Position numbers and translations under genes: made by a program. From the NCBI GenBank assembly GCA_015295835.1, contig DVEG01000026.1, forward strand, positions 124,001-188,000: 64,000 nucleotides of DNA. Direction: 5' to 3'. Positions within the stretch are counted from its first letter, which is position 1, and every line of letters begins with the position of its first letter. The notes under the pieces were generated by a model, which searched no databases, was not told the origin of the DNA, and saw only the letters and a list, made by a program, of their open reading frames with translations. The DNA is from Oscillatoriaceae cyanobacterium M7585_C2015_266. Its GTDB lineage: Bacteria > Cyanobacteriota > Cyanobacteriia > Cyanobacteriales > Oscillatoriaceae. Positions 1 to 64,000 of this stretch are shown here, piece after piece.

Positions 1-178
1 GGTGGCTGGAGATGGGAACGCCATCGATTTCTAGGCGATCGCGTTCTGGATCTGCTTTTTGTCCCAGATGCACCACTTGGCCATTTAACCGCACTCGTCC
101 GTCAAGGATCATTTGTTCGGCTTGACGGCGGGAGGCGATACCCCACTGAGAGAGGATTTTTTGTAGTCGTTCCTCCAT
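1..178 (-). CDS. Pseudouridine synthase (RsuA/RluB type), N-terminal part only
   Basis: The first 59 codons are present and the gene continues past the left edge. Read leftward from an ATG at 178, the product starts [20 protein letters not shown] and continues with a segment ending [16 protein letters not shown]. This is the S4 RNA-binding fold that opens 16S/23S rRNA pseudouridine synthases of the RsuA/RluB/RluE family. The catalytic domain lies outside the window, so the target uridine cannot be decided. No neighbour is visible on its downstream side. Confidence 0.85.
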
Positions 179-432
179 ACTCGGACGGATTGATATACTT
201 CTGAATCGATTTTCCCCTACAGACTATGTACAAATATTACAAGAGAGCTGTTTAAAGGATGTCACGGTTGTGCAAATGCGGTTTTCTCTGCTGCGTTGCT
301 ACTTGTGGATGCTCAACGCAATCGTTTCCTTTCTATTTAGAGTGGCAATTGAGAGGCGTTTGCGGCTCGGGCTCGAAAACAGGAGTATATTTATTATTTT
401 GTGACTAAATCGCGCCGTTGAGCTGATTTGTT

Positions 433-1221
433 ATGAAAATTGATTTTGATTCGGTTGTGAATTTGCCGACACCCCGTCTACATGGGGAGGATTTAGATAG
501 TGCTGATACAACTAAGGTTGCCGAGAGCCGCTTGATAAGTTCGATTCTCTCTCCGGCGGTGCGACTGTTCTTGCGCTCGCAACTCAAGAAAGTTGAAGAA
601 TTGCAGGTGAAAATCGATGGGGGCGATCGACAAATTCTACGCGGTACGCTCCCTCGTGTTTCTCTGCTGGCAAAGGGAGCCGTATATAAAGATCTGCACC
701 TGACGCAAGTGGAAATTGTCGCTACCGATATTCAGGTAAATATTGGTGAAATTGTCAGAGGTAAACCTCTGCGTTTGCTGCATCCGTTCCCTATTACCGG
801 AGAGTTGCTCCTGCAACAAGCAGATTTTAATGCTTCTATTACATCTTTACTACTAAACAATGCCCTAGTTGAATTTTTACTGCCATTGCTCTCTTCGGCA
901 TCTGTTGCCTGCTCATTTGCCTCTCTTGCTGCCCGCTTATACCCTGCGCAGATAGTTTTTGAAGAGAATAGCTTCACCTTGATGGCCACCTTGGTTGAAA
1001 ATACAGACAAGCAAATTTCTTTTGTTATACGCGCTGGCTTGCAGGTTTTCGGCGGACGAGAATTACATTTTGTCAATCCTGAATTGCAAGTTTCGCAAGG
1101 CACGATTATTTCTAATTTGCATAACTTTAAACTGGATTTAGGGCCAGAAGTTGAGCTCCAAGAACTGAAGTTGAGTCCGGGACAATTGTTGTGTCGGGGA
1201 AAAGTTATTGTTATTCCCTAA
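433..1221 (+). CDS. DUF2993 (LmeA-like) phospholipid-binding protein
   Basis: A 262-residue protein without an obvious signal peptide. It alternates short beta-strand-like segments with charged turns, as in the DUF2993 family that is widespread in cyanobacteria and actinobacteria. In mycobacteria the family member LmeA binds phospholipids and supports lipomannan elongation; that role is family knowledge and cannot be assumed here. Visible family-like features are an N-terminal helix (residues about 30-60, rich in L, R and S) and repeated statements of the type 'G-x-I-x-x-L-x-x-F' near the C terminus. No good Shine-Dalgarno precedes the ATG. It is convergent with cdsA, with only 18 bases between the stops. 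Confidence 0.7.
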   Translation: MKIDFDSVVNLPTPRLHGEDLDSADTTKVAESRLISSILSPAVRLFLRSQLKKVEELQVKIDGGDRQILRGTLPRVSLLAKGAVYKDLHLTQVEIVATDIQVNIGEIVRGKPLRLLHPFPITGELLLQQADFNASITSLLLNNALVEFLLPLLSSASVACSFASLAARLYPAQIVFEENSFTLMATLVENTDKQISFVIRAGLQVFGGRELHFVNPELQVSQGTIISNLHNFKLDLGPEVELQELKLSPGQLLCRGKVIVIP

Positions 1222-1239
1222 TTCGACAATTTTTCTTAG

Positions 1240-2109
1240 TTAATGTCGCAATAGGGGCAAAAGTAGGGTGGTAAAATAATAAACTAGAGGAGCTGTAAAA
1301 ACGTAACTATCAGCGCGATCTAATATACCGCCATGACCGGGGATCAGTTGGCCAGAATCTTTGACCCCGGCGTCTCGTTTCATCATCGATTCGGTGAGAT
1401 CACCGAGGAGGCTGGCAATGCCGATGGTCAATCCTAAGGCACTGCCGGTTATTTGCCAGTATGGCCAATCTAAATACCACGCCCCTAGTACGCCGGATGC
1501 TAAACTACCTGCAACTCCAAATATGGCTCCTTCGACTGTTTTTTTGGGGCTAATTTCGGAGAGGCGAGTGCGCCCGAAAAATTTGCCAAAGGTGTATGCA
1601 CCAATGTCGGCTGTCCAGATACATATGAAGGCTAATAGAGTAACGAGTAAGCCTTCTGGCATGGTTTTGAGGTTTGGCCAGGTTTTGGGCCAGAATCCGC
1701 CCAGGGGTAGGTTACTGTATTCGGCTGAGCCGAGGGATCGCAGTCTCACCCAGTAGCTTGGCAGGTAACCACCGTAAAATAATCCCAAAATTGATGCGGA
1801 AATATCGGCAATGGTGGCAAGTTTCGGTTGAAATAGCAGGTAAAAGCATATAAGTGTGCCGGCGAGCGGTAAGACGGCATCAGCTAAGGAAGATGATACT
1901 GTTGCGATCGCTAATAATATTTGGGAAACAACTATGGTTGTTTTGGCTGCTGGTGCAATGCCTGTAGCTCGAACTAGCTGGAAATACTCCAACTGTCCTA
2001 AGTATACCAAAATGCAGAAACCAAGGGTGAAATACCACCCGCCGATGATGATAATCCCCAGAGCAAGGGCAATTCCAACAATACTACTGAGGATTCTCTC
2101 CCAAGGCAT
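1240..2109 (-). CDS. cdsA: Phosphatidate cytidylyltransferase
   Basis: Makes CDP-diacylglycerol from phosphatidate and CTP in the cytoplasmic membrane, the precursor of phosphatidylglycerol, the only major phospholipid of thylakoids. The protein is almost entirely hydrophobic helices. Near its C terminus it carries the family signature as KRDAGVKDSG followed by PGHGGILDRADS. An open frame extends to a TTG at 2202, but the ATG at 2109 (MPWERILS) gives the usual family N terminus and 289 residues, so I chose it. It lies downstream of cbiT on the same strand, with about 130 bases between the chosen start and the cbiT stop. Confidence 0.93.
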   Translation of the reverse strand: MPWERILSSIVGIALALGIIIIGGWYFTLGFCILVYLGQLEYFQLVRATGIAPAAKTTIVVSQILLAIATVSSSLADAVLPLAGTLICFYLLFQPKLATIADISASILGLFYGGYLPSYWVRLRSLGSAEYSNLPLGGFWPKTWPNLKTMPEGLLVTLLAFICIWTADIGAYTFGKFFGRTRLSEISPKKTVEGAIFGVAGSLASGVLGAWYLDWPYWQITGSALGLTIGIASLLGDLTESMMKRDAGVKDSGQLIPGHGGILDRADSYVFTAPLVYYFTTLLLPLLRH

Positions 2110-2242
2110 AAGACGTTTTTCTGCGGAAATTATGGAGGTTATCTGTTTGTCGCTATTCCAACAATTCTGTAATAGTAGTGTAATACTCTCTTTACCGAGC
2201 AAGCAGTTTTTGCGTATAGCTGTGTTTGTTGCCTTGCACTTC

Positions 2243-2845
2243 TCAATCTAATTTTTCACCGCTGAGGATAAATATAGGATTCACTCCAGCAAACACTTGA
2301 TTATTGCCTCGCTTTTCTAGACGATTGACTGCAGATTGAACCACTTCGATATTGCGGACTTGCAATTCGGCAAAGCTTTCTGAGATAGCATATAGGCTTT
2401 CCAGATTTGCGGATGTGGTAACAATCCGCCCTTGAGGCATTAAATATTTCCAGACTTCTTTTAGGATCGCTTTGATTGAGCGCCCTCCTTCGATGCAAAC
2501 CCGGTGAGGTTTTTCGGGAATATCTTTGAGACATTCTGGGGCACTGCCTTCGATGATTTCTACATTGTATACGCCAAAGCGAGCGCAATTACGCTGAATC
2601 AATTTTGCCACTTCTTCGTCCCGCTCTATGGCAATGATACGGCATTTAGGACACAGCAAGCCTATTTCTACTGGGATTGTGCCCGTGCCAGCACCGATGT
2701 CCCAAAAAACGCAATCTGGCAATAGCCGCAAGTGTGCTATCAGCAACAGGCGAACTTCTCGCTTACTTAGGGGAATCCCAGGCAACTGCTCGAATAGCTC
2801 GTCGGGTATGCCGGGAGTTATATAAGGCCACAGTGATGAAGGCAT
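2243..2845 (-). CDS. cbiT: Cobalt-precorrin C15-methyltransferase/decarboxylase subunit CbiT
   Basis: A 200-residue SAM-dependent methyltransferase of corrin ring synthesis (CbiT/CobL C-terminal half). The SAM-binding loop is clear as WDIGAGTGTIPVEIG at about residues 48-62, followed by the acidic end of strand 2 (IAIERDEEVAKLI) and the typical CbiT segment CIEGGRSIKAIL. The N terminus MPSSLWPYITPGIPDELFEQ also fits cyanobacterial CbiT. It sits between the decarboxylase gene and cdsA, all leftward; no other cobalamin genes are nearby. Adjacent cobalamin enzymes being scattered is common in cyanobacteria. Confidence 0.9.
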   Translation of the reverse strand: MPSSLWPYITPGIPDELFEQLPGIPLSKREVRLLLIAHLRLLPDCVFWDIGAGTGTIPVEIGLLCPKCRIIAIERDEEVAKLIQRNCARFGVYNVEIIEGSAPECLKDIPEKPHRVCIEGGRSIKAILKEVWKYLMPQGRIVTTSANLESLYAISESFAELQVRNIEVVQSAVNRLEKRGNNQVFAGVNPIFILSGEKLD

Positions 2846-2893
2846 TAATACGATTTTATAACATAATAATTTTTTTGGCGCATTTTTTATTAA

Positions 2894-4351
2894 TCAGTTT
2901 ACCACAACTCGTAAAGTCTGCAAACTGGGATCGTTACATCCTGTTATCACTCCGCCGCCTGCAATTACTTGCTGCAATTCGTTAAGGGCTGAAGCTGAAA
3001 TCATTTCACCAGGCATTAAAATCGGTATTCCTGGTGGATAAGCACAAACTATCTCGGCACTGACGCGCCCGACACATTCTGAAATTGGTAGAGTTTCGGT
3101 TGCAGCGCTAAAGGCTTGCCGAGGGGAAAGAGAAAGTAATGATAATAAAGAAAAGGAAAAAGAGGGAGAAGGAGGAAGAGGAAAACGACGGTAATTTTTG
3201 GAAAGAATAGTGAAGCCTTGCACAAGGCAATCGATATCTGCTGGGGTATTACCAAAAGTGATAATAAAAGTCAAGTGTCTGGGGCTTGGTAATTCTGCCG
3301 TTACTCCCAATTCTTTCCTGAGAATTACATCTGCTTCATAGCCACTTAATCCTAAATCGGCAACACTGACGGTAAGACGTGTGCGATCGAAAGCAAAAAA
3401 TCCGGGAGTTTTTTGTTTTGGCGGCTGCAAAACTGACAATCCTGGAATCTTACTAATTCTGGCTCTGGCTTCGTCTGCTAGTTGTAAAGTTTTAGACATT
3501 AATATTTCGCCTTTTAGGGCGATTTGTTGTCGTGCTGCATCGAGAGAAGCTAATAGTAAGTAACTGGGGCTGGTAGTCTGTACTAATTGTAAAGTTTGAT
3601 TAATACGCTCTCGAATTATGCGCTTGCCCTGAATATGAAGCATTGAAGCTTGTGTGATTGCGCCGAGAACTTTATGAGTGGATTGTATTGTTAAGTCGGC
3701 TCCACAGGAGAGGGCGGAGGGGGGTAAATCGGGATGAAAACCAAAATGTGCTCCGTGAGCTTCGTCTACAATCAGGGGGATATTATATTTATGGGTAATG
3801 CGAGCGAGCGCTTTTATGTCGGCACAAACTCCCCAATATGTCGGGCTGAGTACCATCACTGCTTTAGCATCAGGATGTTGCTCTAGAGCGAGAGCTACTG
3901 ACTCTGGGGTTATAGTATTAGCTATTTCCCATTCGCTATTATACTCAGGATTGATAAATATTGGTACTGCCCCCGATAATATGAGCCCTGAAATTGCTGA
4001 GCTGTGAACATTTCGAGGCAAAATAATTTTTTCCCCTGTTGTACACGTTGCTAAAATTGCTGCTATAATCCCTGCTGTAGAACCATTAACGAGAAACCAA
4101 GTTTGTTCTGCACCAAATGCTTCTGCTGCTAGTTGCTGTGCTTCTTTTATAACTCCTTCTGGAGCAAATAAATTATCCAATTCTGGCAATTCTGGTAAGT
4201 CGGCTGCAAATACTTTTTTACCTAGAAAATCTGCTAAATACTGAGATATTCCCACTCCTCGCTTGTGCCCAGGGGCGTAAAATGGAGCGTGCTGACGTTG
4301 GGCACAAACTTTTAATGCTTCCATTAGAGGAGCTTTTTTTTGATCCAACAT
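2894..4351 (-). CDS. PLP-dependent Orn/Lys/Arg decarboxylase-family enzyme
   Basis: 485 residues of the fold-type I family that includes lysine, arginine and ornithine decarboxylases, but shorter than the 700-residue enterobacterial enzymes. The N terminus carries HAPFYAPGHKRGVGIS, the typical substrate/PLP start. The PLP lysine is in QSTHKVLGAITQASML, and the preceding IVDEAHGAHFGFH holds the PLP aspartate. The C-terminal domain ends with a proline-glycine region (YPPGIPILMPGE). The substrate cannot be told from sequence. Around residues 385-410 there is a low-complexity S/F/L/P insertion encoded by a polypurine tract on the plus strand (3120-3192), which looks like a late insertion. The stop is followed by cbiT after about 50 bases; the unknown 272-residue gene ends 4 bases upstream of its start. 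Confidence 0.88.
   Translation of the reverse strand: MLDQKKAPLMEALKVCAQRQHAPFYAPGHKRGVGISQYLADFLGKKVFAADLPELPELDNLFAPEGVIKEAQQLAAEAFGAEQTWFLVNGSTAGIIAAILATCTTGEKIILPRNVHSSAISGLILSGAVPIFINPEYNSEWEIANTITPESVALALEQHPDAKAVMVLSPTYWGVCADIKALARITHKYNIPLIVDEAHGAHFGFHPDLPPSALSCGADLTIQSTHKVLGAITQASMLHIQGKRIIRERINQTLQLVQTTSPSYLLLASLDAARQQIALKGEILMSKTLQLADEARARISKIPGLSVLQPPKQKTPGFFAFDRTRLTVSVADLGLSGYEADVILRKELGVTAELPSPRHLTFIITFGNTPADIDCLVQGFTILSKNYRRFPLPPSPSFSFSLLSLLSLSPRQAFSAATETLPISECVGRVSAEIVCAYPPGIPILMPGEMISASALNELQQVIAGGGVITGCNDPSLQTLRVVVN
3120..3192 (-). repeat. Low-complexity polypurine tract inside the decarboxylase gene
   Basis: About 70 bases in which the plus strand is nearly all A and G, with runs such as GAGGGAGAAGGAGGAAGAGG. 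It is in frame and encodes a Ser/Phe/Leu/Pro-rich stretch that does not look like the surrounding domain. A shorter tract of the same kind lies in tamB near 9285-9320. Confidence 0.7.
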
Positions 4352-4355
4352 TATT

Positions 4356-5174
4356 TTAATATTTTTCCCAGTGAGAAACTGCTATAGGTTTTCCATCTTC
4401 TAAAGATGCTGCATAGAAAGCTATCCACTTTCCGGGTGCGAGCGCTAAATTCACTCGTTCATTCTCACCCTTTTTTTGCACAAACATCAAAACCCCTTCT
4501 TTCACTTTTACCAGATCCGCATTTACATAAATTACTCCATTTTTTGACAAATCTTTTGTTACTTCAACTCCCCAGTATTCCTCCCCGTATTCCCTGCTTT
4601 TTTCGTTTATTATATTTTCCGTTTCTCCCGATGTCACTATTTGAAAATTCCCCGCCCACAAATCACAAGTTTGTCCTTCCCATGCTGGATGGCTTAATTT
4701 CAAAATATCCCTATTCCTGCTATCTTTATATACTTCCACTACTTTAAAAATAGGTTCCTTTCCAACTATTGGCATTCTTTTGTTTTCTAAAAACTTTACA
4801 AAATCTCCTGGTTTAATTAGCTCCTGTTTATTTTCAGATTCTTCAAATATATCCCTACCAACTAGCGTTCTTTTTGAACGATATTGCTCATTCGATTTAG
4901 GATCGATGTATGTAGGTTGTGGAATTGGCGAGCCGGGAGCCAGTTCGATTTCATAAAAACTTGCGTTTGTCACATAGGGGTTTTTGAGATTAGCACTGGG
5001 ATCAATTAAAATATCATAACCTACTGGATAGTCGTAGGGTTTGACATTTAATCCTACTACTATTCCCAAATGCCCTTGCCATAAAACTCGCTCTCCCAAG
5101 GGGTAGTAGACAGTATTTTTCTGCGGTTCACGTTTTTTAAAGTTATTTTGGCCAGTTTCCAACTCTTTGTCCAT
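4356..5174 (-). CDS. Hypothetical protein, 272 residues, operon with decarboxylase
   Basis: Not recognised. The product is soluble and charged, has no signal peptide or membrane segment, and has three similar beta-rich stretches: GERVLWQGHLGIVVGLNV (about 27-44), a central IKPGDFVKFLENKRMPIVG, and EEYWGVEVTKDLSKNGVIYV. They look like small SH3/KOW-like barrels, which would fit a repeat of about 85 residues; that is an inference from spacing only. The gene is A+T-richer than its neighbours. It ends 4 bases before the decarboxylase start, so the two are probably cotranscribed. A good candidate for a lineage-specific partner of that enzyme or an unrelated passenger. Confidence 0.7.
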   Translation of the reverse strand: MDKELETGQNNFKKREPQKNTVYYPLGERVLWQGHLGIVVGLNVKPYDYPVGYDILIDPSANLKNPYVTNASFYEIELAPGSPIPQPTYIDPKSNEQYRSKRTLVGRDIFEESENKQELIKPGDFVKFLENKRMPIVGKEPIFKVVEVYKDSRNRDILKLSHPAWEGQTCDLWAGNFQIVTSGETENIINEKSREYGEEYWGVEVTKDLSKNGVIYVNADLVKVKEGVLMFVQKKGENERVNLALAPGKWIAFYAASLEDGKPIAVSHWEKY

Positions 5175-5256
5175 TTTAAAGTTTGATATAGTATTTTAAA
5201 TTTTTTTAATTTTTTGTTATTATAACATACAAACGCAATAATTTTTTAGACGATCC

Positions 5257-6348
5257 ATGCTAAGAGCCGGAATTGTTGGACTTCCCAACGTTGGCAAATC
5301 TACCTTATTTAATGCCCTAGTGGCCAATGCCAAAGCCCAAGCTGCTAATTTTCCTTTTTGTACAATTGAGCCTAATGTGGGTATAGTGGCGGTGCCAGAT
5401 GAGCGGTTAAACGTATTAGCAAAAATTTCGGGTTCAGAGCAAATTATACCAACAAGGATAGAATTTGTCGATATTGCTGGGTTAGTGAAGGGTGCCAGCC
5501 AGGGAGAAGGGCTGGGAAACCAATTTTTATCGCACATCCGGCAAGTAAATGCGATCGTTCATGTCGTCCGCTGTTTTGAGAATGATGATATCATTCATGT
5601 TGCTGGTAATGTCGATCCGCTAAGGGATATCGAGATTGTTAATTTAGAGTTAGCTTTAGCAGATTTGGCGCAAGTGGAGCGACGTATAGAGCGGGTTCGC
5701 AAACAGGCTCGTGCTAGTAAAGAAGCGCAAGTAGAATTGGGAGCGTTAGAAAAATTAATGGCAGGGCTGAATGAAGGTAAACAGGCACGAAAGGTGGGTT
5801 TGACAGAGGAAGAAAAAGAATCAGTTAAGCATTTAGATTTACTGACAGGTAAGCCGGTTATTTATGCAGCAAATGTTTCGGAAGAGGATTTAGCAGGAGG
5901 GAATGAATGGGTAGAAAAAGTGCGAGCGATCGCAACTGGCGATAATGCTCAAGTAATAGTTGTTTCTGCTCAAGTCGAATCAGAACTTGTAGACTTATCT
6001 GAAGAAGAGCGGGCCGATTTTCTTGCCTCTCTTGGTGTCAAAGAAGGAGGTTTAAAATCTCTAATTCGCGCTACTTATGAACTTTTAGGTTTACGAACAT
6101 TTTTTACGACTGGACCTAAAGAAACTCGCGCTTGGACAATTAAAGCAGGCATGTATGCACCTCAAGCTGCTGGTGTGATTCATTCGGATTTCGAGCGTGG
6201 TTTTATTCGTGCGGAAACTATAGCTTATAATGATCTCGTATCTATAGGTTCGATGAATGCGGCTAGGGAAAAAGGCTTAGTTCGCAGTGAAGGAAAAGAT
6301 TATGTCGTGCAAGAAGGCGACGTGATGCTGTTCCGCTTTAATGTTTAA
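5257..6348 (+). CDS. ychF: Redox-regulated Obg-like ATPase YchF
   Basis: A 363-residue member of the Obg/HAS-GTPase family that prefers ATP and binds ribosomes. The P loop GLPNVGKST is at residues 8-16, switch II region DIAGLVKGASQGEGLG follows at about 70-85, and a coiled-coil insertion rich in R and E follows from about 125. The C-terminal TGS-like domain ends with the family's typical VQEGDVMLFRFNV. Length and all motifs are normal. A small Cys-rich gene follows after 21 bases with its own Shine-Dalgarno and could be cotranscribed. Confidence 0.96.
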   Translation: MLRAGIVGLPNVGKSTLFNALVANAKAQAANFPFCTIEPNVGIVAVPDERLNVLAKISGSEQIIPTRIEFVDIAGLVKGASQGEGLGNQFLSHIRQVNAIVHVVRCFENDDIIHVAGNVDPLRDIEIVNLELALADLAQVERRIERVRKQARASKEAQVELGALEKLMAGLNEGKQARKVGLTEEEKESVKHLDLLTGKPVIYAANVSEEDLAGGNEWVEKVRAIATGDNAQVIVVSAQVESELVDLSEEERADFLASLGVKEGGLKSLIRATYELLGLRTFFTTGPKETRAWTIKAGMYAPQAAGVIHSDFERGFIRAETIAYNDLVSIGSMNAAREKGLVRSEGKDYVVQEGDVMLFRFNV

Positions 6349-6369
6349 CTTTCAAAAAGGAGAAAAAGA

Positions 6370-6573
6370 GTGGAGAGAACTGTAAACTGTGCGGTAGAAT
6401 GTATTAATGGCTGCATATTGGGAGAGGATTGCCCTAATAAAGAATATCTAGCAGCAACGTCAAAATTCATTAATGATACTCCTCTAGATAAAATGCTAGA
6501 GATTGCAGAAGAAGCAGTGCGAAAGAAGCGGATGCAGCCACCGCAATGGATTATTCCGGATTTTCCGGAATAA
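6370..6573 (+). CDS. Small conserved-looking Cys-rich protein, 67 residues
   Basis: Starts with GTG at 6370, placed well behind AAGGAGAAAA. The N-terminal part carries four cysteines with spacing C-x3-C-x3-C-x5-C (residues 7, 11, 15, 21), a pattern that could hold a metal or a disulfide pair. The rest is an amphipathic helix region and ends PPQWIIPDFPE. It resembles small hypothetical proteins found in other cyanobacteria, but I cannot name a family. It follows ychF by 21 bases. The end of the frame forms a perfect 6-base hairpin (6554-6570). Confidence 0.7.
   Translation: MERTVNCAVECINGCILGEDCPNKEYLAATSKFINDTPLDKMLEIAEEAVRKKRMQPPQWIIPDFPE
6554..6570 (+). terminator. Short hairpin at the stop codon of the Cys-rich gene
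   Basis: TTCCGG and CCGGAA separated by ATTTT form a perfect hairpin that overlaps the last codons. No clear U-run follows, so this is at best a weak terminator or a 3' end stabiliser. Confidence 0.35.
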
Positions 6574-6591
6574 ATAGTTTGAAAACAAGGA

Positions 6592-6633
6592 GCGATCGCT
6601 ATACTAGAAAATATAAAAGTAGAAGCGATCGCT
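6592..6633. repeat. Two AGCGATCGCT (HIP1) decamers between convergent genes
   Basis: Identical palindromic decamers at 6591-6600 and 6624-6633 flank a 23-base A+T-rich spacer between the Cys-rich gene and tamB. Each decamer contains the cyanobacterial HIP1 octamer; being palindromes they could also pair with each other in RNA from either strand. Confidence 0.7.
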
Positions 6634-6646
6634 GGGCTTATAGATA

Positions 6647-9600
6647 TTAAAAACGAATCTCATACTCAATTGTAGCACGATTTTCTCCAGACAAATCGGT
6701 TGCTCCCCGCAGAAGCATACGATTATCGATTCGGTAGCGGAGATTAAATTGCGTCGGCTGAGTAGCATCTGTGAGAATTCGAAGCACGGAAGCAGAAAAC
6801 TTGCGTGTAATATCAACACCCACCTCTGCTGCTAAATTAAAAGAGCGCGCCCCATCTCTAGTAATAGTAGTTGGAAATAGACGAAACTCAGTAACTCCCA
6901 GAGCATTAGTAAAAGCAGATTCAATCGGGCTTAAGAATGCTGAACCGGCAAAATTAGCAAGCGCTAATGCACTATCTCCTCGCCCCAGAGTATTTACAAA
7001 CCCGCCCCCCAAGAGCGCTACAATTTCCGACTCAGTGCGCGAAGGGGAAGAAGTCAACTCTAGATTATCAAACAATTGAGAAGCCGCACCCTGCACCCTA
7101 GCTTGAATACGAATTGTTTGTGTTTCCCCTAATCCCATTGCGGGCAAATCTTGAATCTCGTTAGAAAAAGCCGAAGCAGGCAAACGACTATTTTTCACCT
7201 CACTTACAGACGCGCCTAAGCGCACATCTAAAATCGGATCTAAACCATTTTCAGGAGTAAAAGTAGCCGTTTGCTCATACCCCCGTAGTAGCCTAAACTG
7301 TGTCGTAAATAGATTAACTTGCCCCCTACGCAACCGGATTGTGCCTTGAGGTTTCAAATCATCTAAAAACCCATTAATAGTTAACTCGCCGCTAGCTATA
7401 AAATTAAGGATAGGAGGGAAAGCAATCTCCACATCTTTACCTAATATTAACCTCAAATTATTCAGTAAAGGTTGAATTGCTGCATCTACTGTCAATGCCC
7501 CGGCTCCCGCGCCAGTTACTGTTGTTTCTGAAAGAAAAACTTGCCCGTTACGCAATTCAACTATACCACTAATTTGTGGCTGTAGTGCTGTGCCTGTGAA
7601 AGTAATAATACCATTAACTCCACCTCGATAAAGCCCTTTAAGATTCATTATCAATTGATCTAAACTAATTCGTAGGGGATTGGCAGCATCAGTATCATTT
7701 GGTGAAAATTCGGCAAAAATCGGTAAGACGCCTTGAGCTAAAATTAGCCCCTTGCTGAATTGCCCATTGATACCTTCTACTAAAATGCGATCGCGATTAA
7801 ACAATACTCTACCTGTTACATTTGTTAACGGCTCTGGCAACAATTGCGCCCCTATCGTCGCCCCCTCTATCTGTGCGATTCCGGTAACTAGAGGCTCTTT
7901 TAAAGTTCCCTCTACCCGCACTTGCACTTGCCCCTTACCATTCATCCAGCGCACCCTATTGCCACTGAGGATATTTAACAGCGCTAGCCCCTCATTTTGC
8001 ACATTAATTGCTAGATTAATGCGCTCGCTTTCCGGCGCTATAGAAAATGGAAATATTTGATACGGAATATTGCCGACAACTTGAATCGGATCGAACCCGC
8101 CCACTTTAATTATAGATTCGACATTTAACCGCGATTCAGAATAAGAAAAACTTGTCTGCGCCGTTTGCACAGGCGTTTGGTTAAGAGTGCCATTAACTAA
8201 AGCAATTTCTCCTTTAGCCTGGGGATTGAATAAATTGCCAGCCAGATTAGCATCAACATTAATGTCACCCGTCAATTGAATAGGAATCGACACATCTATA
8301 AATTTTGCTACAATATTTAGCAGTGTCTCTATTGGAAAATTTCGTACTTGTAACCGCCCCGACTGATTGAGTAATCCCAAGCTTCCGGAAAAAGAAACCA
8401 AACTGTCACCAGTTTGCAGTTCAAACGGCAAAAGTGTTATAATATTATTTTCAAAATTCCCAGCTACCAATAAACGATCAACTGCATATTCCCCCCACTT
8501 CCAATCTTTACCAGAAATCTCAAACTGAGAATTAACACCCCCTTTCAAAGAACCGCTTATAGAAATTTTACCATTAAAAATTCCCTTTAAATCTTGCAAT
8601 TCAGGTAGGGGCGAAGCTTTTTGCCGAGCTAGTTGCTGCTGCTCCAATAGTGCTACAATTTCTGAGAAACGATGCAACTGTGTAAGAATATCTGCCCCTT
8701 GAATATTTACAGATACAGGAGCCACTGCTGCACCAGAAACATATTTAGGTGGAGAGAAGCCTCGCGCAATATCTTGCAAGCGAAAAATTTGCAAACTGGC
8801 GAGAATATCTTGTAATTCTCCATTCTCGATCGCAATTTTTGCTTGATATTGGGGAGTAACACACACTCCACTGTTGCTATTTGTAAATACCGTTGGTAAA
8901 AATGCCCAAGGGCAAGCCAAACTACCAGTAGCCACATATTGACTTCGCCCCTTAAATAAACGCCCTTCTTGCAGCTCAATAACTCCATTTGCTAAAGCGA
9001 TTCGCCCTTCAAATTTGTTAGCATTAATTAAACCAATGCCTGGAGTTTCAAGAGCTATTTTTCCATTTGCCTGTATCGTATTCAGGGCACATACTATATC
9101 CCGACACTGCAAAATTTTTTCATAGGCGAGATTAAATTCTCCTGACAAAAGGCCAGATATTGGCCCAGGACCGGCTGTAGGAGTGGTTAGATTTAACGCT
9201 GCAAGGGGAAATTGTTTTAGCGCTACAGATAAATTTTGAGCATTGCCACTACCGCGAATTAGAGATTCACCTCGTTTTAGTAAGAAAGATAGGGAGGAGG
9301 GAAAAGAGGAGGGAGAAAATGTAGCGTTTATTTGAATTTCATCTTGCTCTCCTTGTAATTGTACTTGAATTTTTTCGCCAATAGCGAGAGTAGCCTGCCC
9401 TGTCAGCACTGGAGCGAATGCTATTTTATTTAGATGAAAGTTGCGCAGTTGTATATTTCCAGCAATTCTGGGAGCCTGAAGTGTACCTTGAATTTTACCT
9501 GTGAAATCTGCCTCACCTATAGGAGCGAGCATATTTGGCAAATTTTCCAAAAACAAATCGTGTAAATTATAAGAGCGTGCCCGCACATTTAAATTTATGC

Positions 9601-12600
9601 CCGTCAGTTTTATCGCTGCGATATTTTGTGTATCGACAGTAACAAAACCACTTACATTTAAACCAGGAGCTTTTGCCTGATTTATTTGCAATTTTTCACC
9701 ATCCCAAGCGATCGCAGCCTTTAATGGTTTCTTTACAATTGACACACCTTGTGATAGAAAAACATCTCCCTGAGCGCGGATATTCGCAAACGTCAGAGTA
9801 TCTAAATTACCCCATAAATTTAGATTACCAGAAAACTGCCCGCGCAGTTGATTTGATAGACGCTCAAGTTGAATATCGCCTAGAGCGACAGCCCCCTGTA
9901 AACGCTTATCTTGCACTTGCAATCTGCTGATATTTATTTTTCCACCTGCCACATTTAAAGTAGCAGCGCCCGTAATAGCGAGCGCATTTAAATCAAAGGA
10001 TTCTGTCTTGCCTGATACAATAAAATTCCCAGTTAAACCTCCTGCAAATTCTTGAGCTAGCTCTGATGGCAATGGTAAAAATCGACTCACAGAAATATTT
10101 GATACAGCAACTTTAGCAGAAAAAGAACCTCTTGTCAAAGAGCCTTTAATATTTACATCCCCACCAGCCACTCCCACATTTCCTGCTAGGTTTAACCCAA
10201 TAGAAGCCAACAAACCTTCTAATTGATTTGGCTGCTTGTTTTGAAAAGCATAAAATAGAGACTTAAAATCGCCTTGCGCAGTAATATTACCTGTAAAAGT
10301 ACTTTCCGACAGCGGCAGATTTTTTAAAACACTAATTAGAGGAATTACTGCCACCCGCTCTGCAGTGAGTGCACTTTGCCAACGCCCCTGCTCAATTCTT
10401 ATTTCAGATAGATTTGCTACCCCGCCTGCTACACCTAAAACACCCGAACCTCTTACATTAATCGACTCTAATAAATCTATAATAAAAGTATCCTCATCTT
10501 GCTTTTGCTTTTGCTGTTTGCGAGCGCTATTTAATCTTGTATCTCCTGCAATAATAAAAGAACCACTAAATCTTCCCAATCTCTCCGCTACCTCTGGAAT
10601 AATATTTTTTAGAAATAGCTTCAAATTAAGTTGTGAAACATCTGCAACAGCCTGCCAAATATTATCCTGTAAACGGATATCTTCCACCGTAAGAGAGCCT
10701 CCTGCCACTGCTACAGTTAACTGCCCGTCACCTGCTTGCAGCGAATTAAAAGAAACATCGCCAGCGAAAGTAATTTCTCCTGCGACTAAATTAATTGGCA
10801 CAGAGGGGAGAAAGCCGGGCGTAATTTGCGAGGTAATTTTCGAGACATCGATATTTTCCCCTGTCACAGTTGCCTGCCAAGAGCCATCCTGTAAGCGAGC
10901 AGTAATTGTCGCACTGCCGTTGGCAATGATAAGGCGGGCATTAGCATTAGCATTAATTGCTGCTGCTGTCAAGTTATCTGTTGTGCCGGAAAGAGTGATA
11001 TAAGCGTTAGCGAGAGAAATAGGTAATCTGGATATTTCTGCCGGAGATAAAAATAAAGGATTATACAGATATTCTGCCAAATTTGCGAGTTTTACATTAG
11101 AGGGATCAAGAGAAATATTCCAGCGCCCATTTTTGAGAGCGCCAGTAATGCTGGTAATGCCGCCTGCAATAGAAGCGATCGCGATCCCACTTACTGCTAT
11201 TGTATCAGCGCCGATAGAATTTATATTTCCCGATACACTGATATTACCAGTAACAATTTGACCTGGTTGTTTTAATAAAGGAACCTTATTTTTTGAGTCT
11301 TTGAGAAATTCTTGATTAACAATTGTCGCCAGTTGGTTGAGAGATAGATTTTTGGGTTCTAAATCCAGAGAAAAAATTTCATCCTTCAGAGTACCGGAAG
11401 CGATAACTGTGCCGGCAGCAATTTTAACTATTGTATCACGAAATACTGCAGTTTCTAGAATACCTTTAACTATCGCCGTGCCAGAAGCGGGATAAACTGC
11501 CTCTGGTGCTTGCCAATATAAAGTAGTTTGCAGATTATTAGTAGGGCCAACAATATAGCCAGTAGCGGCAAGAGAGCCTAATTTAAATTTAGGGGAAAAA
11601 TTATAAAGTTTAGCGAGCGCTTCTCCAGGAACTTGACTTGCCCGAAACTCCAAAGCCACCCGTGGAGGCTTATTCATTGAATCCAGTTTAACATTACCGG
11701 AAGCCGTAATTTGACCCCCGATAGCTGGAATAGCGCGGAGGTAATCTAACTTTAGATTACCACGGGTAAAAACAATCCCAGCGCCAAAATTTGCTAATTT
11801 GAAACGCTCTACTTGTAGAGGCGCTCCTTTATTATTATTAAGACTACTGATAGTACCTGATATTACTGGCTGTGTAATTGGGCCATTGGCCTTTAAACTA
11901 GCTTGTATATCACCAATAACGGGAACAGGAAATTTAATATCTAGGCTTTCTAAAGCTTCTTTAGCGTTAACGCCTTGTACTAGAATATTGAGATTAGAAT
12001 TATCTCTTAGGGCGACGAGACCATTTGCAAAAGCGGGTACTTTGTCATAAATTGTTGTTACATTCTTGAGAACTAATTTTTGCCCAGGTTGAAAAATCAG
12101 GAAGCCGTTTGTTTTTGTTAGTAGTTTGGGCAGGAGATTAATTTTTGCCGTCACGGCTTTGAGATTAGCAGTTCCTTTGAATTCGGGTAATTTTTGCGGG
12201 CGGAATTGAATTTGCAGATTTCCATCAAGCAATCCGTCGTATAAAGCGAGTGGCAGTTTTACTGTGTGTTTAAGCAAACGGTTGAGAGCGATCGCCGAGA
12301 AATTTTCCGCTTCTACAGAAATATCCGTAGTTGCCAAATTTGGCAGACTCGAAGAACCCTGGATTTTAAAAGAGCCAAAAACATTTTCCCCGCTGACTTC
12401 ATAAAGCATCCGTTTATATTCATCTCGAAAACGGAGAATGCCATTAAGCGCTCGCAACTCAATAGGCGGATTAGAAGAAACAGCAGCATCATAGGGAGAG
12501 AGAAAAACCCTTGCATTTTCCACAGCCAAGGAATCGAGAGAGACTTTTAGCCAACCTTGCGCCCTTTCGATTTTAGGAATAGTCAGCCACCGCCCCTTTT

Positions 12601-13033
12601 TATCTTGGGCAATATAAGCATCAGCATTTACAAAAGTTATTTGCAGAGCAAGAGTACGGGTAGCAAGCAGTTGTAAAATGTTAAAATTCACCTTTACAGA
12701 ATCTGCCGTTGCCCAATCCGTATCAGTGGGGGTAGCGGGCAAAGAAGAAGCACCGAAACTAATGCCGGATAAGGAAAAGCTTTTAATCGAACCGAGCAAG
12801 ACGGGGCGCTTGATAGTTTTCGAGATTTCTTTTTCAACCAGCGCTGCCAAGTCATTTGTGACAAAATGCCACAGCCAGACTGAATTTCCTACCCCGCCGG
12901 CTAGTAAAACAATGCCTAGGGCTATACCCGCCCGCCGTAGAAAGATTATAACAGCAGCAGTATTAGAGCGCTTGCCCTCATGGTGATTTTCTGGAGGCTG
13001 TGGTTGATTGTCAGGAGTTTGGGAATTAGTCAT
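6647..13033 (-). CDS. tamB: TamB-like translocation/assembly module protein (very long, DUF490)
   Basis: A 2128-residue protein with one N-terminal membrane segment (about residues 28-54, AGIALGIVLLAGGVGNSVW), then an unbroken series of beta-strand repeats, and the typical DUF490/TamB C terminus. In that part, segments such as LRRGQVNLFTTQFRLLRGYE and LRYRIDNRMLLRGATD are recognisable, and the chain ends on an aromatic-type strand (YEIRF). Such proteins form a periplasmic groove that carries lipids between membranes or supports BamA/TamA-type insertion. The repeats are visible as many statements with 'VxGxxNLxxIRxQxGxW' character. A small Ser/Pro/Phe insertion near residue 1245 is encoded by a polypurine tract (about 9285-9320). 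It is monocistronic and convergent with ychF. Confidence 0.9.
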   Translation of the reverse strand: MTNSQTPDNQPQPPENHHEGKRSNTAAVIIFLRRAGIALGIVLLAGGVGNSVWLWHFVTNDLAALVEKEISKTIKRPVLLGSIKSFSLSGISFGASSLPATPTDTDWATADSVKVNFNILQLLATRTLALQITFVNADAYIAQDKKGRWLTIPKIERAQGWLKVSLDSLAVENARVFLSPYDAAVSSNPPIELRALNGILRFRDEYKRMLYEVSGENVFGSFKIQGSSSLPNLATTDISVEAENFSAIALNRLLKHTVKLPLALYDGLLDGNLQIQFRPQKLPEFKGTANLKAVTAKINLLPKLLTKTNGFLIFQPGQKLVLKNVTTIYDKVPAFANGLVALRDNSNLNILVQGVNAKEALESLDIKFPVPVIGDIQASLKANGPITQPVISGTISSLNNNKGAPLQVERFKLANFGAGIVFTRGNLKLDYLRAIPAIGGQITASGNVKLDSMNKPPRVALEFRASQVPGEALAKLYNFSPKFKLGSLAATGYIVGPTNNLQTTLYWQAPEAVYPASGTAIVKGILETAVFRDTIVKIAAGTVIASGTLKDEIFSLDLEPKNLSLNQLATIVNQEFLKDSKNKVPLLKQPGQIVTGNISVSGNINSIGADTIAVSGIAIASIAGGITSITGALKNGRWNISLDPSNVKLANLAEYLYNPLFLSPAEISRLPISLANAYITLSGTTDNLTAAAINANANARLIIANGSATITARLQDGSWQATVTGENIDVSKITSQITPGFLPSVPINLVAGEITFAGDVSFNSLQAGDGQLTVAVAGGSLTVEDIRLQDNIWQAVADVSQLNLKLFLKNIIPEVAERLGRFSGSFIIAGDTRLNSARKQQKQKQDEDTFIIDLLESINVRGSGVLGVAGGVANLSEIRIEQGRWQSALTAERVAVIPLISVLKNLPLSESTFTGNITAQGDFKSLFYAFQNKQPNQLEGLLASIGLNLAGNVGVAGGDVNIKGSLTRGSFSAKVAVSNISVSRFLPLPSELAQEFAGGLTGNFIVSGKTESFDLNALAITGAATLNVAGGKINISRLQVQDKRLQGAVALGDIQLERLSNQLRGQFSGNLNLWGNLDTLTFANIRAQGDVFLSQGVSIVKKPLKAAIAWDGEKLQINQAKAPGLNVSGFVTVDTQNIAAIKLTGINLNVRARSYNLHDLFLENLPNMLAPIGEADFTGKIQGTLQAPRIAGNIQLRNFHLNKIAFAPVLTGQATLAIGEKIQVQLQGEQDEIQINATFSPSSFPSSLSFLLKRGESLIRGSGNAQNLSVALKQFPLAALNLTTPTAGPGPISGLLSGEFNLAYEKILQCRDIVCALNTIQANGKIALETPGIGLINANKFEGRIALANGVIELQEGRLFKGRSQYVATGSLACPWAFLPTVFTNSNSGVCVTPQYQAKIAIENGELQDILASLQIFRLQDIARGFSPPKYVSGAAVAPVSVNIQGADILTQLHRFSEIVALLEQQQLARQKASPLPELQDLKGIFNGKISISGSLKGGVNSQFEISGKDWKWGEYAVDRLLVAGNFENNIITLLPFELQTGDSLVSFSGSLGLLNQSGRLQVRNFPIETLLNIVAKFIDVSIPIQLTGDINVDANLAGNLFNPQAKGEIALVNGTLNQTPVQTAQTSFSYSESRLNVESIIKVGGFDPIQVVGNIPYQIFPFSIAPESERINLAINVQNEGLALLNILSGNRVRWMNGKGQVQVRVEGTLKEPLVTGIAQIEGATIGAQLLPEPLTNVTGRVLFNRDRILVEGINGQFSKGLILAQGVLPIFAEFSPNDTDAANPLRISLDQLIMNLKGLYRGGVNGIITFTGTALQPQISGIVELRNGQVFLSETTVTGAGAGALTVDAAIQPLLNNLRLILGKDVEIAFPPILNFIASGELTINGFLDDLKPQGTIRLRRGQVNLFTTQFRLLRGYEQTATFTPENGLDPILDVRLGASVSEVKNSRLPASAFSNEIQDLPAMGLGETQTIRIQARVQGAASQLFDNLELTSSPSRTESEIVALLGGGFVNTLGRGDSALALANFAGSAFLSPIESAFTNALGVTEFRLFPTTITRDGARSFNLAAEVGVDITRKFSASVLRILTDATQPTQFNLRYRIDNRMLLRGATDLSGENRATIEYEIRF

Positions 13034-13237
13034 CTGATTTTTATCGACTCTGTATGATAACTATCGACGGCAACCAGAGAAGTATAAAAGTAGACTGCGC
13101 CCTGTATAACCTATCTAGATGAAAATAGCACATCGGAGAAAAAATTTGAGGCTGATGGTATAGCGATAAGTAGTAGGGAGCAGAAAGTGCTAAGATGTGA
13201 AAAGAGAAGGCAACTATAGAAGAAAAAGTAAGAACCC

Positions 13238-13609
13238 ATGCGAGTGTTCGTCTTGTTGTTTAAAGATCAAATGGGAAATGAAGGAATCCATACACTAAAA
13301 GAATTGCGATCGCAGCGCAACAAAGTACTGATGTTCGAGTCTGAAGACGATGCCACCCGCTATGCCCTGATGCTAGAAGCCCAAGACTTCCCTAAACCAG
13401 GGGTAGAAGAAATAGACGAAGAAGAAATCATAGAATTTTGCCGCAGTGCTGATTATGACTGGGAGTTAGTGCCCTCTGGAAAACTCGCCATACCCCCAGA
13501 GACTAATATAGAAGAAACAGATTGGCAACCAGAACAATCGCCAGAAGCTCAAAGTATACCAGAATCAGAGCTTGAGCGGATTCGTCGCCAACTAGAAGGG
13601 CTTTTGTGA
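13238..13609 (+). CDS. DUF3110 domain protein
   Basis: 123 residues. The first 80 match the DUF3110 pattern of cyanobacteria and plants: MRVFVLLFKDQMGNEGIHTL at the start, then FESEDDATRYALMLEAQDFP and a WELVP strand. The C-terminal 40 residues are acidic and Pro/Glu-rich. Function of the family is not known. It lies 56 bases upstream of murQ and is probably read with it. Confidence 0.85.
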   Translation: MRVFVLLFKDQMGNEGIHTLKELRSQRNKVLMFESEDDATRYALMLEAQDFPKPGVEEIDEEEIIEFCRSADYDWELVPSGKLAIPPETNIEETDWQPEQSPEAQSIPESELERIRRQLEGLL

Positions 13610-13665
13610 GAAAAAGATAAAACAAGAAAGGAGAAAGAAAAAACAAGAAACATTGAAGGAGAAGA

Positions 13666-14601
13666 ATGAAAAATTTGCAGGAGCGGGGGCACCTATTGAC
13701 TGAACAGATTAATCCCAACAGTCAAAATTTGGATCAGCTGAGTGCTTTGGAATTAGTGGATCTGTTCAATCAAGAGGATGTGAAAACTATACATGCGATC
13801 GCCGCTGCTCGGGAACAATTGGCTTGTGCAATCGAACGCACAGCAGAAGCCTTGCGCCGTGGTGGAAGATTATTTTATATCGGTGCGGGAACCAGCGGCA
13901 GACTTGGGGTATTAGATGCCGCCGAGTGCCCGCCCACATTTTGCACTCCACCAGAGCTGGTGCAGGGAATTATTGCCGGAGGAGCCGGGGCTTTAGTTCG
14001 CTCATCAGAAGAATTAGAAGATAAAGCAGAAGATGGAGCAGAAGCGATCGCTCACCGCCATATCAACTCCCTCGACGTCGTAGTTGGCATTACCGCCGGC
14101 GGCACAACCCCCTATGTCCACGGTGCCCTGCAAGCCGCCAAAGCACGCGGTGCCACAACAATATTAATTGCTTGCGTTCCAGTAGAACAAGTCAGCTCCG
14201 AAGTAGATATTGACATTCGCCTGCTAGTAGGTCCAGAAATTCTTGCAGGTTCAACGCGACTAAAAGCCGGAACAGTTACGAAAATGGCTCTAAACATTCT
14301 CTCTACTGGCGTAATGGTGAAACTGGGCAAAGTCTATGGCAACCGCATGGTAGATGTGGCGGTGACTAATAAAAAGCTCCACGATCGCGCTCTGCGGATT
14401 CTGCACGATCTCACCGGGTTGAGCCGAGAAGAGGCAGCCTTCTTACTCGAACGTAGCGGGCGCTCAGTTAAACTAGCTTTGCTTATGCACTGGACAGGTT
14501 TAGAGCGCGAACAGGCACAGCATCTCCTCGACACCCACCAAGGCAATCTTAGAGCTGCTGTCGCCAGTTGTCAAGAGCAAAATTCTGTAAAATACGTTTG
14601 A
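13666..14601 (+). CDS. murQ: N-acetylmuramic acid 6-phosphate etherase
   Basis: Cleaves the lactyl ether of MurNAc-6-phosphate to GlcNAc-6-phosphate and lactate in cell wall recycling. The SIS domain carries the sugar phosphate loop GAGTSGRLGVLDAAECPPTF (about 72-92), which holds the catalytic Glu of the family, and a second loop VVGITAGGTTPYV. The LKAGTVTKMALNILST helix and a UBA-like C-terminal helix region also fit. 311 residues is normal. A strong Shine-Dalgarno (AAGGAGAAG) precedes the ATG. Confidence 0.96.
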   Translation: MKNLQERGHLLTEQINPNSQNLDQLSALELVDLFNQEDVKTIHAIAAAREQLACAIERTAEALRRGGRLFYIGAGTSGRLGVLDAAECPPTFCTPPELVQGIIAGGAGALVRSSEELEDKAEDGAEAIAHRHINSLDVVVGITAGGTTPYVHGALQAAKARGATTILIACVPVEQVSSEVDIDIRLLVGPEILAGSTRLKAGTVTKMALNILSTGVMVKLGKVYGNRMVDVAVTNKKLHDRALRILHDLTGLSREEAAFLLERSGRSVKLALLMHWTGLEREQAQHLLDTHQGNLRAAVASCQEQNSVKYV

Positions 14602-14739
14602 TTAGTTTTTATAAAAAAGAAAGATTATTAACATAGCGAACGCTTGGATAATTGATTTTTAATTGAGAGTACCTGCATACATAAAAATGAGATAATTTTA
14701 AAGGAGCAGGCTTTATCTGATCAAAAAAAAGGTTAAATC

Positions 14740-16266
14740 ATGTATACTGCATCCGAAAACGCGGCAACTATTTTAATCGTACTAATTGCCCTAGGCATAT
14801 TGGGATGGGGATATTACCGCGCTAGACCATTGGGAAAACTAGGTATTTTAGCTTGGCTACAGTCAGTGTCATTGATGGCTCCCTGGCTGATTTTTTTCGG
14901 ATTATTCGCTGCAGGCATATACCTGAATTTAGCGAGTATCCTATTTTTACTGGTAGCCTCAGCCGGATTATATATTTTCTTGGGAAATCGTTTGCGGGCA
15001 GCAAGTCAAGATGCATCAGTGCGAGCGCAGCTAGAAACATTATTAAAATCTGAAGAAAAAACAACAAGCACAGAAGAAAACACAGGGCAAGAAGTCACCA
15101 ACACAACAGCCCCAACAGCGGAAGAGGAAAGAGATAAAATTACACCAATTATCACTCCCATTCCAGCCGAAGAACTGAAAACAATTCAGGGGATTTTTGG
15201 CATCGATACATTTTTCGTAACTGAAACAATCTCCTATCAAGATGGAGCCATATTCAAAGGCAACTTGCGCGGCGAACCAGAAACCGTCTACGCCCGTCTT
15301 TCAGAAAAATTACAAGAACATTTCGGCGAGCGCTACCGATTGTTTTTAGTACCCAACCAAGACGACAAACCAGTCGTCATCGTCTTACCTAGTACAAACG
15401 ACCCTAAACCCCTCACCGTTTTCCAGAAAATTATAGCCGCCGTACTATTCCTTGCCACCATAGCTACAACTCTAGAAGCAAGCGGCTTAATGCTAGGCTT
15501 TAATTTTTTTAACAATATCAGTCGATTTCCAGAACTCCTGCCCATAAGTAGCGGCATCTGGGCAGTCTTGCTAGCGCACGAAATCGGTCACCAAGTGATG
15601 GCCAAACGGCACCAAGTTCGCTTTAGTTGGCCATTTTTCATACCTACTTGGCAAATAGGCTCTTTTGGCGCCCTCAATCGCTTCGAGTCACTATTACCAA
15701 ACCGAAAAGTACTGTTCGACGTAGCATTTGCAGGACCAGCTGCCGGGGGGCTTGTTTCCCTGGGAATGCTAATCACAGGGCTGCTGCTTTCTCATCCCGG
15801 CAGTTTTTTTCAAATACCTTCGCAGTTGTTTAAAGGATCGCTTTTGGTAGGGGCTTTAGCAAAAGTAGTTTTGGGACCAGCCCTGCAGCAGCCCGTAGTT
15901 GACATCCATCCCCTGGCAGCATTAGGCTGGCTAGGCTTAGTGTTGACGGCAATTAACTTGATGCCAGCAGGGCAACTTGATGGCGGACGAATCGTGCAAG
16001 CTATTTACGGACGTAAAATAGCCACACGCACAACGATCGCAACCCTAATTTTATTGGCGATCGCCTCCCTAGCAAATCCCGTTGCCCTCTATTGGGCGAG
16101 CGTCATACTTTTCCTACAGCGAAATTTAGAACGCCCCACACTCAATGATTTAACAGAACCCGACGACGCCCGCGCAGCTCTAGGATTATTAGCGCTTTTT
16201 CTCACAGTAGCAGTACTCCTACCCTTCACCCCCGGCTTAGCGGGGCGTCTCGGTATCGGCGGCTAA
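14740..16266 (+). CDS. Site-2 protease family zinc metalloprotease (M50, EGY1-like)
   Basis: A 508-residue intramembrane protease. Two or three N-terminal membrane segments are followed by a soluble, acidic linker (about 100-140) and a domain from about 145 to 230. The catalytic core follows: LAHEIGHQ with zinc ligands H280 and H284 and catalytic E281, then NLMPAGQLDGGR with the third ligand D414. The organisation (soluble domain before the HEXXH core) matches cyanobacterial and plastid EGY-type S2P proteases, not the PDZ-containing RseP type. The substrate is unknown. It is followed by a terminator-like hairpin. Confidence 0.92.
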   Translation: MYTASENAATILIVLIALGILGWGYYRARPLGKLGILAWLQSVSLMAPWLIFFGLFAAGIYLNLASILFLLVASAGLYIFLGNRLRAASQDASVRAQLETLLKSEEKTTSTEENTGQEVTNTTAPTAEEERDKITPIITPIPAEELKTIQGIFGIDTFFVTETISYQDGAIFKGNLRGEPETVYARLSEKLQEHFGERYRLFLVPNQDDKPVVIVLPSTNDPKPLTVFQKIIAAVLFLATIATTLEASGLMLGFNFFNNISRFPELLPISSGIWAVLLAHEIGHQVMAKRHQVRFSWPFFIPTWQIGSFGALNRFESLLPNRKVLFDVAFAGPAAGGLVSLGMLITGLLLSHPGSFFQIPSQLFKGSLLVGALAKVVLGPALQQPVVDIHPLAALGWLGLVLTAINLMPAGQLDGGRIVQAIYGRKIATRTTIATLILLAIASLANPVALYWASVILFLQRNLERPTLNDLTEPDDARAALGLLALFLTVAVLLPFTPGLAGRLGIGG

Positions 16267-16285
16267 ATCAAAATTGTGCGTTTTT

Positions 16286-16330
16286 AAAAACTGGGTTTCT
16301 CTATTCTGTATAGTTGAAACCCAGTTTTCC
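16286..16330 (+). terminator. Hairpin terminator or REP-like element after the M50 protease
   Basis: AAAACTGGGTTTC and GAAACCCAGTTTT form a 13-base perfect stem around a loop of about 16 bases. The right arm ends in a T-rich stretch. A related CCCGGTTTC element lies at 20058-20093. Such arms are common as dispersed repeats in cyanobacteria. Confidence 0.6.
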
Positions 16331-16417
16331 TTCATTTATCTTGCTAAGCCTCAGCAGCAGCAAAAAATTTCAGTAAAATTGATAATAGAAACCTGTATGA
16401 ATTAAGCGGAGGAAACG

Positions 16418-17323
16418 ATGAAATCTGCTACATTCCCTCCCATACTGGTAGTTGTCGATCTCAGCGCCATAATCAACTGCGCAGTACACGAATGGAAGAT
16501 GTTTTCGCGCTTGGGTAGATGCTGTGTGCCCCAAGCTCTGTATGACGAAATTGACTCCCTCAGCCAAAACTCTTCTAAACCTAATCTTGCAAAAGTAGCA
16601 AGAGAGTTCCTCCGTTTTTGGAAAGATAGCGGCTGGCTGATTATCAGTACCAAAAGCTCTCATCCCCTACTAGAAGCTGCTGCCGAGGCAGTATCAAATA
16701 GGCAAGCGCAACTAATGTTGGAAATCGCTAAGTGTACTTATGGTTTAGCCCAAGAACACAATGACAAGTTAATCGTTTTTACCTCCCACCGCCAACCACT
16801 ATTAAATTGGATAAAATCTATCGGCGCTGCTAATATTTGTATACTTTCTGAAAAAGTGTTACTCAAGTGGGCGAAAACCGGCAAACCCCCTGTAGAAGCA
16901 ATTAAACAGTGGGAAGTTATAAATGGAGTTGTGGATACACCGGATGAATCCTGCTCTCTACCAATTAGCGAGCGCCCTATTTCTAAATTTCCCCACACTG
17001 GCAAACCCATTTCTTCTAAGCCATCTCCTACATCCGGAAATCTGGGTAGTCGTGTTGGCAAAGTCGCCTCTGCTGTCAGAGAAGGTAAAGATAAGTCAGA
17101 AGAGTCGGTATACATTCCCAAAATGGCACCTACTTTGATAACAGTCAAGTCTTCCAAACCCGGCTTCTTTGCCTCTCTGTTTTATCTTGTGGTGACGCTG
17201 ATAGCTCTGACTTTCGCCTTTGCTATTATGTGGCGGGCTATTAATCCTAAAAGTTTTAATCATTTTTGGCAACAAAAAATTGAGCCTGAACTACCTCAGC
17301 AATTGCGCGGAATTTTCAAATAA
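16418..17323 (+). CDS. PIN-domain protein with C-terminal membrane anchor
   Basis: 301 residues behind a clear GGAGG. The N-terminal 150 residues look like a PIN nuclease: VVVDLSAIIN with the first acidic residue D14, then CVPQALYDEIDSL with acidic residues, and IVFTSHRQPLLNWI further on. A Ser/Pro-rich linker (about 185-245) leads to one hydrophobic helix (about 253-275, ASLFYLVVTLIALTFAFAIM). This is an unusual arrangement for a toxin-type PIN protein, and no antitoxin gene is beside it. It is more likely a membrane-tethered RNase or a degenerate PIN fold. Not recognised as a named gene. Confidence 0.7.
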   Translation: MKSATFPPILVVVDLSAIINCAVHEWKMFSRLGRCCVPQALYDEIDSLSQNSSKPNLAKVAREFLRFWKDSGWLIISTKSSHPLLEAAAEAVSNRQAQLMLEIAKCTYGLAQEHNDKLIVFTSHRQPLLNWIKSIGAANICILSEKVLLKWAKTGKPPVEAIKQWEVINGVVDTPDESCSLPISERPISKFPHTGKPISSKPSPTSGNLGSRVGKVASAVREGKDKSEESVYIPKMAPTLITVKSSKPGFFASLFYLVVTLIALTFAFAIMWRAINPKSFNHFWQQKIEPELPQQLRGIFK

Positions 17324-17569
17324 AACTTATCTTTACTTGCTTTAATGCGTAAAAGCGCAATTTTCTTCCTCTCCTGAAAAAAATTTAGGTAATTTCCTCC
17401 CATCACCCAAGTCAGGCGCGCTTCACAAAAACTTCACATTAACACATAAATTTTGAAGATTTGGTAAAATTTTAAGGAAGAAAAGAACTTTTTAACCTAG
17501 AGACTCTTCAGATTTTTTAAAAACTATAGTCAAGCTTAAGCCCTAAAGGCAATAGCTTACATGTGTTCT

Positions 17570-17609
17570 AGCAGATGACACTTGTCTTCTGCTATTATCC
17601 ATTTTTTTT
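17570..17609 (+). promoter_or_regulatory. Hairpin plus U-run just before a small gene (possible attenuator)
   Basis: AGCAGA pairs with TCTGCT and the inner GAC with GTC to give a stem at 17570-17593. After eight bases comes a run of eight T (17602-17609), and the GAGG ribosome site of the 65-residue gene starts right there. This places an intrinsic-terminator-like structure immediately in front of the start codon. Confidence 0.45.
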
Positions 17610-17618
17610 GAGGAAATT

Positions 17619-17816
17619 ATGCAACCAGCGAGCGCACAATCAACGCCTATTTCAGAAATTATAAGCCACATTTGGTGTTCAGGTTGCATTACGCGCGCTC
17701 ATCGCTACGGGCTGATGTCTGCTCTGTTAGAAGGTTGGCTCACACCCGAAGAGTACAATGCCATTGACAGACTGCTGCACGCAGTCAGAAGAGGATGGCT
17801 CAAAATAGTCGACTAA
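17619..17816 (+). CDS. Small hypothetical protein, 65 residues
   Basis: A soluble 65-residue protein behind GAGGAAATT. The central part reads ITRAHRYGLMSALLEGWLTP and ends RLLHAVRRGWLKIVD. The sequence has the look of a small cyanobacterial family with a helix-turn-helix-sized helical body, but I do not recognise a function. It is monocistronic, bounded by the hairpin with U-run upstream and a terminator downstream (17868-17899). Confidence 0.75.
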   Translation: MQPASAQSTPISEIISHIWCSGCITRAHRYGLMSALLEGWLTPEEYNAIDRLLHAVRRGWLKIVD

Positions 17817-17867
17817 ATTTCCACCGCCAATAAATAATATTTTCCGCTGAAAAACTCGTTACAGCCA

Positions 17868-17899
17868 GGGAGTTTTGTTGACAGCTCTCCCAGTTTTTT
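17868..17899 (+). terminator. Intrinsic terminator after the 65-residue gene
   Basis: GGGAG (17868-17872) and CTCCC (17887-17891) close a 14-base loop, followed by AG and a run of six T. Confidence 0.65.
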
Positions 17900-18202
17900 C
17901 TACCCGCGCCAAAAACTGCCATCAAAGTACAGGCAGTATAAATTTATTGTTGGCTTTACCCGAACCTCTGTGAGATTTTATATTAAATTAGAATAACAAC
18001 TGTTTTTTAGACTTTCCTGATTCTATCTATAACTATAAATAAAAGTTATAAGGTACTAGAAGCAGGAAGTACGATAATTTTTCATGAAACAACCACCAGG
18101 CGATAAGTCTGTAAAGACTATTTTTCTCAATCCCAAGTCAAGAGAGCCTATTTTGTCTTATCATCAGAGTGCTTTTGTCCCCTATTATTAAGGTGATGTA
18201 AC
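17900..18202. other. Intergenic stretch without a gene
   Basis: A+T-rich, with no open frame that looks coding and no tRNA. An AAGGTG ribosome site occurs at the right end in front of the next gene. I see nothing else that can be supported. Confidence 0.5.
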
Positions 18203-18430
18203 ATGTTCTCCACTTTAGCAATTTCCTTCCTGACTGCTCTTGGGGCAGCCTATTTTTACTTGAATGCCTCCGGTGAAATTATCCGCATTCTGGCATTATT
18301 GATTGTTACCATCTGCGCGCTCATCGATCTGGTTATCGCCCCTTGGCCAATCCAGTTCGTTATTTTGATAATCATTCTATTTTGGCCACGGAATCTCTCC
18401 TTGCCTTCGAATAGAAGAATAGATTTATGA
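18203..18430 (+). CDS. Small two-helix membrane protein, 75 residues (copy 1)
   Basis: Two hydrophobic helices (about 4-20 and 27-60) with a central APWPIQ motif (residues about 47-52) and a short basic tail. Preceded by AAGGTGATGTAAC. It is clearly related to the 70-residue protein at 18707-18919: both have the order helix, [N/K]-x-[S]-[G/E]-E-I, helix, [VI]-A-PWPIQ, helix. Function unknown; such mini membrane proteins are often subunits or regulators of larger complexes. Confidence 0.72.
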   Translation: MFSTLAISFLTALGAAYFYLNASGEIIRILALLIVTICALIDLVIAPWPIQFVILIIILFWPRNLSLPSNRRIDL

Positions 18431-18465
18431 AGTTTGAGTTTGATATCAATTGAAAAACAGCACCA

Positions 18466-18530
18466 ACCCCTACAGCTAAAAAAGAGTAAGCATCGTTAAA
18501 GGGCAAGCCTTGGACTGTGGGGGTAACGAT
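18466..18530 (+). ncRNA. Candidate pseudoknotted RNA between the twin membrane protein genes
   Basis: ACCCCTACAG (18466-18475) can pair with CTGTGGGGGT (18515-18524) with one wobble. ATCGTTA (18492-18498) lies inside that stem and can pair with TAACGAT (18524-18530) outside it, which would make an H-type pseudoknot (the two 3' arms share one base). A small CAAG/TTG hairpin fits in the loop. It is 175 bases upstream of the second mini membrane gene. No Rfam class is recognised. Confidence 0.35.
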
Positions 18531-18706
18531 TCCGGCGAGCTTTCATTAATATATCCGGTAGTTTACTCAGTGCAATCTAAGTGATAAATTTCGCTCAATG
18601 TCACCTGTATTACTGCCATTAGCTTCAGTTCAATGTTACAATGTAAGAGTAAAAGCTGCTAGGGAAATTTTAGTACCTATTTACAGCAGTAATTTTTAGG
18701 TCTCCT

Positions 18707-18919
18707 ATGTATTTAATAGCTTTTTCAGTTGCACTGGGAGCGCTTTTAGTATTCTTCAAAGTATCTGAAGAAATTTGGACTGTTCTGGCGGCAACAACGG
18801 CCCTTGTTTTCACTATCTGGGGATTTGCTTTAGCGCCTTGGCCAATACAGCTCCTCCTAGTATCCCTCCTCTTCGCCTGGGAGCGGCTCTACTTGTTTAA
18901 AGAACGGAGGCTGGAATAA
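18707..18919 (+). CDS. Small two-helix membrane protein, 70 residues (copy 2)
   Basis: Paralogue of the 75-residue protein upstream. Its motif ALAPWPIQLLLVSLLFAWER aligns with the APWPIQ segment of copy 1, and the first helix also aligns. The C terminus is charged (KERRLE). A weak ribosome site (GGTCTCCT) precedes ATG. The two copies are separated by 276 bases with a candidate structured RNA, so they may be separately expressed rather than one operon. Confidence 0.72.
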   Translation: MYLIAFSVALGALLVFFKVSEEIWTVLAATTALVFTIWGFALAPWPIQLLLVSLLFAWERLYLFKERRLE

Positions 18920-19502
18920 CCAAAATAAAACCAAAAAGTATAAAAAATAAGTATTTCTTACCTCTTGGTGTTTTGCTCCTCCTTCTTGTTGTGGCGGAAA
19001 ATAAAGCCTTCCCCTGAGTTTCTTATTTTGCAAATCAAAGAGGAGGGTGGAAGTGTTAAATCCGCTCTCCTCGGATGCCGGGCAGCTTTTGCAATTCTTA
19101 ACAACTTTTAATAGAAATTATTCAGGCTATCAGCTAAATTTCAGTGTTTTTCGCTACTGAAAGTTAATATATAAGCGGGAAGATTAGCTTAAGGGGTTGC
19201 TGAAGTCATGGAATCGCAAAACAGTTTGCGGAACCAATAAAGGGGTGCAAGCGTCTAATCTTAGAAGAGTTCCTCGTGTGACGAAATTATTGAGGCGGGA
19301 AACGCAATTTACATTATAGAAACTCACTCGCAGGAAGTATTTCAGGAAAAAGATTATATTTAGATAGGATAGAATGGCAAAATATTTGAAAGTACAGTAA
19401 AACTGCCTGCGCTCGCTATCTGCAACAAAATGTTGCTATTGGAGTGCAAAAGATGGAAATAATTACCTTTTCCTTCGATAGAAAAGATTCAAGAGGTAGG
19501 CA
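18920..19502. other. Intergenic region, 583 bases, with one structured segment
   Basis: No convincing frame. The left half has GAGGAG (19040-19045) that can pair with CTCCTC (19067-19072). The middle holds the candidate RNA at 19180-19262 (listed separately). The right half is A+T-rich with one GCGCTCGC octamer at 19409. Confidence 0.5.
19180..19262 (+). ncRNA. Candidate structured RNA
   Basis: AAGATTAG (19180-19187) and CTAATCTT (19255-19262) make a perfect 8-base closing stem. Inside it CGCAAA-ACAG-TTTGCG forms a perfect hairpin (19214-19229). The remaining interior is G-rich single strand (AAGGGGTTGC, AAAGGGGTGC). Not matched to any known class by eye. It lies about 240 bases upstream of the secreted-protein gene at 19503. 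Confidence 0.35.
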
Positions 19503-19973
19503 ATGAAAAATATTACTCCTAATTCTTTTCACGAACCACCCTCTAATCAGACGGAAAAACAACCAAGCCCATTTTTACTGGCTGTTGGATTAACGGCACT
19601 ATTATATTTTACCGTGGGGACAACACCGCCCAATACTGCCGGCTCTCTATCAATAACAGAGCAGGAAAGGGAAAATCTGACACAATCGGTAAAAAAAGCT
19701 GTTTTGCAAGACGTACAAGCGCGATCGCAGGTGCCCATGTCATCCCTGCGGATCATCAAAGCTGAACCCCAAACGTGGCTAGATGCTTGTCTAGGGTTGC
19801 AAGATCCTGGTAAACTTTGCACACGAGCGCAGGTGCCTGGGTGGCAAGTGGTGGTTGCTAACGGAAAACAACTATGGGTTTATCGCACCAATGCTTCCGG
19901 CTCAATCGTTAAGCTGCACGAGGGCAAAGATAAGCCAAAAAATGCTAAGCAAATGCTTAGTTTCTTGTTCTAA
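19503..19973 (+). CDS. Membrane-anchored/secreted protein with one W-x(3)-CLG module
   Basis: 156 residues. A hydrophobic N-terminal segment (about 24-41) serves as signal or anchor. The extracytoplasmic part holds one copy of a module with two cysteines: TWLDACLGLQDPGKLC, then VPGWQVVV and WVYRTNASGSIVKL. Two further copies of this module occur in the next gene. The family is seen in many cyanobacteria as hypothetical; its role is not known to me. The paired cysteines suggest a disulfide in the periplasm. Confidence 0.78.
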   Translation: MKNITPNSFHEPPSNQTEKQPSPFLLAVGLTALLYFTVGTTPPNTAGSLSITEQERENLTQSVKKAVLQDVQARSQVPMSSLRIIKAEPQTWLDACLGLQDPGKLCTRAQVPGWQVVVANGKQLWVYRTNASGSIVKLHEGKDKPKNAKQMLSFLF

Positions 19974-20057
19974 TGCGATTGAGCACTCTTTCTCCTGAAT
20001 ATTTAACGCGGTAATTCCGGACCTGAAATTATTATATATATGATACTTTTACATATG

Positions 20058-20093
20058 CAAGAACCCGGTTTCAAACAGAAATCGGGTTTCTTG
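20058..20093 (+). repeat. Hairpin element with CCCGGTTTC arms
   Basis: CAAGAACCCGGTTTC and GAAATCGGGTTTCTTG form an imperfect 15-base stem around AAACA, followed by ATTTTTG. Similar in kind to the CTGGGTTTC element at 16286. It may act as terminator of the 19503 gene; the same arms are known as dispersed repeats in filamentous cyanobacteria. Confidence 0.55.
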
Positions 20094-20251
20094 ATTTTTG
20101 TGTATAATAAAAGTATTTCTCTGGCTCAGCAATTTTTCTGGTTTTAAAAAAGCGTTTATATAATTTTAACGAATCAACTGTAAAATTGCGGAACTAAGTG
20201 AATGAGTAGTGATGTCTTAACCGTATAAACAGGTGTTAAAGGTTTATTGTT

Positions 20252-21361
20252 ATGCAAATTCTGTTAAATAAAATTTCTCAAAAACCAGTTCGGATTGTCT
20301 GCGCTTTACTGTTGAGCACCATTGCCGCAGCTGAAAAAGGGGCGCTACTGGAAGCGACAGCAGTAGCAAAAACAATACGGGGAATGACTCCAAATACTCA
20401 AAGAAGCGATCGCTTGCCCCAGACAGTTGCTAATGCCGTGCGCAGAGATTTATCGCAACAGACAGGTATTTCCAGAAACAAACTCAGTATTATAGACTAC
20501 AGCCGCCAAACTTGGCCAAATGGCTGCCTAGGAATCCCCAAACCGGGCGAAATGTGTACACAAGCACTCGTCGAAGGGTGGAAGGTAGTGGTATCTGACG
20601 GTACCCAAGAGTGGATATATCGCACCGACAACACCGGCAGCAATGTTCGCTTGTTTATTTCCCCAGATGAAAAAGAAAACTTACCCAAATCAGTGGCTAA
20701 TGCCGTAAAGCGAGATTTGGCTCGACGGATCCAGGTGCCGACAGATTTATTGCGCATCGAGCGGGCAGAGCGCAGAAAGTGGTTAGATAGTTGCTTGGGT
20801 ATTCCCGATCCCGTAACCCTTTGTACGCAAGTGCTCACCCCAGGTTGGCAAGTGACAGTGGCACTGGAACGATATGCCAGCTCCAGTCAGCAACGCTGGG
20901 TTTACCGCACCAATAAAAGTGGCTCTGTGGTGAAGTTAGATGAGTCGGCTACGATTCAACCGCGCCAGATTCCAAAAAATGAGTTACCCCCTGCATTGGC
21001 AAGAAATGTTGTTTTTAGAGCACTCGTTTCTGGCGGCATTGCAGGGCGCTCTTTTGAAACTACGTTGATGCAAGACGGGCGAGTGATTCAGACGCAAATC
21101 ACGGGCAGTGGTATGGGGGAGCGCAAGGTAATTCGCCGACTTTCGCAGCAACAGGTACGTGAGTTTCAACGGTTATTAGAAGAAAGTAATTTTGATCGCT
21201 ATGATCGTTTGGATTATTTACCGGCGCCAGGCTCTGCTGATTATACGACGATAACGCTTACGAGTACAAATGCGACAATTCGCTACGCTGATATTATTCA
21301 AGATCTATTACCTAAAGATTTACGGCAGGTGATTGAAGCGTGGAATAAAGTGTTATATTAA
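20252..21361 (+). CDS. Secreted protein with two W-x(3)-CLG modules and a C-terminal domain
   Basis: 369 residues with an N-terminal signal-like helix (about 14-30). Module 1 reads TWPNGCLGIPKPGEMC, then VEGWKVVV and EWIYRTD (about 85-130). Module 2 reads KWLDSCLGIPDPVTLC, LTPGWQVTV and RWVYRTN (about 175-235). The C-terminal 120 residues (ALVSGGIAGRSFETTLMQDG, then SNFDRYDRLDYLPAPGSADY) look like a separate beta domain also found with these modules in cyanobacterial proteins. Each module is preceded by a basic 'LPxxVANAVxRDL' helix that is itself repeated. Paralogue of the gene just upstream. The last 36 bases of the coding region are duplicated right behind the stop. Confidence 0.78.
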   Translation: MQILLNKISQKPVRIVCALLLSTIAAAEKGALLEATAVAKTIRGMTPNTQRSDRLPQTVANAVRRDLSQQTGISRNKLSIIDYSRQTWPNGCLGIPKPGEMCTQALVEGWKVVVSDGTQEWIYRTDNTGSNVRLFISPDEKENLPKSVANAVKRDLARRIQVPTDLLRIERAERRKWLDSCLGIPDPVTLCTQVLTPGWQVTVALERYASSSQQRWVYRTNKSGSVVKLDESATIQPRQIPKNELPPALARNVVFRALVSGGIAGRSFETTLMQDGRVIQTQITGSGMGERKVIRRLSQQQVREFQRLLEESNFDRYDRLDYLPAPGSADYTTITLTSTNATIRYADIIQDLLPKDLRQVIEAWNKVLY

Positions 21362-21395
21362 AGATTTACGGCAGGTGATTGAAGCGTGGAATAAA
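21314..21395. repeat. Tandem duplication of the gene end, 36-base units at 46-base spacing
   Basis: The 36 bases at 21314-21349 (AAAGATTTACGG... to ...GGAATAAA) recur exactly at 21360-21395. The first copy encodes the C terminus of the secreted protein; the second lies outside the frame, behind the stop. A recent duplication is the simplest reading, since no mismatch is seen. Confidence 0.9.
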
Positions 21396-22187
21396 ATATC
21401 AACCCGCTTTTTGGTGGCGCCTTAATCTGGCTAGGTGAAATAAAGATTTTGGGTTTTCTCTCGGCAGCAAAATTGCGAGCGCGTAATTCCAAATGGGATA
21501 AACTGTGTTAAAATTCATTTGGGCTAAACTAGCGAGCGCTATAGTAATTCCTTCAGTAGAAAATAACACTTCCTGGAAACAGCGCTCGCCTCGCAATCTG
21601 TAAGCGCTATGCTAATCTTTAATTTTATATAATAATAAAAATTTAATAAATTACTCGATAGTGAGGGCTTTCTCACAAGCAAGCTTGGAATAATTGTCTA
21701 GCCTGCTCGCTTTTCTTAGGCACTCACAGGCGTGAGAGCAGCACTTGATACCTTTTCCAGCTCACCTTTACGTTCTCTTAATCTCACCAATATAGTTGAG
21801 AGTATTCAACAAAGCGTTATTCTCTATACAACTTTGGGAATACTTTTTATATATACCTCAGTCATAAGCTTTGTGAGAAAGATAAGGCTGAGGTTGACAG
21901 CCCTTAATTTCTCGCTTTTGTGAAAGAAATTTTTCGCAAAGCTTTCCGAAGCAGCGTTTCTCAGTGCTGTCATTTGCGAGAAAAACGCACGAAAGCAGGT
22001 AAATTTCTTTCATTTTTGTGAGAAAATCAACCGAATTTTCAGAAAGTAACTGACATAAAAATTAACAAAAATTAGCTTTTTGTTTATTTTTATGAGATTT
22101 GGTTGAATTTTTGCTTACTCTGTAAACACTTCTATCACCGGATTTTAATGTTCTTTTCTAGTGAATTCAAAACCAGAGGTAAAAATA
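21362..22187. other. Intergenic region, 826 bases, rich in inverted repeats
   Basis: No convincing gene; frames on either strand here are short and unlike known proteins. It starts with the duplicated gene end. It holds three GCGAGCGC-type octamers (21475, 21532, 21582) and then many short inverted repeats: GTGAG/CTCAC near 21661-21676, CTCAC/GTGAG near 21724-21737, and the nested pairs listed at 21896-22012. It could contain a decayed mobile element or an RNA. Confidence 0.5.
21896..22012 (+). ncRNA. Nested inverted-repeat segment (candidate RNA or MITE remnant)
   Basis: TGAAAGAAATTT (21921-21932) pairs perfectly with AAATTTCTTTCA (22001-22012). Outside and inside that stem there are further matches: GACAGC (21896) with GCTGTC (about 21966), CGCAAA (about 21935) with TTTGCG (about 21973), and GCGTTT with AAAACGC. 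Not all can form at once, so alternative folds are possible. No target-site duplication is obvious. Confidence 0.35.
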
Positions 22188-22541
22188 ATGGAAACCTGCA
22201 GGAAAATCAGTCTCATAGCCAAAAATGACGAGCATACTAGAGAAATCGGCACTCTCATTTCAGTTCGGCGCCGCAAAGATCTCAATCACTTGCAGAGAAG
22301 ACAGCAACAGCGTGCCATTACCAATTCTATGATTCAGATTGCCCTTACTTACGGTTGTAAGAGTTTCAGCCGAGGGGCACTAATTTTTACCCTCAATGAT
22401 CGGAGTTTGAGAGGAACTCCTTACTACAAATATATCAATGTGCTGCGGGGTTTACGAGTTGTTTGTCTCGTTGGACCTCCAAATCCTAAAATTCTTACAG
22501 CCTATTGGCACGAAAAAACTAAGCGTCGCGTTCGCATATAA
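22188..22541 (+). CDS. DUF4258-like protein (RelE-type fold suspected)
   Basis: I start it at ATG 22188 behind AGAGG; an in-frame GTG at 22161 is possible but less likely. Of the 117 residues, the part from about 45 on reads RRQQQRAITNSMIQIALTYG, then SFSRGALIFTLNDRSLRG, ending in LRGLRVVCLVG and a final strand ILTAYWHEKTKRRVRI. That order (R-x-x-x-R-x-I-x-x-x-x-I helix, two strands, charged end) is typical of DUF4258, which shares its fold with RelE-type toxins. No antitoxin gene is next to it. A strong terminator follows. Confidence 0.6.
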   Translation: METCRKISLIAKNDEHTREIGTLISVRRRKDLNHLQRRQQQRAITNSMIQIALTYGCKSFSRGALIFTLNDRSLRGTPYYKYINVLRGLRVVCLVGPPNPKILTAYWHEKTKRRVRI

Positions 22542-22584
22542 TTTTTTAAATTGATTAAAACTAACTTGCCATCGATTCAAAAGA

Positions 22585-22614
22585 CCCGTTTTACTTTACC
22601 AAAACGGGTTTTTT
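22585..22614 (+). terminator. Intrinsic terminator, possibly bidirectional
   Basis: CCCGTTTT (22585-22592) and AAAACGGG (22601-22608) with loop ACTTTACC, then TTTTTT. It lies between the convergent DUF4258-like and hydrolase genes and could serve both. Confidence 0.85.
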
Positions 22615-22618
22615 GATT

Positions 22619-23461
22619 TCAGTCTTTTCTTTGTGCTTGTAAAAATTCTGCCACTGTGAGGTTAAATACCTCTGGCTCTACCAAAAATGGCCAGTGATTA
22701 CCGGGGACCGAGCGTATTTGCAAATTTTTCAAAAAAGTCTTGTATGGCTTTAGCTGCCATTCTGTGCGATTGACACCTTTTTGCGGCTGTATAAACAGCG
22801 TAGGGATCTGAATCGGTTTGCTCAAACCGTCAAAGCGCATAACTTCTTCAAAAATTCCATCTCGCGCTTGCAAAGCAAATTTGCTGCCCCAACTGCCGTC
22901 AGGTTTTTGCTCGATGCTTTCAGAAAAAACCAATTGCTGCAATTCGTTCCAACCCCTATATTGGGAAAGTTTCTTAGCTTGTGCCTTGGCGGCTTCGTAA
23001 CTAGGAAATGGCCCCATCATTTTCAAACAGTCTAAGGTGCGGTAGAGGATGGGAAAGCTAAGTTTTAGAATGCTAGGCATTTTTGAGATAAAAATGGGAT
23101 CAACGACGATCAAACTTTTGAAGCGCTGCGGTTGCTGTTGCGCCCATAGCAGTGCTAACTTAGCTGTCCAAGAATGCCCCAGGATGTGGGCACTTTCCCA
23201 ATTCAGAGTATTCATTAAGGCTTCTAAGTCAGCGAGCGCTTCTGCAAAAGTGTAACCCGCCATTGGTTTACCACTATTGCCGTGCCCGCGCATATCTGGC
23301 GCTACCATATGGTATTGCTCTGCCAGAAATTCTGCCAAACTCTGCCACACGCTCCCACTATCCCCCAATCCGTGGAGCAGTAACAGCGGTTCAGCCCCTC
23401 GATTCCATTCTAGGTAGGACAGCTTTAACTCAGGTAATTGTAAATTTTTACGAAGAAACAT
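22619..23461 (-). CDS. Alpha/beta-fold hydrolase
   Basis: 280 residues. Oxyanion segment LLLHGLGDSGSVW at about 27-39, the family's DMRGHGNSGKPMAG, nucleophile elbow LGHSWTAK (Ser at about 97), a cap with KMMGPFPSYEAAKAQAKKL, and a C-terminal catalytic His in VPGNHWPFL. Typical of haloalkane-dehalogenase/epoxide-hydrolase-like esterases; the substrate is not predictable. The Gly after the nucleophile of the usual G-x-S-x-G is Thr-Ala here, as in some cofactor-free hydrolases. Monocistronic. Confidence 0.85.
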   Translation of the reverse strand: MFLRKNLQLPELKLSYLEWNRGAEPLLLLHGLGDSGSVWQSLAEFLAEQYHMVAPDMRGHGNSGKPMAGYTFAEALADLEALMNTLNWESAHILGHSWTAKLALLWAQQQPQRFKSLIVVDPIFISKMPSILKLSFPILYRTLDCLKMMGPFPSYEAAKAQAKKLSQYRGWNELQQLVFSESIEQKPDGSWGSKFALQARDGIFEEVMRFDGLSKPIQIPTLFIQPQKGVNRTEWQLKPYKTFLKNLQIRSVPGNHWPFLVEPEVFNLTVAEFLQAQRKD

Positions 23462-23559
23462 ACTATCAATTTTTACCTTAAGATTAAAGATTTTAAATTA
23501 ACTCATCAAACAGAAATAATATAATCAGCTAATTTGGGTTGATGCTGCGGGAGAAGGTA

Positions 23560-23994
23560 ATGAAACGAATTGGAAAAGTAGCACGCCGCTACAAATTCTT
23601 CTTTCTCAATCCATATCAAGACGTGCGATTTTCGTACTGTCCCAAATGTGCCAGCAAGACTAAGCTGCGCAAAGTACCATTGGTTATACAGATAGAGTCG
23701 CAGCAACCGATGGTGATCAATAAGAGCTGCCGCTATTGTCCCTCCTGTGACTTGCTGATTGCCCACAGGGATGAGGTAGAAAAGCAACTGAGTTCGTTAA
23801 TCGGGCAGCATCAGTCTGTCGAAAGTAGTAACATTATTGGAATAATAGAAAAATCGGAGTGGCGGCGGAATACTTCCGAATCAATGAAGACTACAGAAAT
23901 ATTTGATGGATTGTATGTTTTTAAACAGGTTTTAAGATTCGAGCCGAGTACCTGGATAAAATTAAATGTCCAGTGGAAGGGAATAGAAAGCTAA
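23560..23994 (+). CDS. Zinc-ribbon hypothetical protein
   Basis: Start chosen at ATG 23560 (MKRIGKVARRYK) because GAGAAGG lies 3-9 bases before it; the frame is open from a TTG at 23539. 144 residues. Two CxxC pairs, SYCPKCAS and RYCPSCDL (about 26-29 and 58-61), form a zinc ribbon-like unit. The body is basic at the start and the C terminus ends in a beta strand with W. Function not recognised. It diverges from the hydrolase gene. Confidence 0.68.
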   Translation: MKRIGKVARRYKFFFLNPYQDVRFSYCPKCASKTKLRKVPLVIQIESQQPMVINKSCRYCPSCDLLIAHRDEVEKQLSSLIGQHQSVESSNIIGIIEKSEWRRNTSESMKTTEIFDGLYVFKQVLRFEPSTWIKLNVQWKGIES

Positions 23995-24019
23995 ACACTA
24001 AATCTTTTTAAAAATAAAC

Positions 24020-24388
24020 TTAAGGCTCGGCAGGAGGTAGTTGAGAAGAAGCGGGAGAAGAAATTGACTCGTCTGATTTGTCAGCATTAGCAATTTCTGA
24101 TGCTAAATTAACTAAGAGCGATCGCAGTCTCATGCGAGGTATGTGAGGCCATCCGCCAGCCGTTTCGATGTCCCGCAGCAGAGCGTACAAATCCTGACGG
24201 TTATCGGGTAAAGAATTAAGAAATAAAGTATCCCGAATTTCTTGATGAATCGCCTCCAGGGAGCGCAACAAAGCCAGAATGGCCAAAGTATTCCCCTGAC
24301 AGCCACTCGCCAGCGCGCGGATATCAGCGGTGAGCGTCTCCAGAGCCTGCTGAAATTGTTCTGTATCAAAATCGTTACTACATCTCAT
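24020..24388 (-). CDS. Conserved-looking hypothetical protein, 122 residues
   Basis: Soluble, helical. Core statements TADIRALASGCQGNTLAILA and SLEAIHQEIRDTLFLNSLP, then TAGGWPHIPRMRLRSLLVNL. It resembles small hypothetical proteins of filamentous cyanobacteria; no named domain is seen. The C terminus is Ser/Pro-rich. It diverges from ccsA, so the 235 bases between them likely hold promoters for both. Confidence 0.65.
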   Translation of the reverse strand: MRCSNDFDTEQFQQALETLTADIRALASGCQGNTLAILALLRSLEAIHQEIRDTLFLNSLPDNRQDLYALLRDIETAGGWPHIPRMRLRSLLVNLASEIANADKSDESISSPASSQLPPAEP

Positions 24389-24623
24389 CCGAGAAGATCC
24401 TTTTCAATTCCCTCAACTTCCAACTTCAATGTATCCAAATGTGTCACAGCAGCATCCGGTAGCAATAGGAAGTGATTATTTTCGCATACCACCCACTCAA
24501 TCCTAAACCCTAACTGATTAGATGGCCATAATCAGAGCGCTCTATTTATCCCACAGGGTTCTTTAGTACCCAGAATCGATAGGATAGATTGAGACAAATA
24601 TTAATTCTAGGGGAGAACACTGC

Positions 24624-25661
24624 ATGGATTTAGTTGTACTGCAAAGCCGGTTGGATAATCTTGCGTTTTCTGTCTTATTTGTGACAATGTTAATTTATTG
24701 GGGAGGAGCAGCTTTTCCAAGAATTCCCTATCTGGCAACACTGGGAACTCTGGGAATGGCGAGCGCCAACCTTTGTATCGCAGCCCTACTTATTGCTCGC
24801 TGGCTCGATGCCGGCTACTTTCCTTTAAGCAATCTCTACGAATCTCTCTTTTTCCTTGCCTGGGGGATTACGGCTATTCATATGATTGCTGAAAATATGA
24901 GTCAGTCACGGTTAGTAGGCGTTGCTACCGCCCCCATAGCGATGGGGATCACTGCCTTTGCTGCTCTCACCTTGCCTCCAGAAATGCAGGCGTCTGCTCC
25001 CTTGGTGCCGGCGCTGAAATCCAATTGGCTAATGATGCACGTCAGCGTAATGATGCTCAGCTATGCAGCGCTGATGGTGGGTTCGCTGCTAGCGATCGCA
25101 TTTCTAATTGTCACCCGCGCCCAAAATGTCGAACTGCGGGGCTCCTCCCTCGGCAACGGTAGTTATCGCCTACGCCGTGCCGAAGAAAAACTAATACCGC
25201 TTTCTACAGTTGCTACAACAGCGCAACAGGCGTCAGTAGCAACTATTGCCGACAATAACGGCGGCGTCAAAACCGCTGTTTTAGAAAGAGCAAGTACCCA
25301 ACCTCCGCAAAACACTACCCTACCCCTGTCACCCCAACGTCTCAACCTTGCCGAAACCCTTGACAACGTCAGCTATCGGATTATCGGATTAGGTTTTCCT
25401 TTACTGACTATCGGGATTATTGCCGGTGCCGTCTGGGCTAATGAAGCCTGGGGTTCCTACTGGAGTTGGGATCCCAAAGAAACTTGGGCATTAATTACCT
25501 GGCTTGTTTTTGCCGCTTATCTGCATGCTCGCATTACTAAAGGCTGGCAAGGGCGCAAACCTGCTATTCTCGCTGCCACAGGCTTCGTGATTGTCTGGGT
25601 TTGCTATCTCGGAGTCAATCTTTTGGGCAAAGGATTGCACTCATACGGCTGGTTTTTTTAA
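24624..25661 (+). CDS. ccsA: System II cytochrome c biogenesis protein CcsA
   Basis: Multi-pass membrane protein that with CcsB (Ccs1) moves heme across the thylakoid or plasma membrane and attaches it to apocytochromes c. The tryptophan-rich heme site is [18 protein letters not shown] (about 276-293), flanked by histidines in LHARITKGW and GLHSYGWFF. 345 residues. A variable, Ala/Thr-rich loop of about 70 residues between membrane segments (about 170-240) is longer than in plastid CcsA. Followed by a good terminator. Confidence 0.94.
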
Positions 25662-25692
25662 GTTTGAAGTAGCTTATACACAGCTTACTTCA

Positions 25693-25720
25693 GGGCACGA
25701 ATTGAAAAACCGTGCCCTTT
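25693..25720 (+). terminator. Intrinsic terminator after ccsA
   Basis: GGGCACG (25693-25699) and CGTGCCC (25711-25717), loop of 11, then TTT and A+T. Confidence 0.8.
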
Positions 25721-25933
25721 AAAATCTTGATTGATAAGCTTTAATAATTTAGTTTTATTATTTTTTACAGTCATTTCCGAAAATATTCTGATAAAAATTG
25801 TTTAGAATATTTTAATATTTGAAATATATTATCTTCCATAATAATAAAAACCGCCTTCACATAGAAGAAGAACATTAAATTATATAAGGTTTAATAAAAT
25901 ACTTTAAAAAAGCTAGGAATTAACCAGGAGAAA

Positions 25934-26392
25934 ATGATGGCGACAATTAGATTAATGCACGCAAAAATACATCGGGTGCGCGTCACAGAAGCAAATGTAA
26001 ATTATATCGGCAGCATCACTATTGACAGCGAGCTAATTGAAAAAGTAGGAATTCTACCATTAGAGGAAGTAGAAATCTGGAATGTCACCAATGGCAACCG
26101 TTTATCTACCTATGTATTGCCAGGGGAACCCGGAAGCGGCGTTATTTGTCTCAACGGTGCCGCTGCACACCTATGCCAACCAGGAGATATAATAATTATT
26201 GCCGCCTATGAAGAATGCGAGCGCGCCGAAGTATTCCGCAACGGACATAAAGCTCTAGTAATGATAGCCGACGAAAACAATCGCTGTCAAGAACTTTTCT
26301 ACCAGGTTTTAGAACCCCATGACAACAAACTACTCTTCCAGTCTCCCCAGCTCAACGGGCGAGCAATAACCCAGTCTTGGTTTGTTAGCTAG
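25934..26392 (+). CDS. panD: Aspartate 1-decarboxylase
   Basis: Makes beta-alanine from aspartate for pantothenate. It is a pyruvoyl enzyme formed by self-cleavage at Gly-Ser; that site is seen as [10 protein letters not shown] with G26-S27. Other family segments are [14 protein letters not shown] and [20 protein letters not shown]. At 152 residues it is longer than the E. coli enzyme (126), with an extra C-terminal strand region, which is usual in cyanobacteria. Two ATGs in tandem (25934, 25937) follow CCAGGAGAAA; either may be used. It lies 52 bases before tilS. Confidence 0.93.
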
Positions 26393-26444
26393 CTTCTAAA
26401 AATTAGCTATATCACACTCTCCCCCAATTCTCTAATTCCCCGTA

Positions 26445-27470
26445 ATGTTCTGGACACACCTACACGCTCAGATACACCGCACCCTTCGGCAAAGACAGTT
26501 ATTGCCTAGCAAAGAGCGGGTACTAATTGCAGTTTCCGGAGGTCAAGATTCCCTGTGTTTGGCCCAATTGTTGCGGGACTTACAGCCGAAATGGGGGTGG
26601 GAAATAGCGATCGCTCATTGCGATCACCGCTGGCGTGCCGACTCTAGTGCCAATGCCGAACACGTTCGGCAACTTGCCAATTCTTGGCAGCTTCCCTTTT
26701 ACCTGCAAACCGCTACTGAACCGCCTGTTAGTGAGGCTTCGGCGCGACAGTGGCGATATCAGGCTTTAAGTGATATAGCGTTAAAGTATAGTTACAAATA
26801 TATTGTAACAGGACATACGGCAAGCGATCGCGCCGAAACCCTTCTTTACAATTTGATGCGGGGTTCAGGTGCTGACGGGTTGCAAGCCCTGACGTGGAAG
26901 CGTCTACTGATGGTAGAGGGAGAATATGTATCTCACCTTTATATAGTGCGCCCGCTATTAGAAATAGTGCGAGCGCAAACCGGTGAGTTTTGTGAAAAAA
27001 TAGGGCTAAAGGTATGGGAAGATTCCACCAACGCTGACATCAAATATACTCGCAACCGTATTCGCCGAGAATTAATACCCTATTTGCAAGCTAACTTTAA
27101 CCCTCAAGTCGAACAGCATCTTGCTCAAACCGCAGAGTTGCTGCGCGCGGATGTAGAATATTTAGAAGAATCAGCTCGTCACTTATTAGAGAAATCTTTA
27201 TCACAAAATAGCGTAGAAGTCAATAATTTGAGCAAAAATATTAGAATCAACCGCCGCACTCTGCAGGATGCACCCTTAGCGATACAGCGCAGAGCAATCA
27301 GGCAATTATTGCAGAAAATACTAACTCGCGCTCCCAATTTCGAGCAAGTGGAAAAATTAACAGCAATGATAAGCGCACCCAATCGTTATCAAACTGATCC
27401 TTTTCCTGGGGGAGCGCTCGCGCGCGTTGAAGGCGATTGGATTTGTATTCAGATACAAGGGCAATTATAG
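26445..27470 (+). CDS. tilS: tRNA(Ile)-lysidine synthetase
   Basis: Modifies C34 of tRNA-Ile(CAU) to lysidine so that it reads AUA. The PP-loop is VLIAVSGGQDSLCLAQLL (about 27-44), followed by AIAHCDHRWRADS and the tRNA-binding GHTASDRAETLLYNLMRGSG. 341 residues: the N-terminal domain plus a short second domain (IRRELIPYLQANFNPQVEQHL) without the long C-terminal extension of the E. coli protein, as usual for cyanobacteria. Probably cotranscribed with panD. Confidence 0.95.
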   Translation: MFWTHLHAQIHRTLRQRQLLPSKERVLIAVSGGQDSLCLAQLLRDLQPKWGWEIAIAHCDHRWRADSSANAEHVRQLANSWQLPFYLQTATEPPVSEASARQWRYQALSDIALKYSYKYIVTGHTASDRAETLLYNLMRGSGADGLQALTWKRLLMVEGEYVSHLYIVRPLLEIVRAQTGEFCEKIGLKVWEDSTNADIKYTRNRIRRELIPYLQANFNPQVEQHLAQTAELLRADVEYLEESARHLLEKSLSQNSVEVNNLSKNIRINRRTLQDAPLAIQRRAIRQLLQKILTRAPNFEQVEKLTAMISAPNRYQTDPFPGGALARVEGDWICIQIQGQL

Positions 27471-27476
27471 CTTATG

Positions 27477-29237
27477 TTAAGCAGCTACTTGACCGTTGTT
27501 AGCCAAAGAAGCAAATACTTGTCGCATAGAAGCGAGCGCTTCTAACTGAAAATTCCTCGTTTCTTGAAGCTGATTGAGGCAGCGGCAAGTCTCTTCTAGC
27601 TTCTGACGTAAATCATTGAGACTATCTTGTAGTGGCTGGAGCATTTCCTGATAGACATTCACCTTGCCCCACAATTGTGCCGCCCTCCCTCGTTTTTCTT
27701 GCAGCGTCTGCTCTAGCTGAGCGAATTCCCTGCAGTTTGATTCGTGTTCTTGTACCTGGGATGCGAGTGCTGCCTCAGCTTGCTGGATATTTTGCTGCAT
27801 TTGCTCAATTTCCTGTTTCAGCTTTTGCAACTCTTCAATCGTCAGTTGCCGTTGCTCCTTCAGTTGGGCCAAAATCATTTCTATATTGACATAGCCTTCG
27901 GAAAGCATCTCCACCGGTTTACCCAGACGCCGTGCCAAAACAGCTTGGTGCTGGAAGAGTATTTCTTTTCTTTCTCTGAGATTGCGCAACTGACCGACAA
28001 TAGTTTCATTGAGCATTTGGTAGCGATCGCCTTCTTCTGCCAGTTCCCTCTCCAAATTTTGGCGCTCTGCTGCGCTTACCTGATTAAGTTTTGCCTGTAT
28101 TTCCTCAATCGTCTGGCGCTGCATTGCCAATTCTTCTTCCTGATCCTTGACAAAGCGCTGCATTTTTTCCAAATCTTGAGAAAGTTGCTGTACTAGCCCT
28201 TGCAACTCCTCCACAGGCATTCTTTCCAGCGCCTCAATATCCACCTTTGCAGTTGTGCTATTTTTATCGAGGGATTCAGCCAACCGGGTGAGTTGCTGAT
28301 ATATTTCCTCTTGTTTGTTTAGTTTCAGGGTGAGAACCTGCGAATATTCCTGACGCAGCTTGAGAGTATTTTGTAGTACTAACAAATCCGAACGCCTCTG
28401 CTCTATGGAAGCACGAACTTCCTGCAAACAGCGATCGCGATTATAGACATCTTCATTAATACGCTCAACTTCTGCCTGTAACTGCTCCGCCTCCTGACGC
28501 TGCTGCTGCAACTGCTGCCAGCGTTCATTCAAAGCCAACTGCTGCCCTTCAAGCTTCTCAAAAGCTTGATTGAGATACTCCTGCACCGAATCCGTTGATA
28601 CCACTGTTCCCGACAGGCGCTCAAGCAATTCCTGAACATACCTAAACTGCTCATCATTGAATACTTTCCCCGATAATTTTTGCAACTGCGCCTGCTGCTC
28701 CTCCAGACGTCGCATCTCCCCCCGCAGGTGTTCCCAGGCTCCATCCAACTCCTGGCGATTACGCTGTACCTCTTCCGAAAGACGATTCACCTCTTCCCTT
28801 GCCGCTTCAATTTCTTGGCGCTGTGCTTCCAGCCGCTCAAATTCTCCCTCCATTTCCCGCAGTTGTTCTTCAAGAGCCTGCAACTCCATTTCCCGGCGAT
28901 TCAGCTCTTGACTTTGAAACGTCAGCGACTGCTTCCACTGTTCGATTTCTTCCTCCTGAGTTTTGAACTTTTCCTGCTGGCGGGAGAAATTCTGCAAAAT
29001 GCTTACCAACTGACGAGCCGCCTCATAAGGAGCACGCTGTATCTGCTTGCTGGCATTAAGTTCTACCAGCACTAGGGTTCCTTCATTAAACTTATTTGCC
29101 TCATCTGCCGGGATTATTTCTTCGCTCACAGCAGTCCAATTTTGTTCACCTCGCTGACATGCCAGCAGTTTTAGCTGCGCCTTGCTACCGCCAAACACTC
29201 CGCCCTTTTGTATTTGTACTTCCGCTAGATACAGCAC
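27477..29237 (-). CDS. hmpF: HmpF, coiled-coil pilus motility/taxis protein
   Basis: 586 residues starting at a GTG. A globular N terminus (about 1-75, MLYLAEVQIQKGGVFGGSKA) is followed by nearly 500 residues of heptad-type coiled coil with very high Q, E, L and R. In Nostoc punctiforme HmpF is a cytoplasmic coiled-coil protein essential for type IV pilus-driven gliding that localises to pilus sites at cell junctions; that gene is divergent from hmpA. The same divergent layout exists here, with 970 bases between. A 5-base GCGGG/CCCGC hairpin is found 40-60 bases upstream of the start (29280-29296). Confidence 0.92.
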   Translation of the reverse strand: MLYLAEVQIQKGGVFGGSKAQLKLLACQRGEQNWTAVSEEIIPADEANKFNEGTLVLVELNASKQIQRAPYEAARQLVSILQNFSRQQEKFKTQEEEIEQWKQSLTFQSQELNRREMELQALEEQLREMEGEFERLEAQRQEIEAAREEVNRLSEEVQRNRQELDGAWEHLRGEMRRLEEQQAQLQKLSGKVFNDEQFRYVQELLERLSGTVVSTDSVQEYLNQAFEKLEGQQLALNERWQQLQQQRQEAEQLQAEVERINEDVYNRDRCLQEVRASIEQRRSDLLVLQNTLKLRQEYSQVLTLKLNKQEEIYQQLTRLAESLDKNSTTAKVDIEALERMPVEELQGLVQQLSQDLEKMQRFVKDQEEELAMQRQTIEEIQAKLNQVSAAERQNLERELAEEGDRYQMLNETIVGQLRNLRERKEILFQHQAVLARRLGKPVEMLSEGYVNIEMILAQLKEQRQLTIEELQKLKQEIEQMQQNIQQAEAALASQVQEHESNCREFAQLEQTLQEKRGRAAQLWGKVNVYQEMLQPLQDSLNDLRQKLEETCRCLNQLQETRNFQLEALASMRQVFASLANNGQVAA

Positions 29238-30216
29238 GCCTCAAGTCCTCTCGATATCTCTATGCCCAACTTTTGGCTTGCGGGCCATAATCCCGCACTA
29301 GCACTAAATTTAATTTTGACGATTTAATCCACCCGATTATTCACAGTTTAGAAGCAGAAAGTCATTTCTAGAGCAAATACTATTAATCTTACCCATAACC
29401 TGGACGCGCTTTTGTTTCCCACTCTAGAGTTTCTCTTTCCAAAGCTCTGACCCTTTGGAGGGAGTACTCCCTACTGCCGATGGAGTGGGAACTGATAAGG
29501 CTAGACTTGCCTTTTGCTCCCAGTCTGGGAAACTCGGAAACATGACTTGTGCAGTTCCAGATTCTCGCGCCAGCAAAAGTTAGGGAATTTTTACTTTCTG
29601 ATTCAAAAAGTCATATCGACAAAGGATATTTTAGAGTAACCATGGCTATTTTCAAAATAACTAAAAACCATCGGGAATTTCCCTTGGCCCAATTACTCGG
29701 ACAGGGAGTAGGATCATGCTTGCGGGAAAGACGGTAAGCCTGCTCACTCACCGTGGTTGCAAGCAACCTATGATTATTTTACCAGCCAACCGCAGCAGAC
29801 AAGGCAATTAACGCGACAAATACGACGTCACTAGCAAATCAGGCAATTATGCCTAAAGAGCAGCTGCGTGGCTCTCCCCACAGCTCTCTTCAAGCACAAA
29901 TGTATAGTACAATCGCTGAGCTTAGGGCCAAAAGAAGAGGGTGCTAGGGATTAAGTTATTTTATTTTCAGCTTGCCAATTAAAAATTAAACTAGAGAAAA
30001 AGTGATAATTTAAAAGCTTTAGGGATAAAGTGATGCACAAAAAAACCGCTGTCCCCCTTATCAGGTTCTTATTTTTGTGCCAGCAAAGGATTTGTTTACT
30101 ATCAAGATTGCTACCTCGGCAGAAAAATTTGGGAATCCTAACATAGATAGGTGGGGCATCAACAAACAGCAAACTCGGCCAGAGTCAAACGGTTATAAGG
30201 AGAGCCTTTGAGCGGC
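29238..30216. other. hmpF-hmpA divergent intergenic region with RNA-like structure
   Basis: About 970 bases. No convincing gene; a 62-codon frame at 29549-29737 looks non-coding. The notable parts are the branched inverted-repeat set at 29416-29530, an AGGGAGTACTCCCT palindrome at 29459, and a hairpin near 29280. The right part (29940-30200) is A+T-rich and ends in AAGGAGA in front of hmpA. Regulatory sites for both directions must lie here. Confidence 0.6.
29416..29530 (+). ncRNA. Candidate three-way-junction RNA upstream of hmpA
   Basis: TTCCCACTC (29416-29424) and GAGTGGGAA (29483-29491) form a perfect 9-base closing stem. Inside are TCCAAAG (29438-29444) with CTTTGGA (29453-29459) and the 14-base perfect palindrome AGGGAGTACTCCCT (29459-29472). 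A further TCCCA/TGGGA hairpin follows at 29518-29530. All three stems have no mismatch and nearly nest, which is more than expected by chance in this base composition. Class unknown. Confidence 0.45.
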
Positions 30217-31500
30217 ATGCAAGGAAATTTGACTGAAATAGATATCCGCAGCATACTGCAACTCATCGAGTTGGGACAGCGTACCGGCGAACTGTTCGTA
30301 GAAACCTACAGTTCACCCAACACTTCTGCATACCCCTGTAGCGATCGCCACCGCCACCGCCATCTTAGGGGACATGAGCAGTCTTGGTTTGTTTTCTTCT
30401 TCAACGGACAAATTATCTACGCCGCTGCCAACACCGATAGCAGCCTGCTGCGCCTGCGAGACTACCTCCGCCGCTACAAAGCAGATACTGCCCTAGACAA
30501 CATTGAAATTTCTTCGCTCGCCTCCACCAACGCTCCCGAATACGGCTACTTGTGGGCACTCCTGGAAAACCACGTCATCACCCCTGCCCAAGGGCGCAGC
30601 ATCATCTACAGCATGATTCACGAAACCTTATTCGACTTACTAAGCCTCCACCAAGGTTCATTTATATTTGAAACTGGCCCTGCTCTGGCACCGCAATTAA
30701 CTACCCTAGAAATAAGCCCCCTGATAACTAAAATCGTCAAACGCGTTCAGGAATGGAAACAATTTCACCCCCATATTCAGTCCCCCAATCAGTGCCCTAT
30801 CATTTCCGATTCAGCTCAGTTGCGCTCCACCCTGCCCGCTAATGTTTTCAATACTCTCAACCGCTGGGCTGACGGCAAAACTTCCATTCGCCAGATGTCT
30901 CGCTATCTGAATCGCGATATTCTAACCGTGGCCAGGGCTATCTACCCTTATGTCCAACAGGGTTTAGTCCAATTATCCTATCCTGGTCACGAAACCGCAA
31001 CCCCATACAAATGGGAATTAGGACAAGCACTCGTTACTAAAATACCTCGCATTGTCTGTATTGACGATGAAGTAACCGTTCGTAAGTGGGTAGAGTACAT
31101 TCTCAATCAGTACGGTTATGAAGCTACTGCCATCAGCAACCCCCTCAAGGCTCTCAGTCTGGTATTTCAGCTCAAACCTGACTTAATCCTGTGCGACATT
31201 ACCATGCCCGAACTAGACGGGTATGAAATTTGCGCCATGCTCCGCCGCAGCACAGCTTTTCGTCAAACCCCGATTATTATGCTTACTGGTAAAGATGGTT
31301 TTATTGATCGCGTCAAAGCTCGTATGGTTGGAGCAACTGATTACTTGACAAAGCCTTTCGGAGAAAATGAATTATTGATGCTGATGGAAAAATATGTCGG
31401 GCCGGGATATCCAGAGCATCAAGTTGCTGATAGCAGTGGAAGCAATTTTCCCCCTGGCGACTCACAAGCTGAGCGCGGCGTCTCTCTTCCCGCTACTTAA
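30217..31500 (+). CDS. hmpA: HmpA, PatA-like regulator (DUF4388 + receiver)
   Basis: About 427 residues from ATG 30217; an in-frame TTG at 30208 sits closer to AAGGAGA, so the true start is uncertain by three codons. The N-terminal PATAN/DUF4388 domain begins MQGNLTEIDIRSILQLIELG, as in PatA. The C-terminal receiver starts RIVCIDDEVTVRKWV and has its phospho-acceptor in LILCDITMPELDGYE and the conserved Lys in YLTKPFGENE. PatA-type proteins act in pattern and pilus control; HmpA is the first gene of the hmp cluster. About 850 bases separate it from hmpB, so it is likely its own transcript. Confidence 0.88.
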   Translation: MQGNLTEIDIRSILQLIELGQRTGELFVETYSSPNTSAYPCSDRHRHRHLRGHEQSWFVFFFNGQIIYAAANTDSSLLRLRDYLRRYKADTALDNIEISSLASTNAPEYGYLWALLENHVITPAQGRSIIYSMIHETLFDLLSLHQGSFIFETGPALAPQLTTLEISPLITKIVKRVQEWKQFHPHIQSPNQCPIISDSAQLRSTLPANVFNTLNRWADGKTSIRQMSRYLNRDILTVARAIYPYVQQGLVQLSYPGHETATPYKWELGQALVTKIPRIVCIDDEVTVRKWVEYILNQYGYEATAISNPLKALSLVFQLKPDLILCDITMPELDGYEICAMLRRSTAFRQTPIIMLTGKDGFIDRVKARMVGATDYLTKPFGENELLMLMEKYVGPGYPEHQVADSSGSNFPPGDSQAERGVSLPAT

Positions 31501-32353
31501 ACTCTGGCGACAGAATTTGACAATAATAAGTCTTTATATCGTATTGTAATCATTCTAAGCAGTTCTCACAGTATAAAATATCATAACTTGCTGCTCCATT
31601 CGTTTTATTGTTTGTTTTTTAAAAATGTATTTTTACACGGATTTTATTTAATAGGAAATTTTCAAGCTAAAAATGCTGAAATAAATATCAAAAAAATAAT
31701 AAAAAATAAAAAAAGATAGACGTGAAAAAGCATGAAATAATTTACTGCCTTCATAAATATAATATTCTGTAAATTTAAAAAACAAAACTAGGCTTCATCC
31801 CCTCACTTCCAAATCCCGGCCACCCTGCCCTACCAGCCAAAACAATCTTAACCAATCTATAAGAGAAAAAGCGAGTAAAAGACAAAATCCAAGATGGCGA
31901 GCGAATATAGCTAACAAAAACGCCCTTTTGTACCAATCGAAGATAATGGAAGAGACATTTGAGCTGAATTCTTGGTAAGATACAAGCAAGATAGCTTTTT
32001 CTAGCCCATGACTCACAGGCACAAAATCAACCAAACTGCTGAATGTGTTAAAATACTTAAAAAATCACTTAAAACATACATATTTAGTTGCAAGCAATGC
32101 CTCAGAAGCAGCAAATGACACCAGCGCTGGATAGAAGGAAAGCCGATGGCGCTCATCTATAGTCTATAGAGGTGGCGCTACCGACTAAGCCTTGAGGGCG
32201 CATGCAGAGAAAACAGCCCTTTACAGGCTGGGTAGGCTAAAGAGAGGGGCGTATGCCTGAAAAAGCCGCATTTGAAGCTTCAAAGAGAGGCAAAATACAC
32301 AGAGCGTGGCTTTTTACCGTTAACATTTTGAGTCGGCAAGTAGGTAGGAAGTT
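31501..32353. other. Intergenic region hmpA-hmpB, 853 bases
   Basis: 31501-31790 is extremely A+T-rich with poly-A runs. A 79-codon leftward frame at 31795-32034 shows no family character and I do not accept it as a gene. 32100-32353 is G+C-richer and is a likely hmpB leader. It has GCGC-CTATAG-CTATAG-GCGC pairing near 32150-32178, GGC/GCC hairpins, and a perfect 14-base palindrome at 32271. Confidence 0.5.
32271..32284. promoter_or_regulatory. Perfect 14-base palindrome upstream of hmpB
   Basis: TTTGAAGCTTCAAA, centred about 76 bases before the hmpB start. Good candidate for a dimeric regulator site or an RNA hairpin. The palindrome upstream of nrtA/ftsH (TGTAAGCTTACA) shares the AAGCTT centre. 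Confidence 0.4.
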
Positions 32354-32719
32354 ATGAGTACAGTTCTGGTTGTGGAAGACAGCGTTACTCAACGGGAAAT
32401 GATCTCAAACCTCTTAAAGGGGAGTGGACTAAACGTTACCGTGGCCAGTGATGGCGTTGAAGCATTAGAAAGGATACAGGATAGCTGCCCCGATTTAGTA
32501 GTGCTAGATATTGTCATGCCTAGGATGAATGGCTATGAAGTATGCCGGCGGCTGAAAGCTGATCCGAAAACGCAAAACGTGCCGATCGTAATGTGTTCCT
32601 CCAAAGGAGAAGAGTTTGATCGCTACTGGGGGATGAAGCAAGGAGCAGATGCCTATATTGCTAAACCTTTTCAACCAACCGAACTGGTGGGGACAGTTAA
32701 ACAACTACTGCGAGGATAG
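32354..32719 (+). CDS. hmpB: HmpB, CheY-type single-domain response regulator
   Basis: 121 residues made only of a receiver domain: acidic pair in VLVVEDSVTQ (E8-D9), phospho-acceptor D52 in LVVLDIVMPRMNGYE, T/S in IVMCSSKG, Lys in YIAKPFQP. This fits PilH/CheY-like output of the pilus chemosensory pathway. AGGAAG lies before the ATG. hmpC follows after about 135 bases. Confidence 0.92.
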   Translation: MSTVLVVEDSVTQREMISNLLKGSGLNVTVASDGVEALERIQDSCPDLVVLDIVMPRMNGYEVCRRLKADPKTQNVPIVMCSSKGEEFDRYWGMKQGADAYIAKPFQPTELVGTVKQLLRG

Positions 32720-32854
32720 AAGGTTTTTATAGGAAGGAAAAAAGAGAATCAAAGCTCACTTTTACTCACTTAAAAAAAAGTAACTCTCACTTGACAGGAG
32801 AAAGTTAGGCGCAACTTTCGATTTAGGTTTTCAACAGAAGGGAGAAGTACCGCA

Positions 32855-33385
32855 ATGGTAGGCAATCCGGATTTCTTAACCGGTGCAAGTATAGATCAAG
32901 CTGCTGAATTTCAAGAGCTAGAAAGTCCGGAAGGCGAATTGCATTTGCGATTTTACGTTCCTTCCGGCAACGAGTTTGCCTTGCCAGCGATAGGAATTAG
33001 GGAAGTGATTGCTCCGTCACCGGATAGAATTACCCCAATTCCGAATGTATCTCCCTTGCTTTTGGGAACCCTAAATGTACGTGGGAGAGTGATATGGGTA
33101 GCAGATCTCGGTCAGTTTCTGGGGGATACGATTGCCTTGAACACCGATCGCCCAGAGCTGCCCGTGATTGCGGTAGAAGATCAAGACACTATACTAGGAT
33201 TAGCCGTAGACCGAATTGTCGGAATGGACTGGCTGGATGTAGAGCAAATAAAGATGCCAACTAATGTGCCAGATAGTATGGCACCATTTCTGCGGGGTGA
33301 ATGGGTGTTAGGTGAAAAAGGCGATCGATATCTGCGACTCCTAGATCAGGTGGCAATTCTGCGCTCGGCGCGCTGGGCGGCATAA
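32855..33385 (+). CDS. hmpC: HmpC, CheW-type adaptor
   Basis: 176 residues, single CheW domain: FALPAIGIREVIAPSPDRIT, then LLLGTLNVRGRVIWVADLGQ and the C-terminal strand of the beta barrel. It should link the receptor HmpD to the kinase HmpE (PilI-like). Preceded by GGGAGAAG. An S-like repeat of direct character lies between hmpC and hmpD (TTTTAGATTTGAGATTTGAGA, 33389 on). Confidence 0.92.
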   Translation: MVGNPDFLTGASIDQAAEFQELESPEGELHLRFYVPSGNEFALPAIGIREVIAPSPDRITPIPNVSPLLLGTLNVRGRVIWVADLGQFLGDTIALNTDRPELPVIAVEDQDTILGLAVDRIVGMDWLDVEQIKMPTNVPDSMAPFLRGEWVLGEKGDRYLRLLDQVAILRSARWAA

Positions 33386-33482
33386 AAATTTTAGATTTGA
33401 GATTTGAGATGGGAGATTTCAGAGGTAATCTGAAATCTTTACATCTAAAATCAAAAATCCAAAAAAGGGCAGGGGGAGGCAA

Positions 33483-36400
33483 ATGGCAACAAGTGCGGAC
33501 TATGCAAGAGATTACGAACGGGCCCAAGTGGCCTACATGGAGCAAAACTACGAGGAAGCAGCAGTCATCATCGTTCAGTTAGTAGAACAGTTTCCTGAAG
33601 AGCCAAGCGCCCGTCTTCTATGCGGGCACATTTATTGCGGGCTGCAGCAATATGAAGTAGCAAAACAACAGTACGAGGCGGTGCTGAGTCTTACCTCCGA
33701 GCCGGAATACGTAGAATTAGCTAATAACGGGCTAGCTTACGTCGCACAATTCCTAGAGGCAGGCGCTTTTGTTAGTGAAGAAGTTTTTGAAGAAGAAGCA
33801 GACGCCAACGGAGAAAACAGCGTTCAGGAAAACGACTTGTTTGCAGAAGAAGCAGCACCGCCCTGGCAAGAGCTGGAATCCCTAAATGCAGATGAAAATT
33901 TTGAGCTAGAAAGTATTGAGCAGGAAAGTGCAGACAGTGTCTCTTTTGCAGCAATAAGTTCCGATGATCCGTTTGCTAATCCGTTTGTTACTACCTCAGA
34001 AGCACCGACAAGCAATTCCCCCGCAGCCACAAGCGAGCAAGAAGTCAGCGACAATGTAAGTGATTTGTTTCAAGATCCATTTGCCCTGGATGAAAACCTG
34101 GAAACAGATTATAAAGAATCAAGCTGGGATGAACAGCAGTCTTTAGATGAAGGTGTAGACTTTTTCAGCGGCGATGAAATGCCCGACTTGCAACTCGAAA
34201 CTCAGTCATCGGCGCAGGAATTTTCACCCTTCGGGGCAGAAAACGATTTCGATGCTGTCGGTTTATCAATGCAGCTCGATTTTGAGGAAGGGTTTTCGCC
34301 ATTTGAAATGCCCGCAGCAGCATCCGAACAGCAGCCTAACACAAGCAACACAGATACAGGAAAAACAAATGTAGACACTTTTTTAGAAAGCGAGGCACCG
34401 ACAGAACCCCTGCCGCATTCAGGGCAACACCTTGGGGAATTACCTTTACCCTCCTCGAATAGAAGCGAGCGCAGTGAGTATACGCCACGAGAGAGTGTAA
34501 GTCGGCAAAATCGCACGGGCAGCAGCTATCCGACGGCAGAAGATGCTACTCTGTTGATGCGCTCAGAAGATTTGGATATTGCTGCCGAAATAAAAAGCGG
34601 CGCCGAGCTTTATCAAGATATACCCACGGAAACTGGTGCTTATACAAGTAAAGATTTCTCCGGGCAGACTTTTGTAGCTAGCACTGAGCAGAATGGTCAA
34701 AAAAGCCTCGCAAGTAGTTCTAGCGATAGTTTCGATTTTGAAGCTTTTGACGATGCTTTCGGCTCTGAAGAAATATTCGGGGCGCCAGAACTCCTCGATG
34801 AGGTTGCCGCACCAGCAAATACCTCGAGCGATTCGTATGCTAATAGCGCTCGCCCAGCAGACATGACTGCAAAGGAAAGTTCCCACAGCGGCAGTGTCGA
34901 TTTTTTAGATGACTTTGAAGAATTTGACAGTTTTGATGATATCCCTGATTTCGACTTATCCGATGATTCCACAGGAGCAACCAGCCCGTCAACAGGATTC
35001 GGATTTGGCCCTGGCAGCCCCCGCTCCGGTAAAGACTCGGGCTTCAGTGATATGACTGACGGCTCGCTGATTCGAGATGACGAAATTTTTAATTATCCCG
35101 GCACTTCTGAAAAAGTTCCTACCTTCGCCCACGCCGATATCGGTTCGGTTGAGCCAATAGTAACTCAAGAACAAGGCTGGCTGGCTCCCTTTGAAAATGC
35201 TCCCCTGGCAACCAAACATCTTTGGACGGCAATGATGACGGGCGCAACAGCTGCGATCGCAGCCGCCGCTGTCAGCTACACCGCCGCAATTTATCCCATC
35301 CCACAACTCAAAAATGCCGCAATGGCAACCGCTGCCGGCTTGGCTAGTTTTGCAACGGCTTTCGGCATGGGGCAACTGATCACCCGTCAAATTAAACGCG
35401 CAACCGACGACTTGCAAACTCAATTTGATGCTGTCTCTCAAGGCAATCTTTCCGCACGAGCTACAATCTATACAGAAGATGAATTTGGCCACCTGGCCGC
35501 CAAGTTCAATCAGATGGCGCGGGTGATTTTTACAACTACTTCTGAAGCACAGCGCAAGGCAGAAGAACAAGAACAAGCAAAAGAAGATTTGCAACGACAA
35601 GTAATTCGGCTTCTCGATGATGTGGAAGGAGCAGCTCGCGGTGACTTGACGGTTCAAGCTGAAGTGACTGCTGATGTACTCGGCGCTGTTGCTGACTCGT
35701 TTAATTTGACAATTCAAAACCTCCGCGAAATCGTACTCCAGGTGAAAATGGCGGCGCGGCAGGTGAATAAGGGCGCCTCGGAAAGTGAATTGTTCGCCCG
35801 CAGCTTGTCTTCCGATGCTTTGCGGCAAGCTGAAGAACTGGCGGCTACTCTTAATTCTGTTCAGGTAATGACGGATACTATTCAGCGAGTAGCTGAAAGC
35901 GCACGAGAAGCTGAAGAAGTGGCCCGCTCAGCTTCGACTACGGCCTCTAAAGGCGGCGAGGCAGTAGAACAAACGGTGGCAGGAATTCTCCGAATTCGTG
36001 AAACTGTAGCAGAAACAACGCGAAAAGTTAAACGCTTGGCAGAGTCGTCTCAGGAAATTTCTAAAATTGTGGCATTGATTTCTCAAATTGCCTCCCGAAC
36101 AAACTTGCTGGCTCTCAACGCAAGTATTGAGGCAGCAAGAGCAGGAGAAGCGGGTCGCGGCTTTGCGATCGTTGCCGATGAAGTGCGTCAGTTGGCAGAT
36201 CGTTCGGCAAAAGCGCTGAAAGAAATCGAGCAAATCGTTATGCAAATTCAAAGCGAAACTGGCTCGGTTATGACAGCGATGGAAGAAGGCACTCAGCAAG
36301 TTATTGAAGGAACTAGATTGGCTGAACAAGCTAAGCGTGCTCTTCAAGAAATTATTCAGGTGTCGAATCGAATTGATGTTTTAGTGCGCTCAATTACTGC

Positions 36401-36590
36401 TGATACTGTTGAACAAACTGAAACCTCTCGCGCTGTTGCTAGCGTTATGCAATCGGTAGAATTGACGGCTCAAGAAACTTCTCAAGAAGCTCAACGCGTA
36501 TCGGCAGCTTTGCAAAGTTTGGTGGTCGTTGCACGTGACTTGCTAACTTCAGTAGAAAGATTCCGCGTTGAAACTCCAGAACGCCAATAA
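33483..36590 (+). CDS. hmpD: HmpD, PilJ-like methyl-accepting chemotaxis protein with long acidic N terminus
   Basis: 1035 residues. Residues about 12-90 look like two TPR-type helix pairs ([20 protein letters not shown]). From about 95 to 570 the chain is acidic, Ser/Asp/Glu/Phe-rich and probably disordered, with repeated 'DLF', 'DPFA', 'FDDI' statements. Two closely spaced membrane helices follow (about 580-628) with only a short loop, so there is no periplasmic sensor. HAMP comes next ([19 protein letters not shown]), then the signalling coiled coil with hairpin [20 protein letters not shown] (about 870-890). The cytoplasmic N-terminal half is the obvious place for signal input. Confidence 0.92.
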
Positions 36591-36851
36591 GTAAACAATT
36601 TTCAAACTTTTTTAAAAAGGAGGAATAGTAATTGATATGGTAGGCGAGAAATATAGAAATATTAAAATTAGCTATCAAATTTTATAAATGGATCTTATGG
36701 GAGCAGAAAAGTGCAGGTTTAATTTTAATTCATAAATAGCTGTCAGGAGGGAAGAAGTAGGTTGTAAAAAATAGGTGAAATAAAAAGAGGGAAAAGGGGT
36801 AAGATAAATTTAGAAAAGTTATATATATTTTTAAAAAGGTAAAAAAAGAAT

Positions 36852-39800
36852 ATGTTAACGGAGCAACAAGAACGAATAAAAGCATTATTCATAGAGGAGG
36901 CAAAAGAACACCTGGCAACTATCGAACAAGGGCTGCTGCAACTGCCAAGTACGCTAGAAGATTCCGAAAAAATAAATGAACTTTTTCGCGCTGCTCACTC
37001 AATTAAAGGTGGGGCGGCAATGCTGGGAATTGACAGCATTCAAAAAGTAGCTAACCGATTGGAAGATTATTTCAAAATATTTAAAGAGTATAGCGTTGAA
37101 GTAGATCAGAATCTAGAAAAGCTGCTGCTGCGGGTGTTTGAGGGTTTACAAAAACTCACTAAGCACCTGCAAGAAGCCGGGCTGTATGAGCAAGTAGTAG
37201 CAGCAATAATGGCTGAAATTGAACCAGTTTTCGAGGAGATTAGTGAGAGAATCAAAATACAAGAGAGGAATTCAAAATTTGATGCTGTTACAGCAATAAA
37301 CGCAGGTAGTGAAAAAAATAAAGTGGCCTCAATTATAACAGAAGAGGAACGGGAAGAAAGTGCTTTTAAACTTATTTTTAATAGTGATGTAAATGCGATG
37401 CTGCGGGAAATGCTGCAAGTGTTAAAACAGCCAGCAGTATCGAGAAAAAAGCTGCAAGAAATTTGCCGTAAATTAATGCAAGCAGGCGAGCAGTTTGAAC
37501 TTCGTAATTGGTGCGAACTGATAGAAATGGTAGGAAAAGCGATCACTAATCCCGAAAACAACCATCAAGCTCTTACTTTAGCAGTCAGAGAAATAAAAAA
37601 AGCCCAAGAATTAGTTCTGGCAGGAAAAGAAACAACAATTGTTCCCAGCAATCAATTAAAAAATTTACTGCCTCAGAAAAACAGTCAAAGCGAGCAACTA
37701 TTGCATTACTCCGCTTCATATCTATCATCCAGTGACATTACAACACTTACCCATATGGATACAAAACCCAAACAACCTCAGAAAAAAAATACTCAGCCAA
37801 GCTACAAAGGCAGCAGAAACGAGCAATTGAAAGCTTCTGCCGCCAATTTTGACGACTTGACAGAAACCTCCACATTTTCACAAAGTCAGAAAATGGACTT
37901 CAATTCCAAACGAAATGAACATAGTGGACCAGAGGTAGGAATTGCTGAACTTAACAGTTTAGCAGACTTATTTGAAGGAGAAGCGCCGCTGGATACAACC
38001 TGGGAAACTGAAGAAGTACTCGAGCAGCTTGATAGCGAAATCGGAATGGCAAATAAATCAGGAAAAATCACAGCGGCAGAAACAGACGCAAACCTTGAGC
38101 TGCCGAACGATTTTTCCGATCTGCTGTTTGACGACAATAATGGAGATACTTCAACTCAAATCGACTCTGAACTCGATGATCTTAATAGCCTATTTGGAGA
38201 TGCTTTAATCGATGAAGAAGAATTTATATCCTCCTTGTCGTCAGAAACAAGCAATCCTGTAGGCAGCGCCGAAAACGAAGAGAATACATTCTCTAAATTC
38301 CGTGCAGGTGGATTGGCATACGAGCAAAGCAGCAACGAAGATGACTTGAGTGCTTTTGCAGATGAAAGCGATATCGACAAACTATTTGCTGAATTAGAAG
38401 AAAAAGAGGCCAAGTTAGATTTATTAGAAAAAACTGCAAATGACTCAGATAATTTAGAAGCAGCGCTATTTGGCGAAGACAAAAACACAACGGCTGTTTT
38501 GGAGGAAGTAGAACCGAAAAAAGCGATCGCATCATCAGATACTGCCACAGATTTAGATGAATGGGCTGCTCTATGGGCAAGCTCAGAAGCCAGCGAAGAA
38601 TTAGTCATCGACACTACAGACACATCCTTAGAATCAGAATTAGAAAGTCTATTTGAATCGAAAAATACCGCCAAGTACAGAGCTGATAGAGCGACAAAAA
38701 ACGAAACAGAAGATGAATTAAAGGATTTGCTGGAAATCGGAGACAGCCAGCACTCAATGCCCCAGTCAAATACAGCAGAAGAATTTCTCGAACTCGCAGA
38801 CTCCAGCAATGGAGATTTTGAAGAACTGTTTACCTCTATAGAGGCTGACGTCAGCCAAAATCTGGCAACTCCCCCTCCCCAAAGCCAAATCCCAACATCC
38901 TCAGAAAAATTCAGTACAACATCTTGGGAATCAAAATCAGACGAGCTCGAGGATTTGCTAGAAAACTTTTTTGATGACGAAGCAGCAGGCAATCTGCCCT
39001 CAGAAACAAAAGAATCAGAAAACCTGCTCTCCTTTGAGGATTCAGAATTTTTCGCTCAACTCGGCAAAGCTTTAGCCGACACAGAAGACTTCAACCTCTC
39101 AGAGCCGACAGCAGATTCATCAGAAGCAGGGGGATTAGATGAAATATTTCTCTCAGCTGAGACAAGTAGCGACGAGCTAGAATTGCTGCTGGAAACCGCA
39201 GAAGAAGCAGCCCAGAATCGAGAATTGTCTGAGCTAGAAGCGCTCTTCGATGCGCACGCAGACAGCACAACAGATACCCCTGACTTGGCAAATTGGTCTG
39301 CGCCCCCAACAGAAGAGCTGAAAATAGATTTCGACTCTGAAAGTAACAGAGAATCGCAGCAAGCAAGATCTACAGATGAACTTTCTGAATTGTTTGGCAG
39401 CGCTGAAACAAAAAGCGAAGTCAAAGAAAGTTTAGAGTTTCTCGAAAGCCTGTTCGATTCCAGTGAACAAGGGAAAGTCAGTAGCGACAAAAGTCTTGCA
39501 AAGAGTCAAAAACCAGAAATAAAAGACGGCAAAAAATTATCTCATAAGTGGGCAGAAGAGCTGGAAGCACTACTAGAGGAAAAGCCGGGATACGCACTTT
39601 CTGGACAATATGGAAATGAAACGGAAATTTTTGCCGAACTAGAAGCTCTGCTAGTCCAACCGGTGGCAGGAGCGCAGTCGGTTTTGAAGGCAGAACCGCA
39701 GTCTACAAAAGTATCTGAAAAGCATTATGAAGATAGCGATTTTGATGAATTAGAGGAACTGATACGCCGTTCTGAGGCGATGTCAGGGGGAGGAGGGCAA

Positions 39801-41786
39801 AAAATTCGCCCAGGAATTGCTACTGGCAAGGCACGGCCAAAACCTCTTGACCAAACTATGCGGGTGCCAATCAAACAACTTGATAATCTCAGTAATTTGG
39901 TAGGGGAGTTGGTGGTAAACCGCAATAGCTTGGAACAAGATCAAGAACGACTGCGGCAGTTTTTGGATAATTTGCTACATCAAGTGGCGCAACTGAGTGA
40001 TGTGGGGCAGCGGATGCAGGATTTGTACGAGCGCTCGCTGCTGGAAATTGCTTTGCTCACCAGTCGTCAAAATCGAGAAATGGGGCGCTATGGCGGTAAT
40101 CACGAAAGCAATTTTGCTAATCTCGACGCCCTGGAAATGGACCGATTTACCGGCTTCCACATTTTGTCGCAGGAAATAATCGAACTGATCGTGCGTGTGC
40201 GCGAGTCAGCGTCGGATATTGAATTCCTCGTGGATGAAGCAGAACAAGTAACCCGTCAATTGCGACAAATTACTACCCAGTTACAAGAAGGGCTTACCCG
40301 CGCCCGAATGGTGTCTTTTGCCCAAACCACAGATCGACTATACCGTTCAGTGCGAGATGTGGCAATGAAGGAAGGTAAACAGGCTGAACTGCAAGTCGAA
40401 GGGCGTGATGTTCAAATCGATAAGATGATCGCTGATTTACTGTTTACTCCTCTAAATCACTTGGTGAATAATGCGATCGCTCACGGAATTGAAACTCCCG
40501 AACAGCGTATTGCTGCTGGCAAGCCGCCTGTGGGACGTCTGACTATTCGCGCTTTCCATCAGGGCAACCAAACGGTGATTTCTTTCTCTGATGATGGCGC
40601 GGGAATCGACCCGGAACGGGTAAAGGCTAAGGCGATCGAAAAGGGTTTGATTACTCCAGAACGGGCTAAGAATATGTCGCGCCAAGAAGTCTATGATCTG
40701 CTGTTCGAGCCTAATTTCAGTACTAAGGACCAGGCAAATGATATCGCAGGTCGGGGCGTGGGGCTAAATGCGGTTCTGGAAAAAATTAATGAAATTCGAG
40801 GAGTAATTACTACGGATTCAACACCCGGTAAAGGTACGACTTTTACAATTCGCTTGCCGCTGATGCTTAGTATTTCTAAGGCGCTGGTATGCATCAGCGA
40901 TCGCGCCCGTATTGCCTTCCCAATGGATGGCGTAGAAGATATGCTGGATGTGCCTAAAGACCGTCTGCAAACTACCCCCGACGGACAAATGTGTATACCT
41001 TGGAGGGATACTGTCCTGCCTTTCCGCCATCTGCGCGAGTTGCTCACCTATAATCGTCATCTTGGACGCGGTAATGTCTACGGCAGTAATGCTGAAGATG
41101 ATGTGATTTCAGTGGTGGTGCTGCGTAGCGCAGGCAATTATTTGGCTCTGCAAGTAGATCAGGTATTGGGCGAACAGGAAATTGTGATTAAGCAGTTGGA
41201 AGGGCCAGTTCCTAAACCAGTGGGGATTGCCGGAGCTACTGTTATGGGGGACGGTCGTATTGTGGCGATCGCAGATGTCCTCGAACTTATTGATCTTGCT
41301 GCGGGTCGTCTGCGCCGCGAATCTGGTGGGGCGTTCTGGGACGAAGGTACTGGTTCTGCTCCAACAGAGCCGCTCCCTGAAAAGAGTGAACCAACTGTAC
41401 TGATCGTTGATGACTCGATTACGGTTCGCGAACTGCTATCTATGACTTTTAATAAAGCCGGTTACCGCGTCGAACAAGCTCGCGACGGGCAAGAAGCATG
41501 GGAAAAACTTCGTTCTGGTTTGCCTTGTGATATTGTCTTCTGCGATATCGAAATGCCAAGAATGGATGGCTTGGAGCTTTTGTCTCGTATGCAAAAAGAT
41601 CCGCAACTCTGCAAATTGCCGATCGCTATGCTTACCTCTCGTGGTGCAGATAGACACCGACAAATGGCTGTTCAATTGGGAGCACGCGGTTATTTCACTA
41701 AGCCTTATCTGGAAGAAGCGCTTTTAGAAGCTGCTTCCCGTATGCTCAAAGGCGAGGTTCTTGTTACCGCTAAGGTTGAAACTTAA
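36852..41786 (+). CDS. hmpE: HmpE, CheA-type hybrid histidine kinase
   Basis: 1644 residues. Hpt domain at the N terminus with phospho-acceptor H49 in RAAHSIKGGAAMLG. A second Hpt-like/P2 region may follow at about 175-260. From about 370 to 980 there is a long acidic linker with about ten short 'ELE-x-L-[LF]' motifs. Then the dimerisation segment (MRVPIKQLDNLSNLVGELVV, about 999 on), the ATPase with LNHLVNNAIAHGIETPE and FSDDGAGIDP, a CheW domain (about 1337-1480), and a receiver with D1565 in FCDIEMPRMDG. This is PilL/ChpA-like. It ends the cluster and is followed by a terminator. Confidence 0.95.
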   Translation: MLTEQQERIKALFIEEAKEHLATIEQGLLQLPSTLEDSEKINELFRAAHSIKGGAAMLGIDSIQKVANRLEDYFKIFKEYSVEVDQNLEKLLLRVFEGLQKLTKHLQEAGLYEQVVAAIMAEIEPVFEEISERIKIQERNSKFDAVTAINAGSEKNKVASIITEEEREESAFKLIFNSDVNAMLREMLQVLKQPAVSRKKLQEICRKLMQAGEQFELRNWCELIEMVGKAITNPENNHQALTLAVREIKKAQELVLAGKETTIVPSNQLKNLLPQKNSQSEQLLHYSASYLSSSDITTLTHMDTKPKQPQKKNTQPSYKGSRNEQLKASAANFDDLTETSTFSQSQKMDFNSKRNEHSGPEVGIAELNSLADLFEGEAPLDTTWETEEVLEQLDSEIGMANKSGKITAAETDANLELPNDFSDLLFDDNNGDTSTQIDSELDDLNSLFGDALIDEEEFISSLSSETSNPVGSAENEENTFSKFRAGGLAYEQSSNEDDLSAFADESDIDKLFAELEEKEAKLDLLEKTANDSDNLEAALFGEDKNTTAVLEEVEPKKAIASSDTATDLDEWAALWASSEASEELVIDTTDTSLESELESLFESKNTAKYRADRATKNETEDELKDLLEIGDSQHSMPQSNTAEEFLELADSSNGDFEELFTSIEADVSQNLATPPPQSQIPTSSEKFSTTSWESKSDELEDLLENFFDDEAAGNLPSETKESENLLSFEDSEFFAQLGKALADTEDFNLSEPTADSSEAGGLDEIFLSAETSSDELELLLETAEEAAQNRELSELEALFDAHADSTTDTPDLANWSAPPTEELKIDFDSESNRESQQARSTDELSELFGSAETKSEVKESLEFLESLFDSSEQGKVSSDKSLAKSQKPEIKDGKKLSHKWAEELEALLEEKPGYALSGQYGNETEIFAELEALLVQPVAGAQSVLKAEPQSTKVSEKHYEDSDFDELEELIRRSEAMSGGGGQKIRPGIATGKARPKPLDQTMRVPIKQLDNLSNLVGELVVNRNSLEQDQERLRQFLDNLLHQVAQLSDVGQRMQDLYERSLLEIALLTSRQNREMGRYGGNHESNFANLDALEMDRFTGFHILSQEIIELIVRVRESASDIEFLVDEAEQVTRQLRQITTQLQEGLTRARMVSFAQTTDRLYRSVRDVAMKEGKQAELQVEGRDVQIDKMIADLLFTPLNHLVNNAIAHGIETPEQRIAAGKPPVGRLTIRAFHQGNQTVISFSDDGAGIDPERVKAKAIEKGLITPERAKNMSRQEVYDLLFEPNFSTKDQANDIAGRGVGLNAVLEKINEIRGVITTDSTPGKGTTFTIRLPLMLSISKALVCISDRARIAFPMDGVEDMLDVPKDRLQTTPDGQMCIPWRDTVLPFRHLRELLTYNRHLGRGNVYGSNAEDDVISVVVLRSAGNYLALQVDQVLGEQEIVIKQLEGPVPKPVGIAGATVMGDGRIVAIADVLELIDLAAGRLRRESGGAFWDEGTGSAPTEPLPEKSEPTVLIVDDSITVRELLSMTFNKAGYRVEQARDGQEAWEKLRSGLPCDIVFCDIEMPRMDGLELLSRMQKDPQLCKLPIAMLTSRGADRHRQMAVQLGARGYFTKPYLEEALLEAASRMLKGEVLVTAKVET

Positions 41787-41798
41787 GCTTAGTTTTGG

Positions 41799-41834
41799 GC
41801 AGGTACGGTTTTGTTTTTCCGTTCCTGCTTTTTT
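41799..41834 (+). terminator. Terminator after hmpE
   Basis: GCAGGTACGG and CCGTTCCTGC (one mismatch) close a 10-base T-rich loop and are followed by TTTTTT. Confidence 0.8.
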
Positions 41835-41840
41835 ATTTTT

Positions 41841-42526
41841 TTGTAAAATTTTGTTAAAGGAAAGCCAGGAAATTATCCGGGATTAGTGAATTATGAGATT
41901 ATAGATTATAGGATAAGAAAAATTATTCCTGAGAGCGATCGCTTTCTTTCATAGCTCTCCCTCACTCAATTTACCATTATTTTATTTTAATATAAATATT
42001 TTTTTATTTAAAAATAAAATTTATTTATTATTATATTTTTATAGAGTAAAAAGTACAGAGAATAAGTGCTAATATCTAATGTTAAGGTACCAAAATAGAT
42101 TTTGAGTAAGGAAAAAGTTTGTGTGTTTCCTTTCATTTGGTGAGGTGTAACAGTAACATTATTTATAATAGCTACTATAGCGGAGAAAGCCGCAAAAGAA
42201 TCCACAGAAAATGAGCAAGCAAAAGAATCCAGATAAAAAAGGAGTAATCTAAAGAAAAGAAGCAGAAAGCGGGAAAACTCTACAATAAAAATAAAGGAGA
42301 ATTTGAAGGCGCAATCTCAGAAAAAATTGAGCCAGCTTTGTAGATGAAAGAAGAAGAGAAGCTTGACGGGGAAAACATATAAACAAAGAGGAAGAATATG
42401 AGAAGAGAATCAATAAGCAATAGTAGCAATAAAAAAAAGGGAGCAAGAAGCTGAGAAGCAGAGGCAAAGAATATATATTAATAATAATTTGGGACTATAA
42501 TTAGATTTGTCCAATAGATATCTGGA
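41841..42526. other. Intergenic region, purine-biased
   Basis: Very A+T-rich to about 42180, then from 42205 to 42470 the plus strand is strongly purine-biased. Short plus-strand frames such as MSKQKNPDKKGVI (from 42210), MKEEEKLDGENI (42343) and MRRESISNSSNKK (42398) end quickly in different frames, so I do not call a gene. It could be a decayed charged-protein gene or simply low-complexity spacer. Confidence 0.45.
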
Positions 42527-42841
42527 ATGCAAAATTATTTGCGAGCCAGAAGCAACCGCCGTGAAATTGAGGCATGGGAAAAAGTAACCCTAGAAGAAAT
42601 AGCGACAAAAAGGAAAATACTCATCGACTTTCTCTCTAAATCGTTTGATGAGCGAAGACAAAATTTTCAAGAACTTTTTGCCAGGATTGCTCAGGCGCTT
42701 GCCGAGGGTGATAATAATAAGTTGCAACTTCTTTTGACTGCTATGCTTGATTTGGCAAAAACAACCCCTTTTAAGGATTTGCAAAATTTGAATCAAGTGC
42801 AAGCCAATCTTGCCAACCCCAACTACACCTGGGAACTCTAG
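42527..42841 (+). CDS. Hypothetical helical protein, 104 residues
   Basis: Starts MQNYLRARSNRREIEAWEKV; entirely alpha-helical and charged, with FLSKSFDERRQNFQELFARI in the middle and TPFKDLQNLNQVQANLANPN near the end. No signal or membrane helix. No good Shine-Dalgarno. The composition looks coding and the type is known from other filamentous cyanobacteria as hypothetical; function not recognised. It stands alone between hmpE and tRNA-Asp. Confidence 0.65.
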   Translation: MQNYLRARSNRREIEAWEKVTLEEIATKRKILIDFLSKSFDERRQNFQELFARIAQALAEGDNNKLQLLLTAMLDLAKTTPFKDLQNLNQVQANLANPNYTWEL

Positions 42842-42876
42842 TCTCTAAGTGACATTTTGCTTGCGGTGAAAGCCTG

Positions 42877-42924
42877 CGCTGTACCATAAGAGCAGCGTGG
42901 GAGGTGTTACCCACGGGATACACC
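42877..42924 (+). other. Mutually exclusive hairpins in the spacer before tRNA-Asp
   Basis: CGCTG (42877-42881)/CAGCG (42893-42897), CGTGGG (42896-42901)/CCCACG (42910-42915), and GGTGT (42903-42907)/ACACC (42920-42924) overlap each other so that only some can form. It is G+C-rich compared with its surroundings. Could be an RNA switch or the 3' end of something; no class recognised. Confidence 0.3.
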
Positions 42925-43048
42925 CCAGTGGCACTAAAATTATAGGAAGGTTGCTACTCTACAGGAAAAACGTCTCTGGCGCAAGCTTTTGGTTGCGGTA
43001 TCAGTGATGGCACTGAAGGAAGGCGATCGCTTTTAGAAAAAAAAAGAG

Positions 43049-43077
43049 TTGACAAACTATAGAGGTAAGTGCATAAT
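43049..43077 (+). promoter_or_regulatory. Sigma-70-type promoter for tRNA-Asp
   Basis: TTGACA (43049-43054), 17-base spacer, CATAAT (43072-43077). The start would fall some 10 bases before the tRNA. Confidence 0.7.
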
Positions 43078-43095
43078 AAATTATGGTGAAGTTAA

Positions 43096-43169
43096 GGGAC
43101 TGTAGTTCAATTGGTTAGAGCACCGCCCTGTCACGGCGGAAGTTGCGGGTTCGAGCCCCGTCAGTCCCG
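43096..43169 (+). tRNA. tRNA-Asp (GTC)
   Basis: A 74-base cloverleaf: acceptor GGGACTG/CAGTCCC, D loop TTCAATTGGTTAGAGC, anticodon arm CCGCCCTGTCACGGCGG with GTC, T arm GCGGGTTCGAGCCCCGT (T stem CGGGG pairing region), discriminator G. CCA is not encoded. It has its own promoter and lies about 95 bases before gltX. Confidence 0.97.
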
Positions 43170-43264
43170 TAAAATAAAAACATGAAGAATGAAGGATGAA
43201 AAATGAACGATTTTCGTTCATTGATCATCAGTCAGCCTTCATAATTCAATATAGAGAGTTTGCT

Positions 43265-45196
43265 GTGACTGTCAGAGTTCGTCTTGCCCCAAGTCCAACG
43301 GGCAATTTACACATCGGTACAGCTAGAACGGCTGTCTTTAACTGGCTGTTCGCCCGTCACAACGGGGGTCAGTTCATATTACGGATAGAAGATACAGATC
43401 AGGAGCGATCGCGCCCTGAATACACTCAAAATATCCTCGATGGGCTTAATTGGTTGGGCCTAACATGGGATGCTGGCCCTTTTTATCAATCCCAGCGTCT
43501 CGACTACTACAAGCAGATGATCCAAACTCTGCTGGATAAAGGGCTAGCTTATCGTTGCTATGTCAACGAAGAAGAACTTAACCAAATGCGAGAAGAGCAA
43601 AAAGCTAAAAATCAGGCTCCTCGCTACGATAACCGCCACCGCCATCTAACTCAAGAACAGCGGGATGCCTTTGAAGCTTCTGGGCGAATGTCTGTAATTC
43701 GGTTCATCATTGATGATGAACGAGTTATCACCTGGAATGACTTAGTACGTGGTCCAGTGACTTGGAAAGCTAGCGATCTTGGTGGTGATATGGTCATAGC
43801 CCGTGCCGCTGGTCCAGGAGAAATTGGCCAACCTCTTTACAATCTCGCCGTTGTGGTGGATGACATCGATATGCGCATCACCCACGTCATCCGGGGGGAA
43901 GACCATATCAGCAATACGCCTAAACAGATTTTGCTCTACGAAGCTTTCGGTGCAAATATTCCGGAGTTTGCTCACACGCCTCTAATTCTTAACAAAAACG
44001 GTCAAAAGTTATCAAAACGAGATGGCGTGACTTCTATTTCTGAGTTCAAGCAGTTGGGCTATACACCGGAGGCAATGGTCAATTACATGACTTTGCTTGG
44101 TTGGTCGCCTCCAGATAACCAAGAGCGCTTTACTCTGGAAGAAGCGGCAAAGAAATTTAGTTTTGAACGGGTGAATAAGGCGGGTGCTAAGTTTGATTGG
44201 GATAAGCTTAACTGGCTGAACAGTCAATACCTGCAAGAAAAGCCAATTTCGGAGCTGACTGAGCTGCTAATTCCTTACTGGCAGGAAGCTGAGTTTAAAT
44301 TTGACCCCGTAGGCGATCGCCCCTGGCTAGAACAAATTACGGCTCTGATTGGTCCCAGTCTCAAGCGTTTGAGTGATGCAGTCGCCATTAGCCGAGTGTT
44401 TTTCGTGCCCTCGGTAGAATTGCATGAAGAAGCTGCTAAACAACTACAGCAGGAAGGTGCTATGGCTGTTTTGGCAGCAATTCTAGCTAAACTATCTCTC
44501 TTGCAACCGTTGACGGAGACAAGTGCCGGGGAAATCCTCAATCAGGTAGCGCAAGAGCAAAAAGTTAAAAAGGGGTTAGTGATGCGCTCGCTGCGAGCTG
44601 CCCTGACTGGTGAGGTACATGGTCCCGATCTTGTCCAGTCTTGGCTTATCCTGCACCAAAAGGGGCTTGATCGCGCCCGCTTGCAAACTATTTTAGGGAA
44701 AAATAATCCCAAGGAGGCTTACGTGGTTGAAACACCAAATTCTGAACCATCTTACAGCGCTAGTACAGCTGAAACTCCTGCTCCAGAAACTCCAACAGTA
44801 CTGAGTGATACCCCGGCTGCAAAAGTTAGTGATTGGCATGAATCGGTAACTTCCAACCAATCAGACAATCAATTTCAACAAATCACTCAACAAGTTCTCG
44901 ACATTTTTGAGAAATTGCCTGATTACCTTGGTGGCTTTTTTAACCAATACTCTAAGCCACTGACTACTTTAGGGCTGATTGTGGTAATTTTACTCTCGCT
45001 TCGGGTACTTTTCGCTGTATTGGATGTATTGAACAGTATCCCACTTTTAGGCCCTACTTTTGAGTTAGTTGGCATCGGATACACTATTTGGTTTGTTTTC
45101 CGCTATTTACTCACGAGTACCAGTCGTCAAGAATTATCCGATCTGATCAAAACCTTGAAAGAACAAGTTACCGGTCAAGGTTCCGGTAAGTCATAA
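43265..45196 (+). CDS. gltX: Glutamyl-tRNA synthetase with C-terminal CAAD membrane domain
   Basis: I start it at GTG 43265 ([20 protein letters not shown]), the usual family start, though the frame opens upstream at an ATG at 43196. The HIGH motif (HIG) and KLSKR in [13 protein letters not shown] are present. From about residue 500 the enzyme ends in a Pro/Thr/Ser linker (about 505-555), then a domain with two hydrophobic helices ([20 protein letters not shown] and [15 protein letters not shown]). This is the CAAD domain known from some cyanobacterial synthetases, which anchors them to thylakoid membranes. 643 residues. GluRS feeds both protein and tetrapyrrole synthesis. Confidence 0.95.
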
Positions 45197-45225
45197 TTGC
45201 TGTAACTCAAACTGAACTGAATCTA

Positions 45226-45246
45226 GGGTGGGAAAACCCACCCTTT
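45226..45246 (+). terminator. Terminator after gltX
   Basis: GGGTGGG-AAAA-CCCACCC-TTT, a perfect 7-base stem. Confidence 0.85.
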
Positions 45247-45325
45247 CTATTGATAGACTGATGGTACTTGGTGCAATGATGATTTCGTTGCTTAAAAATT
45301 TGTTTTCAAATTAGCTACTAGATAT

Positions 45326-45355
45326 AAAAAAACGTCAAGAATGAAGTTCCTGACG
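45326..45355 (-). terminator. Terminator after the ParR-like gene
   Basis: On the minus strand CGTCAGGAA and TTCTTGACG (one G-T pair) close a CTTCA loop, then a run of seven T. Confidence 0.8.
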
Positions 45356-45369
45356 CTTTGGGAATAGAG

Positions 45370-46350
45370 TTAAAAATCTAATTCGCTAAGACGCTGCAAG
45401 AAAGGATCTTGAGGAAGTAACGGTTGGCTAGAACTTTCTGTTTCCGGTTGTGGTTCTGGTGCTGACTGTGAGGTGACTGGGGGATGTTGTATAAAATTTC
45501 CTTCCAGCAACTTTTGAATAGAGGAAGTCAGTTTTGCTAGTTGAGTGTCTAGGTGTTCAATGCGGCTTGCCTCTATAGCTGCTAGCCTACCCTCCAGATG
45601 GGCAACGTGACGTTCTAGAGAAGCGATCGCCTCGTTTACCTGCGTAGCACTTTCGGAAACAGTAGAAAGGGATGTAATTTGCTGCCCCTGTTTGGGGCTA
45701 GCTTCTAGTGCAGTTAACCGACTCTCCAAGCTAGCCACTTGCCGCTGCAGGGAGGCGAGCGCCTCTAAAATTTGTCCGCTCTGTTGGGCCATTGGAAGCA
45801 GAGCAGTTTCCTGCAGCTGCGTGCGACTTTGTTCTGCTGCTGCCACTCGGCTTTCTAATTCGGCAAATTTGTGATGCACCTGAGCGATGGCGTTGAGGAT
45901 TTGTTCACTCTGTTGAGCTGCCAGCAGTGCTGCCATTTCTCTGGCTTGCGTACGACTTTCATCTGCAGCCGTCATCCGGCTTTCTAGTATGGCTACTTGG
46001 CGCTGTAAAAGAGCGATCACCTCTAGCAGTTGTCTGCCTTCTCCGGCTACAGTCTGCGTAATCTGCTGTTCTTCTGTGCGGTTTTCCGATACCGCCTCTG
46101 CCACCCGATTTTCCAGTACAGCTAACTTATTCTGTACGGAAGTAATTTGTCGTTGTATCTGAGCTTTTATGGTAGCAGGGCGGACAGCTTCTGGAACGCA
46201 CAAAAATTGCCACAGAGCTTCTTTACAGAGGTCGCTGAAAGTTTTGTGCGGTTGTTTTGCTAATTCGCTTTCTATTACCGCTAATAAACTTTGATCTGCA
46301 ACCTCTTGCGTAAACGCCACCGATTTATAACTATTTTTGGCCCACAACAT
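45370..46350 (-). CDS. Coiled-coil partner of the ParM-like protein (ParR-like)
   Basis: 326 residues. The N terminus (about 15-60, QSLLAVIESELAKQPHKTFS, then DLCKEALWQFLCVPEAV) resembles the ribbon-helix-helix start of plasmid ParR proteins. After it comes a coiled coil made of five units with a period of 43 residues (44 for the last), each ending in 'LE[SNG]R' followed by Ala-rich E-x-S. The Gln/Pro/Ser-rich tail ends FLQRLSELDF, a short conserved-looking peptide of the kind ParR uses to cap ParM. It starts 8 bases behind the ParM-like stop. The function (DNA-bound filament adaptor) is inferred from context. Confidence 0.7.
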   Translation of the reverse strand: MLWAKNSYKSVAFTQEVADQSLLAVIESELAKQPHKTFSDLCKEALWQFLCVPEAVRPATIKAQIQRQITSVQNKLAVLENRVAEAVSENRTEEQQITQTVAGEGRQLLEVIALLQRQVAILESRMTAADESRTQAREMAALLAAQQSEQILNAIAQVHHKFAELESRVAAAEQSRTQLQETALLPMAQQSGQILEALASLQRQVASLESRLTALEASPKQGQQITSLSTVSESATQVNEAIASLERHVAHLEGRLAAIEASRIEHLDTQLAKLTSSIQKLLEGNFIQHPPVTSQSAPEPQPETESSSQPLLPQDPFLQRLSELDF

Positions 46351-46358
46351 TATTTAGT

Positions 46359-47489
46359 TCAAGCGTTAGTAGACGAGCGGCCCATTGCAGCTACTTGCGC
46401 TTCTCCATAAATATACTGTCCCAGCGCATTTGCTTTCCGAGAATGATCGGCCAAGTGAGCTCTTAGTTTGGCTTCTTTGAGCAGTGGTTGCAAGTCAGCC
46501 CAGAAGAATTCACCGCCGCCGCCGGTGATAACCACATCCGTCACCCGTTCCGGTAGCCATTCTACCAACCGATCTTTTAGCTGAGCAGCAAAGCTTTCTC
46601 GTAAGCTGGGCAGAAACTCATCGAGATTGGTTGGTTTCGTCGAGCCTCGTGGGCGATAGAATCTTTCGCCGTGTGGCTTGTGAACTGCCTCTATCAGAAA
46701 CAGAGATTGCGGATCTGCTCCTTCAATTTTGGCTGCCACTTGTTCGTAAAACTGGCTCATGGCAAAGTTGATGCTCTTGGAAGCCCCGCGGGCAAACCGG
46801 AAGCGATCGACCATAAGAAAATCGGTGGTTTGATGTCCTATGTCCACCACTGCTACTGACAGCTTAGTTAAATCTGTCATCGGGTTTTTTGTCTCTTGCG
46901 CCTCGCTCCAGATTAAGCTGCCAAAACCTTCTGGCATCACCCAAACCTGATCTATGGTTACTTCCATCACTTCACCGCGATAGCTCATGCGGTGAGGAGA
47001 ACGAAGCAGATTGATTACTTGTTCTTTTTCTTTCTCAAATTGCTCCTGCGATAGGAAAGGCAAGCCGAGTACTACTGACACTTCACCTTTAAGCTCGAAG
47101 TAGCCAATACAGGCGAGTACTTTTATTAGGGCATCTTCTACTTTCGATTGACCTACTCCGAGATTAGCGCCAAAGTCGGCTGCCAGTTGCCCGACTGCGT
47201 ACCCTCGACCTTGGTACTCTAGCCACATATCCATAATCGGGTCTGTTGGCCGAGTTTCAAACCCGCCACCGCGAACCTGTTCTACTGGCAGATGGGCAAC
47301 ATTGGCTGGGATAAACACAACGCTGTTCGGATCGCGGCTGATACAGGTTTTAGTGGATGTCCTACCCAGATCGACGCTTAGAATCTGTTTGTTTAGAGAG
47401 GAAGTCACTGGTGTTTGCTTAGTGTTTAATGGAGTCGTAGCAGACTCTTTGCTTCTTAGAGGAGTAGTTGCGGGCTGTTTGCTCGTCAT
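46359..47489 (-). CDS. ParM/StbA-type actin-like ATPase
   Basis: 376 residues. After a Thr/Pro/Ser-rich N-terminal stretch (about 1-33, with ATTPL repeated), the actin fold begins: phosphate 1 LSVDLGRTSTKTCIS (about 37-51), phosphate 2 VAVVDIGHQTTDFLMV, and adenosine motif VVITGGGGEFFW. This is the StbA/ParM branch. Such proteins form filaments that push plasmids; chromosomal copies in cyanobacteria are of unknown use. First gene of a two-gene operon with the coiled-coil protein behind it. No obvious parC repeat array in the 750 bases upstream. Confidence 0.85.
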   Translation of the reverse strand: MTSKQPATTPLRSKESATTPLNTKQTPVTSSLNKQILSVDLGRTSTKTCISRDPNSVVFIPANVAHLPVEQVRGGGFETRPTDPIMDMWLEYQGRGYAVGQLAADFGANLGVGQSKVEDALIKVLACIGYFELKGEVSVVLGLPFLSQEQFEKEKEQVINLLRSPHRMSYRGEVMEVTIDQVWVMPEGFGSLIWSEAQETKNPMTDLTKLSVAVVDIGHQTTDFLMVDRFRFARGASKSINFAMSQFYEQVAAKIEGADPQSLFLIEAVHKPHGERFYRPRGSTKPTNLDEFLPSLRESFAAQLKDRLVEWLPERVTDVVITGGGGEFFWADLQPLLKEAKLRAHLADHSRKANALGQYIYGEAQVAAMGRSSTNA

Positions 47490-48245
47490 TTTTAACTCTT
47501 AAATCTCGCTAAGCCTGAAATTATCATGCCCCATCTCCTTATATTAGATGAGATGGCGATTCGGATCGATTATATTGGCTCTCTCTAGTCTATTTTTAGG
47601 AGACGGGAGATCGGTTTAATTTAATTCCAGTAGTTGCCACTGCCATCCGGACTAGAGGGCCATACTTCACCACAACAAGGCTATGGTGATCAATTTGACT
47701 GTTTCGGTATCCTTCGCTCCTTAATTTTTTCGCCTACTTTGCCCCGCTCTCTTACTCTGAGTATGTTCTTTCTCCCAAAATCCTGAGTTTCTTCAGGTAT
47801 GGGGGAACAATTGCAGAGATTTTGCAGGAAAGGTGGTTTGCTGTCAGAGGTTTTGGCCATTGTGCACCCAACGGTGGCTACTGTCAAGTTATATAAGCAC
47901 AGACTGTTTGTTTTGAAAAGCTATCTCTCCTATTTTTTTTAAATCTGGTATGTCTAAATTTAGATGGTTTGTTGACGGGCAGGCTGTCAAGCTTTCTCTG
48001 CTATATATAATGGGCGCTCGCTAGTTCTATTTTACTTGCATAATCCTGCTCTTTTCTCCCTCTCCTGCGCTTGTTTGCTTTCTTTCTCTCTCTGCTTCTG
48101 CTGTTCAAACCGCTTCCCTTTCTTTACAAAAATTTACATTTTCTTAATTTTAACAAAACACTCCCAAATACCCCTGGTATATAAATTATAAAGTTGTTTG
48201 CCTTTGGTGTTATCTTAGATTTAGTTAGTTTCGCTGGAGATTTGT
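47490..48245. other. Divergent intergenic region, 756 bases, between parM-like and tatA
   Basis: I see no gene. A 65-codon frame on the minus strand (47690-47887) has no family character. 48045-48120 is a polypyrimidine stretch on the plus strand. A TATATAAATTATAA-type A+T box lies at about 48178-48192 before tatA. I looked for direct repeats of the parC type near 47490-47700 and did not find them. Confidence 0.5.
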
Positions 48246-48422
48246 ATGTTTGGTTTAGGATGGCCAGAAATGGGTGTAATTGTTGTGGTTGCTATTTTAA
48301 TTTTTGGCCCTAAAAAAATTCCTGAAATCGGAAGTGCCCTTGGCAAAAGCTTGCGTAGCTTTAAAGAAGGATTACGCCAGCCCGAAGAGGAGTCAGAAAA
48401 TACTGAAACAAAAAATCAATGA
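48246..48422 (+). CDS. tatA: Twin-arginine translocase subunit TatA
   Basis: 58 residues, too short for most trackers. Begins MFGLGWPEMGVIVVVAILIF, followed by GPKKIPEIGSALGKSLRSFK: the single membrane helix, hinge FGPKK and amphipathic helix are typical of TatA/TatE, then an acidic tail. It forms the pore of the Tat pathway. Here it is close to nrtA, whose product has a twin-arginine start, but genomic proximity is probably chance. It is followed on the other strand by the PsiE gene. Confidence 0.92.
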   Translation: MFGLGWPEMGVIVVVAILIFGPKKIPEIGSALGKSLRSFKEGLRQPEEESENTETKNQ

Positions 48423-48437
48423 ATTTTACCTGCGCTT

Positions 48438-48905
48438 TTAATCCCTAATTTTAGAATTGAGCGTGCGAATAATCAAGTAACTGATTGAAAGGGAAAAAAT
48501 AGCGATCGCTAATCCGATAATTTCTAAACCACTTACTTTTTCCAAATCCAAAATGATAATCTTCCGCGCCACAGCAATTAAAGACGTGACGATTACTAAC
48601 TCTACCTGAACGACATGCTTTTTGAGATAGGCGGTGATATTTTCCAGAATTTCTAGAGCAATCAAAACATTCAAAAACAACCCGAAAGTTTTGAATAAGG
48701 TTTTAGTAAAAGTTTCTGTTGGCGTGAGAAATAAATCGGTAGCAATGTATACTGCCAGATTAACTAGCGCCTCGATAATAACTATAACCATCGCCAGGGA
48801 GAGGATTTTCGACACAATCCCTTCCAGTTTTTCCAGCCAGTGCAAAAAACTTTCGTCTTTGCCCCAGTTTTTCAAAGTCTTAAAAATATTTCTTAATAAC
48901 GACAT
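48438..48905 (-). CDS. PsiE-family membrane protein
   Basis: 155 residues if started at ATG 48905 (MSLLRNIFKTLKNWG); the frame is open to 48935. Four hydrophobic helices with the family pattern: ILSLAMVIVIIEALVNLAVY, then FKTFGLFLNVLIALEILENI, followed by the HVVQVELVIVTSLIAVARKI strand-like segment and a C-terminal helix. PsiE is phosphate-starvation inducible in E. coli; role unknown. It follows nrtD on the same strand by about 140 bases but is unlikely to be part of nitrate uptake. Confidence 0.85.
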   Translation of the reverse strand: MSLLRNIFKTLKNWGKDESFLHWLEKLEGIVSKILSLAMVIVIIEALVNLAVYIATDLFLTPTETFTKTLFKTFGLFLNVLIALEILENITAYLKKHVVQVELVIVTSLIAVARKIIILDLEKVSGLEIIGLAIAIFSLSISYLIIRTLNSKIRD

Positions 48906-49046
48906 AGTAATATTAAGAGAAATGACAAAAAGCAAGGAGTTTGCCCGTATAAAAATAAAAAATGGAGAATAAATATATTCTCCAGAGTAAACTATATAAG
49001 ATTTAGGGGTAAAAAAGGGAGCGAGCGCTTTCCTTACGAGTTTAAA

Positions 49047-49916
49047 TCAGTCTACATCGTCGTGGGCATAGCGGTTGTAAAGGAAGTCCAAAGCATAGTT
49101 GCGGAGATTATAGTATTCAGGGTCTTCCATAATGCGGGCGCGATCGCGTGGGCGAGGGAAAGGAATCTCAATCACTTCGCCAATTTTAGCAGCGGGTCCG
49201 TTGGTCATCATCACCAACTTATCTGCCAGAAACAAAGCTTCATCAATATCATGAGTAATCATCAAAACCGTTGAGCGATTAGTATTCCATATTTTCAAAA
49301 GCTCTTCTTGGAGTTCTTCCTTTGTAATAGCATCTAATGCGCCGAACGGTTCATCCAAAATCAACACCTTCGGGCGAATTGCCAGAGCCCTAGCAATACT
49401 CACCCGCTGCTTCATACCGCCAGAAATTTGAGTAGGTTTTTTTTCTGCCGCTTCCGTCAGTCCCACCATTGCCAAATGTTTATTGACAATATCCCTTTTT
49501 TCAAGTTCTGACATATTGGGATAAACGGAATCAACAGCCAAGTAAATATTTTCAAAAGCCGTTAGCCACGGTAAGAGAGAATAATTTTGAAACACCACCA
49601 TGCGATCGGGGCCAGGGGCTGTAATCGGAATCCCCTGTAACGCTATCCGCCCAGTAGTTGGGGTAGTAAAACCCGATACCATATTTAACAGCGTAGATTT
49701 GCCGCAACCAGAGTGACCTATAATGCAAATAAATTCGCCTTGCTCGACAGTCAAATTAACCCCATCGAGTACTGTAAAAGGGCCTTTAGGCGTTTGATAA
49801 ACTTTCGTTACCTCTTCAATCACCAGGAAAGGTTCGCGTTTCTTTATTTTTTTATCAGCACTTCTTTTATATGCAGTTGTATCGGTATAGGCGAGAGGGC
49901 TTTTGTAAGATTGCAT
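49047..49916 (-). CDS. nrtD: Nitrate/nitrite ABC transporter ATPase NrtD
   Basis: 289 residues, an ABC ATPase. Walker A GHSGCGKST, Q-loop in VVFQNYSLLPWLTAFENI, signature ISGGMKQRVSIARAL, Walker B LILDEPFGALD, and the switch His in MITHDIDEA. Closest within the window to the first half of NrtC. Last gene of nrtABCD; downstream lies psiE instead of narB. Confidence 0.94.
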   Translation of the reverse strand: MQSYKSPLAYTDTTAYKRSADKKIKKREPFLVIEEVTKVYQTPKGPFTVLDGVNLTVEQGEFICIIGHSGCGKSTLLNMVSGFTTPTTGRIALQGIPITAPGPDRMVVFQNYSLLPWLTAFENIYLAVDSVYPNMSELEKRDIVNKHLAMVGLTEAAEKKPTQISGGMKQRVSIARALAIRPKVLILDEPFGALDAITKEELQEELLKIWNTNRSTVLMITHDIDEALFLADKLVMMTNGPAAKIGEVIEIPFPRPRDRARIMEDPEYYNLRNYALDFLYNRYAHDDVD

Positions 49917-50059
49917 AGTTGTCCTTTATTTTGGGAAGTTCAGTAGAGGTTGGTGATTAGTCATATGTCCTGGTAATAGGTAATAGGCAATAAGCAATAC
50001 TTATTACCGAAAATTCTTACCCATTACCAAGCAAGAAATTCGAGCAAGAAATTAGTGCA

Positions 50060-52063
50060 TTAAGCGACTCTCCGGGTTGGTGATTCGAGTACAACTTCTG
50101 CAATACTGAAATCGCGCTTAATTTCCAAACTGTTGAGATAAGCGATCGGATCGTCAGCATTAAAAGTGCTGCCGTCAAAGAGCTGAATCGAGCCGCGATT
50201 GTACTTCATATCCAACAAGCCTAACTCGCGTGCTGCCGTGCTAAAAACACTTACTCGACAAACCCGCTCTAAAATTTCCAACCAATTGCGGGGGAAAGGC
50301 ACGTCACCCCAACGGGCCATTTGAACCATTTGCCAGAGGTGTTCGGTACGGCTGGGGCGATTCACCCCATCGCCAAAAAAGAGATGGTGAGCATATTCTC
50401 GCATCGGCTGATCCAGATTACAGGCAATGGAGTTAGGATCGCCGAGCTGAATGTAAGCGACATCGGTACTAACATAATCCGGCGAAGCGACGATGCGGCG
50501 AACTTCTTCTACATTGGCAGGATCGGCACAGTAGTGACCAGCTTCCAGCAGGGCTTTTACTAAAGCGATGTGGGTATTGGGATAGGCATTAGCCCAGTCT
50601 TCGCGAACACCGAGGACTTTGCCCGGGTGTCCTGGCCAAATTTCTAGGTCGGTGGCGACAGTAAAGCCGACGCCTTCCATTGCGGCGCGGAGGTTCCAGG
50701 GTTCGCCGACACAGAAACCGTCGATACTGCCAGCTTGCAAATCCACAATCATCTGTGCGGGCGGCAGAGTTTTCAGGGATACGTCGCGATCGGGATCGAT
50801 GCCGCCGGCTGCTAGCCAGTAGCGCAGTAGCAGGTTGTGCATAGAGGAGGGGTGAACCATCCCCATTCTGTGTATTTTCTCAGGAGAGTTGAGAAGATAT
50901 TTTTTGAAATCGGCAAGGGTGTAGATGCCTTGATCTAAAAAGCGCCGGCACAGGGTAATAGCATTGCCGTTGCGTGTCATCGTAAGGGAAGTAACGACGG
51001 GGATGGGGCGGTTTTCATGTCCGCCCAAGGTCATCCACAGGGGCATGCCTGAGGGCATTTGAGCGGCATCTAGATAACCGGCAGCGATGCCATCGGAGAT
51101 GCCGCGCCAACTGCTTTCTCGGACGAGATGTACTTCATCCAGCCCGTGCTTTGCGAAGAATCCTTTTTCTTTAGCAATGGCGAGAGGGGCGCAGGCTGTG
51201 AGGGGGATAAAGCCGATTTCGAGGTTGACTTTTTCTAAACCGTGACGGGCGATCGCTACTGTCTTACGGGCGCGCAGTTTCTTAATCCGCTTTTGCTGGT
51301 TGAGGAAGTAAATTATCTCCGATCGCAAACTGTAATAGCTAGGATGGTTCACCACCTCCATACGCTTGCGGGGACGAGGAATGTCTACCTCTAAAATCTG
51401 GCCGATTTTCGAACCTGGGCCATTCGTCAGCATGACAATCCTATCTGAAAGCAACACTGCCTCATCTACATCGTGCGTCACCATCACCGCCGTGACTTCA
51501 TGTTCCTCGCAGATTTCCATCAACTGCTCTTGCAGGTTGCCTCTTGTCAAAGCATCCAAAGCCCCGAAAGGTTCATCTAGCAACAGCAACTTGGGGCGAA
51601 TTGCCAGAGCGCGGGCAATACTTACCCGCTGTTTTTGCCCCCCAGAGAGCATGTGCGGTTGCTTGTCAGCGTGAGGGCGCAGCCCCACCATATCAATATG
51701 CTCTTCAACAATATTGTTCTGCTCTTGTTTGGGCAGGTGACCGAAAACTTCCTCTACAGCCAGAGCAATATTTTCCCGAACCGTCAGCCAGGGCAACAAA
51801 GAATAGTTTTGAAAAACAACCATTCTTTCCGGACCTGGTTCCCTAATCGGCTGCCCTTCTAGGGTCACTAATCCATCTGTAGGCAAATCTAAACCGGCAA
51901 TCATGTTGAGAAGAGTAGATTTGCCACAACCAGAGTGACCGATTAATGATATAAATTCGCCTTTTTTAATTTCCAGGTTAATGCCTTTGAGAGCGATATA
52001 TTCTTGACCGTTGGCCAATGGAAAAACTTTTTCGAGCTGGTCAACTACAACGTAAATAGACAT
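50060..52063 (-). CDS. nrtC: Nitrate/nitrite ABC transporter NrtC (ATPase fused to NrtA-like domain)
   Basis: 667 residues. The first 260 are an ABC ATPase with GHSGCGKST, LSGGQKQRVSIARAL and LLLDEPFGALD. Residues about 275-667 resemble NrtA (IPLTACAPLAIAKEKGFFAK near the start of the domain; SIDGFCVGEPWNLRAAM and FDGSTFNADDPIAYL further on). In Synechococcus this C-terminal domain mediates ammonium inhibition of uptake. It lies about 130 bases downstream of nrtB. Confidence 0.96.
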   Translation of the reverse strand: MSIYVVVDQLEKVFPLANGQEYIALKGINLEIKKGEFISLIGHSGCGKSTLLNMIAGLDLPTDGLVTLEGQPIREPGPERMVVFQNYSLLPWLTVRENIALAVEEVFGHLPKQEQNNIVEEHIDMVGLRPHADKQPHMLSGGQKQRVSIARALAIRPKLLLLDEPFGALDALTRGNLQEQLMEICEEHEVTAVMVTHDVDEAVLLSDRIVMLTNGPGSKIGQILEVDIPRPRKRMEVVNHPSYYSLRSEIIYFLNQQKRIKKLRARKTVAIARHGLEKVNLEIGFIPLTACAPLAIAKEKGFFAKHGLDEVHLVRESSWRGISDGIAAGYLDAAQMPSGMPLWMTLGGHENRPIPVVTSLTMTRNGNAITLCRRFLDQGIYTLADFKKYLLNSPEKIHRMGMVHPSSMHNLLLRYWLAAGGIDPDRDVSLKTLPPAQMIVDLQAGSIDGFCVGEPWNLRAAMEGVGFTVATDLEIWPGHPGKVLGVREDWANAYPNTHIALVKALLEAGHYCADPANVEEVRRIVASPDYVSTDVAYIQLGDPNSIACNLDQPMREYAHHLFFGDGVNRPSRTEHLWQMVQMARWGDVPFPRNWLEILERVCRVSVFSTAARELGLLDMKYNRGSIQLFDGSTFNADDPIAYLNSLEIKRDFSIAEVVLESPTRRVA

Positions 52064-52195
52064 GGCACTTGAAGTTTTTGTATAAAATTAGTGAAAATTT
52101 CGAAAATTGCTGAGTGCTGAGGTAGGGATGTGGGAAAAGTTAAGATTTGCCTATTAATTCATCAAGCCAAAACTCAACACTCAAGACTCAATACT

Positions 52196-53044
52196 TTACT
52201 TTTGTTCGCCGGGAACTACTTTTGTAGAGATGAAAGCCATTAGCCTGTCGAGAAGCAAACCGACTATTCCGACATATACGAGAGCGACAATCACGTCGCT
52301 GACTCGCCCGACGTTATAGGCGTCAAACATGAAGTAGCCAATTCCTACGCCGCCGGTAATCATTTCTGCTGCCACAATTGCCAGCCAAGCTAGACCGATG
52401 CCAATTCTTAATCCGGTGAAGATATAGGGAACTGCTGCGGGTAAGACAATTTTGATGAAGTATTTTTGTTGCGACAGGCGCAAGACACGGGCGACGTTTT
52501 TATAGTCTTGGGGAATTTGTTGCACGCCGACAATTGTGTTGATGAGAATTGGCCACAGAGCGGTAATGAAAATTACATAAATGGCTGATGGCTCTGATTG
52601 TTGGAAGGCGGCAAGAGCGATCGGTAGCCAAGCAAGGGGAGGAATGGTACGAAGCAATTGAAAAATGGGGTCTAGTGCCCGGAAGAGAAGGGAATTGACG
52701 CCGACGATGATGCCGAGAATGATTCCGACTATGCCGGCTAAGCCGTAACCGATCGCAACTCTTCGTAGGCTGGCTAATATTTGCCATGCCAAGCCTTTGG
52801 CTGTGCCTTCGCGATCGGGATAAGCAAAGGGCCAGAAAATTCTCGTGTAACTGTCTTGAATTACTTTAATTGGACCTGGTAAGGTCGATTCCGGACTGAG
52901 GGTGAATAACTGCCAAATTATTAAAAAAGAAATTATTGCTATAACCGGAGGAATGAAATTGGGGGCTTGCTTTTTCAGATAAGTAATTATATTGTTTACA
53001 AAAGCTTCCCGATTGTTTTCATTACGACTGATATTTGTGGTCAT
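52196..53044 (-). CDS. nrtB: Nitrate/nitrite ABC transporter permease NrtB
   Basis: Start chosen at ATG 53044 (MTTNISRNE), which follows CAGGAGAAAAA; the frame is open to a TTG at 53062. 282 residues. Six hydrophobic helices and the EAA loop (FRALDPIFQLLRTIPPLAWL). The FIP-like N-terminal helix (FIPPVIAIISFLIIWQLFTL) is typical. Second gene of the operon. Confidence 0.95.
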   Translation of the reverse strand: MTTNISRNENNREAFVNNIITYLKKQAPNFIPPVIAIISFLIIWQLFTLSPESTLPGPIKVIQDSYTRIFWPFAYPDREGTAKGLAWQILASLRRVAIGYGLAGIVGIILGIIVGVNSLLFRALDPIFQLLRTIPPLAWLPIALAAFQQSEPSAIYVIFITALWPILINTIVGVQQIPQDYKNVARVLRLSQQKYFIKIVLPAAVPYIFTGLRIGIGLAWLAIVAAEMITGGVGIGYFMFDAYNVGRVSDVIVALVYVGIVGLLLDRLMAFISTKVVPGEQK

Positions 53045-53099
53045 TTTTTCTCCTGTGAACAATTATATGTTTGAGAATTAAATTTGCAGGTTAAAGAAT

Positions 53100-54488
53100 C
53101 TAAGCCTGCTTGCTAATTTTGAGTCCTTTCAAATAAGCCATCGGCTCGTCGGGGTTAAAGGTGACGCCGTCAAAAAATGTTTCTGGACCTTTGGAAGGGC
53201 TTTTAGGAATGTCAATTGTATCTATATTAATTAACCCTGCTTGTTTGAGTTGGTTGAGTTCTTCAGCAGCTTCACGCCACAAAGCCTCGCCGTTAACTTC
53301 ATTGATGATTTTGTTTAAATCCAGATCGAGTGGCAATATACCCCAGCGCTGGTTTTCAACTAAAAACCAAAGGTCGTGACTCTTGTAGGGATAAGAAGCA
53401 ATTCCTTTATCCCAATAACGCATAATGTAAGGGCTGTTTTCGACAACAGGTCGCCCATCGCCGTAGTCTATTTTGCCCATGAGGCGATCAATAATGTCTT
53501 CGACAGGAACTTTTGCATATTCTTCCCGCGAGAGAATCTCCGCCATTTGCTGACGGTTTTCCATTTTGTCGCACCACTGTTGTGCTTCGATTACTGCTTT
53601 AATAATTGCCCGGGCAGTTTTAGGATGCTTATCGACCCAATCTTTGCGGAAAGTTAGGGCTTTTTCGGGGTGATCTTTCCAAAATTCCCCGGTAATCATA
53701 GCGGTATAGCCCACACCTTGGTTGATGGCTCGCAGGTGCCAGGGTTCGCCGACACAAAAACCCTGTATATCGCCTGTTTTCATACTGGGGACCAACTGCG
53801 CTCCCGGCACGATTTGAATGAGGACATCGTTATCTGGATCGATACCGCCTGCTGCTAACCAATAGCGCAGCATCAGATCGCTGTTACCGCCAGTGAATGT
53901 GTGGGCAAATTTTAGTGGTTTGCCGGCGGCTTTTGCTTCTTCTACTTTTGCTTTTAATGGGGAAGAGTCTAGTTTAGCACCGGCATCCTTGAGGCTATTT
54001 GCTACGGTGATTCCCTGCCCATCGATATTTAGGCGCATCACTAAAGTCATGGGGATTTTGCGGTTGCCTTTGGTCACGGTTCCAAGGGCCATTAAGTAAG
54101 GGATGGGCGTGAGAACCATACTGCCATCTAATCCGCCACCGCTGGAGTCGAGTTCCATTTTGTCTCGAATCACAGCCCAAGACGGTTGTTTTTGCAATTT
54201 GACATCGGGCACGTTGTATTTGGCAAAGAAGCCCAGTTCTTTGGCAATAATTAGAGGGGCAGCGTCTGTTTGCCCGATAAAGCCGATATTGGCGGTTTTG
54301 GTTTCTGGCATTTGCTCGGCAGGGAGGGCGAGACCCCGATTTTGTTGAGCTGCGCTCGCCTGAGTTGTTGTATTGCTGGGTTCTGGCGGATTGCCTAAAC
54401 AGCCTTTCAGGAGTATTGAACTGGCAGCCGATGCCCCTGCAGTTAGTAAAAATTTCCGTCTAGAGAATTGCGAAGAAAAATTGGTCAT
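53100..54488 (-). CDS. nrtA: Nitrate/nitrite-binding lipoprotein NrtA
   Basis: Start chosen at ATG 54488 behind AAGGAGATT; upstream frame to 54692 has no family character. The N terminus MTNFSSQFSRRKFLLTAGAS with lipobox ILLKGC (C30) is a twin-arginine-type lipoprotein signal. 462 residues. Family segments: KTANIGFIGQTDAAPLIIAK, VLTPIPYLMALG, FAHTFTGGNSDLMLRYWLAA, and EGFW-type anion site IQGFCVGEPWHLRAINQ. It captures nitrate at the periplasmic face for NrtBCD. It diverges from ftsH with about 760 bases between. Confidence 0.96.
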   Translation of the reverse strand: MTNFSSQFSRRKFLLTAGASAASSILLKGCLGNPPEPSNTTTQASAAQQNRGLALPAEQMPETKTANIGFIGQTDAAPLIIAKELGFFAKYNVPDVKLQKQPSWAVIRDKMELDSSGGGLDGSMVLTPIPYLMALGTVTKGNRKIPMTLVMRLNIDGQGITVANSLKDAGAKLDSSPLKAKVEEAKAAGKPLKFAHTFTGGNSDLMLRYWLAAGGIDPDNDVLIQIVPGAQLVPSMKTGDIQGFCVGEPWHLRAINQGVGYTAMITGEFWKDHPEKALTFRKDWVDKHPKTARAIIKAVIEAQQWCDKMENRQQMAEILSREEYAKVPVEDIIDRLMGKIDYGDGRPVVENSPYIMRYWDKGIASYPYKSHDLWFLVENQRWGILPLDLDLNKIINEVNGEALWREAAEELNQLKQAGLINIDTIDIPKSPSKGPETFFDGVTFNPDEPMAYLKGLKISKQA

Positions 54489-55247
54489 AAAATCTCCTTG
54501 CAGCGGTTCCTTTTTTCTTCGATGAATGAAGGTAGGGGAAGCGCCACTCTGTAGGCTTTTGTAAGGTGTGCTGTACTTTTTTGCCGGTTTGCTACGGAAA
54601 CACTGCGCTACTGCTAGCTGGAACTGAAGAGCGATCGCGTTGTCGATGCTTCTGTACTCAGTCTTGGGTTGGCGCGGAATCTGTCGCGGCAAACCTATTT
54701 TGAGTTTTGTTAAATGTAAGCTTACAGCCTTTTAGGTGTCCGTGGATAGTTTGTTAGCCTCAAATTTAAATTAAATCTTAAATCAGATATATAAGAAAAT
54801 TTTTCTGTTTTAACTTTATACTTGGGTAGCATTCTATCATAGATTCTTATCTATTGTAATTATTATTTAATAACCTAAGTAATTATGCTTGTTTTAATGG
54901 CAATCGGAAAGTTTGCAATCTTTCAGTTTTTATCTATTGAAAGTATTATAAGATTAATATAAGTAATTATACTGAGGAAATAAAAGAAAGCGAGCTGCCG
55001 AAATTTTTGGTAAAAAATCTGTTAAAATAATCACTAAAAAAGGCGGAAAAGCCTAAAGCAGACGGCTTCAGTAAAGCTGGTTGCCCGAATTATGATAACT
55101 ATGTTAAATTTGATTAAGATTTAAGATAAAAGTCGCCATCTCAGTCTATGTATGGGAGATCGCCCGACTGGGCTGCGCGGGCAGCTAGGCGAGAAAGAGA
55201 TGGTTGCATGCCCGCTCTTTGAATACCTATCTAGAGGCCACCATCTT
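54489..55247. other. Divergent nrtA-ftsH intergenic region, 759 bases
   Basis: A+T-rich, no gene. The nearest thing to an NtcA box is TTA-N8-TAC on the nrtA strand (54564 to 54551), which lacks the first G, and no good -10 at the normal distance. A perfect palindrome TGTAAGCTTACA lies at 54715-54726. An AGGC/GCCT hairpin lies at about 55040-55055. nirA, usually upstream of nrtA, is absent. Confidence 0.55.
54715..54726. promoter_or_regulatory. Palindrome TGTAAGCTTACA upstream of nrtA
   Basis: A perfect 12-base palindrome about 227 bases before nrtA and 520 before ftsH. A dimeric regulator site is possible; it does not match the NtcA consensus GTA-N8-TAC. Confidence 0.35.
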
Positions 55248-57134
55248 ATGAAAACTTCCTGGAGAATAATCCTATTGTGGGCATTACCAGCTTTAGTAAT
55301 AGGGTTTTTCGTTTGGCAAGGAGTCTTTGCCTCCACAAATATAGACACGGCTCGCAACACTGCCAGTACCCGCATGACCTACGGGCGCTTTCTAGAATAC
55401 TTAGACGCAGGTCGCGTCACAAAAGTAGATTTATTTGACGGAGGTCGGACGGCGATTGTTGAAGCGATCGATCCGGAACTAGATAACCGTATCCAGCGAC
55501 TGCGGGTAGATTTGCCGGCAAATGCACCACAACTGATTACCAAACTCCGGGAAAGCAATATTGATTTCGACACTCACCCACTGCGCAACGATGGCGCTAT
55601 TTGGGGACTGTTGGGCAATTTAGTCTTTCCCATCCTGCTAATGGCGGGCTTGTTCTTCCTATTCCGCCGCTCCAGCAACGTTCCAGGGGGTCCCGGTCAA
55701 GCTATGAACTTTGGCAAGTCGCGGGCTCGCTTCAGCATGGAAGCAAAAACGGGGGTGATGTTTGACGACGTGGCGGGAATTGAAGAAGCTAAGGAAGAAC
55801 TCCAGGAAGTGGTGACATTCCTGAAAAAACCGGAACGCTTCACAGCGGTGGGCGCTCGCATTCCTAAAGGGGTGCTGTTGGTAGGTCCTCCAGGAACCGG
55901 TAAGACTCTTCTGGCTAAAGCGATCGCAGGTGAAGCCGGAGTTCCCTTCTTCAGCATTTCCGGTTCAGAATTCGTGGAAATGTTCGTTGGCGTTGGTGCC
56001 TCGCGAGTGCGCGACTTGTTCAAAAAGGCAAAAGAAAACGCTCCCTGCATTATATTTATAGATGAAATTGACGCCGTAGGTCGTCAGCGGGGAGCTGGCA
56101 TTGGCGGTGGCAACGACGAACGGGAACAAACCCTTAACCAGTTACTAACAGAAATGGACGGGTTTGAAGGTAATACCGGCATCATTGTGATAGCGGCAAC
56201 GAACCGCCCTGACGTGCTGGATGCAGCACTGTTACGTCCGGGTCGTTTCGACCGACAAGTGACAGTAGATACTCCCGATATTAAAGGTCGTTTGGCAATT
56301 CTCAATGTCCACGCTCGCAATAAGAAACTAGCACCAGAAGTGTCTCTAGAAGCGATCGCCCGCCGTACTCCCGGCTTCAGCGGCGCTGACTTAGCTAACC
56401 TACTCAACGAAGCAGCGATTTTAACTGCTCGCCGCCGCAAAGAAGCTATTACCATGCTCGAAATTGACGATGCTATTGATCGCGTCGTGGCGGGAATGGA
56501 AGGCACTCCCTTAGTTGACAGCAAGAGTAAGCGGCTGATTGCCTATCACGAAATCGGACACGCCCTCGTCGGTACCCTGCTCAAAGATCACGATCCCGTA
56601 CAGAAAGTCACTTTAGTGCCACGCGGGCAAGCTCGCGGTTTGACTTGGTTCATGCCGGGAGAAGAAGAAAGTTTAATTTCTCGCTCCCAGTTGAAGGCTC
56701 GCATCACCGCCGCTCTGGGCGGGCGCGCCGCAGAAGAGGTAATCTTCGGAGATGCAGAAGTCACTACCGGCGCAGGTAATGACTTGCAGCAGGTGACAAG
56801 CATGGCGCGGCAAATGGTGACGCGCTTCGGCATGTCTGAACTTGGGCCACTTTCTCTGGAAAGTCAACAGGGCGAGATATTTTTAGGTCGCGATTTGATG
56901 ATGCGCTCAGAATACTCTGAAGAAATTGCTTCTCGCATCGATGTGGCTGTGCGTTCTATTGTAGAAAGTTGCTACAATGAAGCGAAGCGGATTATTCGGG
57001 AAAACCGAGTGGTGATTGATCGCTTGGTTGACTTGTTGATAGAAAAAGAAACTATTGACGGGGAAGAGTTCCGCCAAATTGTGGCTGAATATGTGGATGT
57101 GCCTGAAAAAGAACAATTTGTGCCACAAATTTAA
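55248..57134 (+). CDS. ftsH: ATP-dependent zinc metalloprotease FtsH (Slr0228-like)
   Basis: Start chosen at ATG 55248 ([20 protein letters not shown]), giving 628 residues, the normal cyanobacterial length. A long in-frame extension to 55152 is not needed. First membrane helix, a thylakoid-lumen domain (about 30-110), second helix, then AAA module with GPPGTGKT (about 213-220) and [11 protein letters not shown], arginine finger region and the protease site HEIGH (H434, E435, H438). Strong likeness to the Slr0228 (FtsH2) type that removes damaged D1 protein in photosystem II repair. Monocistronic, with its own terminator. Confidence 0.96.
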
Positions 57135-57198
57135 TCTTAGTGTTTGATGCCTCTACTGTGTGTTCAAGCAAGCGGATTAATTGATAACTAAACTAAAT

Positions 57199-57232
57199 GG
57201 GGATGGTGTTTAAGGCATCATCCCTATTTTTT
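57199..57232 (+). terminator. Terminator after ftsH
   Basis: GGGATGGTG and CATCATCCC (one G-T pair), loop TTTAAGG, then TATTTTTT. Confidence 0.8.
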
Positions 57233-57241
57233 GAGGTAAAA

Positions 57242-58024
57242 TTATAATAACTGCCAGGAATTCCATGCAAAAGCGATTAAAATGGCAACAATAGCTCCTA
57301 TAAAAGTGTTAATAAAATTAACTATTTCATTGGTAAGAAAGTTAAATTTATTTTGCAGAGTGGCGCCGATAATGCTTTCTAAATTTGTGGCGATAAAGGC
57401 AGCAAGCATACAAAAAAATATACCTGTAAAATTAATCATACCGACACTCCAGCCTACTAATGCGAGCGCAAAAGAAGCTACTACTCCAGCAAGCGTACCC
57501 TCTAAACTGACTGCTCCTTCCGTACCTTTGGGCACCGGCTGTAAAGTGGTAATCAGAAATGTCTGTTTGCCGTAAACTTTTCCCACTTCACTGGCGCAAG
57601 TGTCGGATAATTTGGTACTGAAACTCGCAACATATCCCAATAAAAAAAATGGTACTAACCACTTGACATCAGAGAAAAACAAAGTTATAATATAAACAGA
57701 TAAAGCACAAATTGTGCCAGTTAAGGCAGAACCCCAAACGTTTTCTGGTCCTCTAACACCAGAGCGCTTTTCAGCAATTCCAGCAGCTTCTTTTTCAGCT
57801 ATGCCGAGGCGGGTGACGCCAGAACCGACGAGAAAATAAAACATTACCACAACATAACCTTGCCAGCCCAAAGTACCCCAGAGGATAACGCCTAATGCCC
57901 AAGCGTGCAGCAAACCGGCAGGAGTAAGGAGTTTTTTAGGGGCGAGAAAGGCAAGAGCAAGCAAAATAGTGTTGAGAGCGCTCGCTAATACCCAGGGATT
58001 TAAAGAAAAAATAAGCTCCAACAT
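57242..58024 (-). CDS. DUF92 family protein (VTE6-like, phytyl phosphate kinase candidate)
   Basis: 260 residues of hydrophobic helices with GYVASFSTKLSDTCASEVGK, the family's conserved segment, and PKGTEGAVSLEGTLAGV near the middle. DUF92/TIGR00297. The Arabidopsis member VTE6 phosphorylates phytyl phosphate for tocopherol and phylloquinone synthesis; the cyanobacterial homologue is thought to do the same, but substrate cannot be read here. Monocistronic, convergent with ftsH. Confidence 0.88.
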   Translation of the reverse strand: MLELIFSLNPWVLASALNTILLALAFLAPKKLLTPAGLLHAWALGVILWGTLGWQGYVVVMFYFLVGSGVTRLGIAEKEAAGIAEKRSGVRGPENVWGSALTGTICALSVYIITLFFSDVKWLVPFFLLGYVASFSTKLSDTCASEVGKVYGKQTFLITTLQPVPKGTEGAVSLEGTLAGVVASFALALVGWSVGMINFTGIFFCMLAAFIATNLESIIGATLQNKFNFLTNEIVNFINTFIGAIVAILIAFAWNSWQLL

Positions 58025-58143
58025 ATGTAATAAACCCGCAGTTTTTTAGTTTTGCCAGAATATTAACAGCCTAACTGATTTTGCCCCAGAAAAAGCCCCT
58101 GTTTTTCTAAAATATATCGTTAAAACCAAATAACTATAAAACA

Positions 58144-58587
58144 ATGAACAAAAAAACTAACTCTGTCTTATTTCATCTTGCTTTTCCCGTCAAAGATATT
58201 GCCCAGACAAAAGCTTTTTATGTGGAGGGGTTAGGGTGCGAAGTTGGAAGAGAAAGCCCCAGCTCAGTGATTCTGAATCTCTACGGGCATCAAATTGTTG
58301 CCCATGTAACAAACGAACCCCTAACACCCCAAAAAACAATCTATCCCCGACATTTTGGCTTAATCTTCACCGAGGAAGCAGATTGGGAAACTTTGCTGAA
58401 ACGGGCGCAGGAAAAACAGTTAACATTCCGAGAAAAAGCCAAGCGCCGATTTCCCGGAATGCCAGCCGAACACTACACGTTTTTTTTAGAAGATCCATTT
58501 TACAATTTACTGGAGTTTAAGTATTACGTTCACTACGAGGCAATTTTTGGCGAGCGCGAATTTGCTAGGGTAGGGGATTCGATTTGA
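58144..58587 (+). CDS. VOC (glyoxalase/bleomycin resistance) superfamily protein
   Basis: 147 residues, paired beta-alpha-beta-beta-beta motifs: FHLAFPVKDIAQTKAFYVEG and RHFGLIFTEEADWETLLKRA. Metal ligands are probably H12, E near 115 (LLEFKYY) and H in the first half. Such single-subunit VOC proteins are often dioxygenase-like or sequester small molecules; function open. The end overlaps the leftward hydrolase gene by 23 bases. Confidence 0.85.
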   Translation: MNKKTNSVLFHLAFPVKDIAQTKAFYVEGLGCEVGRESPSSVILNLYGHQIVAHVTNEPLTPQKTIYPRHFGLIFTEEADWETLLKRAQEKQLTFREKAKRRFPGMPAEHYTFFLEDPFYNLLEFKYYVHYEAIFGEREFARVGDSI

Positions 58588-59221
58588 TTTTGCCTAGTAA
58601 TGCCTCTGATGAGGGGGAGTGCTGAATTGGTGAAGCTAGGGCTTCGGCAACAGCATTGAGACTATTTTTATCTGTAATCATCAAATGATGCATTGCCACC
58701 GGCACCAACACATTTTTGCCCACCGGCAATTTAGAACTGATTGACGGCACAATCATCATGTCAAACGGTGTCCAAATTGATGTAAAATTCAACTTTTGGA
58801 GCCGAGAGACATCTTGATTTAAATCATTGAGAAAAGCACTATTTGGTTGCATTTGAACACAACCCGGTTTGCGTGTCGCATAAGCGGTGATAGTGCCGTG
58901 GTGCGGGGCAGCAATAGTGACAAAGCGCTGCACGCGTTCAATTCCTCCCAACCGCTGAATGTAATAGCGGCTTACGAGCGCCCCCATGCTGTAACCAACG
59001 AGATCGAAAGGCTGTTGTGAGTCAAAAGTGGAAGCGACAAAATCCGCCACTTGCTGCGCCAGTACTTCAAGCCTGGCGTCGCCATTATTAGGAATTAAAT
59101 CGAGGCTGTAAACTATCCAACCCAAACTGCTTAAATAAGCAGTCATTGTTTTAAAAATTGATTTAGTATCCCAAAGTCCGTGAATTAGTAGCACGGGATT
59201 GCGATCGCTTGAACTTTTCAT
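58565..59221 (-). CDS. Lipase/esterase-like alpha/beta hydrolase
   Basis: 218 residues. Oxyanion start PVLLIHGLWDTKSIF, nucleophile elbow VGYSMGALVSRYYIQRL (about 75-91), and ITIAYATRKPGCVQMQPNSAF further on; the catalytic His is likely in VAMHHLMITDKNS. Typical of PGAP1-like/triacylglycerol lipase class 2 hydrolases. The 3' end overlaps that of the VOC gene. It lies about 17 bases behind the desaturase/SDR fusion gene, so these two are likely cotranscribed. Confidence 0.85.
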   Translation of the reverse strand: MKSSSDRNPVLLIHGLWDTKSIFKTMTAYLSSLGWIVYSLDLIPNNGDARLEVLAQQVADFVASTFDSQQPFDLVGYSMGALVSRYYIQRLGGIERVQRFVTIAAPHHGTITAYATRKPGCVQMQPNSAFLNDLNQDVSRLQKLNFTSIWTPFDMMIVPSISSKLPVGKNVLVPVAMHHLMITDKNSLNAVAEALASPIQHSPSSEALLGKIKSNPLP

Positions 59222-59238
59222 TGCCTTATAAAAAATTC

Positions 59239-60435
59239 TTACTTCTCGGTTGATTTTGTAAACAAGCTAAAATAGAGAGACTGGAAAAACTCCTTAATTG
59301 GAAAGGCGATATAAGTAATCGGATTGATAGTGACAATAATGTTGCGGAAATCCCGCTTGGCAAGGGCTACTATTGCCCAAGCTACCCATCGAGCTGACAT
59401 AACGCCATAAGGATTTAACTGACTTTTAAAAGGTCCTAAAACCAATTTGCGGATGACGCAGGGAGCATCTAATCGACGCAGGGTAATCAAGTCACCTATG
59501 GTTCTTTTAGAAAGTTCATACAGGGGGCTAAATGCTGGATTTACTTCTGCTTCTGAGGTGTTGATCCAGACTTCTTTGATGGCTTTGTGAGAAGATTGCG
59601 TTACCGTTTGCAGAAATAATTCTGTTAATTTTAATACAGAAAAAGTGTTGACTTGATAACTTTTTTGTATGGCTGTATAAGTGCGATCGCCGTAAACATT
59701 AATGCCGTGATTGATGATGAGTATATCAATTTTTTTCAATCTTTCTGCTAATTCATCCTCAGCCCCTAACTGCCACTGCCAAACCTCAACTTCTGGCTGA
59801 AATTGGGCGTCGCTAGCGGTGGTAATGGCAATAATTTTCGCGCCCTGAAGCAACAATTCTTCAATTAGTGCCCTTCCCAAAGTACCGGAGGAGCCAGTAA
59901 TTGCCACTACTTTTCCTTTCAGGGATAGACTTGTTCCTAATATCTTATCTACCAATGTGAAATATCCACAAAAGTAGGCATCACCGCGATCGAAATGATG
60001 CCGCCAGTGATAGGTACGATTTACTATCCAAAAGGAAGGAATATCCACCAGTTCCCCTTGCTTATGGCTGAAATCAGTGACTAGCAGAAAACCTTGTGAA
60101 CGGGCAAGCGCAGGAATTAAAAACATGAGAGAATAGAGACAACCGAACCACATCCCATAGTTTCGGGAGATTTCAGCAACCAAAGCTGTTGCCCCCAGCA
60201 TCACGAATGCTTCCGGCACGTCATTATACAACTGTGCTTTTTTATACGCTTCCAAGCTCGTTATACTCAAATCAGGGCGGTAGGCTTTGTGGTGCAAGTT
60301 ATGAAAATTCTGTAAAGGTTTCCAGTAATGCCCTGCAATGTGATAAATATCTCGCACCACTTCGGCGAAGACGATTGAAATTAATCCCAGCAGTAATTGA
60401 ACAATGGGTTGACTGAATAGCAGGTTGAAGTCCAT
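59239..60435 (-). CDS. Bifunctional desaturase-like / short-chain dehydrogenase fusion
   Basis: 398 residues from ATG 60435. The N-terminal half is a membrane domain with histidine clusters of the fatty acid hydroxylase/sterol desaturase type: DIYHIAGHYWKPLQNFHNLH, then YHWRHHFDRGDAYFCGY. The C-terminal half is an SDR with Rossmann loop AITGSSGTLGRALIEELL and a NHGINVYG region; the usual active-site Tyr-x-x-x-Lys is seen as YELSKRTIG. Such fusions are known in filamentous cyanobacteria with unknown substrate (lipid or carotenoid-like alcohol oxidation is an inference). The lipase-like gene follows. Confidence 0.83.
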   Translation of the reverse strand: MDFNLLFSQPIVQLLLGLISIVFAEVVRDIYHIAGHYWKPLQNFHNLHHKAYRPDLSITSLEAYKKAQLYNDVPEAFVMLGATALVAEISRNYGMWFGCLYSLMFLIPALARSQGFLLVTDFSHKQGELVDIPSFWIVNRTYHWRHHFDRGDAYFCGYFTLVDKILGTSLSLKGKVVAITGSSGTLGRALIEELLLQGAKIIAITTASDAQFQPEVEVWQWQLGAEDELAERLKKIDILIINHGINVYGDRTYTAIQKSYQVNTFSVLKLTELFLQTVTQSSHKAIKEVWINTSEAEVNPAFSPLYELSKRTIGDLITLRRLDAPCVIRKLVLGPFKSQLNPYGVMSARWVAWAIVALAKRDFRNIIVTINPITYIAFPIKEFFQSLYFSLFTKSTEK

Positions 60436-60441
60436 TTTCAA

Positions 60442-60669
60442 GCATTGTTTTAAAAATCCTCAGTTAGTTTACCTTAATCTCTTGTTTTCAACAAGCGTCA
60501 ACTACTATTCACTTTCGGTAGGTAAATTAATTTTAATTAAAGAAGAATATAACGTGCCGTTTTTAATTTTTATTTCCCAAATTTTAAATATATTGGCTTT
60601 CATTTTCCCTGCCTACAAAAAATCATCAATAATAGCGAATCTGAACCTTTTTAGCTTAAAAAATACTTA
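60442..60669. other. A+T-rich spacer
   Basis: A 82-codon plus-strand frame (60425-60673) has hydrophobic look but no ribosome site and overlaps the start of the fusion gene; not called. Confidence 0.5.
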
Positions 60670-61365
60670 TTAGATTGGCAAACGTTCAATATCCTTATTA
60701 GAGCCTATAACCACCATTGCCGTACCTCCGATTAGACGGGCGTCTGGCGGGGGATTGATGATAAATTTATTATTTTGGCTCACTGCCAGCAAATTTAGCC
60801 CGTAGCGGCTGCGCAATTGCAAGTCTGCAATTGTTTTGCCGTGAAATTCCTCAGGAACAATAACTTCTACAATACTGTTTTCAGGATCTAGTTCAAAGCG
60901 ATCGAGAATACTAGGTTTGGTAATGCTTCGGGCTAGAGTGCAGCCCATCTCGTGTTCGGGGAATACGACAAGATCTGCGCCGACTTTTTTGAGGAGCTTT
61001 TCATGGATTTCAGAAGATGCCTTTGTCACCACGTTTTTGACGCCGCCTTCTTTTAAATTAAGGGTGGTGATGATGCTAGCTTCGAGATAATTGCCAATCG
61101 CTACAATTACGGTATCGAGTTCAAAAACTCCTGCTTCTTTAAGGGCAGTAAAGTCAGTGGAGTCTAATTCCAGTGCGTGAGTGGCGATGCGATCGCTTAG
61201 CACTCTAGCTACTCGCTTTTCATCGGCATCGATCCCCATAACTTCGTAGCCCAAACCGTGGAGCGTAGCGCAGACAGCTCTTCCGAAGCGACCTAAACCA
61301 ATAACGGCAAATTGCCTTTTTTCTGTGCGGAGATTGCGGAAGAAACTCAGAGACGATAAATTCAC
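60670..61365 (-). CDS. ktrA: Potassium channel regulator KtrA (RCK/TrkA-type)
   Basis: 231 residues from GTG 61365. RCK domain with NAD-type loop FAVIGLGRFGRAVCATLHGL (about 19-38) and a C-terminal TrkA-C domain. Binds the cytoplasmic face of KtrB and gates it in response to nucleotide. It lies downstream of ktrB on the same strand, about 80 bases apart, as expected for a Ktr pair. Confidence 0.93.
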   Translation of the reverse strand: MNLSSLSFFRNLRTEKRQFAVIGLGRFGRAVCATLHGLGYEVMGIDADEKRVARVLSDRIATHALELDSTDFTALKEAGVFELDTVIVAIGNYLEASIITTLNLKEGGVKNVVTKASSEIHEKLLKKVGADLVVFPEHEMGCTLARSITKPSILDRFELDPENSIVEVIVPEEFHGKTIADLQLRSRYGLNLLAVSQNNKFIINPPPDARLIGGTAMVVIGSNKDIERLPI

Positions 61366-61446
61366 GGCTCAATTTTGGACTCAAAACCGGTTTTTCTGTG
61401 TAAGTATATGATTTTATAGCTTAGCAAGTTCCTCTGGCTGCGATCG

Positions 61447-62781
61447 CTACCCTACAAATAAATTCTCCTCTGGATAGCGGACACCACTTGGTTTGGGATC
61501 TCCCAAAAGCGCCCCCATTAGCAGCAGCACGCCTACCCGCCCCACATACATAGTAGCAATCAGCACCAGCTTACCGAAAGTAGAAATACTTGCCGTGATC
61601 CCCGTAGAAAGCCCAACCGTAGCAAACGCCGACACTGCCTCAAACAGGATTTGGATAAATTGAAATTTTGGATCGCTTAGTGCAATCAAAACCGTTGAAA
61701 TAATTACCACCATAAGGGAGCCAAACGTCACGCCAATTGCCTTTAAAATCAACACTATAGGGATTTGTCGCTGATAACATTCCACTTCTTCCCTTCCTTG
61801 CAGCACAGCTTTAGTACAACTATATAACACCCTTATAGTTGTAGTTTTAATTCCGCCGCCAGTACTCCCCGGACTAGCACCGATAAACATCAGTCCAATC
61901 GTAATAAATAGACCAGCAGTCGTCATTTTGTCAATTGCAATAGTATTAAAACCAGCGGTGCGTGGCGTCACTGATTGAAACCAAGCTGCCATAATTTTTT
62001 CCTGCCAGCTAAAACTTCCAAAAGTGCCGCTATTATTGTATTCTGTTGCTAAAATAGCCAAAGTACCTAAAATTAATAATGTTATACTTGTAGTTGTTAC
62101 TATCTTAAAATTTAGAGAAAAAACAATACAAGCAGACTTTTTTGAAAAGCGGCACTGTAGCCACAAGTAAATTTCCATAATTACCTTATAGCCAATGCCG
62201 CCAAATATAATTAAAAAAGTTACAGTAAAGTTGACGATTGGCGAACGAGCGTAGCGAATTAAGCTATCGGGAAACAAACTAAATCCGGCATTATTAAAAG
62301 AACTCACGCTGTGAAAAATTGCCGACCATACTCCTTCTCGAAAGCCCAAATCCGGAACGAAACGCAACATCAACAGAAAGACGCCGCTGATTTCAAAAAA
62401 AAGCGTCATACCTATAATTGACTTAACTAACTCCAACACCCCAGCCATACCGGGTTCATCGAGGGATTGTTGAATAGCGATTTTGTCTCGCAAGCCAAAT
62501 TTGCGACCAACTAACAAAAGTAAAAAGGTGGTTACAGTCATGTAGCCCAAACCACCCACTTGAACGAGAAAAAGCAAAACTAACTGTCCAAAAAAGGAAT
62601 AATCTTTTCCGACATCGACGACAGACAAACCAGTAACACAAACAGCAGAAGTGGCAGTAAAAAGTGCCGTAATAGGATCGCTCCATGAGCCATTACTCAT
62701 GGAAAATGGCAACATTAATAGGAAAGTACCTAAAGCGATTATAGCCAAAAATCCCAGACAAATGTATCTAGAAACAGTCAT
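61447..62781 (-). CDS. ktrB: Potassium uptake protein KtrB
   Basis: 444 residues with four repeats of membrane-loop-membrane. Selectivity-filter loops are visible as TSAVCVTGLSVVDVG, SSFNNAGFSLFP, SPGSTGGGIKTTT and ATVGLSTGIT. Na+-dependent K+ uptake for osmotic adjustment in cyanobacteria. First gene of ktrBA. tenA is 47 bases upstream on the same strand. Confidence 0.94.
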   Translation of the reverse strand: MTVSRYICLGFLAIIALGTFLLMLPFSMSNGSWSDPITALFTATSAVCVTGLSVVDVGKDYSFFGQLVLLFLVQVGGLGYMTVTTFLLLLVGRKFGLRDKIAIQQSLDEPGMAGVLELVKSIIGMTLFFEISGVFLLMLRFVPDLGFREGVWSAIFHSVSSFNNAGFSLFPDSLIRYARSPIVNFTVTFLIIFGGIGYKVIMEIYLWLQCRFSKKSACIVFSLNFKIVTTTSITLLILGTLAILATEYNNSGTFGSFSWQEKIMAAWFQSVTPRTAGFNTIAIDKMTTAGLFITIGLMFIGASPGSTGGGIKTTTIRVLYSCTKAVLQGREEVECYQRQIPIVLILKAIGVTFGSLMVVIISTVLIALSDPKFQFIQILFEAVSAFATVGLSTGITASISTFGKLVLIATMYVGRVGVLLLMGALLGDPKPSGVRYPEENLFVG

Positions 62782-62828
62782 GGATTATTTAGAAAAAATT
62801 TCCAATAAAAATGGAACAGTAAAAGTGG

Positions 62829-63464
62829 TTAATTATAATTATTTTCTGCATTCCAAGCTGCTTGGAAAAAGTCTAGTTCGCACTGCATAGCATAGCGATA
62901 GGTGGAATGCGCAGCTTCTGCCGCCTTAGTGTAACAGTCAAGCAAACTTTCCAATTGTTGCGCCAAGGGAACGAACTCTGCACTGCTGTATGTGCGAATC
63001 CAGTCTGCATATAGGTGTTCTGGAATCCCATTTTTGGCCAATTCTTGGCCTAAATAAGCATACAATCTCATGCAGGGAGCCATTGCTGCTGCCGTCAAGC
63101 CGACATCATAACTCCAAGCTGTAGCCAGCAAGAAGTCGGTATAGCGTCGCGTTGCCGGATTTGGGGAAACGACGCGCAAGTCAACTCCCCATTGGGCTGC
63201 ATAGCTCTGATGCAGTTTTAATTCTGCCAAGACGCCGTTGGCGAGGGAGTGGAAAACGATAAATCCTTCCCAGTCGGGTGCTTTAGCAGCAGCGATACTA
63301 TAGGCGCGGGCAAAGGCTTGGAGAAAAAAGGTATCTTGCCCGACATAATAGGCAAATAGGCTTTTAGGCAGAGTGCCTGTGGCGATTCCTTGTACGAAAG
63401 GATGTTTTAAACAAGCGCTTGCAATATCTTGATTAGCTTGCCACAAATCCCTCGATAGTGTCAT
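62829..63464 (-). CDS. tenA: TenA-family aminopyrimidine aminohydrolase/thiaminase II
   Basis: 211 residues, all helical. Catalytic Cys in AAMAPCMRLYAYLGQEL (about 133) and a C-terminal Glu in MQCELDFFQAAWNAE. It salvages or degrades thiamine pyrimidine; in many bacteria hydrolysis of aminopyrimidine is the role. Probably cotranscribed with ktrBA by position only. Confidence 0.92.
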   Translation of the reverse strand: MTLSRDLWQANQDIASACLKHPFVQGIATGTLPKSLFAYYVGQDTFFLQAFARAYSIAAAKAPDWEGFIVFHSLANGVLAELKLHQSYAAQWGVDLRVVSPNPATRRYTDFLLATAWSYDVGLTAAAMAPCMRLYAYLGQELAKNGIPEHLYADWIRTYSSAEFVPLAQQLESLLDCYTKAAEAAHSTYRYAMQCELDFFQAAWNAENNYN

Positions 63465-63848
63465 ATCGATATCTTAAATTTGAAATAATTTATCAGCGAA
63501 TTCAGAAATTTTACCAGAGATGCGCGCCAGCCCATCCCTTTAAGGGATAGATAGATTTTAGTGCTTTATTTGCTACAATTAACAAGTGGGCGTCAAGGAA
63601 TGCTGGCCACCTTCAAGCTGTCCTTTTTTTTGTTTTTGGGATTGATGCGGCGCGGCTACTGCAGTTGTTTGAGGCTTACTGTGGTGAGAGAGGGGGTAGA
63701 AATAAAGAAACAAGGGGAAAATTGACTTGAAAAACAAAAGAAAAAATGTTAGAAGATTATTTTTGGAAAAAGAAAAGAGCGAGCGCCTGCAGTCTGTAAG
63801 AAAGCGCCGCCTAACCTGCTTGCTAAGGAAAGAAATCAAACAATAGAC
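63465..63848. other. Intergenic region, 384 bases
   Basis: A short ATCCC/GGGAT hairpin at 63533-63547, a polypurine stretch at 63690-63780 with a GCGAGCGC octamer at 63779, and AAGGAAAG before the right-edge gene. No gene called. Confidence 0.5.
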
Positions 63849-64000
63849 ATGAAAAAAACTGAAATTTTTGATTTCGACGATGAAAAATTCAAAGCACCGC
63901 CTGCGAATACCCTTCCTTGGTGTCAAATGATCAACCCCCAATTCAGCCTTGATGGTATCAAGCCTTACGGATTAGCGATCAAACTAAATCAAGCTCAGGC
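63849..64000 (+). CDS. Partial hypothetical protein (cut by the right edge)
   Basis: The first 50 codons: MKKTEIFDFDDEKFKAPPAN, then TLPWCQMINPQFSLDGIKPY and GLAIKLNQAQ. Not a signal peptide. It resembles the start of a DUF5895-type cyanobacterial protein, but that is from memory of the opening and low in certainty. A weak ribosome site precedes it. Confidence 0.6.
   Translation, partial: MKKTEIFDFDDEKFKAPPANTLPWCQMINPQFSLDGIKPYGLAIKLNQAQ

Follow-up and report, generated by a model that had tools for sequence, protein, structure and literature searches.

MreB is an actin-like protein involved in rod shape. The closest described relatives of the locus analysed here are another actin and its partner, known as FcmB/FcmC or CorM/CorR; the CorM/CorR system is reportedly the subject of a 2025 preprint by Springstein et al., in which CorR is, we take it, the name for FcmC.

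In Nostoc punctiforme, deletion of either fcmB or fcmC leads to loss of the rod shape, and FcmB assembles into filaments that are associated with the membrane and encircle the cell, for which FcmC is required (PMC12645912). Two-hybrid assays revealed interaction between FcmB and FcmC as well as self-interaction, no contact of the pair with MreB, MreC or MreD was found, and two modes of rod shaping were offered, the steering of lateral wall synthesis or constriction (PMC12645912). Complementation succeeded for the fcmC mutant but not for the fcmB mutant, and the GFP fusions lacked function (PMC12645912). The family is reported in filamentous, not unicellular, cyanobacteria, and its plasmid origin is the published view (PMC12645912). 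Another paper describes chromosomal ParM-type actins, cParM, in Desulfitobacterium and Clostridium (PMC12270681); cParM and FcmB have in common that they are ParM-type actins on chromosomes.

Here we analyse a pair of genes in a stretch of 64,000 nucleotides (the window) from an Oscillatoriaceae cyanobacterium. An earlier note on this DNA, made from the sequence alone, had described them as looking like a plasmid segregation pair, a StbA/ParM-type ATPase with a ParR-like partner, possibly turned to another use.

The locus and its chromosomal setting

Two open reading frames of 376 and 326 codons lie on the minus strand, where the earlier note had placed them. Both frames are intact, and fcmC starts 8 bases past the end of fcmB. 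The features of the region are as follows.

43196 to 45196: gltX with a C-terminal CAAD domain
45329 to 45359, minus strand: terminator-like hairpin (13-pair stem) and T run 3' of fcmC
45370 to 46350, minus strand: fcmC (corR by inference from position), partner protein of 326 amino acids (NF052682)
45373 to 45408, minus strand: FcmC residues 315-326, conserved C-terminal peptide (44-sequence alignment, model)
45409 to 45495, minus strand: FcmC residues 286-314, Pro/Gln/Ser-rich linker, without secondary structure in the model
45511 to 46158, minus strand: FcmC residues 65-280, stalk of five units in tandem, each of about 43 amino acids (self-match, model)
46180 to 46350, minus strand: FcmC residues 1-57, conserved N-terminal domain (28-sequence alignment, AlphaFold2)
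46359 to 47489, minus strand: fcmB (corM), ParM-related actin-like protein of 376 amino acids (NF052678, PDB 9rmi)
47490 to 48245, no strand assigned: fcmB-tatA intergenic region, no parC-like repeat array found
48246 to 48422: tatA, named by eye from the sequence

The pair does sit among housekeeping genes, between gltX and tatA, as had been noted, and minC is found on the same contig. This contig is one of the 35 that make up the 3.98 Mb assembly; its housekeeping genes make the location chromosomal, and it may be only a part of the chromosome. A plasmid or integrated plasmid, which along with parC repeats was an outcome that would speak against the earlier proposal, did not appear, the contig carrying gltX, tatA and minC. 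The CAAD domain at the end of gltX is a known extension of cyanobacterial aminoacyl-tRNA synthetases. The hairpin 3' of fcmC is probably the end of the operon; with seven hairpin-type sites in the region versus a shuffle mean of 3.9, the hairpin signal itself is weak.

A search for conserved synteny of gltX with fcmBC found none. Within flanks that are cut, the arrangement was present in none of the 62 loci of our named collection (43 of which span at least 12 kb) and in two of six loci from the family of the window, whose stretches measure only 2.4-5 kb. The two families as assigned by the curated models, the gene order and the chromosomal setting are the same as those of N. punctiforme FcmB/FcmC (Npun_R4472/R4471).

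FcmB is an actin of the filament morphology family

The product of the upstream gene matches the NCBIfam model NF052678 (FcmB, 'filament morphology actin-like protein') with 658.6 bits (E 2.3e-198, cut-off 300), and Pfam places ALP_N (7.4e-19) and MreB-like_C (7.8e-9) on it. The sequence of CorM in the PDB (9rmi) aligns with it at 540.5 bits over residues 6-368. The ParM model of NCBIfam (PRK13917) reaches 56.8 bits against a cut-off of 417, and a PHROG partition protein 133.4 bits, while Dh-cParM1 matches only at E 0.62. Together, the Pfam and NCBIfam matches establish a bacterial actin and bear out the ParM-like actin of the first reading. StbA_N itself (PF06406) matched nothing at all, not even its controls, which makes this search uninformative.

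The protein is 58-69% identical to nine other FcmBs and paralogues, and 44% to one diverged paralogue. A search of its own genome with the FcmB profile returned the window gene as the single match. MreB, likewise actin-like, is encoded separately on another contig (492.7 bits, the sole match above the cut-off), and fcmB is absent from the seven places that the mreB model TIGR00904 lists in this genome.

FcmC has conserved ends and a predicted long coiled coil

FcmC matches NCBIfam NF052682 with 169 bits in four stretches (cut-off 90). Its two ends are the conserved parts: a hand-picked subset of 44 of the available FcmCs aligns with 11 invariant columns, eight of them N-terminal and the others D315, P316 and F326, with R320 and L321 conserved in at least 90% of the sequences. 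A separate 28-sequence alignment of the N-terminal domain (residues 1-57) also has eight invariant columns. The short end peptide of the earlier note is thus a conserved C-terminus, and we propose that residues 315-326 contact the FcmB filament.

Structure prediction, which had been suggested for both proteins, was run for FcmC. The AlphaFold2 model of the full protein (mean pLDDT 74.3, pTM 0.31) places helices at 17-32, 38-49, 58-216, 229-285 and 316-322, and a linker at 286-314 with pLDDT below 50 at 291-297 and 305-308. The N-terminal piece modelled alone (mean pLDDT 74.0) has helices at 20-32 and 38-49 and no strand. The prediction returned the long helices and not the strand of a ribbon-helix-helix. 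A ribbon-helix-helix needs a preceding strand that is paired in the dimer, a pairing that a monomer model cannot show. Of the start proposed by the earlier note, two helices are predicted; the strand does not appear in the monomer model, and comparisons of fold and profile stay below significance. Foldseek with the N-terminus gave no match at E 0.001, only weak ones at E 3.2 and worse, five of ten of which were NikR chains. On this model the N-terminus is a possible ribbon-helix-helix, and FcmC may bind DNA.

Searches with FcmC outside its own family returned little else. Pfam gave only coiled-coil-type matches, all below cut-off; the solved structures searched with the sequence, the 44-row profile and the N-terminal profile gave coiled coils or nothing significant; and a membrane-spanning segment is not evident (highest 19-residue Kyte-Doolittle mean 0.95).

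For comparison with partition systems we took five actins from the same order with weak similarity to FcmB (L101-L105). They share with the window pair the actin family and, as in ParMRC, a gene order in which a small partner comes after the actin. These control actins are 22-26% identical to FcmB and lie on contigs of 47-292 kb that are not established plasmids. Their partners show no detectable similarity to FcmC (hhalign probability 0.1%). An R-L-R stretch occurs in the first strand region of four of the five partners and is missing in FcmC; this R-x-R comparison is tentative because the profiles being aligned share no similarity. The ParR-like character that had been assigned to the partner could accordingly not be demonstrated here, either by sequence or by fold.

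Search for a parC-type repeat array

The intergenic region upstream of fcmB (47490-48245), where a repeat search had been suggested, contains two-copy imperfect repeats only, with nothing reported upstream by Tandem Repeats Finder, and no repeats were found on the other side of the pair (45197-45369). We also counted the commonest 9-mer, one mismatch allowed, against 60 shuffles per region; in 47490-48245 it has four copies, a count reached by 37 of the 60 shuffles.

The same count was applied to the regions upstream of the control actins. In L103 six copies recur at intervals of exactly 10 bases, with a 9-mer count reached by 8 of 60 shuffles (weak), and L104 has scattered copies with a count reached by none. 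Scattered copies are also present in L102 and L105 (27 and 36 of 60 shuffles, respectively), and some of those in L102, L104 and L105 lie 10-11 bases apart. L101 has pairs only and is partly masked, which makes it unusable for the shuffle count. A clear repeat signal, unlike in the window, is therefore found in two of the four usable controls (L103 and L104). The observation of the earlier note that no parC-type array lies upstream agrees with this search, which, given so modest a control, can miss parC-like sites and makes the absence moderate evidence only.

The FcmC stalk is built of tandem units and varies in length

The long coiled coil described in the earlier note is recovered as the predicted helices 58-216 and 229-285 with a heptad pattern in 28-residue windows, and this stalk turns out to be repetitive. 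Shifted by 43 residues, the protein matches itself with a BLOSUM62 score of 195, compared with best scores of 70 and 55 in two runs of 200 shuffles, and five units of about 43 amino acids can be delineated, starting at residue 65. Tandem Repeats Finder does not detect the units in the DNA, indicating that they have diverged. Over the whole stalk, a global test for heptads is negative (1210 of 2000 shuffles reach the value at period 3.5), while within windows of 28 residues the signal at 3.5 exceeds all 500 shuffles. Such a result is compatible with a heptad phase that shifts between units.

Longer and shorter versions were found in related genera. In a genus of the same family (g3), FcmC has 445 and 447 amino acids in two genomes (L097 and L098), and a third (L100) has the gene cut by the contig end. 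The L098 protein contains eight units of about 41 amino acids, visible in the DNA as a 123-bp tandem of 7.2 copies (79%); for its stalk, 3.67 is the best among the periods tried, and the value at 3.5, when alanine is included among the hydrophobic residues, is reached by 49 of 500 shuffles. In genus g2, where FcmC measures 200-202 amino acids, a second unit appears at offset 42 in all three loci (scores 74-84, shuffle maxima 41-54). Genus g4 (215 amino acids) has no unit repeat, its self-match being 26 versus 36 for shuffles.

Elsewhere the protein is short. The 60 FcmCs at the 62 named loci have 161-209 amino acids (median 171.5), and units were undetected in them, with self-matches of at most 34, the highest of which lies within the range of its own shuffles. 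Across the order, 3 of 94 N-terminal FcmC matches (a set that includes one broken frame of 96 and one cut at 158) exceed 300 amino acids, one in the window and one in each of the two g3 genomes whose gene is complete. FcmCs of 241-251 amino acids occur in other families of the order; the unit search covered the window, g2 to g4 and the named loci. The resulting series starts with the majority of genera, where units are undetectable, and extends to two, five and eight units in the family of the window.

The rise of a coiled-coil helix is 0.1485 nm per residue. If straight and unbroken, the stalk would be about 34 nm long in this FcmC and about 50 nm long in that of g3. Since the ends of FcmC are conserved, the stalk between them may be read as a spacer that separates a domain on the membrane side from a peptide that binds actin. 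One could go further and see in FcmC a length-adjustable tether, whose number of units changes by tandem duplication and whose stalk sets how far the filament lies from the membrane, or how far filaments lie from each other, and hence cell width; we hold this to be a tentative idea, and rather doubtful as a whole. As a length outlier (326 amino acids against a median of 171.5), this FcmC may also differ in detail in its function.

The main text of the mSphere paper on FcmB/FcmC contains neither the word 'coiled' nor the word 'repeat', the CorM/CorR preprint being outside this comparison. The pair and its cytoskeletal role are already published, and variation in the length of the FcmC stalk is what this analysis adds. 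Against the unitless proteins of the named loci, a comparison that leaves N. punctiforme FcmC itself aside, the locus adds a natural series of about 200, 326 and 447 amino acids in one family, with 161-209 elsewhere, and this series offers a direct route to testing FcmC as a membrane-filament spacer.

A partition-type pair in probable cytoskeletal use

Taken globally, the window holds members of the FcmB and FcmC families in operon-like order, with conserved FcmC ends and an expanded stalk, and no repeat array was found. We consider it highly probable that this pair is FcmB/FcmC (CorM/CorR), a cytoskeleton encoded on the chromosome that descends from a partition system of the ParM type. A working ParMRC-type system that moved to the chromosome, where it would sort the chromosome or an integrated element, could account for the resemblance of FcmB to ParM and to the PHROG partition protein, and for an actin-then-partner order that is also that of parMR. 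Such a system is very unlikely here: no parC-like array was found, though only two of the four usable controls give a clear signal, FcmC is without the R-x-R stretch of most control partners in the tentative alignment, and the N. punctiforme mutants showed no obvious change in nucleoid distribution (PMC12645912). The published plasmid origin of the family would also suit a functionless remnant of an integrated plasmid, which we regard as extremely improbable in view of the two intact frames, the conservation of both FcmC end domains in 44 sequences, the level of identity of FcmB with its relatives and the presence of the pair across the order.

A cytoskeletal pair could also position some other structure, for example pili or chemosensory arrays, instead of determining cell width, with the long FcmC stalk marking the change. 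FcmC is indeed unusually long in the genus of the window and its sister genus, and a screen for motility was where transposon mutants of the pair first turned up; the motility effect was attributed to bent filaments (PMC12645912), and FcmB and both FcmC end domains are those of ordinary family members. This reading is very improbable. The pair is best read as ordinary FcmB/FcmC in which the stalk is expanded.

For this organism we infer the published function, along with ATP use, the role of each part of FcmC and the stalk as spacer. Mechanistically, FcmB would use ATP, like its relatives, to polymerise into filaments, and FcmC would bind FcmB, probably through the conserved C-terminal peptide. 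The N-terminal part of FcmC would hold the filaments at the membrane, with the helical stalk serving as spacer. The filaments would encircle the cell and contribute to its rod shape, by steered lateral wall synthesis or by constriction. The idea of a segregation-type pair turned to cytoskeletal use, raised in the earlier note, is supported because the proteins belong to a family with that published role, and it was in print in 2025 (PMC12645912). FcmB/FcmC clearly illustrates, as already published, how machinery for sorting DNA has become a cytoskeleton that shapes the cell.

Distribution of the pair and related actins

Among 291 genomes of the order, FcmB is above cut-off in 94 and FcmC in 91. 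At E 0.001 the numbers rise to 144 and 107, now including weakly similar actins and chance coiled coils, respectively. In the named collection, whose genera we take to be filamentous, BLAST found FcmC on the same stretch at 60 of the 62 FcmB loci; it is missing at L039, where the stretch ends soon after fcmB, and at L056. The gap between the two genes is at most 15 bases in 49 of the 60.

In the remaining 11 (L019, L034, L040, L041, L048-L051, L053, L055 and L062) it measures 205-652 bases, and these loci belong to Okeania, Trichodesmium, Hydrocoleum and a Microcoleaceae MAG. In one genome of the order (G167; L071:988-1468, minus strand) the FcmC frame is split into overlapping open frames of 96 and 132 amino acids, which is a frameshift or a sequencing error.

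Two further groups of FcmB-like proteins were seen. A diverged paralogue with about 45% identity to the FcmB of the window occurs at L106:2554-3945 (minus strand) and L107:2235-3608, in genomes that also carry a normal FcmB. Paralogues of 509-526 amino acids with an N-terminal addition are found at L056:5515-7056, L108:2832-4361 (minus strand) and L109:1581-3161, and FcmC was not found on the fetched stretches of these three loci. The added part opens with a hydrophobic, glycine-rich stretch, and the two proteins scanned for it (L108 and L109) have a YtxH match below cut-off. These three are possibly FcmB-family actins with a membrane anchor of their own.
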